In this document: piece after piece, positions 1 through 64,000 of the stretch
Layout: each line of letters opens with the position of its first letter
Position numbering within the stretch: position 1 is the first letter of the stretch
NCBI RefSeq assembly: GCF_900114545.1
Contig: NZ_FOTI01000011.1
Location: 1-64,000 of the forward strand
Origin: Halanaerobium salsuginis
GTDB lineage: Bacteria > Bacillota > Halanaerobiia > Halanaerobiales > Halanaerobiaceae
Direction of reading: 5' to 3'
DNA: 64,000 bases
Notes under the pieces: generated by a model
Told to the model about the DNA's origin: nothing
Database searches by the model: none
What the model saw: only the letters and a program-made list of their open reading frames with translations
Made by a program: the position numbers and the translations under genes

Positions 1-195
1 ATCTCGAAGAGAAGTATCCTGAATCATTTGAGTTTTTCTATCATGAATCTTTTCTGCTTTTTTGCCGCAGACAGGACATTTAACATGATCTATTTTATAG
101 TCAGCTACAAAAACTAAATATTCCTCCGTTTTAATTAAATCTGTTGCAACTAGGTCTGGTAAATCCATTAAATCTGTGATAAGATTATTATGCAT
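1..195 (-). CDS. ISL3-family transposase, N-terminal part, cut by window edge
   Basis: The reverse strand reads 65 codons from an ATG at 193-195 to the left edge without a stop. A ribosome site (AAAGGAG) lies about 10 bases upstream. The translation contains a zinc-finger-like CPVCGKK pair about 40 residues in, followed by a basic stretch (HDRKTQMIQD). This is the layout of the N-terminal zinc ribbon of ISL3-family transposases (IS204/IS1001/IS1096/IS1165 type). Only the DNA-binding start is visible; the DDE catalytic domain would lie outside the window. Family assignment rests on this short domain, so an intact element cannot be told from a remnant. Confidence 0.7.
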   Translation of the reverse strand, partial: MHNNLITDLMDLPDLVATDLIKTEEYLVFVADYKIDHVKCPVCGKKAEKIHDRKTQMIQDTSLRD

Positions 196-251
196 TTGCT
201 TGACTCCTTTATTGAATTTTTGGTGTTGTAACTATTTAATTCAACGGAGCC

Positions 252-270
252 AGGCAAATGCCTTTTTTAT
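252..270 (+). other. Short hairpin with T-run near the presumed ISL3 element end
   Basis: AGGCA and TGCCT pair around a two-base loop and are followed by six T. It may be a weak terminator, or part of the inverted repeat at the end of the ISL3 element. The partner end is outside the window, so the boundary cannot be fixed. Confidence 0.3.
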
Positions 271-312
271 TTAGATATTTTTAGATTTACAGTTTTTTCT
301 TCACAACATTAA

Positions 313-921
313 TTATACAACCAAAATATTTTGTAATATTTCAGCAAAGATATGTGCATTATTTAAGTTGCTGTTAGATTTACTGAGATCAAAGATCACC
401 GAATAGAGAACTGTGTGATCATTAATATTAAGCGGGCTGCTGAAGACAATAACTTCTCGTTTCTCATTATTAGCCAGCCTGTGAATAAAGCGGTGAGTTC
501 TGCGCCCTCTCTGAAGAGTTAACTTCATCTTGGCTGCTACTTGATCTGCTTCCAGGCAGTTAATATCAAAGATGTTTTTTTGCTGAAACTGTTTTTTCGA
601 ATAACCATAATAGTCAAGGGCAGTTTGATTAAAGTCAATTATTTTACCAGTTTGAGGATCAATTAAAAAAACAGGTGTTTTCAGATTTTCCAGCAGAATA
701 TCTTTAAAGATATTTCTGATTTTAGTTCTTCCGAGTAGATAATCTAGAGAAACATGGAAATAATTAGCTATTTCAAATAAGGTATCAAGTGGTGGAAAGC
801 GAGTTGCCTGCTCATAATTAGCAATAGTAGTTCTTGCATAACCTAGTTCACTGGCCAGTTCTTTTTGATTTAAACCTAACTCTTTGCGTAATTTCCTGAG
901 TCTTTTAGCAAATCTCTGCAT
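313..921 (-). CDS. XRE-family regulator with PAS sensor domain
   Basis: A 202-residue protein. Residues 1-65 form a helix-turn-helix of the XRE/Cro type (LGLNQKELASELGYARTTIANYE). Residues about 75-185 resemble a PAS domain (VFLIDPQTGKIIDFNQTALDYYGY). The family binds operator DNA and the PAS part senses a small ligand or redox state; the signal is not visible here. The start codon is preceded by AAAGGGG on the minus strand. It is divergent from the cheR signalling operon, so it could regulate either itself or that operon. That regulatory link is inferred from position only. Confidence 0.8.
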   Translation of the reverse strand: MQRFAKRLRKLRKELGLNQKELASELGYARTTIANYEQATRFPPLDTLFEIANYFHVSLDYLLGRTKIRNIFKDILLENLKTPVFLIDPQTGKIIDFNQTALDYYGYSKKQFQQKNIFDINCLEADQVAAKMKLTLQRGRRTHRFIHRLANNEKREVIVFSSPLNINDHTVLYSVIFDLSKSNSNLNNAHIFAEILQNILVV

Positions 922-968
922 AGAAAAGCCCCTTTTTAAACAGATTGGAAATCATTACCCTTTTCTAT

Positions 969-998
969 ATTATATCTTAAATTTAGTAGCTTAGGCAA
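969..998 (-). promoter_or_regulatory. Sigma-A-type promoter for the XRE-PAS gene
   Basis: On the minus strand TTGCCT and TATAAT are separated by 18 bases, about 50 bases upstream of the ATG. The remainder of the 922-1247 gap is AT-rich. It holds a TTGACA at about 1084 without a well-spaced -10, so no confident promoter for cheR is called. Confidence 0.5.
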
Positions 999-1247
999 CC
1001 TTTTTGCTTGATTATTCAAAATTTATTACACAAATCGAGTATTTTTTTCTATAATTAAGGATAAAAAGGTAAAATTTATATTTTTGACACATATTGTATA
1101 ATTAATGGTATTATTAGTCAGGATAATTTATAATTATAATATACTATTAACCATAAACTATTTTAAATTTAGCAGAAATAGCAGCTTGCTAAATAGTTGC
1201 TAAATTAATTAGATAAAATTATAAACAAGAAAAAAGGGGGGATTTAG

Positions 1248-2063
1248 TTGCTTATTGCAGAAGATGATATTCAAGATATTAACCAAATACTTTTAGCAGA
1301 AACAGGGACTTTCATTTCACCTGATAAAAAGAATTTGATTGAATTAAGGCTTTCTAGCCGGATAAAAGAGTTAGGCTTTATTGATCTGCAGGATTATCTG
1401 GCTTACTTAAAAATGAATAATCAAGAGCGTCTAATTTTTTTTAATCTCCTGACTACCAATTATACTAATTTTTGTCGAGAATCATATCATTTTGAAATTT
1501 TAATTAAAGAATTAATTCCCCAAATTTTAAAAACTAAAGATGAAATATCTATCTGGAGTGCAGGCTGTTCCTCGGGAGAAGAAGCCTACACAATTGCGAT
1601 TTTATTAAATCATTTTTTTGCAAATAAGCTTAACTTTAATATTCTAGGAACTGATATCAATACTGAAGTTCTTAGAGCAGCTAAAACTGGTATTTATACA
1701 CAAGAAGAAATTAATCGCTTAAAACCAGAATATTTATTTAATAATTTCCAGCAGGGAGTAGGAAAGTATGAAGGCTATTATCGAGTTAAAGCTCAGCTGC
1801 GTGAAAATATAAAATTTGAACATTTAAATTTGAATAAATTTGCTCGTGAAGGAATAAAGAAAAAATTTGATATTATTTTCTGTCGTAATGTTTTGATTTA
1901 TTTTAATGAAAGTAATAGAAAACGAGTAATTGCCCAGTTTAATCAAAGTTTAACAAAGCCCGGTTTTTTGATTTTAGGTCACTCTGAGAACATTAATCTA
2001 GCAAAAGCTGAAAATAATTCAATCTGGGAAAAAATAGCCCGAAATTCTTACCAGAAAATATAA
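1248..2063 (+). CDS. cheR: CheR chemotaxis protein methyltransferase
   Basis: Transfers methyl groups from S-adenosylmethionine to glutamates of chemoreceptors. The N-terminal helical CheR domain spans about residues 10-80 and includes a variant of the TxFFR motif (TNFCRE). The SAM site is [13 protein letters not shown] at about 103-115. Further family motifs are FCRNVLIYF at about 211-219 and GHSEN near residue 250. At 271 residues it has the usual length. The start is TTG with a strong AAGGGGGGA site 5 bases upstream; the next in-frame ATG is much further inside. It leads an apparent operon, since the chemoreceptor follows after 17 bases. No other che genes are visible in the window. Confidence 0.93.
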
Positions 2064-2080
2064 CAAATAGGGGGATAACA

Positions 2081-4132
2081 ATGACCAATCCTTTCAAGAA
2101 AATGTCGGTTAGTGTTAAATTAATTACGATCTTTCTTTTGATAATTTTTTTAAGTCTATCTGTTACAACCTATTTTAATTATAATGATTCACTCAGGCTG
2201 ACTACAGCTCAGATTAAGGAACAGCTTAATGTAGTTGCAGATTTGCGTAAAACAGAGATTGAGGATCTAGTTGGGCAGATGCAGAGCGAACTTAAAGTTT
2301 TAGCTGGCAATAGTTTAATCAAAAATAATTTGGCTAGCTTAGCTGATGCCACAGAAATTGAAAAAAATGTTTTATCAGACAGTGATTATAATCATGTTAA
2401 AGAAACAGTTTTAAATCAGCAGCAAGAATTTGGCTGGGAAGATGCTTATCTGGTTAATAATAGTGGTCAGGTTGTTTATAGTACTTCTGCTCAAGATGAT
2501 AAGAATACTAATTTAATTGATGGACCTTATCAGGATAGTATTTTAGCAGAGGCTTATCAGCTTGGACTAACTAAAGCAACTATTACTGATTTTGCCTACT
2601 ATGAAGCTGCTGATGCTGTAGCAGGGTTTTTAGCAATGCCTGTGACTAGAAATGATGTTACTCAAGGAGTAGCAATATTGCAATTCCCGGTTGAAAAGAT
2701 AAATAAAATTATGGAGAAGAAAGATTTAAAAGAAAAGAGTGGCAAAACATATTTGATTGGCGATGACAATCTAATGCGTTCTAATACAAGCTTTATTAAA
2801 ACTGATACCATTTTAAACTATCGAGTTGATACAGATGTAGCAAACAAGGCTTTAAATCATAAGAGTGGAGTGGAAGCAGGGCTTGATTTTGATAACACAC
2901 CAGTTTATAGTGCTTATACTCCAGTTACAATTGAAGGCTTAAATTGGGCTTTGATTTCAGAAGTTGATCAGTCAGAAGTAAGAGCGCCAATTGATGAAAT
3001 TTTACGCAAAAATTTATTTGTATTATTATTTGTGATGCTATTTGCTTTAATAGTTAGTTATACGATGATTAAAGTAATTATTTCACGGCCATTACTTAAG
3101 ATTCGTTCTTTACTGACAAAAGTTAGAGAAGAAAATGATTTACGGCAGCAGGTTAAGATTAATAAAGAAGATGAGATAGGCCAGCTGGCCCGTGACTTAA
3201 ATTATACACTGAATTCTCTGCGCAAGATAATTAATGGTGCTAAAAATATTTCAGCAAAAGTCAGTTCTTCAGCAGATAAGATAGCAGATGAGAACGAGGA
3301 TCTGTCAAATCGAACTATTAATCAAGCTTCAGCACTGGAAGAAATTTCAGCTAATATGGAAGAAGTTACAGCTTCAATTGAGAGTGTAGCAACATCTTCT
3401 GAAGAAGCCAGCAAAGTGGGTCAAAATAGTCTTAAGATTGTTAAAGAGGGTTCGGAGATTGTTGATGAAACAGTTTCATCAATGGCTGAAATCACCCGTA
3501 GTAGTCAGAAAATAGCAGAAATAATAACTACTGTAAATGAAATTGCTTCTCAGACAAATTTATTAGCCTTAAATGCAGCTATTGAAGCTGCTAGAGCTGG
3601 TGAAGCTAGTAGAGGATTCTCAGTAGTTGCCAGTGAGGTTAGAGATCTGGCAGAAAGAACAACTACTTCAGCTCGAGAAATTGAAAATATTATTAAAGAA
3701 ATTATTAGCAAAATTAAGAATGGCAATAAGTTAATCAATCAGACAGGTAAAAATCTAACTGAAATTGTTGAAAACACTGCTTTGACTTCTGAAACAATTA
3801 ATGAAATTTCTAATTCTATTCAGGAACAGGCAACAGCTTCAGAAGAAATTCAGCAGGTTATTTTAGATATAGATAATAATACTCAGAAAAATGCTAAATT
3901 AGTTGAAGACATTAGTGGTGATAGCGAACAGTTAAGTAAAGAATCAGCACGTTTGTTCAGGCTTGTCTCTAAATTCATTACTAACAGTAATAATGAAGCT
4001 GAATCTGATCAAGATAACGAAGATAATTCCCAAAACGAATCAGCAGCTTCAAATCAGCAAAAGGAAAAAGCAAAAGATAGATCTCCCCACGAAGATGATC
4101 AACAGTTTGACGGGTTCCGTGATTTTGACTAG
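2081..4132 (+). CDS. Methyl-accepting chemotaxis protein, Cache-type
   Basis: A 683-residue membrane receptor. TM1 is at about residues 13-32. The extracellular region to about 305 resembles a double Cache sensor ([16 protein letters not shown]). TM2 is at about 310-331, HAMP follows to about 385, and a long cytoplasmic coiled coil carries the conserved hairpin tip ([17 protein letters not shown], near residue 490). The tail after about 640 is acidic and polar with no CheR-binding pentapeptide that I recognise. It follows cheR by 17 bases with a GGGGGA site. The Cache family binds small organic ligands; the ligand here is unknown. Confidence 0.93.
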
Positions 4133-4173
4133 CAACTGATAGTTAAAGTGTCTGGAATTGAGGAGGGTGTATT

Positions 4174-5625
4174 ATGGATTTATTAAAAACAGGGATAGCT
4201 GGTCTCGACGAAATTTTGCGAGGTGGTTTAAGACCTTTTAGATCTTATTTAGTTAGAGGTGGACCCGGCAGTGGCAAAACAACTTTAGGTCTGCATTTTT
4301 TAAGTCAGTCCACTCAAGGCAAGAATTTATTTATTTCACTTGGTGAATCAGTAACTAAAATAAAAGACGATGCTAAAGGGCGAGGCTTTAATTTATCAGA
4401 AATAGAATTTCTTGAATTAAGTCCTTCTGCAAGTTTTTTAAGAGAACATGAAGGATATGATATATTTACTTCACAGGAAGTAGAGAAAACTCCAATTATA
4501 GATCAGATCATTGCTGAAATTGAAGATTTACAGCCAGCTAGAGTATTTCTTGATAGTGCAACTTATCTATCTTACTTAAGCAACGATAAGTTTCAATATC
4601 GCAAAGAAATTTTATCTTTAATAGACTTCACTGCAGAAGAAGATGCAACTTTAATGATTGCTTCTGAGTCTACTCAGCAAAATCCTGACTATGATTTACA
4701 GTTTGTAGTGGACGGTGTGCTTAATTTTACCCGAGAAGAAGACGAAAGATACCTTTATATTTCTAAACTAAGAGGAGCAAATTATCTTTCCGGGAAACAC
4801 TCTCTAAAACTAAAAGAGGCTGGGATAGAAGTTTATCCCGACTATATTCCGGTTGCTGAAAAGAAAGATGAAGATCGTAAAAAGATAAGTTCTGGTATTC
4901 CATCACTTGATAAGCTGCTTAATGGTGGTATTGAAAGAGGGACAACAACTATAATTAGTGGCCCAACCGGGGTTGGTAAAACAACCCTGGGTGTTCAATA
5001 TATGAAAGAAGCAGCCGGCCGGGGAGAAAAATCAATAATTTATACTTTTGAAGAATCAGTTGATACTATAATCAAACGCTGTGAAGCTATTAAAATACCG
5101 ATCAGTGATATGCTAGATAACTCTTTTTTAGAAATTGAACAAATTAATCCACTACGCTATTCACCAGCAGAATTTTTTACCAGGGTTAGAAAAAAAGTTG
5201 AGGCAAGTCAGATTGATATTATTATGCTTGATAGTCTATCTGGTTACAAAATGGCTTTTCCAGATAATAGTACTGATAATGAAAAAATTAAACAGCTTCA
5301 TATTCTTAATAAATATTTAAGTAGAATTGGAGTTACTATAATTATAGTTAATGAAGTAAGTAATATTATCGGGGATTTTAAAGCAACTGGCTTTGGAATT
5401 AGCTATCTAGCAGATAATATAATTATTTTAAATTATCTGGAATATGGCAGCCAAATAAGAAAATCAATCGGAGTTTTGAAAAAGAGATTAAGTGACTTTG
5501 AAAGGTATTTAAGAAATTTTGAAATAGGAGAATATGGAATTGAAGTTGGAGAGCCTCTGTCAGATTTACAGGGAATCTTAACTGGTAATGTGGTTAATAT
5601 TGGTGATGGTGGTGATCGTGAATAA
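4174..5625 (+). CDS. KaiC-like protein with two RecA-type ATPase domains
   Basis: A 483-residue protein with two KaiC domains in tandem. The first Walker A is GGPGSGKTT at about residues 29-37, the second GPTGVGKTT at about 262-270. The paired catalytic glutamates typical of KaiC are kept in the second domain (TFEES), whereas the first has GE (SLGES). Both domains end with KaiC-style strands (ISKLRGANYLSGK; VLKKRLSDFERY). No kaiA or kaiB is present, so circadian function is not implied. Bacterial KaiC-like ATPases are often tied to two-component and c-di-GMP signalling, which suits its place between a chemoreceptor and a GGDEF/HD-GYP protein. AGGAGGGTG precedes the ATG. Confidence 0.85.
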   Translation: MDLLKTGIAGLDEILRGGLRPFRSYLVRGGPGSGKTTLGLHFLSQSTQGKNLFISLGESVTKIKDDAKGRGFNLSEIEFLELSPSASFLREHEGYDIFTSQEVEKTPIIDQIIAEIEDLQPARVFLDSATYLSYLSNDKFQYRKEILSLIDFTAEEDATLMIASESTQQNPDYDLQFVVDGVLNFTREEDERYLYISKLRGANYLSGKHSLKLKEAGIEVYPDYIPVAEKKDEDRKKISSGIPSLDKLLNGGIERGTTTIISGPTGVGKTTLGVQYMKEAAGRGEKSIIYTFEESVDTIIKRCEAIKIPISDMLDNSFLEIEQINPLRYSPAEFFTRVRKKVEASQIDIIMLDSLSGYKMAFPDNSTDNEKIKQLHILNKYLSRIGVTIIIVNEVSNIIGDFKATGFGISYLADNIIILNYLEYGSQIRKSIGVLKKRLSDFERYLRNFEIGEYGIEVGEPLSDLQGILTGNVVNIGDGGDRE

Positions 5626-7315
5626 AGATCAAATTTTAATTTTAGTCAAAAATATTAGGAATCAACAATTATTAGAAGAATTATTAGCCGGGCAATTTGA
5701 TTTAAAAAATTTGAACTCTATAGAAGATTATGGAAATATTGACTTAATTATAACTGACTTCTATTCTTATGCAAAAAGCAAAAAACTAATTAAGAACATT
5801 ATTAAACAGCAGCAGCCTTTATTATTACCATTAATTTTAATTACCCGGCAGGATAAAAAAGAAAAATTGGAAAATAATACATTTACTCAGATAAGAGATA
5901 TTGTAGAAATACCAGTAGCTAAAGATAAGCTTTTAAAAAAAATTAATTATTTGTTAAAACTTCGTTTATATTCCAAACAAGCTGAAAAAAAATATGACTT
6001 AATTGTTGAAAATAGTCCAATTGGAATTTGTGTAGTAAAAAACCAGCAGCTTATTTATGTTAATTCTTATTTAAATCAGATATTTAGCAACAAATTTCGC
6101 AAAATATTAGAGGTAAATCAAAAGTTGAAGCAAAGTTTACTAACAAATCAAGAAAGCTTATTTGATTATGAACTTAAATTAGATTTTGGCAATAAAAAAG
6201 TCTGGCTAATTATTAATTCTGAATTAATGCCTTATCAGGAAGAATCAACCTGGATCTATATAATTAAGGATATTACTGAGCAAAAGCAGAAAGAAGCACG
6301 CATAAATTATATGCTTTACCATGATGAGCTAACAGGTCTTTATAATCGCCGTTATTTGAATAAATATTTAAACGAATTAGCTAAAAATAAAACTTTCCCA
6401 ATTAGTTTTATTTCAATTGATATTAATGGACTTAAAAAAATTAACGAATTATTTGGTAATCAAAGTGGAGACCAGGTTTTAATAAAGTTAACAGAAATTA
6501 TTAAAGTATTACTGACTGAAGCGGATACTTTATTTAGAGTTGGGGGAGATGAATTTTTAATTAGTTTGCCTGCTAAAAAGCTTAAGCAGGCTGAAGAATT
6601 AATGGATGAAATCAAAACTAGTTCTTTTGAGTTTAAAGATCAGCAGCTGCAGTTTAGCATTGGAACAGGTGCAGCAGCACGAGTTAATCCTGCAGAAAAC
6701 TTAGAACTGACAATTGAAAGATCAGTTGATAATATGTATTTAAATAAAATGAATGATGACTATAGTTTAAAGAGTTATATTGTTAAATCAATGCTCACTA
6801 CTTTAGAGGCTAAGTCATTTGAGACAAATGAACATGCTGATCGCATGAGAAAAATGGCTATCAGTTTGGGTAAAGAAGTTAATTTAAAAAGAAGTCAGCT
6901 TGATGAACTATCAATGTTGGCAGTACTGCATGATATTGGTAAAGTAGCTATTCCTGAGTCTATTCTTAAAAAACCAGCTCGTTTAACTGAGGAAGAATTT
7001 AAGGTAGTTAAAACTCATCCTGAAATTGGGTATAGAATTGTACAGTCAATTCCTAAATTAGAAAATGTTGCTCAAGGAGTTTTAGCTCATCACGAAAAAT
7101 GGAATGGTCAGGGTTATCCTCAAGGCTTAAAAGGAGAAACTATACCAATTATAGCCAGAATAATTACAATAATTGATTCATTTGATGTTATGATTAATAA
7201 ACGTTCTTATAAAGAAGCTTATTCAATGGATTATGCAGTCGCTGAATTAAGAAGATGTTCCGGAGGTCAGTTTGATCCCCTCCTGGTAAATAAATTTCTA
7301 ACTAAAGTCTTATAA
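5618..7315 (+). CDS. GGDEF and HD-GYP cyclic-di-GMP protein with receiver-like and PAS parts
   Basis: Predicted to make and break c-di-GMP. After a receiver-like N-terminus (about 1-110, lacking a clear acidic phosphorylation pocket) come a PAS-like segment (NSPIGICVVKNQQLIYVN), a GGDEF domain with intact RVGGDEF, and an HD-GYP domain. The last shows HDIGKVAIPE, HHEKWNGQGYP and the RSYKEAYS region. I see no RxxD inhibitory site upstream of GGDEF. I place the start at GTG 5618, overlapping the KaiC gene by 8 bases; an in-frame ATG at 5588 would force a 38-base overlap and a hydrophobic, poorly conserved extension. It is the last gene of the operon and ends at a terminator. Confidence 0.85.
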   Translation: MNKDQILILVKNIRNQQLLEELLAGQFDLKNLNSIEDYGNIDLIITDFYSYAKSKKLIKNIIKQQQPLLLPLILITRQDKKEKLENNTFTQIRDIVEIPVAKDKLLKKINYLLKLRLYSKQAEKKYDLIVENSPIGICVVKNQQLIYVNSYLNQIFSNKFRKILEVNQKLKQSLLTNQESLFDYELKLDFGNKKVWLIINSELMPYQEESTWIYIIKDITEQKQKEARINYMLYHDELTGLYNRRYLNKYLNELAKNKTFPISFISIDINGLKKINELFGNQSGDQVLIKLTEIIKVLLTEADTLFRVGGDEFLISLPAKKLKQAEELMDEIKTSSFEFKDQQLQFSIGTGAAARVNPAENLELTIERSVDNMYLNKMNDDYSLKSYIVKSMLTTLEAKSFETNEHADRMRKMAISLGKEVNLKRSQLDELSMLAVLHDIGKVAIPESILKKPARLTEEEFKVVKTHPEIGYRIVQSIPKLENVAQGVLAHHEKWNGQGYPQGLKGETIPIIARIITIIDSFDVMINKRSYKEAYSMDYAVAELRRCSGGQFDPLLVNKFLTKVL

Positions 7316-7355
7316 GATAAAGACTTAGTTAAAAGTTGTAACAGCTACTCTAAAG

Positions 7356-7386
7356 ACAGTTCCCTTCTCCTGGGGGAGCTGTTTTT
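7356..7386 (+). terminator. Intrinsic terminator after the signalling operon
   Basis: ACAGTTCCC pairs with GGGAGCTGT (one G-T pair) around a loop, followed by five T. It lies 40 bases after the stop of the GGDEF/HD-GYP gene. Confidence 0.75.
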
Positions 7387-7456
7387 AATTTTAATTAGCT
7401 TTAAGTTGCGATTTTAATAACTAAAGCTTAATAAGCAGGAAATAAAAGATATTTAT

Positions 7457-7486
7457 TGAAATTTATTTATTAGTAAATTTATAAAG
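7457..7486 (+). promoter_or_regulatory. Possible promoter of the sensor kinase gene
   Basis: TTGAAA, then 17-18 bases, then TTATAA/TATAAA, about 35-40 bases before the kinase start. Plausible but in very AT-rich DNA. Confidence 0.4.
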
Positions 7487-7518
7487 TGATTTTTGCTGAG
7501 ATTATATAATAGAAATGA

Positions 7519-9366
7519 GTGTTTTTTATGCTAAAATCAATATTTAGAATAGAGAATTTAACAGCTCTTAAACCTAAAGTTTATAATTTAAGTAAGATTA
7601 ACCTCAGTTTAGCAGCGGGTGAAATTCAGGCGATTGTAGGTTTAGAAGGATCAGGCAAAAAAAATTTAATCCAGGCTTTAGCAGGCTTAATTGAGACAGA
7701 AGGAAGAGTATATTTAGAAGAAAAGCAGCTTGACTTAAAATTGGCAAACTTAAGAGAAAATAAAATTGACTTTATTTTCTATAATTCTTCTCTAGTAGAT
7801 CAATTAACAATTGTAGAAAATATCTGTTTAAATCGATATCCCAGATTAAAGTTCTTACCGCTTGTTGATAAGAAAAAAGCTTTCTATCGGACAAGAAAGG
7901 CTTTGAAATTAATGGAGTTAGATTTTAGTCCGACTACTTATGTTAAGACTCTTTCGCGAGATGAAAAAAAACAATTGGCTATTGCTAGAGCATTTTTTTA
8001 TCAGCCTAAAGTAATAATAATCTATGAACCTACCAATGGCCTCAGTATTGAATCAATTAAAAAGTTCTATGATAATATTTACGAATATAAATCAAATGGT
8101 GGGGCAGTGATTTATATTACTAAACAATGGAAAGATGCTTTGAAAATAGCAGATAAAATTGTAGTTCTAAATCAAGGATCAGTTGCAGGAATAATTAGCA
8201 CTAAAGCAGCTAATAAAAATCCTGATCAGATTTTAAATATGATGTTAGGTAATCAAAAAAACTATGATTCTAAAAATAATTACTCTCTTGATGCTGAAGC
8301 CCAAAAAATACTAAATACAGTTTTTAAAGCAACTGAATTTCTAACCTCTAATTATGAATTGAAGGATGTACTTAAGTTATTAGCTGAATATAGTGCAGAT
8401 TTTACAAAAGCTGATAATTGTACAATTAAATTACTTGACGAAAATACAGGCAGCATAATCGATACTGTTAGATACAACACTGGGAGTGGAATAGAAAGCG
8501 AAATAAAAAAAGAAATTATTTTTAAAATTGCTAGAGAAGAAAAAATATTTTCTTTAACTGTGGCTGATCAAAAGTTTAACTCTGTTTTCATTAAAAATAG
8601 AGGGGTTAAGTCAATAATAATAATCCCTGTTTTAATTCGTTCTCATATAAGTGGAATTATTCAGTTGTCTTTTTCCTATCAAAAGTTGTATAATTATTCT
8701 GAAGATGAAAAAAATTATCTAACAACTTTAGCTAAACAAGCGGCAATAGCAATTGAAGACACAAGATTAATGGGCAGATCAACTTTACTGCAAGAAAGTC
8801 ATCACAGGATAAAAAATAATCTGCAGTATATTATTAGTTTAATTACTTTGCAAAAAGCTTTTATTGAGGATAATTCTAAGAAAAATATTGAAGATATTTT
8901 AAATAATACTATAGCTAGAATTAAAAGTATAGCTGCAGTGCATGATTTATTATCACAGGATAGCTTTGGTAGAAGTATAATTAATTTAAAAGATATTTTT
9001 AAAGTAATTATAAATTTTTTGAATAATGGTCAATTAAAAATTAAAATTAATCTATCAGATATTTTTATTTCATATTCGAGAGCCTCTGCAATTGCTTTAG
9101 TTTTTAATGAAATTTTAAGTAATTGTATTGAACATGCTTTTATAGATGAAATAGGAGAAATTAATGTAATAACTTATCGACAAGATGAGCAAATTAAATT
9201 AATTGTTGCTGATAATGGTCAAGGAATGCCAGCAGAATTTTGTCTAGAAAAGCAATCAACACTTGGTCTATCAATTGTTTATTCAATAATAAAAAAACAA
9301 TTTAGAGGTGATATTTTATTAACTTCAAATAAAGGTACGAGAATTGAAATAACTATACCTGATTAA
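7519..9366 (+). CDS. Degenerate ABC-ATPase domain fused to GAF and HisKA_2 histidine kinase
   Basis: A 615-residue fusion. Residues 8-240 resemble the first half of a sugar-transporter ATPase such as AraG or RbsA, but key residues are altered. Walker A is GLEGSGKK (no Ser/Thr after Lys). Walker B reads IIIYEPT, with Tyr for the Mg-binding Asp. The signature is LSRDEKK, and the H-loop His is Lys (YITKQ). ATP hydrolysis by this part is therefore doubtful. A GAF-like domain (about 290-410) follows, then an HisKA_2 box ESHHRIKNNLQ (about 426-436) and a HATPase domain with NEILSNCIEHAF and DNGQGMP. No membrane segment is seen. The gene precedes an ANTAR regulator and araFGH. Start is GTG 7519 or ATG 7528, neither with a clear ribosome site. 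Confidence 0.85.
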   Translation: MFFMLKSIFRIENLTALKPKVYNLSKINLSLAAGEIQAIVGLEGSGKKNLIQALAGLIETEGRVYLEEKQLDLKLANLRENKIDFIFYNSSLVDQLTIVENICLNRYPRLKFLPLVDKKKAFYRTRKALKLMELDFSPTTYVKTLSRDEKKQLAIARAFFYQPKVIIIYEPTNGLSIESIKKFYDNIYEYKSNGGAVIYITKQWKDALKIADKIVVLNQGSVAGIISTKAANKNPDQILNMMLGNQKNYDSKNNYSLDAEAQKILNTVFKATEFLTSNYELKDVLKLLAEYSADFTKADNCTIKLLDENTGSIIDTVRYNTGSGIESEIKKEIIFKIAREEKIFSLTVADQKFNSVFIKNRGVKSIIIIPVLIRSHISGIIQLSFSYQKLYNYSEDEKNYLTTLAKQAAIAIEDTRLMGRSTLLQESHHRIKNNLQYIISLITLQKAFIEDNSKKNIEDILNNTIARIKSIAAVHDLLSQDSFGRSIINLKDIFKVIINFLNNGQLKIKINLSDIFISYSRASAIALVFNEILSNCIEHAFIDEIGEINVITYRQDEQIKLIVADNGQGMPAEFCLEKQSTLGLSIVYSIIKKQFRGDILLTSNKGTRIEITIPD

Positions 9367-9378
9367 GGAGGAATATAA

Positions 9379-9966
9379 ATGAATAGTTCTTTAAATATTA
9401 TGATTGCAGAAGATGAATCAATAATTTTAATGGGATTAAAAGCTAATTTAACCGAATTAGGTCATCAGGTAATTGCAGAAGCATTTGATGGAGAAGAAGC
9501 AATAAAGAAAGCCTTATATTATGAACCTGATTTAATTTTAATTGATATTAATATGCCTAAAACAGATGGCATTGAAGCGATTAGGAGAATTAGTCAGAAA
9601 AAATTAATTCCCTGTATTATAATTACAGGTTACAATGATGAAAAATTAATTAAAAGAGCTACAGAAGCAGGTGCTTTTGCTTATCTTGTTAAACCAGTTG
9701 CTAAAAAAGAAATAGAACCAGCAATAAGTATAGCTGTAGCAAGATCTGCTGATTTTAAACAAGTTAATCAGGAGCTGTCAGATAATAAAAAAGCATTAGT
9801 TAATCGCAAGTTAGTGGAAAGAGCTAAAGGCGTTTTGATGGATAGATTAAATTTAACCGAACAAACAGCAATGAAATTATTGCAAAAAAAAAGTAATGAT
9901 CGTAATTTAAAGTTAGCAATTATTGCCCAGGAAATTATTGAAGCTGATCAGAAATTGAGATTTTAA
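9379..9966 (+). CDS. Response regulator with ANTAR RNA-binding output domain
   Basis: A 195-residue protein. The receiver domain (1-120) shows the acidic pair AEDES, the phospho-acceptor Asp at about 56 (LILIDINMPKTDG) and the conserved Lys in YLVKPV. Residues about 130-190 form an ANTAR domain (VERAKGVLMDRLNLTEQTAMKLLQKKS). ANTAR proteins bind paired hexaloop hairpins in nascent RNA and prevent formation of a terminator. It starts 12 bases after the kinase stop with AAGGAGGA, so the two are co-translated partners. The target is probably the leader at 10071-10163, immediately downstream, which has a matching hairpin. Confidence 0.92.
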   Translation: MNSSLNIMIAEDESIILMGLKANLTELGHQVIAEAFDGEEAIKKALYYEPDLILIDINMPKTDGIEAIRRISQKKLIPCIIITGYNDEKLIKRATEAGAFAYLVKPVAKKEIEPAISIAVARSADFKQVNQELSDNKKALVNRKLVERAKGVLMDRLNLTEQTAMKLLQKKSNDRNLKLAIIAQEIIEADQKLRF

Positions 9967-10019
9967 CTTAAATTAAAATAAGTTTAAAAAATCTAATTAT
10001 TCATTATTGATAAAATAAT

Positions 10020-10048
10020 TTGACTTTTTAAATAATATTTGTTAAACT
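10020..10048 (+). promoter_or_regulatory. Promoter of the arabinose transporter operon
   Basis: TTGACT, 17 bases, TAAACT. Transcription would begin near 10055, just before the leader hairpins. Confidence 0.55.
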
Positions 10049-10070
10049 ATTTACAAATAAAATAGGTATT

Positions 10071-10111
10071 TTGCTGATGGTTGGCAAGATAATAAGAGGT
10101 CATGGTAGGCC
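10071..10111 (+). ncRNA. Candidate ANTAR-binding leader with two stem-loops
   Basis: The second stem-loop is GGTC-ATGGTA-GGCC at 10098-10111. Its six-base loop has A at position 1 and G at position 4, the conserved pattern of ANTAR target loops. An upstream stem TTGCT/GGCAA at 10071-10087 carries a loop that also contains ATGGT, though it is 7 bases by my pairing. The 3' side of the second stem overlaps the 5' arm of the terminator at 10110, so the two structures exclude each other. Pairings were worked out by eye. Confidence 0.6.
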
Positions 10112-10163
10112 CCCTAACAGTTAATTATTTTTAAACAAAGATAGTTACTGTCAGGGGGTTTTT
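10110..10163 (+). terminator. Leader terminator upstream of araF
   Basis: CCCCCTAACAGT at 10110-10121 pairs with ACTGTCAGGGGG at 10147-10158, 12 positions with one mismatch, then five T. It sits in front of the transporter genes, the position expected of a regulated attenuator rather than an operon end. Confidence 0.8.
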
Positions 10164-10261
10164 GTGTCTTCAAAACTTTCTAGTCTAAATTTATCAGGGG
10201 GTGAGAAAAAGATTTTTTTAATTCTTGAATAATCATAAAACCAAAATGAGGGGGAAATATT

Positions 10262-11227
10262 TTGAAAAAAAGAATAATTATTTTATTAGCAGTATTTATT
10301 TTAGCAGGAATGAGCTTAAATGTGGCAGCTAAAGATGTAAAAATAGGTTTTTTAGTTAAGCAGCCAGAAGAAGCCTGGTTTCAAGATGAATGGAAATTTG
10401 CAGAAGCAGCTGCAAATGATTATGACTTCGAATTAGTTAAAATTGGTGCTACTGATGGAGAAAAAGTACTATCGGCAATTGATAACCTTGCTTCTCAAGG
10501 AGCACAGGGTTTTATTATTTGCACTCCCGATGTAAAATTAGGACCAGCAATTGCTGCAAAAGCTAATATGAATAAATTAAAATTCATGAGTGTAGATGAT
10601 CGTTTTGTTGGTTCAAATGGTAAAGTAATGGAAGAAGTTCATCATATGGGGATTTCTGCTTATAATATTGGTAAACTAGTTGGTAAAACTCTGGTAGAAC
10701 AGATGGATAATCGTAATTGGGATTATAATGATGTTGGTTATTTGGTAATGACTTATGACCAATTACCTACTATTTCTGAAAGAACTCAGGGAGCAACCGA
10801 TGTTTTACTAGAAAATGCTTTTCCAGAGGCAAATATATTTGATAGTCCTATGAAAACACTTGATACAGAAGGATCTTTTAATGCTGCTAATTTTGCTTTA
10901 ACTAAACATTCAAATATTAATAAGTGGATTGTAGCTGGAGGTAATGATTCATCAGTTATTGGTGCAATTAGGGCTTTAGAAGGTCAAGGATTTGGAGCTA
11001 ATGATGTAATCGGTATTGGTATTAATGGATCTAATTTTGTAATTAATGAATTTGAAAAAGATGAACCGACGGGTTTTTATGCTTCAGTTAAATTAAGCGC
11101 TAGACAACACGGTTATGAAACAGCAGAACTAATGTATAAATGGATTAATGAAGATAAAGAACCACCTAAAGTAACCTGGACTTCAGGAACAATCATGACT
11201 AGAGATAATTACCAAGAATTAAATTAA
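10262..11227 (+). CDS. araF: L-arabinose-binding protein AraF
   Basis: Solute-binding lipoprotein or secreted receptor of an ABC importer. A signal peptide occupies about residues 1-23 (KKRIIILLAVFILAG, then AAKDVKIGF). There is no lipobox cysteine. The mature protein closely follows E. coli AraF from memory: KIGFLVKQPEEAWFQ, EWKFAEAA, GFIICTPDVKLG, GNDSSVIGA and IGIGINGSNFV. At 321 residues it matches the usual length. The start is TTG with GAGGGGGAAA upstream. It is first in araFGH, separated from araG by a stem-loop that could favour higher expression of the binding protein. Arabinose specificity is inferred from the AraF-like sequence. Confidence 0.9.
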   Translation: MKKRIIILLAVFILAGMSLNVAAKDVKIGFLVKQPEEAWFQDEWKFAEAAANDYDFELVKIGATDGEKVLSAIDNLASQGAQGFIICTPDVKLGPAIAAKANMNKLKFMSVDDRFVGSNGKVMEEVHHMGISAYNIGKLVGKTLVEQMDNRNWDYNDVGYLVMTYDQLPTISERTQGATDVLLENAFPEANIFDSPMKTLDTEGSFNAANFALTKHSNINKWIVAGGNDSSVIGAIRALEGQGFGANDVIGIGINGSNFVINEFEKDEPTGFYASVKLSARQHGYETAELMYKWINEDKEPPKVTWTSGTIMTRDNYQELN

Positions 11228-11241
11228 TATTTTTCTGGTCA

Positions 11242-11268
11242 GGTCAGGGACTGTTAAAGTTCCTGACC
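11242..11268 (+). other. Intercistronic stem-loop between araF and araG
   Basis: GGTCAGGGACT and AGTTCCTGACC form an 11-pair stem (one G-T) with a 5-base loop. No T-run follows, so it looks like an mRNA-stabilising or attenuating structure rather than a terminator. Confidence 0.6.
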
Positions 11269-11303
11269 AAATTAACTTAGCTTTTAACTAAGGAGTTGAA
11301 AAA

Positions 11304-12794
11304 ATGGAACATTATTTAGAGTTCAAAAGTATAACCAAAACTTTTCCTGGAGTTAGAGCATTAGATAAAGTCTCTTTTACTGTTAAAAGTTCTAGTATTC
11401 ATGGCCTGGTGGGAGAAAATGGGGCTGGAAAATCTACTTTGTTACACACCTTAAGTGGGGCTCTAATCCCTAATGAAGGGAAAATAATAATTAACGGTAA
11501 AGCAATGAAATTTTCTAGTACTAAAGATGCGCTTGATGCTGGAATAGCCGTTATTTATCAGGAATTAAATTTAGTACCAGAAATGACTGTAGCAGAAAAT
11601 CTAATGATCGGTAATTTTCCTAATCACAGTGGCCTTGTTGATCATAAAAAACTTCGCAAGCAGGCTGAAAAACAGATTAAACGACTAATGGAAGAATTTA
11701 ATCCAGATACGAAAGTTAAAAATCTTTCTATTGCACAAAAACAAATGATTGAAATTGGTAAGGCTCTTATGCAGGATGCCCAAATTATTGCTTTTGACGA
11801 ACCAACCAGTTCACTTTCTGATCGAGAAATTAAACATCTTTTTACTATTATAGAGCAATTAAAAGCAGAAGGAAGAGCTATAATTTATGTTTCTCATCGC
11901 ATGGAAGAAATTTTTAAGATTTGTGATACTTGTACAGTTTTTAGAGATGGTAAACATATCGAAACTTTTACCGATATGGAGAAAGTTAGTCATGACCTTT
12001 TAGTAAAGAAAATGGTTGGTCGGGAATTAAATGATGTTTATGGTTATGAATCTCGACCTGCTGGTGAAGTTATCTTTTCTGTTAAAAATCTGCAAGGTCC
12101 AGGTGTAAATAAACCGATTAGTCTTAAATTAAAAGCTGGAGAAGTAATAGGGATCTTCGGGCTTGTTGGAGCAGGTCGAACAGAACTTTTTAAATTAATT
12201 TATGGGCTAGAAGAGCTAGAAAAAGGTGAGATAGAAGTGCAGGGTGAAAAATTGGCTATTAAAAATCCTCATTATTCTATTAAAAATAAAATTTGTCTGC
12301 TGCCAGAAGATCGTAAAGAAGAAGGTATTATTGGAATTAGGTCAGTTAGCGAAAATATAAATGTTAGTAGCCGGCGTCATACACTTAAATTTAACTTTTT
12401 TTTAGATAAAGATGCTGAGAGAAAGATAGCTGATAAATTTATTAATGAATTAGCAATCAAAACTCCTTCTCGGGAGCAATTAACAGGTAATCTTTCTGGA
12501 GGAAATCAACAAAAAGTAATTTTATCTCGTTGGTTAAGTGAGGATATTGATATCTTTTTAATGGATGAACCTACTCGAGGAATTGATGTAGGTGCTAAAT
12601 ATGAAATCTATAAAATAATGTATCAGCTTGCCGCAAGTGGGAAAGGAATTATTTTTATTTCTAGTGATTTACCAGAAGTGATGGGAGTAGCTGATAGAAT
12701 AATTGTAATGAGAACAGGAGAAATAGTTGGTTCATTAAGCAGAGAGGCAGCAACTGAAGAAAAAATATTATCAATGGCCTTACCTGTAAATTAA
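11304..12794 (+). CDS. araG: L-arabinose ABC transporter ATP-binding protein AraG
   Basis: Energises arabinose import. The 496-residue protein has two ABC ATPase halves. In the first, Walker A is GENGAGKST (about 37-45) with Walker B AFDEPTSSLS and H-loop YVSHRMEE. The second half has the degenerate Walker A typical of this family (GLVGAGRTE), a signature LSGGNQQK and FLMDEPTRGIDVG. Length and layout match AraG/RbsA/MglA. TAAGGAG precedes the ATG. It is flanked by araF and araH in the classical order. The intact catalytic residues here contrast with the altered ones in the ABC-like domain of the kinase at 7519-9366. Confidence 0.93.
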   Translation: MEHYLEFKSITKTFPGVRALDKVSFTVKSSSIHGLVGENGAGKSTLLHTLSGALIPNEGKIIINGKAMKFSSTKDALDAGIAVIYQELNLVPEMTVAENLMIGNFPNHSGLVDHKKLRKQAEKQIKRLMEEFNPDTKVKNLSIAQKQMIEIGKALMQDAQIIAFDEPTSSLSDREIKHLFTIIEQLKAEGRAIIYVSHRMEEIFKICDTCTVFRDGKHIETFTDMEKVSHDLLVKKMVGRELNDVYGYESRPAGEVIFSVKNLQGPGVNKPISLKLKAGEVIGIFGLVGAGRTELFKLIYGLEELEKGEIEVQGEKLAIKNPHYSIKNKICLLPEDRKEEGIIGIRSVSENINVSSRRHTLKFNFFLDKDAERKIADKFINELAIKTPSREQLTGNLSGGNQQKVILSRWLSEDIDIFLMDEPTRGIDVGAKYEIYKIMYQLAASGKGIIFISSDLPEVMGVADRIIVMRTGEIVGSLSREAATEEKILSMALPVN

Positions 12795-12819
12795 ATTTTA
12801 GATAAGGAGAATTGTAATT

Positions 12820-13776
12820 ATGAATAATAGTGCAACTACTCAAAGTAAAATTAAATATTTATATAACAATTATAGCATTATTTTTATTTTTGTAATCATG
12901 TTTATTTTATTGTCAATTTTTGTCCCTTACTTTTTTACCTGGCGCAATATGCTGGGGCTAGCTTTATCTGTAGTAACAATTGGTATTATTGCTAATACAA
13001 TGATGTTTGCTCTCGGGAGTGGTGATTTTGATCTTTCTGTTAGTTCAACAGTAGCTTTTTCTGGAATTACTGCTGCTGTAGTTATTAATGCAACTGGTAG
13101 TGTAATACTTGGAATTGTTAGTGGTATTCTTGCTGGTGGATTTGTGGGGCTTATTAATGGTTATTCAATTGCCAAACTTGGCCTAAATGCTTTAATTACT
13201 ACTTTAGCAACTCAGATGATTTTTAGGGGGATGGCCTTTATTCTTTCTAATGGACGAGCAGTTGGAATTAGTAAAGCTGGATTTTTTAAATTAGGAAATA
13301 GCATGATTTTTGGAATTCCAACGCCTATTTGGATTTTAATTATTTCTTTTATAATCTTTGGCATTTTATTAAATAATACTGTTTTTGGTAAAAACACTCT
13401 TGCTATTGGTGGCAATACTAAAGCTGCTGAATTAGCTGGAATTAATGTTAATATAACTAAAATTATAATATTTACAGCCCAGGGATTTATGGCTGGTTTT
13501 GCTGGAGTTATTTTAGCTTCTCGTATGACAAGTGGTCAGCCGAATGCTGCTCAAGGCTTAGAATTAGATGTAATTTCAGCTTGTGTATTGGGAGGAGTTT
13601 CGCTTAATGGTGGAATTGCAACTATTAGTGGGGTAATTGTTGGGGTATTAATTATGGGAATGATTTCAAATGCACTTAATTTGTTAAATGTTGCTACTTT
13701 TTATCAATATGTGGTTCGAGGAGCAGTTTTATTAATTGCTATTTATCTTGATATCTTAAAACAGAGAAACCAGTAA
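12820..13776 (+). CDS. araH: L-arabinose ABC transporter permease AraH
   Basis: Integral membrane permease of 318 residues with about eight to ten hydrophobic segments. It is strongly similar, from memory, to E. coli AraH: ALGSGDFDLSV, NALITTLATQMIFRG, AIGGNTKAAELAGI, ASRMTSGQPNAA and CVLGGVSLNGGI. The ASGDFDLSV-like stretch is the binding-protein-dependent branched/monosaccharide permease signature. It starts 25 bases after araG with AAGGAG. The C-terminus is LDILKQRNQ, slightly shorter than the E. coli protein. Confidence 0.92.
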   Translation: MNNSATTQSKIKYLYNNYSIIFIFVIMFILLSIFVPYFFTWRNMLGLALSVVTIGIIANTMMFALGSGDFDLSVSSTVAFSGITAAVVINATGSVILGIVSGILAGGFVGLINGYSIAKLGLNALITTLATQMIFRGMAFILSNGRAVGISKAGFFKLGNSMIFGIPTPIWILIISFIIFGILLNNTVFGKNTLAIGGNTKAAELAGINVNITKIIIFTAQGFMAGFAGVILASRMTSGQPNAAQGLELDVISACVLGGVSLNGGIATISGVIVGVLIMGMISNALNLLNVATFYQYVVRGAVLLIAIYLDILKQRNQ

Positions 13777-13781
13777 TTAAT

Positions 13782-14714
13782 ATGAAAATAAACAAAATTA
13801 TTTTTAAAAAAGAAAAAGCTTTCAAATTAGAAAATCATCAATTAAAAGTAATAGTTTTACCAAATAGGGGAGGCAAAATAGCATCTATTTATAATCGAAC
13901 TAAAAAATTTGAGCTGCTCTATCAAAATAAAGCTGATAAATATCAGCCTATTCAATTAGAAAAAAAATTTACTGCTTATGATTGTTCTGGTTTTGATGAT
14001 TGCTTTCCAAATATTGATGTTGCTGCACTTTATTTGAATCAAAAACTTTACTTTTATCCTGATCATGGTGAAATATGGTCAGCAAAATTAGTAATTAAAC
14101 TAAAAAAAGATAAAATTATTTTATCTTATCATAGCCCAATTTTTAAATATGATTATCTAAAAATAATAACCTTGCATGAGAATAGACTTTTAATTAATTA
14201 TCAAATTAAAAATAATCTTAAGACAGCTTTCCCAGCTATTTGGACTATGCATTGTCTGCTTAACTACGATACTAATCTAAAATTAAAATTTCCACCAGGA
14301 GTTAATAAAATAGAAAATGTACTATTAAGCCAGCAGCTTGGTCCTCCTGGAAAAATTCATTCTTTTCCACAGACTCAAGATCAAATTGGTCAAAAATATC
14401 GTTTTGATAGAATTAATTATTCTCCAGATAAAAGTAGTGAAAAATATTATGTAGCTAATTGTTTTGAATCTGGTCAATGTGAAGTTTATTATCCAACAGC
14501 AGATATTACTTTTAAGCTTAATTTTTCAGCAGATAAATTACCTTATCTTGGTTTTTGGCTAACCAGAGGGGGTTTCAAAGGAGATTATAATTTTGCTTTT
14601 GAACCCAGTGATGGTTATTATGATTCTGTAATTACAGCTTTGAAAAATAAATGTATAAGTATTTATCAACCTGGTGAAATAAAGCAGTTTAATTTAAAAT
14701 TAGAATTAGAATAA
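13782..14714 (+). CDS. Galactose-mutarotase-like protein
   Basis: A 310-residue protein of the aldose 1-epimerase (mutarotase) fold, judged from VIVLPNRGGKIASIYNR at the N-terminus, the central FDDCFPNID, and NFAFEPSDGYYD near the C-terminus. Family members interconvert sugar anomers or bind sugars; the catalytic His/Glu pair cannot be assigned with certainty here. It starts 5 bases after araH and is translationally coupled, with no strong ribosome site of its own. The context suggests processing of the pentose brought in by AraFGH. It is convergent with the araC-family gene; a 14-base AT palindrome (14714-14727) between them could be a weak bidirectional terminator. Confidence 0.7.
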   Translation: MKINKIIFKKEKAFKLENHQLKVIVLPNRGGKIASIYNRTKKFELLYQNKADKYQPIQLEKKFTAYDCSGFDDCFPNIDVAALYLNQKLYFYPDHGEIWSAKLVIKLKKDKIILSYHSPIFKYDYLKIITLHENRLLINYQIKNNLKTAFPAIWTMHCLLNYDTNLKLKFPPGVNKIENVLLSQQLGPPGKIHSFPQTQDQIGQKYRFDRINYSPDKSSEKYYVANCFESGQCEVYYPTADITFKLNFSADKLPYLGFWLTRGGFKGDYNFAFEPSDGYYDSVITALKNKCISIYQPGEIKQFNLKLELE

Positions 14715-14742
14715 AAATAGCTATTTTCTTATTTAATAATAG

Positions 14743-15630
14743 TTAACCTTTTTCCAACTTGCGATATTTACTGGGGGGCAGATTCATTATTTTTTTAAAG
14801 ATCCGCGAAAAATAATATTGATCACTGTAGCCAAGCCTGGCAGCTATTGCTTTGATGCTTAAATTGGTCATATCTAAAAGCTGACAGGCTTTTTTAATCT
14901 TAAGGTGAATAAAAAAATCGATGGGTGAATAGCCAGTTTCTTCTTTGAATATTCTGCTTAAATGACTGGCAGATAAGTTGTTATAGTCTGCTAGTTTTTT
15001 TAAAGTTATAGTTTGATCTAAATGAGTCTGAAAGTAGTTAATTGTTTGTTCAACATAACTATTTTCATTTAATTTTTTAGTAAGTTTTACAGGCGGATAA
15101 TAAATAAGAGCCAGTAAGTGACCAAGGAGTTGAGAAGCATATATCAAATTATTTATAGTAAAACCATTTTCAAATGTTGTACTTAGCTGACGGAAAAGTT
15201 TAACTATAATAGCTGCATTTTCTGGAGCAACTTGATTAATTTTAAGATTATTATCAGCTTTAATTTCAGGATAAAATTGCGCATTATTACCACGGAAATG
15301 GACCCAATAAATACTCCAACTTTCTTTTATCAGTGTGCCATAACTATGGGGTAATCCAGCTGGAATTAGTATTATTTCCCCCTTTTTTATCTGCTGCTTT
15401 TCCTGTTTAACTTGTACAAAACCTTTTCCTTTAATACAGTAAATGAGAATACTTTCAGCAGCACCTTGTCTGCGTTTTCTATAATGATATTCTGCATTAG
15501 GGAAAAAACCTATATCAGTTGGATATAAATTTTTCATTAAAGGATGAGTACTTAGTTTTTTTAATATTTTTTCAGGGATGACAGTAATTATTTCGTTTTT
15601 GAAACCAGTTCTTTTTTTTATTTTCATCAT
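14743..15630 (-). CDS. AraC-family transcription regulator
   Basis: A protein of about 295 residues when started at ATG 15630. The N-terminal half is a cupin-like sugar-binding domain (ILIYCIKGKGFVQVKQ; KKGEIILIPAGLPHSYG). The C-terminal 100 residues are an AraC HTH pair (LKKLADYNNLSASHLSRIF; IKAIAARLGYSDQYYFSRIF). The open frame extends to 15813, but the extra 61 residues are hydrophobic, unlike the family and overlap the promoter. A well-spaced promoter places the transcription start at or near the ATG, so the mRNA may be leaderless. It is divergent from the DUF5107-TPR gene and probably controls the locus. Confidence 0.85.
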   Translation of the reverse strand: MMKIKKRTGFKNEIITVIPEKILKKLSTHPLMKNLYPTDIGFFPNAEYHYRKRRQGAAESILIYCIKGKGFVQVKQEKQQIKKGEIILIPAGLPHSYGTLIKESWSIYWVHFRGNNAQFYPEIKADNNLKINQVAPENAAIIVKLFRQLSTTFENGFTINNLIYASQLLGHLLALIYYPPVKLTKKLNENSYVEQTINYFQTHLDQTITLKKLADYNNLSASHLSRIFKEETGYSPIDFFIHLKIKKACQLLDMTNLSIKAIAARLGYSDQYYFSRIFKKIMNLPPSKYRKLEKG

Positions 15631-15636
15631 AATTAA

Positions 15637-15665
15637 ATTATATGTTACTAAATTTATTAAAGCAA
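15637..15665 (-). promoter_or_regulatory. Promoter of the araC-family gene, implying a leaderless mRNA
   Basis: On the minus strand TTGCTT, 17 bases, TATAAT, then TTAATT and directly ATGATG. A start 7 bases after the -10 falls on the A of the initiation codon. No ribosome site is present upstream of this ATG. Confidence 0.6.
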
Positions 15666-15771
15666 GAAAAAAGTAAGATAGTCCATTAGTTTGCTTTGAA
15701 TATCCATTGTTTAATAATTGAAAATTATTTAAAATTAACTTAAAGCCAGAAGAAGAAAGGAATGATTTATA

Positions 15772-18700
15772 TTGCAAAGTCAAAAAAACAGGCAGCAGGT
15801 TAAAATATGGCAAGAAAAAGTTGTTATTCCAACTTATCCAGTAGGATCTGGTAATAAAAACCCAATGTTTTTAGAAAAAAGAGTTTATCAAGGAAGCTCG
15901 GGACGTGTCTATCCTTTTCCTTTTGTTGAAGAGATTTCTGATCAAAAAATTGAGCAGGAATATACTGTTTTATTTTTAGAAAATGAATATTTAAGAATAG
16001 AAGTTTTACCAGAGTTAGGAGGAAGGATTCAGCGGGCTTATGATAAAACTAATGGATATGATTTTGTTTATTATAATCCAGTTATCAAACCTGCTCTAGT
16101 TGGTTTAGCAGGGCCCTGGATTGCAGGAGGGATTGAATTTAACTGGCCTCAGCATCATCGTCCCAGTACTTTTTTGCCATTGGAGTATTCACTGCTTGAA
16201 AACGAAGATGGTAGCAAAACAATTTGGGTAGGAGAAATTGATCGGATGGCAGGGAGTAAAGGTATGGCTGGTTTTACGCTTTATCCAGATAAAGCTTATT
16301 TAGAAATTAAAGGACAACTTTATAATAAAACTGAATTACCACAGACATTTCTCTGGTGGGCCAATCCAGCTGTAGCAGTGAACGAAAGCTATCAATCCAT
16401 TTTTCCACCAGATGTACATGCAGTATTTGATCATGGGAAACGTGATGTTTCTAAATTTCCAATTGCTACTGGTGAATATTATAAAGTAGATTATTCAGCT
16501 GGGGTTGATATTTCCTGCTATAAAAATATACCTGTTCCAACTTCTTATATGGCTTATCATTCAGATTATAATTTTGTTGGGGGCTATGATTTTAATGAAC
16601 AGGCAGGAATATTACATGTCGCTAATCATTATATTTCACCGGGTAAAAAACAGTGGACCTGGGGAAATGGTGATTTTGGTCAGCGCTGGTATCAAAATTT
16701 AAGTGATCAAGGTACAGGTGAATATATTGAATTAATGACAGGAGTTTTTACAGATAATCAACCAGATTTTAGCTGGCTTGAACCTTTAGCTGAAAAAACT
16801 TTTACTCAATATTTCTTGCCATATAAAAAGTTAGGTAAAGTAAAAAATGCAAGCAAAGATTTTTTACTTAACTTAGAAATAAAAGCAGAAGAGCTTAAAA
16901 TAGCAGCTTATTCAACTTCTGTTCAGAATAATTTAGTGATTCAACTTAAGGCAGCAAATAAAATTTTGCTAAAAGAAGAAATTGATTTAAGTCCAAGCCA
17001 AATTTATGATAAAGAAATTTTAATTGATCAGCAAATTGAGGTAGAAAAATATCAGCTCGAACTTAGGGACCAAATAGGAAATATTTTGTTAGCTTATAGC
17101 CCAGAAGCAGAAAAATTAGTAGAACCACCGGAAGCTGCTCAAGCTGCTTCTAAGCCAGCTGAAATTAAAACAATAGAAGAACTTTATTTAACTGGACTTC
17201 ATTTAGAACAGTATCGACATGCAACTTATCAGCCAGACCCCTACTATCTGGAGGGTTTAAAGCGTGATCCAGGTGATAGTAGATTAAATAATGCTTATGG
17301 TAGACTTTTGCTTGGTAGAGGAAATTTTTCTGGTAGTGAAAAATATTTTAAAAGAGCAATTGAACGTTTAACCAGCAGAAATCCAAATCCGTATACAGGT
17401 GAACCTTATTATAATCTTGGTTTGAGTTATAAATATCAGCATAAATTTGCTCAGGCAGAAGCTGCCTTTTATAAAGCTATCTGGAATGATAGCTATCAGG
17501 CAAGTGGCTACTATCAGCTGGCAGCTTTAGCTGTTCGTAAAAATAAATTTATTGATGCTTTAAAACTTTGTCAAAAATCATTAATTGCTGGTTATCATAA
17601 TACTCGTACTCGTAATTTAAAAACTAACTTATTGCGCAAATTAGGTAAATTAAAAGAAGCAGCAGAGTTAGCTCAGGAAACACTTAATTTTGATCCACTT
17701 GATTTTGGAGCGCTGGCTGAGCTTTATTTTATTTATCAGTCGGCTGGTAAAACTAGCAAGACTGAGCTGGCCCGGGCTAGATTTATTAGGCTGCTTGCTA
17801 ATAAAGAGTATAATTATTTAGAATTAGCTCGTGACTATGCAGCAGCAGGATGCTATCAAGAGGCAATTAAAATTTTGAATATTCTGGTTGAAAACAAAGT
17901 AGAAAATTCAGTTAAGTCATTTACTGGTTCTGTTTCTCCTTTAACGTATTATTATTTAGGAAACTATTATTTAGAATTAGCAGATCAAAAACAGGCAGCT
18001 ATTTATTTTAAGAAAGCAGCTGCAATTAAACCTGATTATTGTTTTCCTAACCGTCTTGCTTCAATTAGAATTTTGGAAAAAGCAATTGAGTTTAATCCTG
18101 CAGATGCAAGAGCAGCTTATTATTTAGGTAATTTATTTTATGATAAAAAACAGCTAGAAAAAGCAGTGCAATTATGGGAAAAGTCAAGCCAGCTTCAGCC
18201 TGATTTTCCAACAGTTTATCGCAATTTAGCTTTAGCATATTATAATAAACTATCCCAGGTAGATAAGGCTCAATTTGCTTTAGAAAAAGCATTTGAGCTT
18301 GATCCAACTGATGCTAGAGTACTATTTGAACTTGATCAACTATATAAAAAATTATCATTTAGTATAGAAAAAAGATTTAGTTTATTAACTTCTAATTTAG
18401 AAATTGTTAAAACAAGAGATGATCTTTATTTAGAATATATTACTTTATTGAATAATCAAAGGCAATATGAAAAAGCACTGCAGTTGCTTAAAAAACATAA
18501 CTTTTATCCCTGGGAAGGGGGAGAGGGTAAAGTAACAGCTCAGTATGTTTTTGCTAATTTAGAATTAGCAAAACAAAAAATTATAACTGCTGAATATCAG
18601 TTAGCTTTAAATTTATTAAAATCAGCACGTAGTTATCCCCGTAATTTAGGTGAAGGTAAACTGCCAATTGATAAAGAAAATGAAATAGATTATTATACCG

Positions 18701-19128
18701 GAATTTGCTATAAGAAAATGAATAACAATGATCAGGCAGAATATTATTTTAAACAGGCAGCCAAAGGCTCAGATGAATTAGGGGATATGATGTATTATAA
18801 TGATCAGCCTGCTCACCAGGTTTTTTTCCAAGGGAAAGCTCTCCAGAGCTTAGGTTATAGAGATCAGGCATTAACAAAATTTAATCAACTTTATGATTAT
18901 GGAGAAAAACATTTAAAAGATCAGGTAGAAATAGATTATTTTGCAGTTTCTCTGCCAGATTTCCTAGTTTTTGAAGCTGATTTAAACAAAAATAATCAGA
19001 TACATTGTTATTACTTATTGGGGTTAGGAGCATTGGGGAAAAATGAAATAAAAAAATCAGTTGAATTTTTCCAGGAAATTGCTAAACTTGATCCAGCTCA
19101 TCAGGGAATATTAAGACAATATATTTAA
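15772..19128 (+). CDS. DUF5107 domain protein with TPR repeats
   Basis: A 1118-residue protein without signal peptide or membrane segment. Residues about 15-350 match the DUF5107 type, a mutarotase-related fold (LRIEVLPELGGRIQRAYDK; GPWIAGGIEFNWPQHH; FLWWANPAVAVNESYQ). From about 470 to the end there are repeated TPR units (YYNLGLSYKYQHKFAQAE; AAYYLGNLFYDKKQLEKA; YRNLALAYYNKLSQVDKA). The biochemical role is not established; members occur with carbohydrate genes. The start is TTG with AAAGGA upstream; the ATG at 15762 is out of frame. It is transcribed away from the AraC gene, suggesting shared control with arabinose use, which is inference. Confidence 0.8.
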   Translation: MQSQKNRQQVKIWQEKVVIPTYPVGSGNKNPMFLEKRVYQGSSGRVYPFPFVEEISDQKIEQEYTVLFLENEYLRIEVLPELGGRIQRAYDKTNGYDFVYYNPVIKPALVGLAGPWIAGGIEFNWPQHHRPSTFLPLEYSLLENEDGSKTIWVGEIDRMAGSKGMAGFTLYPDKAYLEIKGQLYNKTELPQTFLWWANPAVAVNESYQSIFPPDVHAVFDHGKRDVSKFPIATGEYYKVDYSAGVDISCYKNIPVPTSYMAYHSDYNFVGGYDFNEQAGILHVANHYISPGKKQWTWGNGDFGQRWYQNLSDQGTGEYIELMTGVFTDNQPDFSWLEPLAEKTFTQYFLPYKKLGKVKNASKDFLLNLEIKAEELKIAAYSTSVQNNLVIQLKAANKILLKEEIDLSPSQIYDKEILIDQQIEVEKYQLELRDQIGNILLAYSPEAEKLVEPPEAAQAASKPAEIKTIEELYLTGLHLEQYRHATYQPDPYYLEGLKRDPGDSRLNNAYGRLLLGRGNFSGSEKYFKRAIERLTSRNPNPYTGEPYYNLGLSYKYQHKFAQAEAAFYKAIWNDSYQASGYYQLAALAVRKNKFIDALKLCQKSLIAGYHNTRTRNLKTNLLRKLGKLKEAAELAQETLNFDPLDFGALAELYFIYQSAGKTSKTELARARFIRLLANKEYNYLELARDYAAAGCYQEAIKILNILVENKVENSVKSFTGSVSPLTYYYLGNYYLELADQKQAAIYFKKAAAIKPDYCFPNRLASIRILEKAIEFNPADARAAYYLGNLFYDKKQLEKAVQLWEKSSQLQPDFPTVYRNLALAYYNKLSQVDKAQFALEKAFELDPTDARVLFELDQLYKKLSFSIEKRFSLLTSNLEIVKTRDDLYLEYITLLNNQRQYEKALQLLKKHNFYPWEGGEGKVTAQYVFANLELAKQKIITAEYQLALNLLKSARSYPRNLGEGKLPIDKENEIDYYTGICYKKMNNNDQAEYYFKQAAKGSDELGDMMYYNDQPAHQVFFQGKALQSLGYRDQALTKFNQLYDYGEKHLKDQVEIDYFAVSLPDFLVFEADLNKNNQIHCYYLLGLGALGKNEIKKSVEFFQEIAKLDPAHQGILRQYI

Positions 19129-19310
19129 AATAGCTTAACCAACTAAATTAAGATAGTTTAATTTTATAACTAAAAATAAGTAAAAAAATGGGTAATTTTT
19201 ACTTGCTATTTTCCAAATTAAGTTATATTATATTAGATATAGTATGGCTAATTCGACCTTATTCGCTATTTTTTGAAGTTGAAAAATTTAAAAATAGAAC
19301 TTGATTTAAC

Positions 19311-19378
19311 GGCATATCCTGAAGCTGCTAATGCTCTTAATTGCTGATATTAGTAGAAGTTCGGGATATGTCTTTTTT
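19311..19378 (+). terminator. Terminator-like hairpin in the 19129-19522 gap
   Basis: GGCATATCC at 19311 pairs with GGATATGTC at 19363-19371 (one G-T), followed by seven T; the long loop has room for inner pairing. It lies 180 bases after the DUF5107 gene and 145 before the next gene. It could end the upstream transcript or act as an attenuator for the regulator. Apart from this the gap is AT-rich, and I see no gene in it. Confidence 0.6.
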
Positions 19379-19522
19379 TATTAAAGTAGCAGATCTTAAT
19401 AATTAGAATATTTCATTTCTTTTTTGTGGAAAGGTTTTAATCTTTTTTATTTTGATAGCTGGTGGTAAGATTGTATCAGGCAGAAGATAAAGTAATATTT
19501 TATTTAGTCTGGCTTAAGGCAG

Positions 19523-21604
19523 GTGATAAACATTTATAAAAGAGCTTATGAGATTATAAAAATTATTTATGAAAGACCAAACAAATTTGATATTAAAGAA
19601 TTAGCTAATTTATTAGAGGTTGGTAGTAAGACTATCCAGGCTGATATGCAAAAAATAGAAGAATTTTTTGACTTAAAAGAAATTGCTAATCTTGAAACAA
19701 CAGCTAATAAATTTTATTTTAAGAATATAAATAAATCTATTTATGGTGTCTTAAATTCACTTAGTTTTTATGACTATAAATTAGCTAAAGAAGAGCGGCT
19801 TGTAATTGAAACTCTTTTGCTCATATTTGTACCTAATTATATTACTCTGGCAAGTATAGCTGAATTCATGTATGTTTCCCGTTCGACAGTTATTTCTGAT
19901 TTAAAAGATCTCAATGATTTTTTAGCTCAGTATGGCCTTAGTAAAAATTCACAACCAAATATTGGAATCTGCCTTGCTGGTCCGGAAAAAGATATCAGAA
20001 ATTTATTTGTTAGTATTTTAGAAAAATATGATTATTTGTATAGTCTTTTTTTCCATCAGGAAGGAATTAAGAAGCTTAATTTTGCTGAAACAAAAGTTGA
20101 TGATAATGAAAAAAATATAATTTTACAAAATTTAACCTCTGAAGTTGAAGCTTATGCAAAACTTAATTTAACTGAGTATTCCTTTAATATGTTGGTTAAT
20201 TATCTTTATCTTGCACTTTATCGTGTTGAATCTGGGCAACATCTCAGTGATTATCAACAGCGGAAAACAGATGTTAAAAATGATTTTATTGAAAGATTAT
20301 ATTTATTAATCTGCCAGCATTTTAATCTTGTTTATAATGAGAGTGAACTTGCCTATTTAAAAAACTTTTCTTCTAACTTAATTTATTTAAAGAAAAATAA
20401 TTATGTAGATAGAAGTAAAGAAATAGTAAAAATCCAGACTATTACCAGATTATTTATTATGAATGTTTCAGAATCATTAAATTTTCCACTTTATCGAGAT
20501 TATGAGTTATTTAAAAGCCTTTCTAACCATTTACAGAGAATTTTTAATGAAGGTATTATTAATACTTCTGAGATTGATGAAATTAACGTTATCTTAGAAA
20601 AATATGATGATATTAAAAAAATTGTTACAGAAAATGTTGATATTTTGGAACAATATATGAATCGAGCAATTACCGAAGAGGAAATATCATATATTGTTAT
20701 ATATATTTGTGCTTCAATCGAAAAGATGAAAACTCAAAAAATTGTTTGTAATGTTATTTTAATTTGTAATAGTGGAATTGGTACTAGTCAGCTTTTAAAA
20801 TCAAAATTATTGGAAAGATTTGATTTTAATATAATTAATGTTATCCCTAAGCATAAGCTAAAAGATCAGCTTAATGATCAAGTTGATTTCATTATTTCAA
20901 CTGTTTATCTGGAAGAAACAGAACTTCCTTATATTAAAATTTCTCCTCAGTTAACTGACAGTGATTTTTTGAGAATGAAAAAAATGATTAGTGACTATGG
21001 ACATCTTAATTCTATAAAATTTGATAAAAATGAATACGCAGAGATTGTTGAAAAACTAAAGCCTGTTGTTAATGATAATGAACTTTTTGATGTAATTAAG
21101 GCTAGTGTAAAAGATTTCTTTGCTAAAAAAAATAGTGTTCCTTTAAGTCTTTCCAATCTACTAACAGAAGAATTTATTCAGGTTGATATAAATGCATCTA
21201 CCTGGCAAGAAGCAATTCAAAAAGCTTCGGAAAATTTACTGCAAAAGGGATATATAAATGAGAATTATGTCCAATCTATGATTAAGAATGTTGAACAAAA
21301 TGGCCCTTATATTGTAATCTCAGAAGGATTTGCTATCCCTCATTCAGCAATTGATGAAGGAAGCATTAAACTAGGATTTAATTTAATTAAATTAAAAGAT
21401 CCAGTTGTTTTTAATGCCGGTATTTTAGATCCAATTAAATATGTATGTGTAATGAATGCTGTTGATAATGAAAAGCATTTAAATGCCCTATTTAATTTAG
21501 TTAACTTACTCCAAATTAGTGAGTTTAAAGAAGCTTTAAATAAAGCTAAAAGTAGTAAAGATCTAGCAAGAGTTATTGAAATTTTTGAAAAAAGGATACA
21601 TTAA
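19523..21604 (+). CDS. LicR/MtlR-type PTS-controlled regulator of the galactitol-type locus
   Basis: A transcription activator of 693 residues. An N-terminal HTH (FDIKELANLLEVGSKTIQADMQ) is followed by a second HTH (ASIAEFMYVSRSTVISDL) and PRD regions. Then come an EIIB-like domain with the phosphorylatable Cys (LICNSGIGTSQ, about 413) and an EIIA domain (about 545-690) with its His in FAIPHSAIDEG. That EIIA domain resembles ascorbate/mannitol-type EIIA, although the neighbouring transporter is galactitol-type. The start is GTG with AAGG close upstream. Phosphorylation by PTS proteins would tie its activity to sugar flux. Confidence 0.88.
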   Translation: MINIYKRAYEIIKIIYERPNKFDIKELANLLEVGSKTIQADMQKIEEFFDLKEIANLETTANKFYFKNINKSIYGVLNSLSFYDYKLAKEERLVIETLLLIFVPNYITLASIAEFMYVSRSTVISDLKDLNDFLAQYGLSKNSQPNIGICLAGPEKDIRNLFVSILEKYDYLYSLFFHQEGIKKLNFAETKVDDNEKNIILQNLTSEVEAYAKLNLTEYSFNMLVNYLYLALYRVESGQHLSDYQQRKTDVKNDFIERLYLLICQHFNLVYNESELAYLKNFSSNLIYLKKNNYVDRSKEIVKIQTITRLFIMNVSESLNFPLYRDYELFKSLSNHLQRIFNEGIINTSEIDEINVILEKYDDIKKIVTENVDILEQYMNRAITEEEISYIVIYICASIEKMKTQKIVCNVILICNSGIGTSQLLKSKLLERFDFNIINVIPKHKLKDQLNDQVDFIISTVYLEETELPYIKISPQLTDSDFLRMKKMISDYGHLNSIKFDKNEYAEIVEKLKPVVNDNELFDVIKASVKDFFAKKNSVPLSLSNLLTEEFIQVDINASTWQEAIQKASENLLQKGYINENYVQSMIKNVEQNGPYIVISEGFAIPHSAIDEGSIKLGFNLIKLKDPVVFNAGILDPIKYVCVMNAVDNEKHLNALFNLVNLLQISEFKEALNKAKSSKDLARVIEIFEKRIH

Positions 21605-21623
21605 AAATTGGAGGTATTTGAAT

Positions 21624-22079
21624 ATGGTTTTTAGCGAAGAAATTATTTTTTTTAATCAAGAATGTGCTGATAAACAGGCTGCTTTAAAGAAATTAGCTGA
21701 TCAATTTCAGCAAAAGAAATTAGTTAAAGAGAGTTTTTACCAGGCTATCCTGGATAGAGAAAATAATTATCCAACTGGTTTAAGTATTAATGGGATTGGA
21801 GTAGCCATACCACATACAGATGCAGTTCATGTTAATAAATCACAGATTGGATTTATGTCATTAGCAAAACCAGTAGTTTTTAAAGATATGGTAGATGATC
21901 AGCATGAAATTGAAGTAAGTGTTATTTTTATGCTCGGTTTACTTAAATCTGGTCAGCAAGTTGAAATGCTGCAAAAATTAGTAGCTTTATTTCAGGATAA
22001 ATCTTTACTGGAAGAAGTTATTGCCTGTTCTGATAGAGCAGAATTTAAAGCTATTATGAAAAAAGCTGATATTTATTAA
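21624..22079 (+). CDS. PTS EIIA component, galactitol type
   Basis: A 151-residue cytoplasmic EIIA that passes phosphate from HPr to EIIB. The active His lies in VAIPHTDAVHV, and the flanking GIG(V)AIPHTDA with HVNKSQIGFM is typical of GatA-like proteins. An upstream in-frame ATG at 21576 overlaps the regulator, but a clear TTGGAGG stands 10 bases before ATG 21624, which I take as the start. Substrate assignment as galactitol is by family only; the real sugar is unknown. Confidence 0.85.
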   Translation: MVFSEEIIFFNQECADKQAALKKLADQFQQKKLVKESFYQAILDRENNYPTGLSINGIGVAIPHTDAVHVNKSQIGFMSLAKPVVFKDMVDDQHEIEVSVIFMLGLLKSGQQVEMLQKLVALFQDKSLLEEVIACSDRAEFKAIMKKADIY

Positions 22080-22110
22080 TTAAACTAGAAATTTAAAGGA
22101 GATGATTTTT

Positions 22111-22950
22111 TTGCTAGTTTCATCAAAAGAATTGTTTAAAAAAGCAAGAAAAGGTAATTTTGCTATTCCAGCACCTAACTTTGTTGATCAAAGTTCTATT
22201 AAAGCTTATCTTGAAGTTGCAGAAAAATTGAATTTACCAGTTATTTTAGCCTATGCAGAAGTGCATAAAGAATTTCTATCCTTTGATGAAGCGTTGTTAT
22301 TAGGTAAATACTACGGAGAAAAAACTAAGATTCCTGCTGTTTTACATTTAGACCATGGAACAACTACAGAATTAATTATTAGAGCAATTGATAATGGTTT
22401 TAAATCAGTTATGATTGATGCTTCTATGGAATCTTTTACAGATAATGTTAAAAAAACTAAAGAAATTGTTGACTATGCTCATCTACGTGGTGTAGTTGTT
22501 GAAGCCGAAATTGGTCATGTTGGTGGTGGTGAAGAATATAATAGCAAAGATGATAGTGATAGTATCTATACTACTGTAGCTGAGGCTAAAAAATTTATTA
22601 ATGCTACCAATGTTGATTCACTGGCAATTTCAATTGGAACTGCTCATGGGGCATATAAAGGTAAGCCAGTTATTGACTTTGATCGTTTAAAAGAAATTAG
22701 TCAAGCAGTTAAAACTCCACTTGTTTTACATGGGGGATCCTCTTCTGGGGATGATAATTTAGAAAAGTGTGCTCTGGGAGGAATTAGTAAAATAAATATT
22801 TATACTGATTTAGTTACTGCTGCTTTTAAGAAAACGCAGCAAGTAGAGTCCAATGACTATTATCAGCTCAAAAATGCTCAAATTGAAGGTATGCAAGAAT
22901 GTTTAGAGCATTATTATGGAGTTTTCCATACTGAGAAATTCAATCAATAA
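22111..22950 (+). CDS. Class II ketose-bisphosphate aldolase
   Basis: Zn-dependent aldolase of about 279 residues, of the fructose/tagatose-bisphosphate family. Visible motifs are LHLDHGTT (Zn His and catalytic Asp region), EAEIGHVGGGE, IGTAHGAYKGKP, VLHGGSSSG and the phosphate-binding INIYTDL. I choose TTG 22111 as the start, because AAAGGAG runs directly into the ATG at 22102 and sits 8 bases before the TTG; MLVSSKELFKKA then matches the family N-terminus. It stands between EIIA and a triosephosphate-isomerase-like gene. It probably cleaves a ketose phosphate derived from the PTS substrate. Confidence 0.85.
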   Translation: MLVSSKELFKKARKGNFAIPAPNFVDQSSIKAYLEVAEKLNLPVILAYAEVHKEFLSFDEALLLGKYYGEKTKIPAVLHLDHGTTTELIIRAIDNGFKSVMIDASMESFTDNVKKTKEIVDYAHLRGVVVEAEIGHVGGGEEYNSKDDSDSIYTTVAEAKKFINATNVDSLAISIGTAHGAYKGKPVIDFDRLKEISQAVKTPLVLHGGSSSGDDNLEKCALGGISKINIYTDLVTAAFKKTQQVESNDYYQLKNAQIEGMQECLEHYYGVFHTEKFNQ

Positions 22951-23045
22951 ATAAAAGCAGTTAAGTTTATTTTTGAGCAGTTTAATTATAAGTAACAATT
23001 ACACTTAATTAAACTAATTATTAACTTTTAGAAGAAAGGTGAGAA

Positions 23046-23747
23046 ATGAAAATGAAAAAAATAGGAACCCCATTTTTTGTTTGTAATCCTAAATCATATC
23101 TATATGGTGCTGAAAGTCTAGCTTTAGCTAAAGCAGCTGATAAATTTGCTGTAGAATATGGAGTTGAAATATTTTTTACTGCACCTTTTGCAGATCTGGC
23201 AAATATCAAAGCCAATACAGAAAATATTATTGTGACTGCTCAGCATATGGATTCTTTAGTACCGGGCAGAGGTATGGGGCATGTGCTGCCAGAATCTCTT
23301 CGGAATGCTGGAGCTGAGGCAGTCTTTTTAAATCATGCTGAACATTCTCTTACTTTAACTGATTTAGTTAAAACTATTAAAAGAGCTAAAGAGCTTGGCA
23401 TAATTACTATTGTTTGTGCTGACTGTCTGGATGAAGCTCTAGCTATTGCTAAATTAGCTCCAGATATTTTATTATGTGAACCAACAGATTTAATTGGAAC
23501 TGGTCAAACCAGCAGTTTTGATTATATTATTGAAACTACAACCAGGATCAAAGAAATTGATGATAGTATTTTAGTTATGCAGGCTTCTGGTATTAGTACA
23601 GGAGAAGATGTTTACAATACTATTATTCATGGTGCTGATGGTACAGGTGCAACAAGTGGAATTATTAAAGCAGCTGATCAAGTAAAGAGTCTGGAAGAAA
23701 TGATTAAAGCTGTCGTTAGAGCTAGAGAAGAACTATCAGTAAAATAA
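23046..23747 (+). CDS. Triosephosphate-isomerase-like protein, short archaeal-type
   Basis: A 233-residue TIM barrel. The family catalytic His lies in LNHAEHSL, and the Glu in LCEPTDLIGTG. The N-terminal Lys motif is CNPKSYL, and the phosphate loop region is QASGISTGED. It is closer in length and motifs (AQHMDSLVPGRG, LNHAEH) to the short archaeal-type enzyme than to the standard bacterial one of about 250 residues. It may isomerise glyceraldehyde-phosphate or a related short sugar phosphate made by the adjacent aldolase. A housekeeping role is less likely given the operon. AAAGGTGAG precedes the ATG. Confidence 0.75.
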   Translation: MKMKKIGTPFFVCNPKSYLYGAESLALAKAADKFAVEYGVEIFFTAPFADLANIKANTENIIVTAQHMDSLVPGRGMGHVLPESLRNAGAEAVFLNHAEHSLTLTDLVKTIKRAKELGIITIVCADCLDEALAIAKLAPDILLCEPTDLIGTGQTSSFDYIIETTTRIKEIDDSILVMQASGISTGEDVYNTIIHGADGTGATSGIIKAADQVKSLEEMIKAVVRAREELSVK

Positions 23748-23792
23748 ATACTTTTATAATTAAATAGTATCTGGTATTTAGGAGGTAAAAAA

Positions 23793-24314
23793 ATGACTGT
23801 TTACAAAGAGCAAATAACTTTAAATTCTCATGGCAAAACTCCAACTTTTTTTGATATTACTGATTCGGTAAAAAAAGTAATTAAAGACAGTGGAATTCAA
23901 ACAGGAATTTGTGTAGTGATTTCTCCCCATACTACCTGCTCTGTATTTTTCGAAGAATTTGTCCATGATTATAATGAAAATGGAGAAGAATTTTTACAGA
24001 CTGATTTAAACAATGTACTTAAAAAGATTATTCCTGACAATATTGCAGAAGGTCAGTATAATTATCCAGGAGAAAAGCATTATCAGGCGGTTGCTTCCTG
24101 GCCTAATGCCGAATCATATTTACCTGATGGTGATCGTTCAGCGCTTTTTAACTGTGACGCTCATTTGAAATCAACTATACTTGGCTCTAGTGAAACATTT
24201 GAAGTTGATAATGGTCAACTAGGGGTAGGTAAAACTGGCTATGTTTATTTCGTAGATTTTGATAGAACACGTCCCCGGGAACGCAGATGTAAGATTATTG
24301 TGCTGGGAGAGTAA
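23793..24314 (+). CDS. YjbQ family (UPF0047) protein
   Basis: A 173-residue protein. Family features are ISPHTTCSVFFEE, DAHLKSTILGSS and the C-terminal GYVYFVDFDRTRPRERR with IIVLGE. YjbQ proteins are small trimeric proteins with a conserved His/Cys site, annotated as having weak thiamine-phosphate synthase activity; the physiological role is unclear. This one is longer than the usual 130-140 residues because of an insertion in the middle (roughly 70-110). AGGAGG precedes the ATG. Its position inside a PTS operon suggests a role in metabolising the sugar phosphate. Confidence 0.82.
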   Translation: MTVYKEQITLNSHGKTPTFFDITDSVKKVIKDSGIQTGICVVISPHTTCSVFFEEFVHDYNENGEEFLQTDLNNVLKKIIPDNIAEGQYNYPGEKHYQAVASWPNAESYLPDGDRSALFNCDAHLKSTILGSSETFEVDNGQLGVGKTGYVYFVDFDRTRPRERRCKIIVLGE

Positions 24315-24425
24315 ACAAGTAATAAATCTAAGTTATTAAAACTAGTTAATTATATCTGTTAAGCAACAAATAATTTTATAACTTTCTATAATACTGTGAC
24401 TAACAGAAATTATATAATTAAGCAA

Positions 24426-24470
24426 GGCTGGTTCTGCTGTTTAAGTTATTTAGGCAGCAGAACTAAAGCC
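24426..24470 (+). other. Intercistronic stem-loop before EIIB
   Basis: GTTCTGCTG pairs with CAGCAGAAC around a 15-base loop, with outer GGCT/AGCC. No T-run follows. Probably a processing or stability element within the PTS operon. Confidence 0.6.
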
Positions 24471-24507
24471 AAATAAAATAAAAATAGAGAAAGGAAAGTG
24501 AAGCAAA

Positions 24508-24792
24508 ATGAAAAGAATTTTAATGGCATGTGGAGCTGGAGTTTGCACATCTACAGCAGCAAGAACAAAAGTTGAAGAATTATTGAATTCAAATGGATAT
24601 TCCGGTCAATATAAAGTTGAACAATGTAAAATTGCTGAAGTACCTTCTAAATCAGCTGACTTTGACTTTGTTATTGCTACAACTATGAAACCTTCTGGTG
24701 TTAAATGTCCTTTTGTTAGTGGGGTAAGTTTCTTAACTGGGGTTGGAGTAGATAAAACGCAAAAAGAAATTCTAGATTTAATGGAAGCATAG
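24508..24792 (+). CDS. PTS EIIB component, galactitol type
   Basis: A 94-residue EIIB. The phosphorylated cysteine is Cys8 or close to it in MACGAGVCTST, where a second Cys follows four residues later. Length and the N-terminal beta strand plus loop are typical of GatB. It receives phosphate from the EIIA at 21624 and passes it to the sugar bound by the EIIC at 24919. AAAGGAAAG precedes the ATG. Confidence 0.85.
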   Translation: MKRILMACGAGVCTSTAARTKVEELLNSNGYSGQYKVEQCKIAEVPSKSADFDFVIATTMKPSGVKCPFVSGVSFLTGVGVDKTQKEILDLMEA

Positions 24793-24857
24793 TTTTATCT
24801 TATTTTAGCTGGAAATTGTGAACTAAATTATTTTAATTAAAATTATTAAAACTAAAC

Positions 24858-24895
24858 TGGTATTGTAAGAAATAAATTTATTTTTTACAATACCA
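24858..24895 (+). other. Intercistronic stem-loop between EIIB and EIIC
   Basis: TGGTATTGTA and TACAATACCA form a perfect 10-pair stem, and further AT pairs are possible inside. It ends about 10 bases before the ribosome site of EIIC and could modulate its translation. Confidence 0.6.
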
Positions 24896-24918
24896 AATAA
24901 TAAAACGAGGTGAAATTT

Positions 24919-26286
24919 ATGTCATACATACTGTCTTTCTTTAATTTTATTCAGGATTTGGGAGCAACAGTAATGATGCCAATTATTATTTGTATCTTTG
25001 GAATTGCTCTCGGGACAGAAAAGGGTAAATCATTACGAGCTGGCTTGACAGTTGGGGTTGGTTTTATCGGACTGAATTTGGTAATCGGAGCAATGTCATC
25101 TAATCTTGGTCCAGCTGTACAATTAATGGTAGATCGTTTTGGCCTATCTTTATCAGTTATTGATGTTGGCTGGCCAGCAGCGGCAGCAATTGCTTTTGCT
25201 TCTACAGTTGGGATGGTAATTATTCCAGTCTGCTTACTGGTAAATATTATTATGTTATTGACCAATACAACTCAAACTGTCGATGTAGATATCTGGGATT
25301 ATTGGCATTTTGCTTTTACTGGTTCTCTGGTAGCTATAGTGACTGGTAGTCAGGCTATTGGCTTATTAGCAGCTGTTTTAAATATGGTAATTATTATGGT
25401 AATTGCTGATTATACAGCTCCTGGAGTTGAAGAAACATTAGGTTTACCTGGTGTATCATTACCACATGGATTTTCTGGTGCTTATGCTCCAGTTGCAATA
25501 GTTATCAATAAAATAATTGACTTAATTCCTGGAGTTAGAGATATTGATATCAATATGGAAGAAGCTCAGGAGAAATTTGGTGTATTTGGTGAGCCAATTA
25601 TTATTGGTTCTGTACTGGGAATGATTATTGGTGCTGTAGCTGGTTATGATATTTCTCAGGTATTACAATTAGGTATTACAATGGGTGCTGTATTAGTCTT
25701 AATCCCTAAAATGGCCTCTTTATTAATGGAAGGTTTATTACCTATTTCAGATGCTGCATCTGCTTTTATTAGTGATAGATTTTCCAATCGGGGGAAAATG
25801 TATATTGGGCTTGACTCAGCTGTTGGGGTAGGACACCCTTTAACTCTATCTGTATCACTTATTCTGGTACCTCTTACCTTAGCTATTGCAGTTCTTTTAC
25901 CTGGCAATAAAGTACTTCCTTTTGCTGATCTAGCTGTTATTCCCTGGATGTTTGTTTTAATTACACCTGTAGTTAAGGGGAATGGCTTTAGAGCTTTAGT
26001 TAATGGAATTATTGTTCTAGCTGCCGGGCTATTAATTTCAACTAATCTTGCTCCTTTAATGACTGAAGCAGCTGTTAATGCAGATTATGCACTACCTTCT
26101 AATGCAACAATGATTTCTAGTATTTGTGATGGTGCTAATCCTTTAACCTGGGTTATTGTACGCTTAAATGACTTTGGTTGGATAGGTATTGGTATTGTAG
26201 CAGCTGTAGCTGTTGTCTTAGCTTTAGTAAATAGAAGAAGAATTCTTTTAGAAGCTGAAGAATTAAAAACTGCTCAACAAGCTTAA
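24919..26286 (+). CDS. PTS EIIC component, galactitol type
   Basis: A 455-residue membrane transporter with about ten hydrophobic segments. It shows family stretches such as GIALGTEKGKSLRAGL near the start, ending with a positively charged NRRRILLEAEEL tail. It moves the sugar across the membrane while EIIB phosphorylates it. GTG 24910 is in frame but falls within the ribosome site CGAGGTG, so ATG 24919 is the start. Sequence agrees with the PTS-Gat EIIC family; the sugar is not known. Confidence 0.87.
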   Translation: MSYILSFFNFIQDLGATVMMPIIICIFGIALGTEKGKSLRAGLTVGVGFIGLNLVIGAMSSNLGPAVQLMVDRFGLSLSVIDVGWPAAAAIAFASTVGMVIIPVCLLVNIIMLLTNTTQTVDVDIWDYWHFAFTGSLVAIVTGSQAIGLLAAVLNMVIIMVIADYTAPGVEETLGLPGVSLPHGFSGAYAPVAIVINKIIDLIPGVRDIDINMEEAQEKFGVFGEPIIIGSVLGMIIGAVAGYDISQVLQLGITMGAVLVLIPKMASLLMEGLLPISDAASAFISDRFSNRGKMYIGLDSAVGVGHPLTLSVSLILVPLTLAIAVLLPGNKVLPFADLAVIPWMFVLITPVVKGNGFRALVNGIIVLAAGLLISTNLAPLMTEAAVNADYALPSNATMISSICDGANPLTWVIVRLNDFGWIGIGIVAAVAVVLALVNRRRILLEAEELKTAQQA

Positions 26287-26329
26287 TCTTGTTTATTCTG
26301 ATTGATCAAATCAGTGGAAAGGAGCAAAC

Positions 26330-26833
26330 ATGAGAAAAGAATATATATTTGATCAGAAAAAGTTCTTAATTAGAGTTGTTTATGCCGGTTTACTGGCAGT
26401 ATTGGTTTTGCTGCTAGGAGTGTTTCATATTAGTCGAGGTTCTTCCTTAAAATATCTCTGGATGTTTGTTTGCTTTTTATCTCTATACACGATTATAACT
26501 AATTTTATTTCAATTAGTTATCCACGTAAAATAATATTAGCAGATAATGAGTTAACTTTTTCGGCTTTTGGCAAGTCTCATGTTTACTCCTTAACTGAGC
26601 TAGAAGGCTTTAGAATAAGAGAGAGGCATCTGGCAAAAAAGATGTATATAAGAGTTAATAAACCTTCTTTATTTAAAGGTCGTTATTGGATAGATTTGAG
26701 AGCATACAATGACTATCAAGACTTAAATGAGCAATTTTTAAGTTTAGAGGAAAGTCTTCATCCTGATTCTCTTAAAGCAAAGATAAAGAAAAATAATGCT
26801 TTATATGCAGAAAGGAAAAAGCAAAATGTATGA
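26330..26833 (+). CDS. Membrane protein of unknown function
   Basis: A 167-residue protein. Two membrane segments (about 14-32 and 41-60) are followed by a soluble part with alternating strands (KIILADNELTFSAFGKSHVYSL) that resembles a bacterial PH-like fold, and then a lysine-rich tail. I recognise no specific family. It overlaps the next gene by 8 bases and follows EIIC by 43, so it belongs to the PTS operon. AAAGGAG precedes the ATG. Confidence 0.6.
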   Translation: MRKEYIFDQKKFLIRVVYAGLLAVLVLLLGVFHISRGSSLKYLWMFVCFLSLYTIITNFISISYPRKIILADNELTFSAFGKSHVYSLTELEGFRIRERHLAKKMYIRVNKPSLFKGRYWIDLRAYNDYQDLNEQFLSLEESLHPDSLKAKIKKNNALYAERKKQNV

Positions 26834-27500
26834 GAAAGAAAAGGAAGAAGTAATTCAGGCAGGTCTTAAACTAGATCGTTATGGTTTAATTGCTCTTTCT
26901 GGTGGTAATGTAAGTTATAAAGTAGCCGCTGAGCATATTTTAGTTACTCCTTCTGGAATGATTTATGAAGAATTAATAGCTGAAGATATTATTGTAATGG
27001 ACTTAGCCGGTAATATTATTGAAGGAGAACGTAAAGCATCAGTTGATTCAAAAGCTTTACTTTATATTTATAATAATTTGCCAGAAGTCAAAGCAGTTAT
27101 CCATACACATCAGCCCTATGCAACTGCTGTTGGGCTGGTTGAAGATGAATTTAGATGTAACTTGACTACCCTGGCTAATGCAACTAAAGGATCAGTTAAT
27201 GTATGTCCTTTCTCATCTGCAGCAAGTGAGCAGATGGGGATTGAAGCTGTAGATAATTTGCAGGGTAAACTGGCTGTAATTTTAAAGCATCATGGGGTGA
27301 TTGCCGTTGGCGATTCTTTAAAGCAGGCTTTATATGCTTGTGTTTATCTTGAAGAAGCTGCTAAAACATATTGTTTAGCTAAATCAATGAGTGATCAAGT
27401 AGCAATGATGACTGATGATCAAATTGAACAGGCAGTTAAAATATTTGATTATTATGGCCAGGGTACAGGAGAAGTACCTGATTCTGTAGTAAATCATTAG
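26826..27500 (+). CDS. Class II aldolase/epimerase (AraD/FucA family)
   Basis: A 224-residue Zn enzyme. The metal-binding histidines are in VIHTHQPYA and ILKHHGVIA; the phosphate-binding region is SGGNVS with TPSGMIYEEL. Where FucA-type aldolases carry a catalytic Glu, this one appears to have Asp (ASVDSKALL), as in ribulose-phosphate 4-epimerase AraD. Aldolase and epimerase roles therefore both remain open. I choose ATG 26826 (AGAAAGGA upstream); the in-frame ATG at 26796 lies deep in the previous gene. It is the last gene of the galactitol-type PTS operon and may act on the phosphorylated substrate. Confidence 0.8.
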   Translation: MYEKEKEEVIQAGLKLDRYGLIALSGGNVSYKVAAEHILVTPSGMIYEELIAEDIIVMDLAGNIIEGERKASVDSKALLYIYNNLPEVKAVIHTHQPYATAVGLVEDEFRCNLTTLANATKGSVNVCPFSSAASEQMGIEAVDNLQGKLAVILKHHGVIAVGDSLKQALYACVYLEEAAKTYCLAKSMSDQVAMMTDDQIEQAVKIFDYYGQGTGEVPDSVVNH

Positions 27501-27574
27501 TTATAATCTGACCGCTTTATATTGGCTGGTTAGTTTATATAAAAAACCCAAGCAACAAACAATTAACCTACCCA

Positions 27575-27604
27575 AAGTAGCCGGAAATTAATTTCCGGCT
27601 ACTT
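27575..27604 (+). repeat. 30-base perfect palindrome
   Basis: AAGTAGCCGGAAATT is followed immediately by its exact reverse complement. It lies 75 bases after the aldolase/epimerase gene. No T-run follows, so it may be a two-sided terminator without a U-tract or an operator. Confidence 0.8.
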
Positions 27605-27696
27605 AACATTTATAATTTTTGGGAGAAAGTTTATCTTATCGCTTAATATAGTCAGAAAATTTACTATTATTAAATGCTTTAGTATGGAGGTAATTT

Positions 27697-28203
27697 ATGG
27701 ATAAAAAGCAATATGTACTGGAAAAAATTTATCAACATGGATTTGATTATGAAAAAAACATGCGGGGCTGCTGTCAGGCTACCATTTTGGCTGTTAAAGA
27801 TTTTTTTATTATTGATGATCTTATTTTTAAAAGTACTAATTCTTTTTCGGGAGGAATAGCTGAAGGAGGTACTGGTAATTGTGGAGCTTTTTTAGCTGGT
27901 TGTATTATTTTCAGTTATTTTTTTGGTCGTGATATTAATTCAATCCATCTAAGTGGTAGTAAATTTAAAGATAAGCAGTTAAGCCGACTTTTAAGAGAAA
28001 AGTTTGTTCAGGAATATCAGGCTGAGATATGCCAGGATATTCAGCAAAAGATCTTTGGTCAGTCATTTGATATGCAGACTGCTATCGGAAAAGAGACTAT
28101 GAAGACAGCAGGTGGTCATCAAGATAAATGTACCGCTGTTGTTGGTAAAGCAGCCAGCTGGATTGCAGAGATTTTAATTAACCAGGGTGTAGAGTTAAAA
28201 TAA
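27697..28203 (+). CDS. C_GCAxxG_C_C family redox protein
   Basis: A 168-residue protein with the spaced cysteines of this family: MRGCCQAT, then GGTGNCGAFLAGC, then EICQD and QDKCTA near the C-terminus. Members are predicted redox-active, some with one membrane-associated segment; the reaction is unknown. ATGGAGG precedes the ATG. The next gene follows after 18 bases and probably forms a pair with it. Confidence 0.75.
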   Translation: MDKKQYVLEKIYQHGFDYEKNMRGCCQATILAVKDFFIIDDLIFKSTNSFSGGIAEGGTGNCGAFLAGCIIFSYFFGRDINSIHLSGSKFKDKQLSRLLREKFVQEYQAEICQDIQQKIFGQSFDMQTAIGKETMKTAGGHQDKCTAVVGKAASWIAEILINQGVELK

Positions 28204-28221
28204 AATTAAGGAGGAGCAACA

Positions 28222-28533
28222 ATGCTGGAAAAAGTTGATACAACTTTGTACTGTTTGAATTGTAGTGAAGAAACTGAACATAAAATTTTATATCTTGATA
28301 ATGAAATTAAAACTATTGAATGTCAGCACTGTCATAAAACATCAGGTATAGATAAAAAAGAATTATTAAAACTCTATACTCTCGATAGTGTTGAACATAT
28401 TTTAACTGAACCATTTAAATTAAATGAAATTATAAAAAAGCAGGGACCTAAATTTCTCTATTCATTTTCCCGTCGTGTTTTGTCAAAACCATATCGAGTA
28501 ATGAAAGATATTTTTGCTATTTTAGATGACTGA
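28222..28533 (+). CDS. Small zinc-ribbon protein
   Basis: A 103-residue protein whose first 45 residues hold two CxxC pairs (YCLNCSEE and IECQHCHK), consistent with a zinc ribbon. The remainder is helical and basic (FSRRVLSKPYRVMKD). I recognise no named family. AAGGAGGAG precedes the ATG. It is followed by a strong terminator, so the pair 27697-28533 is a unit of its own. Confidence 0.65.
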   Translation: MLEKVDTTLYCLNCSEETEHKILYLDNEIKTIECQHCHKTSGIDKKELLKLYTLDSVEHILTEPFKLNEIIKKQGPKFLYSFSRRVLSKPYRVMKDIFAILDD

Positions 28534-28564
28534 TTAAATTACTATAAAATTATAATTTAAACTT

Positions 28565-28596
28565 AACTCCAGCTGTTTACAGCTGGAGTTTTTATT
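28565..28596 (+). terminator. Intrinsic terminator
   Basis: AACTCCAGCTGT and ACAGCTGGAGTT form a perfect 12-pair stem with a TT loop, followed by a T-rich run. Confidence 0.85.
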
Positions 28597-28644
28597 TTTA
28601 AAAGTTAATTATTTCCGCAGTGAAGTGGAAAAAAATATAAGCTT

Positions 28645-28680
28645 TTAGCTATAGATTAGCTATCTAGCTAATGATATAAT
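28645..28680 (+). promoter_or_regulatory. Three TAGCTA copies next to a TATAAT box
   Basis: TAGCTA occurs at 28646, 28657 and 28665; the last two make an inverted repeat TTAGCTA-TC-TAGCTAA. TATAAT follows at 28675-28680. It may be the operator and promoter of the fructose-type PTS regulator, 120 bases upstream. No good -35 is seen. Confidence 0.4.
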
Positions 28681-28800
28681 TAGGAACAGTTGAAAAAACT
28701 TATTTATTCCGGATATATCAGCTTAATCACTGCCACAGGTCTTTAAAATCCTATTTGAAGCAATATATAAAGTAAAAATTATTTAAAAGGAGTTTTTATA

Positions 28801-30819
28801 ATGTTAGCTTTTCCGAATAAGAGATCTGGTAAGTTATTAGAAATTCTTTTACAAAAAGAATCTGAAATTACAATTACTGAATTAGCGGAAAAATTTACTG
28901 TTTCTGCTCGTACTATCAGAAGTGATTTAACTAAATTAGCAGAGTGGTTAGCTGATAGAAAAATTAATTTGATTAAAAAGCCTGGTAGTGGAGTCTGGCT
29001 GGAAATAAATAATACCCAGCGTGAATTTTTGCAGACACGCCTTGATCAGCTTAAAAACTATCAAGCACCAGTTTCTCCGGAAAAAAGAGAGAAATTAATT
29101 TTGAAATATCTACTTTCAGCTGAGCATGAACATACTATGGAAGAACTGGCAAAAAAGTTATTTGTTAGTCGGTCTACTATATATAATGATTTGACAGCAG
29201 TTGAAAGGTGGCTTAATAATTATGATTTAGAATTAGAAAGAAGACAAAATTTTGGAGTTTATGTTATTGGAAGTGAAAAAAATTGGCGAAAAGCTGTGGC
29301 TGAACTGCTGGTTGATTTAAAAAATGATAAAGAGTTAAAACTAATGTTGAGTAACGAGTTTGTCGAAATTTCTGCAGTTGAAGATAATGTTTATCAACAA
29401 TTGGCAGATTTGTTTGGTGAACTTGATTTTAAAAGAATTGAAGAAATTATTAGACAGGTTGAATTTGAAGCAGAATTTTCTTTTGCTGATGAAGCAATTA
29501 CAGCATTGGTTATTCATATTGCAATTGCTCTGGAAAGGCTCAATAAAAATAAAGATGTTGAAATGAGTAATGAGCAGTTAGCTGTTTTAAGATCAAAAAA
29601 AGAATTTAAAATTGCTGAGAAAATTGCTATTAAAATAAATGCTGAATATAAAATAGAAATTCCTGCTTCAGAAATAGGTTATATTTCACTCCATATTTTA
29701 GGATCTAAAATTCAGCAGAATATTGAAAATGCAGATTTAAAGCATGTGATTAAAAACTCTGATCCAGAAACAGTTAAAATTGCAGTAAAAATAATAAATA
29801 GGGTAACTAAGATTTTAGATTATGATTTTAACAGTGATGAGCAGCTGCTGCTGGGCCTAATCTTACATTTGCGAACGGCTATTAATCGTCTTAAATATGG
29901 GTTGAGTATTCGCAACCCTATTTTAAATAAGATTAAGCAGAACTATCCTGATGTTTTTGGAGCAGCCTGGAGTTGCAGTATTATTTTCCAGCAGAGTTTA
30001 GATTTAAAAGTTAATGAAGATGAAATTGGTTATATAGCTTTACATCTGGGGGCTTCTAAAGAACGACTGGCAGGTAGTTTTAAAACTATTATTGTTTGTG
30101 GAAGTGGAGTAGGTACTTCCCAATTAATTGCAAGTAAATTGCGTCGTTACCTTCCACATCTGGAAATAGTTGATATTTTATCAACCCATGAATTAATTAA
30201 ATATAATCTAGCTGAAATAGATTTTGTGATTACTACTATTCCAATTAATTCTGACAAATTACCGGTAAAAGTAATTAAAGTAAGTGCTTTTTTAAGTCAA
30301 TTTGATTTAAAACAGCTTAAAAATCAGCTAGCAGCTTTAAAAAATTGTAATGCTGTTACTACTGATAATTTAATTGAACCAGAAGCAGTAATCAAAAATT
30401 TATTTGATCTTGAATTTATATGGCCCGGGCTTAATCTACAAACTCCCACAGCTGTAATTAAATTTTTGGCTAAAAAATTACAAAATAAAAAAGATATAGA
30501 TTTTACAGAGGACGTACTTGAGCGAGAAAAAACTAGCTCTACGGCAGTTGGAAAGGGAATAGCAATTCCTCACGCTAGAGTTTCTAATTTAGATCAGCAG
30601 CAAGTTGCTGTAGCAACTCTAGCAAAACCAATTAAATGGGGTGAAGATAAAGTACAGCTAATTTTTTTACTTAACATTGAACAAAGTATAGCCAAAAAAT
30701 TTTTTAGTTATTTTTATAGGATTATGGAAGATGACTTGTTTTTAGAAAGATTAAAATCTGCTCAAACTAAAGCAGAACTTTATTTATTACTAACTAAAGG
30801 AGAGATAATTAATGAATAA
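28801..30819 (+). CDS. LicR/MtlR-type PTS-controlled regulator of the fructose-type locus
   Basis: A 672-residue activator. It has two N-terminal HTH segments (ITITELAEKFTVSARTIRSDL; MEELAKKLFVSRSTIYNDL) and two PRDs with conserved His (ALVIHIAIALERLN; GLILHLRTAINRL). The EIIB-like domain has IVCGSGVGTSQ (about 430-440), and the C-terminal EIIA domain has GIAIPHARVSN. The EIIA domain is of the fructose type, matching the adjacent transporter, unlike the regulator at 19523. AAAGGAG precedes the ATG. It overlaps the EIIA gene by 8 bases, so regulator and transporter are co-transcribed. Confidence 0.9.
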   Translation: MLAFPNKRSGKLLEILLQKESEITITELAEKFTVSARTIRSDLTKLAEWLADRKINLIKKPGSGVWLEINNTQREFLQTRLDQLKNYQAPVSPEKREKLILKYLLSAEHEHTMEELAKKLFVSRSTIYNDLTAVERWLNNYDLELERRQNFGVYVIGSEKNWRKAVAELLVDLKNDKELKLMLSNEFVEISAVEDNVYQQLADLFGELDFKRIEEIIRQVEFEAEFSFADEAITALVIHIAIALERLNKNKDVEMSNEQLAVLRSKKEFKIAEKIAIKINAEYKIEIPASEIGYISLHILGSKIQQNIENADLKHVIKNSDPETVKIAVKIINRVTKILDYDFNSDEQLLLGLILHLRTAINRLKYGLSIRNPILNKIKQNYPDVFGAAWSCSIIFQQSLDLKVNEDEIGYIALHLGASKERLAGSFKTIIVCGSGVGTSQLIASKLRRYLPHLEIVDILSTHELIKYNLAEIDFVITTIPINSDKLPVKVIKVSAFLSQFDLKQLKNQLAALKNCNAVTTDNLIEPEAVIKNLFDLEFIWPGLNLQTPTAVIKFLAKKLQNKKDIDFTEDVLEREKTSSTAVGKGIAIPHARVSNLDQQQVAVATLAKPIKWGEDKVQLIFLLNIEQSIAKKFFSYFYRIMEDDLFLERLKSAQTKAELYLLLTKGEIINE

Positions 30820-31264
30820 AATAATTAATCAAGACTTAATTAGTCTTGATTTAAAAGCAGTTAATAAAGATCAGGTTATTAAAAAGCTGGCTCAATTAAT
30901 TAATCAAAATGGTAATTTGAGCTCTTATCAAGATTATTTAACAGCTGTTTTTGAGCGCGAAGAAAAAACAAGTACAGGAGTGGGCCGAGAAATAGCAATT
31001 CCACATGGTAAATCAGCTGGAGTTGTAGAAGCTGCAGTTGCTTTTGCCAGATTAGCTGAACCTATTGGTTGGGAATCTTTTGATAATGAAGCAGTTAGAT
31101 TAGTTTTTTTACTGGCAGTTCCAGCAGAAAGTGAGTCAAATCAGCACTTAAAAATTCTGTCTACTTTATCAAGGAATTTATTAAATGAAGATTTCAAAAA
31201 TGAATTACTACAGGCAGAGTCAGCTGCTATTGCTAATGAGATAATTCAGACAATTTTCGTTTAA
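30812..31264 (+). CDS. PTS EIIA component, fructose type
   Basis: A 150-residue EIIA with its active His in REIAIPHGKSAG, preceded by the family stretch REEKTSTGVG. It starts inside the end of the regulator gene with AAAGGAGA upstream. It supplies phosphate to the EIIB at 31355. Similar in length to free-standing FruA-type EIIA domains. Confidence 0.88.
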   Translation: MNKIINQDLISLDLKAVNKDQVIKKLAQLINQNGNLSSYQDYLTAVFEREEKTSTGVGREIAIPHGKSAGVVEAAVAFARLAEPIGWESFDNEAVRLVFLLAVPAESESNQHLKILSTLSRNLLNEDFKNELLQAESAAIANEIIQTIFV

Positions 31265-31354
31265 AATTATTATTTTAATGATATTAGATATAACTAATAA
31301 ATAATTTATTTATAAATTATTTAAAAAATATAAAGCATAAAGGAGATTGATTTA

Positions 31355-31666
31355 ATGAAAATATTAGCCGTAACATCATGTCCAACAGGAGTTGCCCATA
31401 CCTATCTAGCTGCAGAATCACTAGAAAAAAGTGCCCAGAAGAAAGGAGTTGAAATTAAGGTTGAGACTCAGGGCTCAATTGGTATAGAAAATGAAATCAC
31501 AGCAGCCGACCTTAAAGATGCAGTTGCTGTAGTTATAGCAGCTGATGTTAATATTTCTAAAGGAGATCGCTTTACAGGAATACCGAAGCTAAAAATTGAT
31601 GTTCAAAAAGCAATTAAACATTCAGACAAAATTATTGCCAAGATTATTGAAAAGTTTTCTGAATAA
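31355..31666 (+). CDS. PTS EIIB component, fructose type
   Basis: A 103-residue EIIB. The phosphorylated Cys is in TSCPTGVAHTYLAAE, the fructose EIIB signature, and VETQGSIGIENEIT follows as expected. AAGGAGA precedes the ATG. Forms a split EIIA-EIIB-EIIC system with its neighbours rather than the single fused FruA polypeptide. Confidence 0.9.
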   Translation: MKILAVTSCPTGVAHTYLAAESLEKSAQKKGVEIKVETQGSIGIENEITAADLKDAVAVVIAADVNISKGDRFTGIPKLKIDVQKAIKHSDKIIAKIIEKFSE

Positions 31667-31728
31667 GATTAATAATTTAAGTATTATCTATTTAATTTTA
31701 GCTTAAATAAAACAGGGAGGAGATTATT

Positions 31729-32799
31729 ATGAAAGATAAGTTAAAAGAGATAAGAGGTCATTTAATGACTGGAGTTAGTCACATGATTCCTTTTGTGGTA
31801 GCGGGAGGAGTTTTAATTGCTTTTTCAATTATGTTAAGTGGAGTAGAGGCCGGAACCGGCGCTAATGTAACCAGTCCAGTTCTGCAAAAGCTAATGACTT
31901 TGGGTTCAGCAGCTTTTACTTTAATGGTCCCAATTTTGGCTGGCTATATTGCTTACTCAATTGCTGATCGCCCAGGTTTAGCACCTGGAATGGTAGCTGG
32001 TTATTTAGCAGGTCAAATTGGAGCTGGATTTTTAGGTGGAATTATTGCCGGTTTATTAGCTGGCTATATTGCAGCCTGGATTAAAAGCTGGCAGGTGCCA
32101 GAAGTTATTCGTCCGGTAATGCCTATTTTTGTAATTCCACTTTTGTCTACAATTATTGTTGGTAGTTTAATGCAGTATGTAATTGGTGTGCCTGTTAGTA
32201 ATGCTATGGCTGGTTTAACAGCCTGGCTGCAGGGAATGAGTGAAGGTAGTCAGGTTATTTTTGGAATTATTTTAGGAGCCATGATTGCTTTTGATATGGG
32301 AGGACCAGTTAATAAAACTGCTTTCTTATTTGGTACGGGTTTAATTGAACAAGGGGTATATAATGTTATGGGACCAATTGCAGTGGCTATTTGCATTCCT
32401 CCTTTAAGTATGGCTTTAGCAACAATGCTTGCACCAGCAAAATATACTAAAGAAGAAATTCAGGCAGGTAAAGGAGCTTTTTTTATGGGATTAATTGGGA
32501 TTACTGAAGGAGCTATTCCATTTGCTGCTGCTGATCCAATTAGAGTTATTCCATCTATTATGACTGGATCTGCTATCGGCTCAGTTATAGCAATGTTAGC
32601 TGGAGTAGGTGATCATGCTCCTCATGGTGGGCCAATTGTTCTCCCAGTAGTTGATAACAGAATTATGTTTATTGTAGCTGCTATAATTGGTATTATAGTT
32701 TCTGCAGCAATGGTTAACCTATTAAAAAAACCTATTGCTGAAACTGAGCTGGCAGAAGATGAGTCAGAAGACTTAGAACTTGAATTTGAACTTGACTAA
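31729..32799 (+). CDS. PTS EIIC component, fructose type
   Basis: A 356-residue membrane permease with about nine hydrophobic segments. Fructose-type EIIC motifs are MTGVSHMIPFVVAGG, FDMGGPVNKTAF and ITEGAIPFAAADP. It ends in an acidic tail (LAEDESEDLELEFELD). AGGGAGGAG precedes the ATG. No fructose-1-phosphate kinase is nearby, so the substrate may be another hexose or hexitol-like sugar such as mannose or a derivative. Confidence 0.9.
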   Translation: MKDKLKEIRGHLMTGVSHMIPFVVAGGVLIAFSIMLSGVEAGTGANVTSPVLQKLMTLGSAAFTLMVPILAGYIAYSIADRPGLAPGMVAGYLAGQIGAGFLGGIIAGLLAGYIAAWIKSWQVPEVIRPVMPIFVIPLLSTIIVGSLMQYVIGVPVSNAMAGLTAWLQGMSEGSQVIFGIILGAMIAFDMGGPVNKTAFLFGTGLIEQGVYNVMGPIAVAICIPPLSMALATMLAPAKYTKEEIQAGKGAFFMGLIGITEGAIPFAAADPIRVIPSIMTGSAIGSVIAMLAGVGDHAPHGGPIVLPVVDNRIMFIVAAIIGIIVSAAMVNLLKKPIAETELAEDESEDLELEFELD

Positions 32800-32848
32800 A
32801 ATTAAATTTAATTAAATAAAACTAACTATTTTGATTTCATACTAGTTT

Positions 32849-32882
32849 AAGACTTTTACCTATTAGGTAAAAGTCTTTTTTA
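32849..32882 (+). terminator. Intrinsic terminator after the fructose-type PTS
   Basis: AAGACTTTTACCT and AGGTAAAAGTCTT form a perfect 13-pair stem with a 3-base loop, followed by a T-run. Confidence 0.88.
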
Positions 32883-33261
32883 TTTTTAAAATTATGTTTT
32901 TTAATCTATTTAGAGATCTTAACTGGTTAATTTTGGCTAGATTCACTAATAAATTAGCAATTTTTTGCATAATATGTAGCGAAGCTAACTTTTTTTTGAT
33001 AAAATAAATTTATAATAAGAATTATAATTATCCTAATTTTAGTAAAAAATAAATTTATTATATAATAATAAGATAGCTTTTAGAGGAGGGAGGATAGCTG
33101 GCAATTATCAAAAAAGTTAATTTTTCTTGCTCTGATTAAATTTATCTATTATTTTACAGAAAGTTAACAATATAGACTGGCTAATTGTTTAAAAATAATA
33201 TATAGTATAATTACTTAACTATCTATTATTTTTAAGTATAAAAAACCAAGGGGGTAACAAG
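32883..33261 (+). other. Long AT-rich gap upstream of the second chemoreceptor
   Basis: Several TATAAT-like boxes occur (33012-33070, near 33210). A very strong ribosome-site run GAGGAGGGAGGA at about 33083-33094 is followed by CTG and 12 more sense codons before TAA. It could be a leader peptide or a decayed gene start. No longer gene is visible. Confidence 0.4.
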
Positions 33262-35298
33262 CTGACAAAAATTTTATCATCACTTAAAATGAAATTGCTA
33301 ATTATTCCGATTATTCTGATTTTAATTGGGTTTACTGGTATAGCATTTTTATCTGCTGATATAATGAGAGATAATTTAATCCAAAACCAGCGGACAAATG
33401 GTCTAAAATTAGCCAATCAAATTGAAAATCAGCTAGCTGATAATTCAAGTTCGTTAGATATAATAAATGGTATGATTGATGACAAGTTGAGTACTACAGC
33501 GGCAGTAGTAAGAAGTAGATCTGCTGAATTAGATAATGACTTAATTAAAGAAATTATGCAGGAAACAGGTGTAAATGAGATTTATTGGTATAATAGTGAC
33601 AAGGAGATTGTTTATTCAACAGTCGATGAATATGTAGGTTGGCAGCCGGGAGAAGATCATCCTGTTTATAAATTTATGGAGTCAGGCGCAGACCGATTAT
33701 TTGAAAAAATACGTAAAGATAGTGAGTCAGATAATTATAATAAATATGCTCATTTTAGAAACTCTGATGGTAGTTCTATTCAGATTGGTATCAGGGCCAA
33801 TAACGTGCAGAGTCTTACCGAAAGTTTTAGCTACCAGAGATTGATGAATAGAGTGGCTTCAAGTCAAGATATAATTAATGCTGCTTTTATAGATCAAAAC
33901 TTAACAATTACTGCCTCTAATAATGAAGAAAATTTGGGTCAGAAAATAACTAATCCTGAAGTAAGTAATATACTCAGTAGTGGAGAAGTTTATGCTCTAG
34001 AAACAACTGCAGCAGATTCCAGTCAGACTGCTAATAATGAAATTTATCGAATCTTTATTCCTTTTGTTAAAGACGGGACAATATCCGGTGTAATTAATTT
34101 AGATTTTTCGCTGGCTGACATTTATAACACTACTGCTCGCTTGAGAAATATAATTTTATTAACTGGAATTGTAATCTTTATGTTATTGGCTTTAATCCTC
34201 TATTTAAATTCTAATAGTATAGTTAAAGCAATTAATGCAACTGTTAAAACATGTCAGGATATAGCAGCTGGTAATTTAAAAACTGAAATTCCTGAGAAAC
34301 TTTTGCAACGTAAAGATGAAATTGGTAAGCTAGCTGATACTTTTGCTATTATGCAGCATAATTTACGTGAAATTATTACTCAGACTGTAGAAATTTCTGT
34401 TAATTTATCTGCTGCCAGTGAAGAACTAGCGGCTTCTGGTAAAGAAGTTGCTGATTCAGCAACTGATGTTGGTAATGCTGTCCAAAATGTTGCCTCAGGT
34501 GCAGAAGAACAGTCAGCTCAAATAGAGGAGATATCTTCCAGTATTGACCAGCTCACCTCAAGGATTGATGAAATTAACCAGATGTCTGCAGAAATGAATA
34601 CGCAAGCTGAATCTGTAATTGAAACTATTGAATCTGGTAATTTAGAAGTAAAACAGTCGGTAGAAAAAGTTGGTAATGTTAAAAATAATTCTCAGGAAGT
34701 TGCTGCTAATATTAATAAATTAGGTAAGCTTTCTCAACAAATTGAAGAAATCATTGAGCTGATTAATGATATTGCTTCCCAGACTAATTTATTAGCTTTA
34801 AATGCAGCTATTGAAGCAGCAAGAGCCGGTGAAGCAGGGCGAGGATTTAGCGTAGTAGCTGATGAAATTAGAAATCTGGCTGAAGAGTCAGAAGGGGCAA
34901 CTGATAAAATTGCTTCTTTAATTCAAGAAATTCAAACTGGAGTAGAGGTAGCAATTTCAAAAATGGATGAAACTGAATCTGTAGTTGATACCAGTGTTGA
35001 ATCTATTCAGAAAACAGGTGACTCATTTGATAAAATCGATAAATCAGCTATTAGTTTAAAAGACTTTATTGCTCAGATTGGTCAGAAAATTACTGATGTT
35101 GGTGATAATAGTGATTATATTGGCGGAGCAATTCAGGAAGTATCTTATGTTAGCCATGAAGCAGCTGGTAATGCAGAAGAAGTAGCATCTGCAACAGTTG
35201 AACAAAATAGTGCAACTCAGGATATTGTTAAATCAGCTGATGAGTTAGCAGATATGGCAGAAAAATTATCAGAAGTAGTAGATAAATTCAAATTATAA
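33262..35298 (+). CDS. Methyl-accepting chemotaxis protein with probable CTG start
   Basis: Receptor of about 678 residues. TM1 is at about 12-32, an extracellular Cache-like sensor runs to about 285 ([35 protein letters not shown]), and TM2 is at about 290-312. A HAMP domain and a cytoplasmic coiled coil follow, with the tip [17 protein letters not shown] near residue 507. The first in-frame ATG is 33289, but the only ribosome site (AAGGGGG, 33248-33254) is 35 bases away from it and 7 bases from an in-frame CTG at 33262. Starting there adds LTKILSSLK, a typical cytoplasmic N-terminus. It is a single-gene unit between two PTS loci. Confidence 0.88.
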
Positions 35299-35329
35299 GA
35301 TTTAAATTTCAGTAAAAAATGTACATCTT

Positions 35330-35355
35330 AGCGCTCCTACGGGAGCGCTTTTTTT
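35330..35355 (+). terminator. Intrinsic terminator after the chemoreceptor
   Basis: AGCGCTCC-TACG-GGAGCGCT, perfect 8-pair stem followed by seven T. Confidence 0.9.
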
Positions 35356-35370
35356 AATAAATAAAGTTTT

Positions 35371-35399
35371 TTGCCACAATTGCTGGCAAGAGATATAAT
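35371..35399 (+). promoter_or_regulatory. Promoter and overlapping dyad of the ascorbate-type PTS operon
   Basis: TTGCCA, 17 bases, TATAAT. The -35 box is one arm of an inverted repeat TTGCCA-N7-TGGCAA, which would place a bound regulator on top of the promoter. About 100 bases upstream of the EIIA gene. Confidence 0.65.
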
Positions 35400-35500
35400 T
35401 TATTAAATATTGCTTTTCTGAGTCAATGAAACTATAATAAAATTAAATCAAGCGGGAAATTATATTAGAGGTTTAAATATTGTCGGTAGGAGGGATAATC

Positions 35501-35968
35501 ATGATTTTAGATCTTTTAACAGAAGGTAGAATAGCAATTAAGATTAAAGCTGCTAATTGGCAAGAAGTTGTTCAAACAGCAGGTCAATTACTGCTAGTTG
35601 ATAATTTAATTACTGAAAAATATATAGAAGCAATGCAGAAATCAATTATTGAAAACGGTCCTTATGTTGTAATTGGTAAAGGCATAGCTTTATTGCATGC
35701 GCGTCCAGAAGATGGAGTAAAAAAGTTAGGTATGAGTCTAGTAACTCTGGCTGAACCAGTTAATTTTGGTAATAAAAATAATGATCCTGTTAAAATAGCT
35801 TTTGCTTTTGGGGCAGTCGATGATAAGCAACATGTAAAAGCTATTTCTGAATTATCAACAGTTTTAATGGCAGATAATGCAGTAAATAAAATAGCTGTCA
35901 TTGAAAAACCAGCTAGCATTCTAAATTATATGGAAAAAATTATTGCATCTGAAAATTATCAGAAATAA
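35501..35968 (+). CDS. PTS EIIA component, ascorbate type
   Basis: A 155-residue EIIA of the UlaC/SgaA kind. The active His is in IALLHARPEDGVKKLG, and NDPVKIAFAFGAVD is the family core. It resembles the C-terminal EIIA domain of the regulator at 37587-39755. TAGGAGG lies 8 bases before ATG 35501; the upstream in-frame codon at 35480 overlaps this site and is not used. First gene of the operon. Confidence 0.87.
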   Translation: MILDLLTEGRIAIKIKAANWQEVVQTAGQLLLVDNLITEKYIEAMQKSIIENGPYVVIGKGIALLHARPEDGVKKLGMSLVTLAEPVNFGNKNNDPVKIAFAFGAVDDKQHVKAISELSTVLMADNAVNKIAVIEKPASILNYMEKIIASENYQK

Positions 35969-36019
35969 AATTTTATTCTAAAAATTTTGTTAAATGCTTA
36001 ATCAAAAGGAGGTGTTTTA

Positions 36020-36295
36020 ATGAGAATTTTAGCAGTTTGTGGTATGGGATTAGGCAGCAGTCTGGTTTTGAAGATGAATATTGAGAAGGTTATGGATCAG
36101 GAAGGAATTAAGGGGACAGTTGATGTTAAAGATCTATCTTCAATTCAGGGAGAAAAAGCTGACTTTATTTTTGCCAGTGAAGAAATTGGTAAAAAAATTG
36201 ATCATCCAGCCGAAGTAATCAGTGTTAAAAATATGACTGATCGCAATGAGATTAAAGAAAAAGTTTTAACAGCAGCAGCTAAGCTTTCAAAATAA
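36020..36295 (+). CDS. PTS EIIB component, ascorbate type
   Basis: A 91-residue EIIB with the phosphorylated Cys in AVCGMGLGSSLVLKMN, characteristic of UlaB/SgaB. AAAGGAGGTG precedes the ATG. Works with the EIIA at 35501 and the EIIC at 36320. Confidence 0.9.
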   Translation: MRILAVCGMGLGSSLVLKMNIEKVMDQEGIKGTVDVKDLSSIQGEKADFIFASEEIGKKIDHPAEVISVKNMTDRNEIKEKVLTAAAKLSK

Positions 36296-36319
36296 AATTA
36301 ATCTGGGGAGGTAAGTTTA

Positions 36320-37585
36320 ATGACTTTAATTAATTTTATTGTTTATCAAGTTTTAAATGAACCAGCAGTTCTGGTCGGTTTAATGGCTTTGATTGGTCTG
36401 GCTGTTATGAAAAAACCTTTCTCCAAGATAATGTCAGGCACTTTAAAAAGTATTTTAGGATTTGTTATTTTGGGAGCTGGTTCTAATGTTCTAATTAGTA
36501 GTTTAAATAATTTAGGGCCGATGATTCAGCAGACCTTTAATATTCAGGGAGTAATTCCAACTAATGAAGCAATAGTTGCCCTGGCCCAACAAACTTTTGG
36601 TCGAGAAACAGCACTAATTATGGGTTTTGGTTTTCTAGCAAATTTACTTTTTGCCAGAATTACTCCTTTAAAATATGTGTTTTTAACAGGTCATCATATT
36701 TTCTTTATGGCGGCTCTACTTTCAGCAGTTTTGGGAACTGCTGGTTTAAATGAAATCCCTTTAATTATAGTAGGTTCTTTATTATTAGGTTTTGTAATGG
36801 TTTTATTCCCTGCTTTAGGAGCACCCTTTATGAGAAAGGTTACCGGTGGAGATGAAGTAGCAATTGGTCATTTCGGGACCACAGGCTATATTGCTGCTGG
36901 TCTGGTTGGGCAGCTAATTGGTGATCCAGAAGATAGTACAGAAGATATTGAGTTTTCCGATTCACTTAGTTTTTTAAAGGAATCTGTGCTTTCAACAATG
37001 TTAACGATGATTATCATCTTTTTTATCATTGGCTTATTTGCTGGCCCGGAAGTTTATGCTGAATATGCTGGCGAGCGCAGTCTATTTATGTTTGCTTTAA
37101 TGCAGGGTATTACTTTTGCGGCTGGGGTTAGTATTATTTTAAGTGGTGTCCGGATGATTATTGGTGAGATAGTACCTGCTTTTCAAGGAATTGCCGAAAA
37201 AATTGTGCCTGATGCTAAACCAGCTTTGGACTGCCCAATAACTTTTACTTATGCTCCCAATGCAGTAATTATTGGTTTTATTTTTAGTTTTCTGGGAGGT
37301 CTTGTCAGCATGTTTTTGCTGGGACCACTGGGATTAGCTTTAATCATTCCCGGCATGGTACCTCATTTCTTTACTGGAGCTACTGCTGGTGTTTTTGGAA
37401 ATGCAACTGGTGGCAAAAAAGGTGCAATGTTGGGTGCTTTTGTAAATGGGATTTTGATTTCTTTTTTACCAGCACTTTTATTACCAGTTTTAGGTTCCCT
37501 CGGTTTTGCTAATACAACTTTTGGTGATGCTGACTTTGGTGTAGTTGGAATTATAGTTGGCTATCTGGCTAAATTATTTAGTTAA
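36320..37585 (+). CDS. PTS EIIC component, ascorbate type (UlaA/SgaT)
   Basis: A 421-residue membrane transporter with about ten hydrophobic segments. UlaA-family features include GFVILGAGSNVLISSL near residue 50, TGHHIFFMAALLSAVL, and GATAGVFGNATGGKKGAM near the C-terminus. GGGGAGG precedes the ATG. L-ascorbate itself is not assured, since no ulaG, ulaD, ulaE or ulaF genes are present. The linked transketolase suggests a pentose-type or similar product. Confidence 0.87.
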   Translation: MTLINFIVYQVLNEPAVLVGLMALIGLAVMKKPFSKIMSGTLKSILGFVILGAGSNVLISSLNNLGPMIQQTFNIQGVIPTNEAIVALAQQTFGRETALIMGFGFLANLLFARITPLKYVFLTGHHIFFMAALLSAVLGTAGLNEIPLIIVGSLLLGFVMVLFPALGAPFMRKVTGGDEVAIGHFGTTGYIAAGLVGQLIGDPEDSTEDIEFSDSLSFLKESVLSTMLTMIIIFFIIGLFAGPEVYAEYAGERSLFMFALMQGITFAAGVSIILSGVRMIIGEIVPAFQGIAEKIVPDAKPALDCPITFTYAPNAVIIGFIFSFLGGLVSMFLLGPLGLALIIPGMVPHFFTGATAGVFGNATGGKKGAMLGAFVNGILISFLPALLLPVLGSLGFANTTFGDADFGVVGIIVGYLAKLFS

Positions 37586-37586
37586 G

Positions 37587-39755
37587 ATGGGAAAAAACAC
37601 TCGTTTATTTAAGTTATATAAATACCTGGCCGATCGGTCTGAACCTGTTTCACTGCAGGAACTGGCTGCTAAATTAGAGGTTAGCAAGAGAACAATCCGT
37701 TATGATCTTGCTGAAATAGCAGATTTAATAGCAGATTACAAGCTTAGCTTAATTAGAAAACCTAACTATGGTATTTTACTCCAGGGGACAGATTTAGAGC
37801 TGGGCCAGGCTTTAGCTGAATTTGATCAATTCTATCAACGACGTCATTTTCAGACTGCTGATCAGAGAAAATATTTAATTTTATATAAACTGTTTCAGAA
37901 AAAAGATCCCTTAATTATTAATGAACTAACTTCACTGCTTGACGTAAGTGCTGTTACAGTTAGTAAAGATCTTGATCTAGTGGCAGAATGGCTTAAATAT
38001 CATGGATTAGAATTAATTAGACGGCGTAATTATGGAATTAAAATTCAGGGAGCAGAATTAAAAATAAGGCAGGCTATGAAAGCTTTGTTTAATGAAACTT
38101 ATGAAAGAGATGATATGTTAGATTATCTAAATCAGGTTAACAGTAAGTCGGCCTATCAAGTTGAACTAAAATCAAGCTATAGTAGTAATTTACAGGAGTT
38201 ATTACAGGAAATTGATTTAACTAAAATTGAGTTAGCTGTTAAAAATTTTGCTGAACAGGAAATAATTAAATTTACTGAAACTGCTTTTAGTAATCTGGTG
38301 TTGCACCTTGCTTTTGCCATTTTGAGATTGAGAGCTGGTCAGGAAATTAAGTTTGCCCCCAAAAGGCTTAAACTGCTGGCAAAACAGCCAGAATATCAAT
38401 TAGCTGTTAAGATTGCTCACACTCTAGCAGAAGAATTTAAATTGCAGCTGCCAGGAGAAGAAATAGCTTTTATTACACTACATTTATTAGGTGCCAGAAG
38501 AAATTCGACTGGTAATACAGCTAATTTAAGGCCAGCTAATTTACCAAATTTAATTAGAGAAATGATTCGAGTTGTCGAAAAATACTTTGCAGTTAAGCTA
38601 ATTAATGATCAAAAACTAGTTACTGGTTTGACAATTCACTTACAGGCAACAATTAAACGGATAATTTTTGATTTACCGATTGAAAATCCTCTTTTGACAG
38701 ATATAAAAAATAAATATAAAGCAGTTTTTGCAGCTGCTCAGCTGGCAGTTAAACTAATTCAGAATGAACTTTATGTTGAGATTAGTGAAGATGAAACAGC
38801 ATATTTAGCGCTGCACTTTGGAGCTGCTCTAGAGAGGCTTGGTTATCATAAGCAGCGGCAGGTTAAAGTTATTTTGGTATGTTCAAGTGGAGTTGGAACA
38901 ACAAATTTACTTGAAGTTCGTTTAAAAAATGAATTTAAAAGAATTAAAATTGTTGCCAGTGTAGCTAGTTTTGAGTTGAGCAAACAATTAGAGTTATTCA
39001 CAGAAGTAGATTTTATAATTACTACTATTCCACTGGGCAGATTAGCTAAAGATTGCGTGTTGGTTAATCCACTTTTAAATGAAGAAGATATTGAAAAGAT
39101 TAAAAAGTATCTTCAGAATCATCAGCTGAGCTATGGTATTTTCAGTGAAGAAAGTTCTGAACAAATTAAGTCGGATTTAATAAAGCAACAGCCAGATCGC
39201 ATAGTAGAATTACTTAAACCTTATCTAAAACCTGATACTGTACCAGCTGCACAGAAAAAGTTGGAACAATATTTTAATTATCATGTGCAATTAAATGATC
39301 CTTCTCCATTGGGGCTGCTCGCTTTTTTAAAAGCTGGTCATTTAAAAATTTCTTCACAAAAGTTAAGTTGGCAGGAAGCCTTAACTCAAGCTGGTGAATT
39401 ATTAAAACAAAAAGATTTAATTACCGAAAATTATATTAAACGGATGATTGCAATTGTTAAAGAAAATGGTCCTTATATTGCTTTAGCACCTCAGATTTGT
39501 CTTGCTCATGCTAGAATTGATGATGGAGTTAAGCAGGCTGGAATAAGTTTACTGATTTTGAAAAATGGCACTAAACTAGGGCATGATTTTGATCCAATTA
39601 ATTTTGTGTTTGTGCTGGCCCCAGTTGATAAAAAACAACATTTACCTGCGCTGACAGATATAATTACTCTTGCTAATTGCCCAGAATTGTTGACTAATAT
39701 TTTGAAACAAAAAAATGAGGCAGATGTACTTGCTCTGTTAAAAAATAGTCTTTAG
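37587..39755 (+). CDS. LicR/MtlR-type PTS-controlled regulator of the ascorbate-type locus
   Basis: A regulator of about 722 residues. Two HTH segments (VSLQELAAKLEVSKRTIRYDL; INELTSLLDVSAVTVSKDL) precede two PRDs (LVLHLAFAILRLR; GLTIHLQATIKRI). The EIIB-like domain has ILVCSSGVGTTN, and the C-terminal EIIA domain has ICLAHARIDDGVKQAG, close to the free EIIA at 35501. I take ATG 37587, one base after the EIIC stop, as a coupled start without its own ribosome site; TTG 37557 is the alternative. It probably controls the dyad at 35371. Confidence 0.87.
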   Translation: MGKNTRLFKLYKYLADRSEPVSLQELAAKLEVSKRTIRYDLAEIADLIADYKLSLIRKPNYGILLQGTDLELGQALAEFDQFYQRRHFQTADQRKYLILYKLFQKKDPLIINELTSLLDVSAVTVSKDLDLVAEWLKYHGLELIRRRNYGIKIQGAELKIRQAMKALFNETYERDDMLDYLNQVNSKSAYQVELKSSYSSNLQELLQEIDLTKIELAVKNFAEQEIIKFTETAFSNLVLHLAFAILRLRAGQEIKFAPKRLKLLAKQPEYQLAVKIAHTLAEEFKLQLPGEEIAFITLHLLGARRNSTGNTANLRPANLPNLIREMIRVVEKYFAVKLINDQKLVTGLTIHLQATIKRIIFDLPIENPLLTDIKNKYKAVFAAAQLAVKLIQNELYVEISEDETAYLALHFGAALERLGYHKQRQVKVILVCSSGVGTTNLLEVRLKNEFKRIKIVASVASFELSKQLELFTEVDFIITTIPLGRLAKDCVLVNPLLNEEDIEKIKKYLQNHQLSYGIFSEESSEQIKSDLIKQQPDRIVELLKPYLKPDTVPAAQKKLEQYFNYHVQLNDPSPLGLLAFLKAGHLKISSQKLSWQEALTQAGELLKQKDLITENYIKRMIAIVKENGPYIALAPQICLAHARIDDGVKQAGISLLILKNGTKLGHDFDPINFVFVLAPVDKKQHLPALTDIITLANCPELLTNILKQKNEADVLALLKNSL

Positions 39756-39792
39756 TTTTAAAGAGATTTTTAGTTATAAGGAGGCTAAGTTT

Positions 39793-41763
39793 ATGCTGCA
39801 AAAAATTGCTGATACAGTTAAAGTTCTTTCGGCAGAAACAGTTAGCCGTGCTGGTTCTGGCCATCCTGGCATGCCGCTTGGCTGTGCTGAATTGGGAGCC
39901 TATTTATTTGCTAAAGTAATGAAATATAATTCTGCTGAGCCTGCTTGGTTTAATCGTGACCGGCTAATTTTATCGGCTGGACATGGAGCAGTCTGGCTCT
40001 ATAGTTTACTTAATCTGGCTGGATATAATTTAACAATAAATGATTTGAAAAATTATCGTAAGTTTAAATCAAAAACACCAGCTCATCCTGAATTAGGAAT
40101 AACTCCTGGTGTAGAAATGACTACTGGTCCGCTAGGCCAGGGATTAGGTCATGCAGTTGGCATAGCTATTGCAGAAACAATGTTGGCTGCACATTACAAT
40201 CAGCCAGAATTTCCTTTGCTTGATCATTATACTTATGCAGTAGTTAGTGATGGAGATCTTATGGAAGGTTTAAGTTATGAAGCTGCTTCTTTAGCAGGTA
40301 GTTTAGGACTTGGCAAACTAATAGTAGTTTATGATCAAAATGGAATTTCTATCGATGGAAAAACTAATTTAACTTTCCCAGATCAAATTAAACAGCGCTT
40401 TGATTCTCAGAATTGGCAGGTTATTGATCAGGTACAGGGAAATTCTTTTATCGATTTAGCAGCTGCTTTTAAAGCAGCAAAAACTGATTTTTCTCGCCCA
40501 ACTTTAATCGCTGCTCAAACTGTAATTGGAGCAGGGGTGGCTGGCAAAGAAGGTACCAGTGCTGCTCATGGAGCTCCTTTTACTGATTCAGAAATAAAAG
40601 AATTAAAAATTAAATTAGGTTTTTCTGAAACAGCAGAATTTGTAGTTCCGCAATCTGTAAGATCATATTTTGTTGATCGTAAAGCAGAACTGATGAGTGA
40701 ATTTGAGAACTGGCAGTATTTATTTGAAAAGTATCAGGCTAAGTTTCCAGAGTTAGCTGCTGAACTTGCTGCAGGAGTTGAACTTAAAACAGAGATTGAT
40801 TTCTCAGCGGCAGGATTAGATTTTAAAAAGCAAAAACCACTGCGTAATTATTCTGGTGAATATTATCGTTATTTAGGTGAACAACTACCTTATCTAATCG
40901 GAGGAACAGCTGATTTGACTGCATCAACCAGACTCAATTTTGATCGTTATCCTGAGCTTAAAAATGGTTATTATAAGGGCAGAAATATAAAGTTTGGTAT
41001 TCGAGAGCATGCTATGGCAGCAGCTGCTGGCGGAATAATGCTGCATGGTGGCTTAAGACCGGTAGTTGCAACCTATTTGACTTTTTCTGATTATATGCGG
41101 CCGGCAATCAGATTAGCAGCTTTAATGAAATTACCAGTAATCTATCTTTTTACTCACGATTCTATTTTTGTAGGAGAAGATGGTCCTACTCATCAACCAA
41201 TTGAACAGCTAGAATCTTTACGATTAATTCCTAATTTACGAGTAATTAGACCTGCCAGTGGGGCAGAGGTTAAACTGGCCTGGCAGACTGCTTTAAAAGA
41301 AAAAGATCAGCCAGTTGCATTAGTGATAGCGCGACAGGCTGTTGATTTACTGCCAGCAGACCCGATTTTAGCTGATTTTGATCAGGGGGCTTATCTTGTT
41401 ACTGAATTTAAACAAGCAGCAGGAAAAAAGCTGGTTAGTATTTTAGCAAGTGGAAGTGAAGTAGCAACTGCAGTAGCAGCAGCTCAAGAGCTGGCTAAGA
41501 GCTGTAACTGCCGGGTGATTTCTGTCCCAGAAAAAGAAAAACTATATTCTGCTCCAGCATTTTTAGCCGAATTACTTGCTGATTCAGATTTAGAAGTAGC
41601 CGTTGAAGCTGGTTCACCAACCGGCTGGTATAGACTTTTAACTGGTAAACGACTGGTAATTGGAATTGAAGAATTTGGCTACAGTGCAGCTGGAGCAGAG
41701 ATAGCAGATTATTTTGGCCTTACCGCTCAAAAAATTGCTGCAAAGATAAAAAAGATTATTTAA
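39793..41763 (+). CDS. tkt: Transketolase, full length
   Basis: Thiamine-diphosphate enzyme of 656 residues that transfers two-carbon ketol units in the pentose phosphate pathway. The N-terminal half shows SRAGSGHPGMPLG, GPLGQGLGHAVGIA and the ThDP motif SDGDLMEGLSYEAASLAG. The pyrimidine domain shows IREHAMAAAAGG and FTHDSIFVGEDGPTHQPIEQ. It is one continuous polypeptide, unlike the split transketolases common in sugar operons. AAGGAGG precedes the ATG. As the last gene of the ascorbate-type PTS operon, it implies that the imported sugar enters the pentose phosphate pathway. Confidence 0.95.
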   Translation: MLQKIADTVKVLSAETVSRAGSGHPGMPLGCAELGAYLFAKVMKYNSAEPAWFNRDRLILSAGHGAVWLYSLLNLAGYNLTINDLKNYRKFKSKTPAHPELGITPGVEMTTGPLGQGLGHAVGIAIAETMLAAHYNQPEFPLLDHYTYAVVSDGDLMEGLSYEAASLAGSLGLGKLIVVYDQNGISIDGKTNLTFPDQIKQRFDSQNWQVIDQVQGNSFIDLAAAFKAAKTDFSRPTLIAAQTVIGAGVAGKEGTSAAHGAPFTDSEIKELKIKLGFSETAEFVVPQSVRSYFVDRKAELMSEFENWQYLFEKYQAKFPELAAELAAGVELKTEIDFSAAGLDFKKQKPLRNYSGEYYRYLGEQLPYLIGGTADLTASTRLNFDRYPELKNGYYKGRNIKFGIREHAMAAAAGGIMLHGGLRPVVATYLTFSDYMRPAIRLAALMKLPVIYLFTHDSIFVGEDGPTHQPIEQLESLRLIPNLRVIRPASGAEVKLAWQTALKEKDQPVALVIARQAVDLLPADPILADFDQGAYLVTEFKQAAGKKLVSILASGSEVATAVAAAQELAKSCNCRVISVPEKEKLYSAPAFLAELLADSDLEVAVEAGSPTGWYRLLTGKRLVIGIEEFGYSAAGAEIADYFGLTAQKIAAKIKKII

Positions 41764-41787
41764 AATGTTTTTCAGAAGAAAATATTA

Positions 41788-41826
41788 AAGTCCTGGCAAA
41801 AGTAAACTTTACCAGGACTTTTTTAT
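41788..41826 (+). terminator. Terminator between convergent tkt and yaaA
   Basis: AAGTCCTGG and CCAGGACTT pair around a 15-base loop, followed by a T-run; an A-rich stretch on the other side may let it serve both strands. Confidence 0.8.
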
Positions 41827-41852
41827 AAATTTATATTTTAAAATATAATAAA

Positions 41853-42590
41853 CTATTTTGTAAATGGCTTAATAAAATAAAATTCATTTTCAGCAGAATG
41901 TTTTTGATTGAATTTATAACCATCAATTACTAATTTTTTAATTTCAGAGAGACTATTAACCTGATTTTTAATTAGCTGATCAAGCATTTTACCCCTGTTT
42001 TTCTTGACATAATAGCCCATTGTTTTTAGAGTACTATCTGCTTTTTCCTCTTTAAAGTAAAAGTCGACTATTTTCCCCTGATAGTTTTTTTCTACAGCTC
42101 TGCTATATTCGTTAGAAGCTAGATTAATAATTAGATCAGTTTCAGCAAAATAGTCTGTCATAACTTCCTGCCAGTAATCATAAAGATTAATTTCATCTGG
42201 TTTTAAACTCATTTCTAGTCTATATGGCCAAATCTCAGTGTCAGAATGTAGCGGACCATACATTGGCGAAATGATAATTAATTTTTCTTTGAGATAAGCC
42301 AGCTGTTCATTTGTATAGTTATTTAAATTGAGCTGTTTAAATACAGATCCATTATAACATTCCAGAGCTTGAATAGTTTGATTATCAAAACTATGATTTT
42401 GATAAAGCTCATAAGTTCTATCCAGAAGATTACCTTGAATAGCAAGCTCTTTTCCTAAATCTTTTTTAGATAGAGATTTAAGATAATCAAATAGTTTTTT
42501 TGTGAGATCTTTGTGTAAAATATCCCTACCTTTTGTCTGCTGTTTTCTTGCTTTATTTTGAGTTTTACTTGGCGATAAAATTATTTTCAG
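41853..42590 (-). CDS. yaaA: YaaA family peroxide-stress protein with probable CTG start
   Basis: The full reading frame gives about 245 residues, the family length. The N-terminus reads KIILSPSKT, matching the ISPAKT motif of YaaA, followed by FKQLNLNNYT, IISPMYGPLHSDTEIWPYRLEM, INLASNEYSRAV and KKNRGKM. E. coli YaaA lowers intracellular free iron under peroxide stress and has a DNA-binding fold. The first in-frame ATG is at 42263, which would delete the conserved N-terminal half. No ATG, GTG or TTG lies upstream in frame before the stop. An AAAGGA site is 9 bases from CTG 42590, the best start. No frameshift is seen. Confidence 0.85.
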   Translation of the reverse strand: MKIILSPSKTQNKARKQQTKGRDILHKDLTKKLFDYLKSLSKKDLGKELAIQGNLLDRTYELYQNHSFDNQTIQALECYNGSVFKQLNLNNYTNEQLAYLKEKLIIISPMYGPLHSDTEIWPYRLEMSLKPDEINLYDYWQEVMTDYFAETDLIINLASNEYSRAVEKNYQGKIVDFYFKEEKADSTLKTMGYYVKKNRGKMLDQLIKNQVNSLSEIKKLVIDGYKFNQKHSAENEFYFIKPFTK

Positions 42591-42678
42591 TTTAATCAGT
42601 CCTTTCTTAGCTAGTTTATGATTAAATTAAATTCTTATTTTAATATCTTCTCGATTTAAGCAGATAAACCTTTTATAA

Positions 42679-42707
42679 TTGCACTTTTAGTTAATAACTG
42701 TTATATT
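42679..42707 (+). promoter_or_regulatory. Promoter of the HAD hydrolase gene
   Basis: TTGCAC, 17 bases, TATATT, about 60 bases before the start codon. Confidence 0.55.
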
Positions 42708-42769
42708 TAACTAGAGTCATAATTTATGTTTAACTTATTTTTTAAATCTTTAATCAAATAGGTGATAAA

Positions 42770-43459
42770 ATGGATAAAAAAAGTAGTAAAAATAACATTA
42801 AAGCGATTATTTTTGATATGGATGGAGTAATTATTAATTCAGAACCGATTTATGAGGAAGTAAATAAAAAGATTTATCCTGAATATGGAATTAATTTAAC
42901 TCAGGCAGAGAGAGATAGTTTAAGGGGAACCAGTCTTTTTGATAGCTGGCAAAAATTGCTAAATAAATTTGAAGTTAAAGCGGAATATAGTCACTATAAA
43001 ATAGAAGATTTTATTGAACAGCATATTCACAGCTATTACGTAGGGTTAGCTAATAGTGAAGATCTTAAGTTGATGCCAGGCGTAAAAGCATGGTTTGAAT
43101 TTTTTAAAGAACATGGTTATAAAATGATTATTGCTTCTTCTTCTTATCCTCCAGTTGTTGAGTATATTTATCAAAGGTTTGAACTGGCTGAATATTTTAT
43201 AGGTTATGTTGATAGTACTACAATTATCAATGGTAAACCTGCTCCTGATATTTATCTGCGGGCAGCTAAAAGATTAAATTTCAAGCCTGGCGAGTGCCTG
43301 GTTATCGAAGATTCCGAAAATGGGGTTAAAGGAGCAAAAGCTGCTGGATGTAAAGTGATTGCCTATAACCGGGCAGCTGATCCCAGTCAGGATTTAGCAG
43401 CAGCAGATCTGGAAATTGCTGAGTTTAGTCGTGATAATTTACATAAAATTTTATTTTAA
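42770..43459 (+). CDS. HAD-superfamily sugar-phosphate phosphatase or beta-phosphoglucomutase-like protein
   Basis: A 229-residue enzyme. HAD motif I is FDMDGVIINSEP (nucleophile Asp and acid Asp), motif II is IIASSSYPP, the Lys is in INGKPAPDIYL, and motif IV is VIEDSENGVKGAKAAG. A helical cap lies between about 20 and 90, as in the beta-phosphoglucomutase/2-deoxyglucose-6-phosphatase subgroup. Substrate is not predictable. Single-gene unit with its own promoter and terminator. Confidence 0.85.
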   Translation: MDKKSSKNNIKAIIFDMDGVIINSEPIYEEVNKKIYPEYGINLTQAERDSLRGTSLFDSWQKLLNKFEVKAEYSHYKIEDFIEQHIHSYYVGLANSEDLKLMPGVKAWFEFFKEHGYKMIIASSSYPPVVEYIYQRFELAEYFIGYVDSTTIINGKPAPDIYLRAAKRLNFKPGECLVIEDSENGVKGAKAAGCKVIAYNRAADPSQDLAAADLEIAEFSRDNLHKILF

Positions 43460-43547
43460 GAGAACGCAAAAAATTAAACGAGTAACTGAATATTAATAAA
43501 TTAATCAAGCTAAGATAATAATTAAAAAAATAGTTTAAAGTTATGCG

Positions 43548-43577
43548 GCAGATCCTTGTCAGGGATCTGCTTTTTTT
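43548..43577 (+). terminator. Intrinsic terminator after the HAD gene
   Basis: GCAGATCC and GGATCTGC pair around a 7-base loop, followed by seven T. Confidence 0.85.
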
Positions 43578-43648
43578 ATTTACTTTATTTTTTAAATTAA
43601 CTAATTGTTTATAATCCCGGGATACATACATCCAAATAGCACAAATCG

Positions 43649-43677
43649 TTGACAAAAGCCGAAAATTAAATTATACT
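43649..43677 (+). promoter_or_regulatory. Strong promoter of the pyrimidine-degradation operon
   Basis: TTGACA, 17 bases, TATACT: near-consensus. Transcription would start around 43684, leaving a leader of about 60 bases. Confidence 0.8.
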
Positions 43678-43745
43678 GCTGAATATTGCATCACATTAAC
43701 CTAACATGGAAGTTACGCTTTTTACGAGGAGAGAGGAGAGATGAT

Positions 43746-45074
43746 ATGTCAGATGTGGAAAATATTAAACAGTTAGATTTAGATAATAATCTTCATTCCT
43801 GGAGTAAACAGGGAGATTTGAATCCTGAGGTAATAACTAAAGCTGAAGGAATTTATTTCTGGAATGAAGAAGGAAAAAAGTTTTTTGATATGTCTTCCCA
43901 ATTGGTAAATGTTAATATTGGTCATGGCAATAGTAAAGTTATTGCAGCAATTAAAGATCAGGCAGATAAGTTTCCCTACATGGGACCTGGAACAGCTTTT
44001 GCAGCTAAATCAAAATTAGCTGCTAAATTAATTGAGATTGCACCTGATAACATGGAAAAAGTATTTTTTACAATTGGAGGTGCTGAGTCAAACGAAAACG
44101 CAATTAAAATAGCAAAAATGTTTACAGGTAGACATAAAATATTTTCGCGTTATCGATCTTATCACGGTGCAACTTATGGAGCATCTAATTTAAGTGGAGA
44201 ACCGCGAAGATTTGTTTCTGAACCAGGGATTCCAGGTTTTGTTAAGTTTTTTGATCCTTATCTTTATCGGTCGCCAATTGATTTTGCTTCTGAAAAAGAA
44301 GCTGCTCAATATTACTTAAATCAGTTACGAGAGCAAATTATTTATGAAGGAAGAGCAAGTGTAGCTGCAGTTGTTATTGAGACTGTAACTGGAAGTAATG
44401 GTGTTATAATTCCACCAGATGGGTATTTAAAGGGTTTAAGAAAAATTTGTGATGAATTTAATATTTTGCTTATTTGTGATGAAGTAATGGCTGGTTTTGG
44501 GCGGACTGGAGAATGGTTTGCCTGTGATAATTGGGATGTCAAACCAGATATTATAACTTTTGCTAAAGGTATTACTTCTGGTTATGTACCTCTGGGTGGT
44601 GTGCTTGTTAGTTCTGAAATAGCAGAATATTTTAATGAAGAAAAATTAATGTGTGGTTTAACTTATAGTGGTCATCCGATGGGATGTGCAGCAGGTTTAG
44701 CAACTCTGGAGGTTTATGAAGAGGAAAATTTAATTGAGAACTCTAGAAATATGGGAAAAGTTCTGGGAGAAAAACTAGAAGCAATAAAAGATCAGCATAG
44801 CTCAGTTGGAGATGTTAGGTATATAGGTCTTTTTTCAGCTGTAGAGTTGGTTAAAGATAAAAAAACCAGAGAGCCATTAACAGAATATGATAATGATCAG
44901 GAAGGAATAATGGCTGGTATTTTAAAAAAATTAAAAAATGCTGGATTTTCAACTTATTTCCACGAAAATATATTAATTGTCGCCCCTCCCCTAATTATTA
45001 AAGAAGAGGAGTTAGCAGTAGGCTTACAAATTCTGGATGATGTTTTAAATGAAGTAGATTTGATGATAGCCTAG
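43746..45074 (+). CDS. Class III aminotransferase, probable beta-alanine aminotransferase (PydD type)
   Basis: PLP enzyme of 442 residues. Features include the glycine-rich GGAESNENAIKIAK, the DEVMAGFGRTGEWF Asp that contacts PLP, and the Schiff-base Lys in ITFAKGITSGYVPLGG. Class III members include beta-alanine, taurine and omega-amino-acid aminotransferases. The neighbours all belong to reductive uracil breakdown, so conversion of beta-alanine to malonate semialdehyde is the best inference. ATG 43746 follows GAGGAGAGAGGAGAG; the longer frame from 43686 has no ribosome site. Confidence 0.82.
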   Translation: MSDVENIKQLDLDNNLHSWSKQGDLNPEVITKAEGIYFWNEEGKKFFDMSSQLVNVNIGHGNSKVIAAIKDQADKFPYMGPGTAFAAKSKLAAKLIEIAPDNMEKVFFTIGGAESNENAIKIAKMFTGRHKIFSRYRSYHGATYGASNLSGEPRRFVSEPGIPGFVKFFDPYLYRSPIDFASEKEAAQYYLNQLREQIIYEGRASVAAVVIETVTGSNGVIIPPDGYLKGLRKICDEFNILLICDEVMAGFGRTGEWFACDNWDVKPDIITFAKGITSGYVPLGGVLVSSEIAEYFNEEKLMCGLTYSGHPMGCAAGLATLEVYEEENLIENSRNMGKVLGEKLEAIKDQHSSVGDVRYIGLFSAVELVKDKKTREPLTEYDNDQEGIMAGILKKLKNAGFSTYFHENILIVAPPLIIKEEELAVGLQILDDVLNEVDLMIA

Positions 45075-45137
45075 AGCAGTTACAGTAGAATGAATTCTAT
45101 AGTTAAATGTTTTAATAATAAAAAGGAGGAGTTACTT

Positions 45138-46370
45138 ATGTTTACTTGTGATAAGGCAAGAATGAAGGATAAAATTGAAACTTTCGCTCAGTATGGTGAT
45201 ACTGGGAATGGCGGGATTACAAGATATACTCTATCTCCAGAAGATGTACAGGCGAGAGAAGAGTTTATTGAGAGAATGGAAGCTATCGGGGCTGAAATAA
45301 CTACAGATGATATGGCAAATATTTACGCTACTATTCCCGGATCAGATCCTGATGCTAAACGAATTGTAATAGCTTCTCATACAGATTCAGTAAAAAATGG
45401 TGGTAATTATGATGGAATCCTGGGTGTTATAACAGCTATGGAAGTTTTAGAAACTGTAGTAGAAAATAATATATCACATAAGCATCCACTTACAGCAATG
45501 ATCTGGACAAATGAAGAAGGATCATTATATCCACCTGCAATGATGGCTTCTGGTGTTATTTTTGGTCAATTTGATAAAGAAACAATGCTTAATTCAAAAA
45601 ATGTTTTAGATGAAACTACTACTTTTAGAGAAGCTTTAAAAGCTAGTGATTATGTTGGAGAAAAATCAAATAGATTAAATGCAGATGATTATAAATATAT
45701 GTTTGAACTTCATATTGAACAGGGTCCAATTTTGGAAGCTAATGAAAAAGAAATTGGGGTTGTAACTTGTGTCAATGGGATGCTTAATTATCGGATAAAA
45801 ACTTATGGACAGTCTGATCATGCTGGTACTACTCCTATGGAATATAGGCAAGATGCACTTTATGCAGCTGCTAAATTAATTGATTATTTACATCAAGAAT
45901 TAGATAAGCTTGCTTCTGATCTTGTCTATACTACTGGAGAAATAAAATGTCACCCTAATGTTCATACAGTAATTCCTGACCATGTTGACTTTTCGATTGA
46001 TGCCAGGCATGAAGATCCTGCAGTAATTGAACAAGTTTTTGAAGTTATTAAGAATATGCCAAAAGAGATTGTTAAATGTAAAGTAGAGTATGAAAAAGCC
46101 TGGGGACGCGATACTGTATATTTTGATAAGCAATTAGTAGAGTATGTTAAAGAAAGTGCCGATGAATTAGGTATTTCTAACCAATATATTAATAGTGGTG
46201 CAGGTCATGACGCTCAGTTTGCAACTACAATGCTGCCAACTACTATGGTCTTTGTTCCTTCAAAAGATGGACATAGTCACTGTGAATTAGAACATACCTC
46301 TTTAGAAGAATGTACAAAAGGAGCAAGTGTAATGTTAAATGCAGTACTTAAGGCAGATATAAATAATTAA
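45138..46370 (+). CDS. N-carbamoyl-beta-alanine amidohydrolase (beta-ureidopropionase), M20 family
   Basis: A 410-residue metal hydrolase that would release CO2 and ammonia from N-carbamoyl-beta-alanine. Metal ligands are visible in IASHTDSVKNGGNYDG (His, Asp), the NEEGS pair, ELHIEQGP, and the C-terminal SGAGHDAQF. The dimerisation domain holds QSDHAGTTPM. It closely fits the hydantoinase/carbamoylase (HyuC/AmaB) family. ATG 45138 follows AAAAAGGAGG; the frame from 45090 lacks a site. Carbamoylases with other substrates are alternatives, but the operon favours beta-ureidopropionate. Confidence 0.87.
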   Translation: MFTCDKARMKDKIETFAQYGDTGNGGITRYTLSPEDVQAREEFIERMEAIGAEITTDDMANIYATIPGSDPDAKRIVIASHTDSVKNGGNYDGILGVITAMEVLETVVENNISHKHPLTAMIWTNEEGSLYPPAMMASGVIFGQFDKETMLNSKNVLDETTTFREALKASDYVGEKSNRLNADDYKYMFELHIEQGPILEANEKEIGVVTCVNGMLNYRIKTYGQSDHAGTTPMEYRQDALYAAAKLIDYLHQELDKLASDLVYTTGEIKCHPNVHTVIPDHVDFSIDARHEDPAVIEQVFEVIKNMPKEIVKCKVEYEKAWGRDTVYFDKQLVEYVKESADELGISNQYINSGAGHDAQFATTMLPTTMVFVPSKDGHSHCELEHTSLEECTKGASVMLNAVLKADINN

Positions 46371-46455
46371 GCGAAAATTAATATTAATATGCCAGAATTA
46401 ATAAATTAAGTAGTGAGTAAACGAGGAGCATTCCTGTAATGAATAAAAATCAGTA

Positions 46456-46484
46456 TCGACAAAAAAATACCCCCTTGGTATAAT
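46456..46484 (+). promoter_or_regulatory. Promoter of the IS110 transposase
   Basis: TCGACA, 17 bases, TATAAT. A hairpin AGAGGTCA-TTC-TGATCTCT follows in the leader at about 46494-46512, before AAGGAGG. Confidence 0.6.
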
Positions 46485-46536
46485 ACGGAGTATCAGAGGT
46501 CATTCTGATCTCTAAAAAACCAAGGAGGTATCTAAT

Positions 46537-47826
46537 ATGAATTATACTCAAAATGAAAAGATTATGCAAGTAAAAGTTTCAACACTGGTAGTTGGGGTGG
46601 ATATCGCAAAGAACAAACATGCTGCTCGATTCTTTGATTTTAGAGGTATAGAATATGATAAGGCAATCTTTTTTGAAAATAATGAAGCAGGTTTTAAAAA
46701 ACTTCTAAACTGGATTTCAAAAGTAAGTGAGAAGGAAAATAAAACTAGTGTAATAGTTGGTATGGAGCCTACAGGACATTACTGGTTACCCTTAGAAGAA
46801 TATCTAAGAAGAAAAACAGATTTTTTGAGGGTAGTGGTAAATCCAGCTCATGTTAAAAAGAGTAAGTCTCTTGATGATAACTCACCAACTAAAACAGACA
46901 GAAAAGATGCTAAAGTCATAGCTAAACTGGTAATAGATGGCAGATATTCTGTGCCACATATGCCGGAAAAAGAATATGCAGATCTAAGAGTAGCAATGAC
47001 TCACAGGGAAAGACTGGTTAAAGATATTATAAATCTTTCAAATAAAATTCAGCAGCTGATAGACAAATATTTTCCTGAATATCAAACTGTTTTTAAAAAA
47101 TGGAGTGGAAAAGCTTCAGTTGCAATTTTAAAAGAACTTTTTTTACCTTATTTAATACTTGAAAAAACCGATGAAGAAATAGTTGGGATTTTCAAAAAAG
47201 GTGCTAATAGAGGTGTGGGTATTAGAAGAGCCAGAAAGCTCAAAAAAGCAGCTTTAAACTCAATTGGTATTAAAGAAGGTGGAGAATTCACCCGGTATGA
47301 ATTAAGGAATTTACTTGAGCAGTATGAGCTTTTAAACGACCAGAAAGAACTGCTTGAAGAAAAAGTAGAAAAGTTATTTAACAGTATGGAAGAAGCTAAA
47401 TATATGGAGTCAGTAAAGGGTGTAGGTATAATTACAGTGGCTGGTTTTATTGCAGAAGTTGGGGATATAAATGATTATGATCATCCCAAACAGATACAGA
47501 AACTTGCAGGTTTAAACTTAAAAGAACACAGTTCAGGTAAGCATCTTGGTCAAACCAGGATAACTAAAAGAGGAAGACCCAGATTACGGGCATTACTGTA
47601 CAGAGTAATGCTGCCGATACTGGCTAAAAATCAGGAGTTTAGACAGCTGCATGAATACTATACTACTCGGAGGGATAATCCTTTAAAACCAAAGCAGTCA
47701 ATGATAGCCCTGGCCTGTAAACTGATTAGAATATTTTTTGCACTTGGTCAAAAACATGTTATGTATGATGGTGAAAAGTTGATGAACGATATTGATAGAA
47801 ATTTAGATTTACAGGAAGTAGCTTAA
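46537..47826 (+). CDS. IS110-family transposase (DEDD recombinase)
   Basis: A 429-residue recombinase. The RuvC-like N-terminal domain has Asp22 (VGVDIAKNKH), Glu77 (GMEPTGHYW), and Asp121 and Asp124 (KTDRKDAKV). A coiled-coil region lies at about 230-290. The C-terminal Tnp20-type domain has VKGVGIITVAGFIAE and the SSG serine near 332-333 (EHSSGKH), then TKRGRPRLRALLY. All four acidic residues and the serine are present, so the enzyme looks active. Family members are guided by a non-coding bridge RNA carried in the element; a candidate follows the gene. AAGGAGG precedes the ATG. Confidence 0.93.
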   Translation: MNYTQNEKIMQVKVSTLVVGVDIAKNKHAARFFDFRGIEYDKAIFFENNEAGFKKLLNWISKVSEKENKTSVIVGMEPTGHYWLPLEEYLRRKTDFLRVVVNPAHVKKSKSLDDNSPTKTDRKDAKVIAKLVIDGRYSVPHMPEKEYADLRVAMTHRERLVKDIINLSNKIQQLIDKYFPEYQTVFKKWSGKASVAILKELFLPYLILEKTDEEIVGIFKKGANRGVGIRRARKLKKAALNSIGIKEGGEFTRYELRNLLEQYELLNDQKELLEEKVEKLFNSMEEAKYMESVKGVGIITVAGFIAEVGDINDYDHPKQIQKLAGLNLKEHSSGKHLGQTRITKRGRPRLRALLYRVMLPILAKNQEFRQLHEYYTTRRDNPLKPKQSMIALACKLIRIFFALGQKHVMYDGEKLMNDIDRNLDLQEVA

Positions 47827-47885
47827 ACATTAATTGTATTGTTTTTAATGAGTTGATAAGTTTATTGATTTAAGAAAGATTATTT

Positions 47886-48110
47886 AAAGTTGAGTAATAG
47901 AACTTTGAAAGAGGAAGACTGGATTAGCCGGAAATTATTTATTCCATTAGGGCTTAACAGAAGTTAAGACCCCGTCGAGGAGCAGAGCCGGCCTCCACCC
48001 ATGGGAAGGTAGAACGAAGGAATGTTGGGACATAGATCCTGGGAGATATGGGAGGTAAGACCACCATGGTCTTGTGGAGATCCAAAGCGACCATAGAGGA
48101 ATTTTTTAGA
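47886..48110 (+). ncRNA. Candidate IS110 bridge RNA region
   Basis: A stretch clearly richer in G and C than its surroundings, with no reading frame and several stems. AAAGTT/AACTTT is at 47887-47907. A strong GGGCTTAAC-AGAA-GTTAAG-A-CCC hairpin is at 47950-47972. A GAGG/CCTC stem lies around 47977-47996, and AAGACC-ACCAT-GGTCTT at 48057-48073. It lies directly behind the transposase, where elements of the IS1111 branch carry their guide RNA. Its extent, transcription and guide loops are inferred; no search was possible. Confidence 0.5.
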
Positions 48111-48262
48111 AAAAAGTTAGATTTTTAATCAGGTCGACTCTATATTTCCATAAATTAATATTTATGTCTTAAGTTTCTACTTTTCTAATTCAAAGAAATA
48201 TGAAAAACTGCGAATAAGCGAGTATTAAAGAGATAACTTTAATTTAAAGAGGGAGGAAGAAA

Positions 48263-49711
48263 ATGAGCAATTTAAGAGTAGATAGTAGTGTTTTAAAAAA
48301 TTTAGGTGGTGACTTAAATTTACATGGAAATATAACTATTAATGAACAAGTATATGAAATGGCCTATACTTTAGATGATAAGCCAAAGCCTTTTTCTAAA
48401 GCGGTTGGCCTTGGGATGCAGCATGTTTTAACTATGTTTGGTTCTACAATCACAGTTCCTCTGCTACTGGCTCCTGCTCTCGGAATGAGTGGGATTCAGG
48501 TAGCAACTTTAATTGCTTCAGCGATGCTTTGTGCAGGAATAGCAACATTTTTACAGGTTAATTTTGGAACTAGATTGCCGATTATTCAGGGAGTATCTTT
48601 TTCTTTTTTAGGTCCATTCTTTGCAATTATCGCAGCCACTTCTGGAGGGGCAAACTCAATGCAGTATATTGCTGGAGCGATAATTACCGGAGCAATAGTT
48701 GAAATTTTTATTGGGTTTAGCGGCTTGATGGGCAAGATACAGCAGTATATTTCTCCAGTTGTAATTGGACCTGTAATTGCTTTAATTGGTTTAACACTTT
48801 ATGCCTCCGGAGCACCGACTGCCGGTGAGAATTGGTTGTTATCCGGAATAGTCATAGTTTGCATCTTTTTATTTTCGCTAGTCCTGGGGCCAAAAAATAC
48901 TTTATTTGCCCTTTTTCCAGTTTTACTGTCAGTAATTTTAGCTTATCTAGTTGCTTTAGTTTTAACTTATCTGGGAATATTTACCCCTGATTCGGCAGGT
49001 TATGTTAGCTTTGAAACTTTAAAAGCTTCGCCCTGGTTTAGAAGTCCGGCCGATATAATATTGCCCTGGGGTGTACCAAAGTTTAAATTCAGTTTCTTTT
49101 TAATTATCTTAGCTGGATATTTAGCTTCTGCAATTGAATCTTATGGTGATTATCAGGCAATGAATAAAGCTTGTCAGGGACCAGAATTAACTTCTGAAAA
49201 AGTAAGTAAAGGAATCGGTTTTGAAGGAGTTGGCTGCTTAATTACTGGCTTATTAGGTGGTTTTGCCAGCACAAGTTACACAGAAAATATTGGAGTTGTT
49301 GGTTTAACAAGAGTAGCCAGTCGTTATGTAGTAAATATTGGAGTTGTAGTGCTAATTATTCTTGGGATTGTTGGGAAATTTGGTGGTTTGATTTCTAGTA
49401 TTCCCATGCCAATAGTTGGAGGATTATATATTTCAATGTTTGGTTTAATTGCTGCAATTGGACTTTCTCATACTGCTGATTGTGATCTTAATTCGCAGCG
49501 TAATTTGATGATAATTGGTTTTGTTCTTTTTATGGGATTAAGTTTACCAGTTTATTTTACTAATTCACCTTTAGAGTTTGAAAGATTTAGCTGGTTGGCT
49601 GATATCATCAATACAATTGGTAGTACAGGAATTGCAGTAGGTGCTATTTCTGGTTTGATTTTAGATAATTTAATTCCAGGAACTGATGAAGAAAGAGGGA
49701 TTAATGCCTAG
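48263..49711 (+). CDS. NCS2-family uracil/pyrimidine permease
   Basis: A 482-residue membrane protein with about 12-14 hydrophobic segments after a 45-residue cytoplasmic N-terminus. NCS2 signatures are GMQHVLTMFGSTITVPLLL, IQGVSFSFLGPF, AIESYGDYQAM and GLLGGFASTSYTENIG. The family imports uracil, xanthine or uric acid by proton symport; the neighbours point to uracil or thymine. GGGAGGA precedes the ATG. It now lies downstream of the IS110 element, and its expression may depend on read-through or an IS-borne promoter. Confidence 0.88.
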   Translation: MSNLRVDSSVLKNLGGDLNLHGNITINEQVYEMAYTLDDKPKPFSKAVGLGMQHVLTMFGSTITVPLLLAPALGMSGIQVATLIASAMLCAGIATFLQVNFGTRLPIIQGVSFSFLGPFFAIIAATSGGANSMQYIAGAIITGAIVEIFIGFSGLMGKIQQYISPVVIGPVIALIGLTLYASGAPTAGENWLLSGIVIVCIFLFSLVLGPKNTLFALFPVLLSVILAYLVALVLTYLGIFTPDSAGYVSFETLKASPWFRSPADIILPWGVPKFKFSFFLIILAGYLASAIESYGDYQAMNKACQGPELTSEKVSKGIGFEGVGCLITGLLGGFASTSYTENIGVVGLTRVASRYVVNIGVVVLIILGIVGKFGGLISSIPMPIVGGLYISMFGLIAAIGLSHTADCDLNSQRNLMIIGFVLFMGLSLPVYFTNSPLEFERFSWLADIINTIGSTGIAVGAISGLILDNLIPGTDEERGINA

Positions 49712-49736
49712 TTTGCTAAAAAAGGAGAGATAAAAA

Positions 49737-51104
49737 ATGGCGTTATTAATCAAAAATGGCAAAATTATTACAGCTGAACAGAGTTATCAGGCTGATTTAT
49801 TAATAGAAGCAGAAAAGATTGTTCAAATTGGAAAAGATATTAAGGCTCCGGAAGCAGAAATTATTGATGCAGCAGGGAAATATATTTTGCCAGGTGCAAT
49901 TGATGCTCATGTTCATATGCAGATGCCCTTTGGTGGAACTGTTTCGGCTGATGATTATGCTGCTGGTACAAAAGCGGCTGCCTGTGGTGGTGTGACATCG
50001 ATTATTGATTTTGTAACTCAGGCCGCAGGAGAAACTCTGGTTGATTCATTAAAAAGAAAAGAAGCAGCCTGTATTCCTCAGGCTCATATAGATTATGGTT
50101 TTCATGTTTGTATTACTAAAATGGCAGAAAACACAGTTGCTGAAATGAAAGAATTAGTTGCTTATGGTGTACCAACTTTTAAAGTTTTTACAGCTTACAA
50201 ATCATCTGGTTTAATGATCGAAGATGGTGATTTAGTAGAAGTAATGCAGGCAGCTAAAGAAATTGGAGCTAGAATTTCAGTTCATGCTGAAAATGGGTCG
50301 ATAATCGATAATCGAGTAGCTAAATTTTTAGCTGCAGGAAAAACATCTGCCTGGTATCATTATTTAAGCAGACCAGAATTTGTAGAAGAAGAAGCAACTT
50401 TACGAGTTATAAACCTGGCTAAATCACTGGATGTACCGGTTTATATAGTCCATTTAGCCAGTCAAGAAGGAGTTAAGGCTGTTAATCGGGCACGTAATGA
50501 GGGCTATGAAATTTATGCAGAAACCTGTCCTCAATACTTACATTTTACTAAAGATGTTTATAAACAGGATAATGGCAAAGATTTTGTTTGTTCTCCTCCA
50601 ATTAAGGGGCAGGCCAGTCAGGATGAATTGTGGCGTGGTATTGAGCGGGGCGATATTTCTGTGTTGGCTACAGATCACTGCCCATTTACAGCAGAAGAAA
50701 AAGAGTGGGGTAAAGATGATTTTTCTAAAATACCTAATGGCTGTATGGGAGTTGAAAATATTTATCCCTATATGCTGGATAAAGCTAATCAGGGTCAACT
50801 AACTTTTAACAAAGTTGTAGAATTATGTGCTAGCAATCCAGCTAAACTATTTGGCTGTAGTGATCAAAAAGGTGCTATTGCACCGGGTTATGATGCAGAT
50901 ATAGTTATTTATGATCCAGAACAAGAATTTACAGTTACTGCCGATAAGATGCACTCTAATCTTAACTATACTATCTGGGAAGGTCTTGAATTATCAGGTT
51001 ATCCAGTAACAACAATTAGTAGAGGAGAAATTGTCTATAATAATGGTGAGTTCTTAGCAGAACCAGGACGAGGCAAATTTATTGCTCGAAGTCTGGAGGC
51101 TTAA
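49737..51104 (+). CDS. hydA: Dihydropyrimidinase
   Basis: Zn amidohydrolase of 455 residues that opens dihydrouracil to N-carbamoyl-beta-alanine. Metal ligands are in DAHVHMQMPFGG, the carboxylated Lys in TFKVFTAYKSSG, and histidines in ISVHAENGS, IVHLASQEG and the Asp in ATDHCPFT. Length and motifs match the D-hydantoinase/dihydropyrimidinase family. AAAGGAGAG precedes the ATG. It is followed after 3 bases by the Fe-S protein gene, so hydA and the dehydrogenase genes are tightly coupled. Confidence 0.92.
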   Translation: MALLIKNGKIITAEQSYQADLLIEAEKIVQIGKDIKAPEAEIIDAAGKYILPGAIDAHVHMQMPFGGTVSADDYAAGTKAAACGGVTSIIDFVTQAAGETLVDSLKRKEAACIPQAHIDYGFHVCITKMAENTVAEMKELVAYGVPTFKVFTAYKSSGLMIEDGDLVEVMQAAKEIGARISVHAENGSIIDNRVAKFLAAGKTSAWYHYLSRPEFVEEEATLRVINLAKSLDVPVYIVHLASQEGVKAVNRARNEGYEIYAETCPQYLHFTKDVYKQDNGKDFVCSPPIKGQASQDELWRGIERGDISVLATDHCPFTAEEKEWGKDDFSKIPNGCMGVENIYPYMLDKANQGQLTFNKVVELCASNPAKLFGCSDQKGAIAPGYDADIVIYDPEQEFTVTADKMHSNLNYTIWEGLELSGYPVTTISRGEIVYNNGEFLAEPGRGKFIARSLEA

Positions 51105-51107
51105 CAG

Positions 51108-51437
51108 ATGAAAGTAAATGAGAAGTATATTCAGACTGAGATTAGCAGATGTTTACTTTGTTATGATCCCCTTTGCACTAAAGCATGTCCTGTTGGTCTT
51201 GACCCAGCTGCAATAATCAAGTCATTACAGTTTGAGAATTTTAAGGGAGCAGTCAAAAAATTGACAAATAAAATTGGTCCGGAAAAGAATTGTAACAGTC
51301 AATGTGGTTATAAAAATAATTGTCAAATGGCCTGTACAAGATCAAAAATAGATCGGCCATTAGAAATAAGTAAAATTCATGAATTTTTATTGAGCAAAGT
51401 AGAAAAGGAGGTGCAGCCAGTTGGACTCAAAACTTAA
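51108..51437 (+). CDS. Stand-alone N-terminal Fe-S domain of dihydropyrimidine dehydrogenase subunit PreT
   Basis: A 109-residue protein aligned, from memory, with residues 1-115 of E. coli PreT: SRCLLCYDPLCTKACP carries four Cys (CxxCx4CxxxC), and NCNSQCGYKNNCQMAC another four. It stops where the FAD- and NAD-binding domains of PreT (about 300 residues more) would begin. The preA gene starts in another frame 17 bases before its end, so there is no room for a frameshifted remainder. It probably carries two Fe-S clusters and passes electrons to PreA from an unknown donor such as ferredoxin. Confidence 0.78.
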   Translation: MKVNEKYIQTEISRCLLCYDPLCTKACPVGLDPAAIIKSLQFENFKGAVKKLTNKIGPEKNCNSQCGYKNNCQMACTRSKIDRPLEISKIHEFLLSKVEKEVQPVGLKT

Positions 51438-52608
51438 AATTGAATTTTGTGGTGTAGAATGTGAGAATCCATTTTTTCTGGCTTCCTCACCAATTTCGGG
51501 TAACTATGAGATGGTAGCCCGGGCCTTTGAACAGGGCTGGGGAGGTGCTGTTTATAAAACTGTTGGAGTTTTTGCAGCAGAAGAAGTATCACCTCGCTTT
51601 GATCAGTTATCAAAATTAAATAATAAATTCCTTGGTTTTCGTAATTTAGAACAGATTTCGGAATATCCATTAGCAGATAACCTGAGAGCAATGGAAAAAC
51701 TTAAGCAAAATTATCCTGATAAAATAATAATTGCTTCAATTATGGGGCGAAATAAAGCAGAATGGACTAAATTAGCTGAATTGGTGACTGAGGTAGGAGC
51801 AGATATTATTGAGTGTAATTTTTCCTGTCCGCAAATGAGTGATAGTGAGTTAGGATCTGATGTCGGTCAAAATGAAGCACTAGTGGCAGAATATATGCAG
51901 GCTACAATTGCTGGTAGTGATTTACCAGTGCTGGCTAAAATGACACCTAATTTAGCTCATATGGTTCCACCTGCAATGGCAGCAGTTAAGGCAGGAGCTG
52001 CTGGTCTGGCAGCAATTAATACTATTAAAAGTATTACTTCAATAGATTTAGATTATCTTGCTCCTAAACCTGTGATTCGTAATAAATCTTCTGTTGCTGG
52101 TTATTCAGGTAAAGCTGTTAAGCCAATTGCACTGCGCTTTATTCAGGAATTAGCCAGTTATTCAAAACTAAAAGATGTACCATTGAGCGGGATTGGTGGG
52201 ATTGAAAATTGGAAAGATGCACTAGAGTTTATGCTGTTAGGAGCTAGCAATTTACAGATTGGAACAGCAGTTATGCAATATGGTTATCGGATTATAGATG
52301 ATTTAATTGAAGGTTTAACTATTTATTTAGCAGAAAATAAAATTGCTAGATTAGCTGATTTAGTAGGTAAATCACTGGCAAATGTGGTTGCTCCTGATCA
52401 GCTGGATAGAAATACTATTATTTATCCAGAAATTAAATCAGAAAAATGTGTGGGCTGTGGACGCTGCTATATTTCCTGTAATGATGGTGGTCATCAGGCA
52501 ATTAGTTGGAATAAAGCTCGCCAACCAGAAATAAAAAGAGAAAAATGTGTGGGCTGTTTGCTCTGTCAACAGCTCTGTCCGGTAGAGGCAATCGAGTATA
52601 GCGCCTAG
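51421..52608 (+). CDS. preA: Dihydropyrimidine dehydrogenase subunit PreA
   Basis: A 395-residue FMN and Fe-S enzyme reducing uracil to dihydrouracil. It has a dihydroorotate-dehydrogenase-like barrel (LASSPISGNYEMVARA; ECNFSCPQMSDSELGSDVGQ; KMTPNLAHMVPP; SGIGGIENWKDALEFMLLGA). Two C-terminal 4Fe-4S motifs are CVGCGRCYISC and CVGCLLCQQLC. It is very close to E. coli PreA by memory. The start is TTG with AAAAGGAGG about 10 bases upstream, overlapping the Fe-S gene. Without a flavin PreT partner, electrons must reach it by another route. Confidence 0.92.
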   Translation: MDSKLKIEFCGVECENPFFLASSPISGNYEMVARAFEQGWGGAVYKTVGVFAAEEVSPRFDQLSKLNNKFLGFRNLEQISEYPLADNLRAMEKLKQNYPDKIIIASIMGRNKAEWTKLAELVTEVGADIIECNFSCPQMSDSELGSDVGQNEALVAEYMQATIAGSDLPVLAKMTPNLAHMVPPAMAAVKAGAAGLAAINTIKSITSIDLDYLAPKPVIRNKSSVAGYSGKAVKPIALRFIQELASYSKLKDVPLSGIGGIENWKDALEFMLLGASNLQIGTAVMQYGYRIIDDLIEGLTIYLAENKIARLADLVGKSLANVVAPDQLDRNTIIYPEIKSEKCVGCGRCYISCNDGGHQAISWNKARQPEIKREKCVGCLLCQQLCPVEAIEYSA

Positions 52609-52645
52609 TTTTAATTTAATAAATATAGATTTGAGGAGAATGTTT

Positions 52646-53809
52646 ATGGACTCGTATATTTTTAGACAGCCCAGAGAAATTTTTTATGGACAGCAGGCAC
52701 TGTTAAAGGCAGCAGCTGCTGCTGGTAAATATGGTCAAAAAGCACTTCTGATTAGTGACAAAAATTTAGCTGAACTGGGCTATATAAATAAGGTCAAAAA
52801 AATTTTTGGAGAGCAGAAATTAGAAATAGAAGTATTTGCTGAAATAAATTCTGAACCTGATGATCTCCAAGTTGAGCAGGCTTTAAATTATTTTAAAGCT
52901 AAAAACTGTGATTTTATTATTGCTTTAGGAGGGGGCAGTCCAATTGATACTGCAAAAGCAGTAGCAATTATGTTAAACCATCCTGGACATATTAGGGATT
53001 ATCAGGGTTTAAATAAGCTGAATAATCAGCTGACTCCTGTAATAGCAATCCCTACAACTGCTGGCACAGGCTCGGAAGCTACTCAATATACAGTAATTAA
53101 TGACTTGAAAAATGATGTAAAAATGCTAATTGGAGATCCGCGAATTATTCCAGAGATTGCAGTTGTCGATCCCGAACTAACGTTATCAGTTCCAGCTAAG
53201 ATAACAGCTGCAACAGCTTTTGATGCACTTACTCATGCAATTGAAGGTTATACTTCGGTTAATCATCAGCCTTTAACAGATACCCTGGCTTTGTCAGCTG
53301 TAAAAAGGATTTTTAATAATTTGGAAACAGCTTGTCAAAACCCAGCTGATCTGCAGGCAAGAACTCAACTTGCTTTAGCAGCTTTAGAAGCCGGAATGGT
53401 TATTAATAATTCTTCAGTAACTATCGTCCATGGTATGTCGAGACCTCTGGGAGCACTGTATCATCTTCCACATGGTTTATCGAATGCAGTTTTGTTAACT
53501 AATTGTCTGGAATATGCGGCTAGTGGTGCTCCAGATCGTTTCGCTGAGGTGGCCCGGGCCATCGGAGTAGAAGCTGATAAGCAAGACCAGCTGACAATTG
53601 CTCAGGTAGGGATAGCTAAAATTAAAGAACTGGCTCAAAAATTAAATATTCCTGAAAATATTAGTCAACTTGAAATATTGGAAGAAAGTTATCTGGCCAA
53701 TTTAGATAAAATGGCTACTGATGCTCTTGCAAGTGGTAGTCCAGCTAATACTTATCAATCAGTTGATCAGAACGCTATAATTGAGATTTATAAAAAGTTA
53801 ACTACTTAA
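52646..53809 (+). CDS. Iron-type alcohol dehydrogenase, probable malonate-semialdehyde reductase
   Basis: A 387-residue group III dehydrogenase. NAD(P) binding is seen in LGGGSPIDTAKA and PTTAGTGSEAT. Metal-binding residues are in DALTHAIEGY and the paired His of IVHGMSRPLGALYHLPHG. In this operon it most plausibly reduces malonate semialdehyde from beta-alanine to 3-hydroxypropionate, as PydE does in described Firmicute pathways; other aldehydes are possible. ATG 52646 lies 7 bases after GAGGAG; the frame from 52631 starts before that site. Confidence 0.82.
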   Translation: MDSYIFRQPREIFYGQQALLKAAAAAGKYGQKALLISDKNLAELGYINKVKKIFGEQKLEIEVFAEINSEPDDLQVEQALNYFKAKNCDFIIALGGGSPIDTAKAVAIMLNHPGHIRDYQGLNKLNNQLTPVIAIPTTAGTGSEATQYTVINDLKNDVKMLIGDPRIIPEIAVVDPELTLSVPAKITAATAFDALTHAIEGYTSVNHQPLTDTLALSAVKRIFNNLETACQNPADLQARTQLALAALEAGMVINNSSVTIVHGMSRPLGALYHLPHGLSNAVLLTNCLEYAASGAPDRFAEVARAIGVEADKQDQLTIAQVGIAKIKELAQKLNIPENISQLEILEESYLANLDKMATDALASGSPANTYQSVDQNAIIEIYKKLTT

Positions 53810-53881
53810 GTTTAAAATTATTTAACGCTAAGCTAATTAAGTTATAAAAATTATTTAATAGATTTTTGAGGGGGAAAGAAA

Positions 53882-54226
53882 ATGAAAAAAGTAGAGAGTA
53901 TTGTTAGAACAGCTAAATTAGAGGATATAGTTAAAGCAGTGGAAGAACTTGATATTAGTGGAATGAGTATGAGCCCGATCGCTGGGTATGGTAAGCAAAA
54001 GGGACAGGATTTAATAGATTCTGATATTTATGAAGGTAATGAAATTAAATTCAAAGAAAAGTTAAAGATAGAAATTGTGGTTGAAGATGAGAAAGTTGAT
54101 TCTTTATTAGATGTTTTATCTGAAGCTGCCCGAACAGATAAAATTGGTGATGGTAAGATATTTGTTTATACCGTTGATCAGGTGCTGCGAATTAGAACAG
54201 GAGAAATTAATAATGAGGCTATTTAG
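53882..54226 (+). CDS. P-II nitrogen regulatory protein
   Basis: A 114-residue GlnB/GlnK family signal protein. It has GMSMSPIAGYGKQKGQ before the T-loop, KLKIEIVVEDEKVD after it, and the B-loop TDKIGDGKIFVYTVDQV with RIRTGE. The T-loop differs from E. coli GlnB: the position of the uridylylated Tyr51 seems to be Ile (YEGNEIKF) and the loop length is changed. P-II proteins report nitrogen and energy state by binding 2-oxoglutarate and ATP/ADP. Its place after a nitrogen-releasing pathway without amtB or glnA nearby is unusual. GAGGGGGAAAG precedes the ATG. Confidence 0.88.
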   Translation: MKKVESIVRTAKLEDIVKAVEELDISGMSMSPIAGYGKQKGQDLIDSDIYEGNEIKFKEKLKIEIVVEDEKVDSLLDVLSEAARTDKIGDGKIFVYTVDQVLRIRTGEINNEAI

Positions 54227-54291
54227 GTAGTTAATTTAGCTTGAATAATTAAAATAAATATTCAATAATTCAATTAAAAGGGTGCTTTTTT

Positions 54292-54319
54292 CATTAAAAG
54301 TGCTCTTTTAATGTTTTTC
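54292..54319 (+). terminator. Terminator after the pyrimidine operon
   Basis: CATTAAAAG-TGCT-CTTTTAATG, perfect 9-pair stem followed by five T. Confidence 0.75.
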
Positions 54320-54460
54320 TAATATGTTTTTAAAGTTATTTTAATCAGTAGCTGTTATTATTTAATTAAGCTAAAGTAATAAAACTTTTTCTCCCCTTTA
54401 AAGGCTGTTGTAAAACAGTTTAAACATAAATTTAAATACTTGTACTTTTCTCCTTGTTTT

Positions 54461-54489
54461 ACCGCCCTTTTCCCGGGGCGGTTTTTTTA
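54461..54489 (+). terminator. GC-rich terminator without a gene in front
   Basis: ACCGCCC pairs with GGGCGGT, then seven T. The preceding 140 bases hold no reading frame and follow another terminator, so this may end a small RNA or be a second terminator of the operon. The 54227-54598 gap otherwise shows only AT-rich sequence and a weak promoter region before 54599. Confidence 0.7.
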
Positions 54490-54598
54490 TTTTTTTGTTA
54501 AAAATACTAATTAATTTATTAAAGTGATTGAATTTAGAAGCAAAGTATAATATGATTTAATTAATATATAGAAGTTATCTAAATTAAGGATTTTAAAT

Positions 54599-55438
54599 AT
54601 GAAATATAATATTATAGATCTCAGTGATTGGGAAATTGTTAATAGAGGAAAAGGTTTTAGTAACTCTTATTGGATGTTAAACACTAAAACCAGACGGGAA
54701 GGCTTATTTAAACGTCCTAAGCATAATGATTATTATGACTGTTATTATGGTGATCATTGGGCAGAAAAAATTGTAGCTGAAATTGGGAATAAACTTATGT
54801 TTTCAATGCCAGAAGTTGATTTGGCAATTTATAATAATAAGCCTGGTTGTATAAGTTATAATTTTTTAGAAAAAGATGAAGTTTTAAAAGAAGGAATAGA
54901 GATTTTAAAGGTTGATGTTAGTAAAGATAATCGCTCTAAATATATTTTAAGTAATATTATAGATGCATTAAGTGAATATAATTTAGTAGAAAATTTTATT
55001 TGTTTATTATTATTTGATATATTTATTGGTCAACCTGACCGTCATGAAGAAAATTGGGGAATTATAGTCTCTAAGTCCAAAGATACTCGACTTAGCCCAA
55101 TCTATGATAATGCTTCTTCATTGGGGAGGAATCTACTTACTAATAAAATTAATCAAATGTTTAGTGATAATAATTATTTTACTAATTATATAAACAATTG
55201 TTACTCAGCTATTCTTTTAGAAGAAAATGAAAGAATTTCACAGTTTGTAATGTTAGATTATATTATCAATAATTTCAATAGTATATATAGTGATTTTATG
55301 GAAAGAATAAGTGAAATTAAACAAGATGATTTAGCTAATATAATTAATAAAGTGCCCGGTTTTATAATGACAGATCAGCAGAAAAAATTGGTGCTTAAAA
55401 TACTTTTAGCTAGAAAAGAAATAATGATTAATAAGTAG
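54599..55438 (+). CDS. HipA-like protein kinase domain
   Basis: A 279-residue protein resembling the C-terminal kinase part of HipA/CtkA. A basic N-lobe stretch GLFKRPKHN may bind ATP. The catalytic loop is GQPDRHEENWG (Asp147, Asn152), and the metal Asp is in IYDNASSLG (Asp170). HipA kinases phosphorylate translation targets and act as toxins or stress switches. The N-terminal HipA subdomain is missing here, and a HipA-N-like segment may instead be in the next gene. AAGGA precedes the ATG. The stretch is rich in Asn and very AT-rich, in keeping with an acquired module. Confidence 0.72.
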   Translation: MKYNIIDLSDWEIVNRGKGFSNSYWMLNTKTRREGLFKRPKHNDYYDCYYGDHWAEKIVAEIGNKLMFSMPEVDLAIYNNKPGCISYNFLEKDEVLKEGIEILKVDVSKDNRSKYILSNIIDALSEYNLVENFICLLLFDIFIGQPDRHEENWGIIVSKSKDTRLSPIYDNASSLGRNLLTNKINQMFSDNNYFTNYINNCYSAILLEENERISQFVMLDYIINNFNSIYSDFMERISEIKQDDLANIINKVPGFIMTDQQKKLVLKILLARKEIMINK

Positions 55439-55499
55439 GCTCGATTTTGTTTGTTTTAATATCTATTAAGTATTGTTTAATGAGGAGGGGAGTAAATAA

Positions 55500-56201
55500 A
55501 TGGTTATTAAAAAGCATAATAATGAATTGCTAGTTGTCTGGAAAGATCCTATCACTCGTAATAGAATTGTAATTGGTCGCTTGTGGAAGCGAGATGCTAA
55601 ATACTATTTTAAGTATATTCATACAGAAGAAAATGAACGAGGTAGTATAGAAATAGCAGTTAAGATGGGCTATCAGCCAATTAAAATCTTTGAAAATATT
55701 TATAAAATATATAAAGCAAATAATTTATTTGCTCCATTTTTAAATCGACTTAGTGGGCAAGATAGGAAAAATAAGCCTTTTGATCAGCTTCGAGAAACTG
55801 GTGGTAGATTAAGTACTGATACTTTAGAATTTATTGAACCGATTAATGAAATTAAAAAAGAACGTAAGGTTAAATTTAATATTGCTGGCTGGCGTCATTA
55901 TCAGGGAGATCAAATTATTGATAATATTTCACCTGATGATAGTTTGTTATTAAAGCTGGAAGATGATAATCTATATGATAATCATGCTATTGAAATCTGG
56001 ACAAAAGATAGCAAGTATAAATTGGGCTATGTCCCAGCAGTTTATAGTCGTTATATTGATCAATCAGTTAAGGAAAATAAATATGAAGCAATTATTAAAG
56101 AAATTTCCCCAAATGCTAGTTCTGATGAAAAAGTTAAAATAGAGTTTTGTGGAGAAATGGTTAAACCAGTTATTTCTAAAGAAAAAGTAGTTATAGTATA
56201 A
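55500..56201 (+). CDS. HIRAN domain protein, partner of the HipA-like kinase
   Basis: A 233-residue protein. The C-terminal half (about 120-205) fits a HIRAN domain (NIAGWRHYQGDQIID; DNLYDNHAIEIWTKDSKYKLGYVP), a fold that in SWI2/SNF2-type proteins recognises DNA ends or damaged DNA. The N-terminal part (LLVVWKDPITRNRIVIGRL) is reminiscent of a HipA N-terminal barrel. It starts 61 bases after the kinase with GAGGAGGGGAG and ends at a terminator, so the two form a pair. Function unknown; a toxin-antitoxin or defence role is inference. Confidence 0.7.
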   Translation: MVIKKHNNELLVVWKDPITRNRIVIGRLWKRDAKYYFKYIHTEENERGSIEIAVKMGYQPIKIFENIYKIYKANNLFAPFLNRLSGQDRKNKPFDQLRETGGRLSTDTLEFIEPINEIKKERKVKFNIAGWRHYQGDQIIDNISPDDSLLLKLEDDNLYDNHAIEIWTKDSKYKLGYVPAVYSRYIDQSVKENKYEAIIKEISPNASSDEKVKIEFCGEMVKPVISKEKVVIV

Positions 56202-56299
56202 GAAAAAATATTGCCAGTGCAAGTATGGTAGAGTCAATTAAGTTAGCTATTGAATATGCGGGCTCTTTTATTCAAAGTTAAAATAAAAATTCATTCTAA

Positions 56300-56334
56300 A
56301 AGGCAGTGCTCAATTATGAGTGCTGCCTTTTTTA
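56300..56334 (+). terminator. Intrinsic terminator after the HIRAN gene
   Basis: AAGGCAGTGCTC and GAGTGCTGCCTT form a 12-pair stem (two G-T pairs), then a T-run. Confidence 0.83.
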
Positions 56335-56381
56335 CTTCACAGAAATTTCAAAAATTCGAGGCTGGTTTTTCTGGATATATA

Positions 56382-56390
56382 TGTTATAAT
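56382..56390 (+). promoter_or_regulatory. Extended -10 promoter of the polysaccharide cluster
   Basis: TG-T-TATAAT with no good -35, about 200 bases before rfbH. The leader contains no gene beyond a 7-codon frame at about 56453 with AAGGA upstream. The role of the long leader is unknown. Confidence 0.5.
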
Positions 56391-56588
56391 AATATTGTAT
56401 AAGGTTAATTTATTTTTTTAAGTTTAGTTTCATAAAATGTAAATTTAAGGAAATGATAACGGGCGTCAAAAAATAATATTGAATTCTTATACATCTAGTG
56501 AAATATGTTTTGTTAAGTCCTTAAATATAAAGAATTAATGTTTCAGTATTTAGATTTATTGATATTATAAAAATATGGGGTGAAAAAG

Positions 56589-57908
56589 TTGTCAAAAAAA
56601 TCTAAAAAACTTCGTGAAGAAATACTTGAAAAAGTAAAAGAATTATATAGAGAAGAACAAAAAGAAGAAAACTTCGAACTGGGTAAAGATACCATACCAT
56701 TTGCTGCTAGAGTCTTTGATGAGAAAGAAAAAGTATCTTTGGTTGATTCCAGTCTTGATTTCTGGCTAACAACTGGAAGATATGCTGAAGAATTTGAAGC
56801 AGAATTTGCAGATTTTATGGATCAGAGATATTGTTCTCTGGTTAATTCTGGTTCTTCTGCTAATTTAGTTGCTTTATCAGCTTTAACTTCAGATAAATTA
56901 GAGGATCGAAAATTACAAGCTGGTGATGAGGTAATTACAGTAGCTGCTGGTTTCCCAACGACAGTTAATCCAATCGTTCAAAATAATCTTGTGCCAGTCT
57001 TTGTAGATGTGGAACTTGGTACCTATAATATAAAGGTTTCAGAATTAGAAAAAGCAGTGTCTGATAAAACTAAAGCTATTATGCTTGCCCATACTCTGGG
57101 TAATCCATTTAATTTAGAAGCTGTAAATGAGTTTGCTGAAGAACATGACTTATATTTAATTGAAGATTGCTGTGATGCAGTTGGAACTACTTATGATGGC
57201 CAAATGGTAGGAACTTTTGGCGATTTTGCTACTGTTAGTTTTTATCCGGCCCACCATATGACAATGGGAGAAGGTGGAGCAGTTTTAACTAATAACCCGG
57301 TATATAAAAAGCTAGCAGTTTCTTTTAGAGATTGGGGTCGAGACTGCTACTGTGAACCGGGGGCGAATAATACCTGTGGACGCAGATTTTCTATGCAGTT
57401 TGGAGATCTTCCCTATGGTTATGATCATAAATATGTTTACAGTCATGTGGGTTATAATTTGAAAGTTACTGATATGCAGGCAGCAGTTGGGGTAGAACAG
57501 TTAAAAAAGCTTCCAGACTTTATAACGGCAAGAAAAGATAACTTCCAGAAGCTATATCAAGGTATTAAGGAATTTGAAGAATATTTAATTTTACCTGAAG
57601 CAGAAGAGAATTCTGATCCTTCCTGGTTTGCTTTTCCATTATCGGTTAGAGAAAATGATAAGTTTACTAAAAATGAACTTGTTAATTACTTAGAAGAACA
57701 CAAAGTGATGACCAGACAATTATTTGCTGGCAACTTAACCAGACAACCTGCCTATCAGAATGTTAAATACAGAGTTGTTGGAGATCTTGCCAATACTGAT
57801 TATATAATGAACAATACTTTCTTTATTGGAGTTTATCCAGGACTTGATGACCAGAAAATTGAATATATTATCCAGCAGTTTGCTGATTTTTTTGATGAAA
57901 GGATATAA
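56589..57908 (+). CDS. rfbH: CDP-4-keto-6-deoxyglucose 3-dehydrase (E1)
   Basis: PMP- and 2Fe-2S-dependent dehydrase of about 439 residues that removes the C3 hydroxyl in 3,6-dideoxyhexose synthesis. As in the family, the usual PLP Lys is replaced by His ([13 protein letters not shown]). The cluster cysteines are visible in [15 protein letters not shown] and [31 protein letters not shown] is typical of the N-terminal part. I prefer TTG 56589, because the GGGGTGA site lies 7 bases upstream and [13 protein letters not shown] fits the family; GTG 56580 is part of that site. Confidence 0.93.
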
Positions 57909-57911
57909 AAA

Positions 57912-58610
57912 ATGGCAGTTGTAACCCGGGCAGAGGTCCTGTCTGTAATTGAACACACAGCAGAGATTAGAGAATATATTTTAAAACCTGATAAATATAG
58001 AAGATTTGAAGCTGGAATGTTTCTGCAGCTTTCTTTAGAAGAAGTAGATTCTTCTGATTACTGGCCTGAATCAAGAACTTTCAGTTTAGCATCTTATTAT
58101 AATAAAGAAAAAGTGGTTAGACTAATAATAAAAAAAGTGGGTCACTATACTACAAAGATTTTTAATGAAGTTGAAAAGGGTAGTGAAGTGACAATTAAAT
58201 ATGCTTATGGAGATTTTATTTTACCAGTTTTTGATCAAAAAAATGATATTATTTGTTTAGCTGGTGGAACAGGAGTTACTCCATTTTTTAGTTTTATAGA
58301 AGCTCTGGAAGAACAGAATGATCTAGATCGATTAAAACTTCTTTATTCTGCAAAAAAATACAAAGATTTTATAAGACTAGAGTATTTAAAAGAGAAATTA
58401 AATAATGATCAACTACTATTATTTACAACCCAAGAAGAAAATACTGAAACTATAAATAGAAGAATAGCTAAAAAGGATGTAATAAACTCAGCTAAAAATT
58501 TTCAAGAAGCTCATTATTATATTTGTGGCACAACTGAGTTTAATTTAGACTTTAAGGAAAAGCTTGAAGCTGAAAACTTAAAAAACATTTATTTAGATCA
58601 GTGGGAATAA
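57912..58610 (+). CDS. FAD/NAD-binding reductase, E3-like without 2Fe-2S domain
   Basis: A 232-residue ferredoxin-reductase-type protein. FAD binding is by RTFSLAS, nucleotide binding by LAGGTGVTPFFSF, and the C-terminal YYICGTTEF completes the NAD site. The usual partner of RfbH (AscD/DdhD, about 330 residues) also has an N-terminal plant-type 2Fe-2S domain, which is missing here. It starts 3 bases after rfbH and almost certainly supplies electrons for the dehydrase, directly or by way of a separate ferredoxin. Confidence 0.83.
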   Translation: MAVVTRAEVLSVIEHTAEIREYILKPDKYRRFEAGMFLQLSLEEVDSSDYWPESRTFSLASYYNKEKVVRLIIKKVGHYTTKIFNEVEKGSEVTIKYAYGDFILPVFDQKNDIICLAGGTGVTPFFSFIEALEEQNDLDRLKLLYSAKKYKDFIRLEYLKEKLNNDQLLLFTTQEENTETINRRIAKKDVINSAKNFQEAHYYICGTTEFNLDFKEKLEAENLKNIYLDQWE

Positions 58611-58632
58611 AAAATCAGGGGGTTAAATTTTT

Positions 58633-59409
58633 ATGAAAGCAGTAATACTTGCAGGAGGTTTTGGTACCAGACTTGGTAATAGAACGAATTTAATTCCAAA
58701 ACCTATGGTTACGATTGGTCAGAAACCTGTTCTCTGGCATATTATGAAAACTTATGCTCATTATGGAGTAACTGATTTTATTATCTGCCTTGGTTATAAA
58801 GGTGATGTAATTAAGGATTATTTTCTGCATTATGAAGCTAAAAATAATGACTTTACTATAGATTTAAGCAACTCTGATATAACATTCCATAATAATCACA
58901 ATGAAACAGATTGGAATGTTACTCTGGTAGATACTGGTTTAAATACTCTTAAAGGTGGTAGAATAAAAAGAATTGAGAAGTATTTAGATGATGGTATAAA
59001 CTTACTTACATATGGAGACGGAGTAGCTAATATAGATATTAATGATCTAGTTAGATTTCATAAAAAACATAATAAGATGGTAACAATCTCAGGAGTACAT
59101 CCACCAGCAAGATTTGGAGAACTTCTGGAAGAAGATAATGTAGTTCAATCTTTTGAAGAAAAACCCCAGACTTCAAAAGGCTTGATTAATGGAGGATATA
59201 TGGTTTTTGAAAGAGAGCTGCTTGAACATTTATCTCCTGCAGAAGATTGTGATTTTGAAGTTGGTCCTTTAGAAAAACTATCTAAACAGGGTAGAGTTAT
59301 GGTTTATAAGCATGATGGTAACTGGGAATGTATGGATCATGAACGTGATGTTAAACATTTAAATAAGCTCTGGGATGAAGATAAAGCTTTCTGGAAGGTC
59401 TGGGAATAA
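58633..59409 (+). CDS. rfbF: Glucose-1-phosphate cytidylyltransferase
   Basis: A 258-residue nucleotidyltransferase making CDP-glucose from CTP and glucose-1-phosphate. The signature loop is LAGGFGTRLGNRT with the Lys in NLIPKPMV. Further family parts are GHKGDVIKDYF-like GYKGDVIKDYF, LTYGDGVANID and NGGYMVFERELLEHL. Length matches RfbF. AGGGGG precedes the ATG. It overlaps the next gene by one base. Confidence 0.95.
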   Translation: MKAVILAGGFGTRLGNRTNLIPKPMVTIGQKPVLWHIMKTYAHYGVTDFIICLGYKGDVIKDYFLHYEAKNNDFTIDLSNSDITFHNNHNETDWNVTLVDTGLNTLKGGRIKRIEKYLDDGINLLTYGDGVANIDINDLVRFHKKHNKMVTISGVHPPARFGELLEEDNVVQSFEEKPQTSKGLINGGYMVFERELLEHLSPAEDCDFEVGPLEKLSKQGRVMVYKHDGNWECMDHERDVKHLNKLWDEDKAFWKVWE

Positions 59410-60476
59410 TGGAAGAATTATTTGATGGGATATATAAAGATAAAAATGTATTAGTAACCGGTCACACTGGTTTTAAAGGATCCTGGTTATCTATCTGGTT
59501 AAATGAACTGGGAGCTAATGTGATTGGTTATGCCTTAGATCCTTATACTGATCAGGATAATTTTGTTGTTACTAATTTAAGTGATAAGATCACTGATCTT
59601 AGAGGTGAAATAAGAGACTATGATAATCTTTTAAGAACTTTTGAGGAAGAAAAACCAGAGATTATTTTTCACCTGGCAGCTCAGCCGCTGGTTAGATTAT
59701 CATATAAAGAACCAAGAGAAACATATGAAGTAAATGTCATGGGAACTGTAAATGTTCTAGAAGCAGCTAGGCAGAGTGACAGTGTTAAAAGTGTAATTAT
59801 AATAACCAGTGATAAATGTTATGAAAATAATGAGTGGATCTGGGGTTACAGAGAAAATGATCCTATGGGCGGATATGATCCTTATAGTTCCAGCAAAGGA
59901 TGTGCAGAATTGGTTACTTCTGCTTATACAAGATCATTTTTTGAGAATGATGATTCTGATATAGCTGTGGCTTCGGTTAGAGCTGGTAATGTTATTGGTG
60001 GTGGAGACTGGGCAGCAGATAGACTAATAACTGATTGTATTAGCTATCTAAAAGAAGATAAAGCTATTGAGATTAGAAGTCCGAAAGCTATTAGACCATG
60101 GCAACATGTTTTAGAACCTTTGCGGGGGTATTTACTATTAGCTTCAAAACTCTATCAAAACCCTAAAAAATATACAGGCGCCTGGAATTTTGGTCCTGAT
60201 GAAGCTTCAATTGTGACAGTTGGAGAACTTGTTGACAAACTGGTTAATAAATGGGGTTCAGGTAAATGGATTGATACTTCTAATAACAACGAACTACATG
60301 AAGCGAAACTATTGAAACTTGATATTAGTAAAGCCAGACATCATTTAAACTGGGAACCAAAACTTAGTTTTGACCAGACAATTGATTTAGTTGTTGACTG
60401 GTATCAGAATGATAATGTTGATTATGATTTTGATGTAGAACAGATTAAAGAATATTTAAGTATAGGTGAAAAATAA
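59409..60476 (+). CDS. rfbG: CDP-glucose 4,6-dehydratase
   Basis: A 355-residue short-chain dehydrogenase. The NAD motif is TGHTGFKGSWL, and the active-site Tyr-Lys pair is in GYDPYSSSKGCAE. SDKCYENNEWIWGYRE and RAGNVIGGGDWA are characteristic of RfbG. It converts CDP-glucose to CDP-4-keto-6-deoxyglucose, the substrate of RfbH. The start codon overlaps the stop of rfbF. Confidence 0.95.
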   Translation: MEELFDGIYKDKNVLVTGHTGFKGSWLSIWLNELGANVIGYALDPYTDQDNFVVTNLSDKITDLRGEIRDYDNLLRTFEEEKPEIIFHLAAQPLVRLSYKEPRETYEVNVMGTVNVLEAARQSDSVKSVIIITSDKCYENNEWIWGYRENDPMGGYDPYSSSKGCAELVTSAYTRSFFENDDSDIAVASVRAGNVIGGGDWAADRLITDCISYLKEDKAIEIRSPKAIRPWQHVLEPLRGYLLLASKLYQNPKKYTGAWNFGPDEASIVTVGELVDKLVNKWGSGKWIDTSNNNELHEAKLLKLDISKARHHLNWEPKLSFDQTIDLVVDWYQNDNVDYDFDVEQIKEYLSIGEK

Positions 60477-60480
60477 AATC

Positions 60481-61425
60481 ATGGGAAATAAAAAGTTTCT
60501 TGTTACAGGTGGTACTGGTTTTATAGGATCTCATTTAGTTATTAGGTTAGTAAAAATGGGAAAAGATGTCCATGTGATTGCACACTCTGAGGATAATTTT
60601 TGGCGTTTAGAAAATATTGATAAAATTAATATAGAAATTATTGATATAAACGATTTTGATAAACTAAATAAGTTTATCTCAAAATTAAATCCAGATATAA
60701 TTGTTCATTTAGCTGCTTATGTTAATGCTGAAAGAGATTTAAATGGTATTGATATGGCAATTGGTAATAATTTTAATGGTACTTTAAATTTATTAAAATC
60801 TTTAAATAATATTGATTATGATTTATTTATTAATACAGGTACCTGTGAAGAATATGGTGATGGGGAAGCTCCATTTCAAGAGAGTCAGAGAGAACATCCA
60901 GTTTCTCCTTATTCTTTATCAAAAACTTGCTCCACATATTTATGTGAGTTGTTCTCAAAAATTTATGATAAACCAATTATAACAGTACGTCCCTTTCTAA
61001 CTTATGGTCCCAAACAGACTTCACAAATGTTGATACCAGAACTTATTAGGAGAGGTATTAAAGGAGAAAAAATGGAACTTACTGCAGGAGAACAAAGTAG
61101 AGATTTTATATATATTGACGATTTAATTGATGCTTTCATCGTTTTAATTAATAAATATAATGAGTTCAATGAATATGAAATAATTAATATTGGTACAGGC
61201 AAACAAATATTAATTAAAGATATTGTTAAATTGGTTGAAGAATTTTTACCAAAAAGTGAGTTTGAATTAGGTGCTTTATCTTATAGAAAAGGTGAAACTA
61301 TTGAATTTTATTCAGATAATAGTCGAATCAAAAAATTAGGATGGAATCCAAACTTTAAAATAAAATCTGGGTTAAGAGATACAATAAATTGGTGGCATAA
61401 TTATATAAAGGAGCTAAACTTTTAA
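60481..61425 (+). CDS. NAD-dependent epimerase/reductase, probable CDP-3,6-dideoxyhexose 4-reductase
   Basis: A 314-residue extended short-chain dehydrogenase. The Rossmann motif is TGGTGFIGSHL, the catalytic region TGTCEEYGDG with YSLSKTC (Tyr-x3-Lys), and the sugar region RPFLTYGPKQ. It stands where abequose or paratose synthases (RfbJ/Prt) stand in other clusters and is likely to finish the CDP-sugar. Which isomer is made cannot be read from the sequence. ATG 60481 is preferred; GTG 60466 overlaps rfbG without a ribosome site. Confidence 0.8.
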   Translation: MGNKKFLVTGGTGFIGSHLVIRLVKMGKDVHVIAHSEDNFWRLENIDKINIEIIDINDFDKLNKFISKLNPDIIVHLAAYVNAERDLNGIDMAIGNNFNGTLNLLKSLNNIDYDLFINTGTCEEYGDGEAPFQESQREHPVSPYSLSKTCSTYLCELFSKIYDKPIITVRPFLTYGPKQTSQMLIPELIRRGIKGEKMELTAGEQSRDFIYIDDLIDAFIVLINKYNEFNEYEIINIGTGKQILIKDIVKLVEEFLPKSEFELGALSYRKGETIEFYSDNSRIKKLGWNPNFKIKSGLRDTINWWHNYIKELNF

Positions 61426-62426
61426 TGTTATTATCAATATTAATTCCTACTTATAATAGAGATGAATTTTTAGAAAAAAATTTGTATATGCTTGAAGAAT
61501 TTATAATTGATAATGATTTGGTTAATGATATTAAAATTATTGTGTCTAATAATTGTTCTAATGATAATACTAAAAGTATTTCAAACCTATTTTTGAAAAG
61601 AAATAAAATAAATATAGATATATATCATCAAGAAGATAATTTAGGTTTAGAAAAGAATGTTTTGTTTGTTTTGGATAAAGCTGAAAGTGAATATGTAATG
61701 ACATTAGGTGATGATGACTATATAAATGAGAACTATTTAGTTGAAACTGTTTGTAAATTAAAAGCTAATAGAAAAATATATTGTGTTATACCCAGCACAC
61801 AGACTATTACAACTGATGGCGATATTCTTAATTCTGGAAGAGACTTAAATGTCAATTCAAAAATATACAATAAAGGATTTAATAATTGTTTGAAAAATTC
61901 TTGGCGTGGACATCAAATAAGTGGTTTAATTTTCAAAAGAAATATGATTTTATCAACTTATAATAAAAATAAAGTGAATAATATATATCCACAAATTTAT
62001 TTTGTTGCTTATAATTGCTTAAAGGGGAAAACTTGGCATTTTACCGATTACCCTGTAAAAGTTACAGAAGCTCTTCAGGAAGATAAAGATTGGGGTTACA
62101 ATGAGGATGGTTTAATATCAGAGATATTTGATAATTATAAGAAACTTGTTAATATAACTTCATTTCAGAGAAGTAAATTAGAACTTAAAATGTTAGATGT
62201 TCAGACTTTTCGGTATCAAATGTATTTATCTAAAGGGCTTAGCCACTATTTAAAAGCTTTAAAAAATATAGAATTTGGGAATAATACAAGTTTGCTAACT
62301 AGATTAGGATTTCCTTTTTTAGCATTTAAATATTTAAGTAAATCGGCTTTGATTAAATTTTTAAGATTAATTTTGGGTAATAAATATGAAAAAACTAAAA
62401 ACAAATTTAAAAGTTTTATAAACTAA
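61425..62426 (+). CDS. Glycosyltransferase family 2
   Basis: A 333-residue GT-A enzyme. It starts LSILIPTYNRDEFLEKNL, has VSNNCSNDNTK, and a DxD-type metal motif in TLGDDDYINENY. It transfers a sugar, perhaps the dideoxyhexose made by the upstream genes, onto a polysaccharide repeat unit. The start overlaps the previous stop (TAATG) with AAAGGAG upstream. AT content rises from here on, as is common for surface-polysaccharide genes. Confidence 0.85.
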   Translation: MLLSILIPTYNRDEFLEKNLYMLEEFIIDNDLVNDIKIIVSNNCSNDNTKSISNLFLKRNKINIDIYHQEDNLGLEKNVLFVLDKAESEYVMTLGDDDYINENYLVETVCKLKANRKIYCVIPSTQTITTDGDILNSGRDLNVNSKIYNKGFNNCLKNSWRGHQISGLIFKRNMILSTYNKNKVNNIYPQIYFVAYNCLKGKTWHFTDYPVKVTEALQEDKDWGYNEDGLISEIFDNYKKLVNITSFQRSKLELKMLDVQTFRYQMYLSKGLSHYLKALKNIEFGNNTSLLTRLGFPFLAFKYLSKSALIKFLRLILGNKYEKTKNKFKSFIN

Positions 62427-62445
62427 ATTTATTAGGAGTAATTAA

Positions 62446-63894
62446 ATGTCATTAAAGAAAAAAACTTTTTGGGGCGCAATTTGGAATAGCTTATCTAGTG
62501 TTTCATTAACTGGTTTAAACTTTGTGATAACAGCAATTTTAGCGAGGTTATTAACCCCAAATGCATTTGGGGTAATGGGAATGATCCAGACTACTATTGC
62601 TTTAATTAATATGATGAATCAATTTGGTTTAGCTCCAGCAATAATTCAAGGAGAAAATTTAAATCAGAAACGATTGTCTTCACTATTCTGGTTTAATATG
62701 TTAATTGGAATTACTATGACAGCTATTGTTTATTTTAGTTCTAATTTGATAGCATTGTTTTTTAATCAACCTGATCTAACTGAATTATTAAAGTTAATTT
62801 CTATCGTATTTACCATTGTCTCATTTTCTTTTATACAACAAAGCATACTCCGAAAAGAAATGAAGTTTAAAGAACTATTTAATATCAATATATTTTCGAC
62901 AATTTTATATGGTTTAATTACAATAATATTAGCATTAAACAATTTTGGTGTTCATGCATTAGTTTATGGATTTATTGCTAAAAATATTATTGTTACTTTA
63001 TTAATAACAATTTATCACAAATGGATTCCTAGTATATTTTTTAGTTTTAAAACTATAAAGGATTTGCTTAATTTCGGTGTTTATGTTTTTGGGACCAGTA
63101 TAATTAACTATTTCAATAGGAATCTAGATTATTTATTGATTGGTAGATTTTTAGGTTCTGAAGCATTAGGATATTATACTCTTGCATATAAGTTAATGCT
63201 TGTTCCAGTAAGGAAAATCGGTGGGGTGATAAATAACACTTTTTTACCTGCTTTTTCTGAAATTAAAGACAATAAACTATCTATAAAAAAATATTATCTT
63301 AATGTTTTAAGCTTAATTGCCTTAATTACTTTTCCTATGATGGGGGGGGTATTTATTGTAGCTCCTGAAATGATATTGACAGTTTATGGTCAGAATTGGA
63401 TACCGGTTATAATATTAATTCAGATTTTAAGTATAACTGGAGCTGTTCAATCTATTGGAACAACAGTTGGGACTGTACTATTATCTCAGGGAAGATCTGA
63501 TATTTCTTTTAAATTTAATTTCTTCTTAATTGTTAATTTGGCGATTGCTATGATAATTGGTATGAGATGGGGGATTATAGGTGTTTCTTATGGAGTAACA
63601 ATTGTTAGTTTTTATACTTTTTGGATTAGCATGCATATAACTGGGAACTTAATTAATATGCGTTTAAAAGAATTAGTTAGTTTTATTAAAAAACCATTTT
63701 TATATACTCTATTCATGATGATAATTGTTTATTTAACAAAAACTTATCTAGTATCACCAAATATTGAACAAATGCCAATCCAATTAGCTATTAGTGTAAT
63801 TACTGGGATTGTTGCTTATTCAGCGATCTTTTTAGTTGTTGATGGCAAGGAATATTTTGAGCAAATTAAGAGATTAAAAAATGCCGTAAAATAA
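62446..63894 (+). CDS. Polysaccharide flippase (MOP/Wzx-type)
   Basis: A 482-residue membrane protein with about 12-14 hydrophobic segments. It starts KKKTFWGAIWNSLSSVS and has LARLLTPNAFGVMGM, typical of the oligosaccharide flippase/lipopolysaccharide exporter family (RfbX/WzxC-like). It moves lipid-linked repeat units across the membrane. TAGGAG precedes the ATG, 20 bases after the glycosyltransferase. Confidence 0.85.
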   Translation: MSLKKKTFWGAIWNSLSSVSLTGLNFVITAILARLLTPNAFGVMGMIQTTIALINMMNQFGLAPAIIQGENLNQKRLSSLFWFNMLIGITMTAIVYFSSNLIALFFNQPDLTELLKLISIVFTIVSFSFIQQSILRKEMKFKELFNINIFSTILYGLITIILALNNFGVHALVYGFIAKNIIVTLLITIYHKWIPSIFFSFKTIKDLLNFGVYVFGTSIINYFNRNLDYLLIGRFLGSEALGYYTLAYKLMLVPVRKIGGVINNTFLPAFSEIKDNKLSIKKYYLNVLSLIALITFPMMGGVFIVAPEMILTVYGQNWIPVIILIQILSITGAVQSIGTTVGTVLLSQGRSDISFKFNFFLIVNLAIAMIIGMRWGIIGVSYGVTIVSFYTFWISMHITGNLINMRLKELVSFIKKPFLYTLFMMIIVYLTKTYLVSPNIEQMPIQLAISVITGIVAYSAIFLVVDGKEYFEQIKRLKNAVK

Positions 63895-63904
63895 AGGTGT
63901 AATC

Positions 63905-64000
63905 ATGAACAAACTTATTGATGAATTAGAAAAAGCATATAATCACACAAGTCAGTGGCTAAAATTTGCTGAAAGCAAGAATGGTGCTTTAATAGCATTA
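63905..64000 (+). CDS. Start of an unidentified protein, cut by window edge
   Basis: Thirty-two codons are visible, from ATG 63905 with AAAGGTG upstream, 10 bases after the flippase. The sequence has an amphipathic start and then SQWLKFAESKNGALIAL. This resembles the beginning of small membrane proteins of the Pycsar-effector/DUF5706 kind (a helix with a FA.AK.GALI pattern before a membrane segment). Too short to be sure. Confidence 0.6.
   Translation, partial: MNKLIDELEKAYNHTSQWLKFAESKNGALIAL

Follow-up and report, generated by a model that had tools for sequence, protein, structure and literature searches.

It is an open question how bacteria tie regulation to the activity of a transporter, and not to the free ligand; the known cases in which a regulator reads a transporter need separate or membrane-embedded partners. 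A sensor kinase encoded in the window (the whole stretch of 64,000 nucleotides analysed here) raises this question in an unusual form, since it carries a domain resembling the motor ATPase of a sugar importer and stands upstream of an importer of that kind. The kinase with its parts, and the genes that follow it, are:

7519..9366, + strand: fusion sensor kinase, with a CUT2 NBD1-like pseudo-ATPase, GAF, HisKA_2 and HATPase_c (open frame, Pfam)
7534..8256, + strand: ABC (NBD1-like) domain, residues 6-246
7639..7665, + strand: P-loop GLEGSGKKN, with its Lys retained and a Lys replacing Ser/Thr
8023..8028, + strand: Walker B Tyr169-Glu170 (IIIYEPT), with the metal-ligand Asp substituted and the catalytic Glu retained
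8119..8130, + strand: H-loop rebuilt as Thr-Lys-Gln-Trp
8332..8757, + strand: GAF domain, residues 272-413
8794..9360, + strand: HisKA_2 (phosphoacceptor ESHHRIKNNLQ) and HATPase_c
9379..9966, + strand: response regulator with a C-terminal ANTAR RNA-binding domain (Pfam)
10262..11227, + strand: sugar-binding protein of the apparently controlled CUT2 transporter
11304..12794, + strand: AraG-like double-NBD ATPase, with NBD1 intact and NBD2 naturally variant
12820..13776, + strand: AraH-like permease

The open frame (7519-9366, + strand) encodes 615 aa from its longest start, GTG 7519; the true start is likely ATG 7528, giving 612 aa, because alignment from there matches the starts of the homologues. 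Pfam places ABC_tran at residues 24-173 (74 bits), GAF at 281-412, HisKA_2 at 426-499 and HATPase_c at 524-614, all above the curated cut-offs, and thereby confirms all four parts of the architecture given by the first-pass annotation, which had described a domain like half of AraG/RbsA joined to GAF, HisKA_2 and HATPase. The residues it had singled out are likewise correct, i.e., a Walker A ending in GKK, Tyr for Asp in Walker B and Lys for His in the H-loop (TKQ). In the window kinase, the Q-loop Gln is also replaced by Tyr and the A-loop Phe is absent. AlphaFold2 predicts an ABC NBD fold for residues 6-240 (pLDDT mostly 84-94), and the top PDB matches of the ABC-domain model in Foldseek are ABC NBDs. 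With a pTM of 0.46, the model of the full chain is less reliable, and domain packing was therefore left unused. PADLOC matched the ABC part to mads_3 only, which we judged meaningless. Elsewhere in the window (1248-5625), a CheR-like methyltransferase and a chemoreceptor-like protein (both assigned by sequence reading) are followed by a double KaiC-domain ATPase, upstream of a GGDEF-HD protein (both assigned by Pfam).

The origin of the ABC domain can be stated more sharply than as half of AraG/RbsA: it is the N-terminal half, NBD1. In a maximum-likelihood tree, the ABC domains of the fusions cluster with NBDs from the N-terminal half of CUT2 ATPases (support 100/100), and the top NCBIfam matches of the domain are the N-halves of MglA, AlsA and AraG. 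The adjacent transporter is itself araFGH-like, its AraG scoring 778 bits against a cut-off of 689 and its AraH 453 against 378 (NCBIfam). A copy of the ABC domain from this neighbouring AraG is nevertheless ruled out by the tree, since 20 transporter NBD1s form a clade of their own (99/99) that holds no fusion domains. The fusion domains are split in the best tree, and the one-clade alternative has a p-AU of 0.33, so that a single origin is not rejected. In fold, sequence and N-terminal placement of the NBD, the kinase domain is like the CUT2 ATPases (AraG, RbsA, MglA), but it is one NBD fused to a kinase, with no NBD2 in the chain by Pfam, and its catalytic motifs are replaced in 15 of 16 fusions.

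We found 15 ABC-GAF-HisKA_2 homologues besides the window kinase, plus one truncated copy, spread over several families of a single bacterial phylum, which is the phylum that the whole-genome searches covered. The set comprises 13 complete frames (L070 included), one frame split by a TAG (L027) and one cut at a contig end (L041). Nine of the 38 genomes of the order carry fusions, a count that takes in the window genome, as do 7 of the 398 genomes sampled across the phylum, the two sets partly overlapping; further ones came from searching the order and class of other matches. A scan of genome contigs with the kinase protein gave four matches, all to unrelated ABC proteins.

The first-pass annotation had placed the fusion beside its own sugar ABC transporter and had held that fusions regularly found far from any such transporter would speak against its reading. 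We found the opposite: CUT2 (Ara/Rbs-type) transporter genes are present at 15/15 fusion loci with readable context, a count that includes the window, L033 (permease upstream, where the contig ends) and L031 (two permeases, the contig ending before any ATPase), and leaves out L041 (context unreadable) and the truncated copy. An ANTAR response regulator lies 3' of the kinase wherever the downstream side is readable. The catabolic neighbours vary among loci (FGGY kinases, AraA, alcohol dehydrogenase, glycyl radical enzyme with its activase, transketolase), and since CUT2 genes are present at 15/15 loci despite this, what stays constant beside the fusion is the class of transporter. The literature searched holds no description of an ABC-GAF-HisKA_2 type fusion, and the system is real and conserved and, in that literature, apparently undescribed.

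Three loci of the set have features of their own. At L027:7524-9416, the fusion gene is broken by an in-frame TAG inside the ABC domain, while the regulator, the transporter ATPase and the leader RNA described below (45.6 bits) are intact; the TAG could mark a pseudogene, an assembly error or readthrough. The truncated copy (L032:8178-9485) has no HATPase domain and no nearby ANTAR regulator or leader match, and its host genome (G005) holds two full systems. Between L024:6001-13981 and L025, from two species of one genus, DNA identity rises from ~80% to 90-98% near 7730 and falls again near 13230, so that the high-identity block begins where ABC and GAF meet and takes in everything up to and including the permease, with most of the ABC domain outside it. 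This suggests recombination at the domain border.

Between the regulator and the transporter lies a dual hairpin with an overlapping terminator, which the first-pass annotation had missed:

10020..10048, + strand: promoter-like TTGACT-17-TAAACT, with TG before the -10
10067..10091, + strand: P1 hairpin, ANTAR-type target, TATTTTGCTG-ATGGT-TGGCAAGATA
10098..10111, + strand: P2 hairpin, ANTAR-type target, GGTC-ATGGTA-GGCC, its 3' strand shared with the terminator
10110..10163, + strand: intrinsic terminator CCCCCTAACAG...CTGTCAGGGGG-TTTTT, which excludes P2 and vice versa

An Rfam scan of the window returned nothing above the gathering thresholds, and the leader was therefore found by comparison. 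The predicted terminator fold has -43.4 kcal/mol (z -6.8), and without the terminator 3' arm, P1 and P2 form in the fold prediction. Over 12 loci, 86.5% of the P1/P2 cells are paired compared with 72.8% in shuffles, 25 cells are double-changed compared with 8.8, and the covariation score is 0.48 compared with 0.23, with 0/500 shuffles as high; slid controls gave fewer paired cells and a lower covariation score. The signal comes mainly from P1. P2 is nearly invariant, which would be expected if both the protein and the terminator constrain it. With a covariance model, 13 leaders gave one strong match each, among them L070, on which the model was not trained (38.7 bits); the L038 leader gave only a weak match. 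The window genome has one strong match, its own leader at 49.2 bits. The next (G000:C63:20112-20162, L043) has 20.2 bits and an E of 0.24 and is probably a chance match. The model can be used for finding more such leaders. The promoter-like element precedes P1, but in AT-rich DNA like that found here matches of this kind are frequent; visual inspection shows similar TTGA...TATA-type elements in several of the homologous leaders.

ANTAR targets are described for EutW/EutV, the ethanolamine two-component antitermination system, where the loop consensus is a hexaloop with A1 and G4 (PMC3369931, PMC8934654). In the fusion-locus leaders, an A and a G with one base between them are conserved in P1 of 12/12 (A12 and G14 invariant) and in nearly all P2, in loops of 5-7 nt, the size depending on the pairing chosen; relative to the eut consensus, either the A or the G is offset by one base. 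These loops (window 10071-10082, 10098-10111 and their counterparts in homologous leaders) possibly present a variant recognition geometry.

The unfused relatives of the kinase bear on its output module. The closest kinases found without the ABC domain (L058-L060) look EutW-like and each lies beside an ANTAR regulator, with genes resembling eut genes adjoining the kinase in two of the three (L058 and L060); a further relative without the ABC domain (L057) has another N-terminus and also an adjacent ANTAR regulator. No CUT2-type transporter adjoins the closest unfused kinases within the ~1.5 kb read. The output module is therefore of the EutVW kind, and the change lies in the input module. By analogy with ANTAR work, from which phosphorylation, P1/P2 binding and antitermination are carried over, the kinase would phosphorylate the regulator, whose ANTAR dimer would bind P1/P2 during transcription, and P2 would then withhold the terminator 5' arm so that the transporter operon is read. 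We consider it very probable that the locus encodes such an EutVW-type antitermination circuit dedicated to the adjacent CUT2 importer. A whole-genome search found the regulator (9379..9966) to be the single ANTAR protein of the window genome. With a single ANTAR protein and a single strong target, the kinase appears to control the adjacent importer only, via the RNA switch, and it may therefore sense the importer itself.

What the ABC domain could contribute to such sensing depends on its active site. The motif counts cover 16 fusion domains (L070, read later, is outside them) and 20 transporter NBD1s; the motifs are intact in 20/20 of the transporter domains, whereas 1/16 fusions is intact at these positions and 15/16 are changed. 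The A-loop Phe is lost in 16/16 fusions, the H-loop His in 15/16, the Walker B Asp in 12/16 (His in 10, Tyr in the window, Gln in L033) and the Q-loop Gln in 11/16. By contrast, the P-loop Lys is retained in 15/16, the P-loop being lost in L033, and the Walker B Glu in 16/16, so that nucleotide binding may survive in the ABC domain. The 12 Halanaerobiales-type members share newly fixed residues, namely the Thr and Trp in the H-loop T-K-Q-W (12/12) and Lys151 after the signature (12/12); the Lys and Gln in T-K-Q-W are present in 9/12, and His at the Walker B Asp position in 10/12. The less altered members are L038 (Walker A and B retained), L040/L041 (Walker A, Gln and Walker B retained) and the distant homologue L039, which keeps GENGAGKSS, Gln, Asp-Glu and His but not the A-loop Phe. 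The pseudo-ATPase state is therefore derived and does not define the family. Accordingly, the earlier description of the domain as a likely inactive ATPase holds for the window kinase and almost every homologue, whose site looks unfit for hydrolysis, but not for L039, the one homologue in which the catalytic residues that the first-pass annotation would have counted against itself are largely in place (all but the A-loop Phe). No part of the kinase evolves faster than the ABC domain (mean pairwise identity 36% versus 44% for GAF). Five pairs of relatives give it an omega of 0.11-0.18, with synonymous sites close to saturation in the more distant of these pairs. The low omega marks purifying selection; together with the newly fixed residues it indicates re-purposing, not decay.

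We infer that sensing of the importer state by the NBD-like domain best explains the input. The sensor would have gained its NBD long ago from the ATPase of a CUT2 sugar importer. In a dimer of the kinase, its NBD-like arms may bind the coupling helices of AraH, i.e., the NBD docking surface, or pair with AraG, and the state of the importer (idle, occupied or short of AraG) would set kinase activity, with bound, unhydrolysed nucleotide possibly part of this input and GAF acting as a relay or second input. The first-pass annotation had proposed a similar input, with the domain docking on AraH or competing with AraG; its interpretation is supported in part, by the AraG-like half domain, the strict linkage to a CUT2 transporter and the site that looks unfit for hydrolysis. 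In favor of importer-state sensing, the ABC domain stems from the regulated class of importers, and the linkage is constant despite varied catabolic genes. Against it, in a comparison of distance trees, the partial correlation between ABC domain and permease (0.47) is lower than that of the response regulator (0.55); the ABC domain is not singled out, because the regulator, which needs no permease contact, correlates more. The rapid evolution of the ABC domain relative to the rest of the kinase also counts against this reading. Conservation itself is accounted for about as well by nucleotide sensing or by GAF sugar sensing, and we regard the whole statement, i.e., the circuit together with an NBD-borrowing sensor and importer-state input, as evenly balanced.

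The better surviving of the other explanations is that the domain is a nucleotide (energy) sensor, in which the NBD-like domains bind ATP/ADP without hydrolysis, their closure and opening gate the kinase, and the transporter is the target only. The conservation of the P-loop and the Walker B Glu suits this equally: the P-loop Gly/Lys (15/16) and the Glu (16/16) rank with the best-conserved positions, whereas the hydrolysis residues have given way to substitutes that are themselves conserved (His in 10/12 at Walker B and Lys in 9/12 in the H-loop of the Halanaerobiales-type members). The A-loop Phe stacks on adenine in normal NBDs, but it is lost in 16/16 fusions, as is the Q-loop Gln in 11/16, and L033 lacks the P-loop; moreover, the exclusive company of CUT2 importers is left unexplained. 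We consider this explanation unlikely, if worth pursuing. Alternatively, GAF could be the true sensor, of a cytoplasmic sugar or metabolite, with the ABC domain serving only as a scaffold for extra dimer contacts or for stability. GAF indeed occurs in all members and varies less than the ABC domain, and the more distant L057 likewise combines a GAF-like region with an ANTAR regulator while differing in its N-terminus. However, the ABC domain is kept under strong purifying selection in all homologues found and was taken specifically from the regulated importer class, and we consider this explanation rather improbable. A decaying or chance fusion with a functionless ABC part, to which the stop codon in L027 and the truncated L032 without a regulator might point, is hardly credible given 15 homologues in several families, an omega of 0.11-0.18 and new invariant motif residues.

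Returning to importer-state sensing, a specific version can be put forward tentatively, although we would not bet on it: a decoy NBD would occupy the docking sites of the importer or pair with AraG, and by reading the assembly or turnover of the importer directly the kinase would drive antitermination of the importer's own operon, with nucleotide bound without Mg2+ or hydrolysis, and with Lys and His/Tyr replacing both metal ligands.

The fusion circuit can be regarded as a version of EutVW-type antitermination in which the sensor domain is unusual. It shares with EutVW the HisKA_2 kinase, the REC-ANTAR regulator, the P1/P2 hairpins and the embedding of P2 in the terminator, but differs in its kinase input (NBD1-like ABC plus GAF) and in its target, a CUT2 sugar importer; ANTAR antitermination would thereby extend to CUT2 sugar uptake. 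The parts, their ancestry, their linkage and the covarying RNA can be read from the sequences directly. Regarding transporter-reading regulators, MalK-MalT is a familiar example. The Pst/PhoU/PhoR model provides a precedent for a kinase reading the conformation of an ABC transporter (PMC5775613), and BceAB-BceS is a transporter-reading regulator system (PMC10314905). Our locus is like PstSCAB-PhoU-PhoR, BceAB-BceS and MalK-MalT in that a regulator is linked to an ABC importer or exporter, control by the transporter being the model proposed here, and unlike them in that an NBD homologue is part of the kinase, the contact here being putative. A soluble kinase with a built-in transporter motor domain, one regulator and apparently one adjacent RNA target would make this an unusually compact system.
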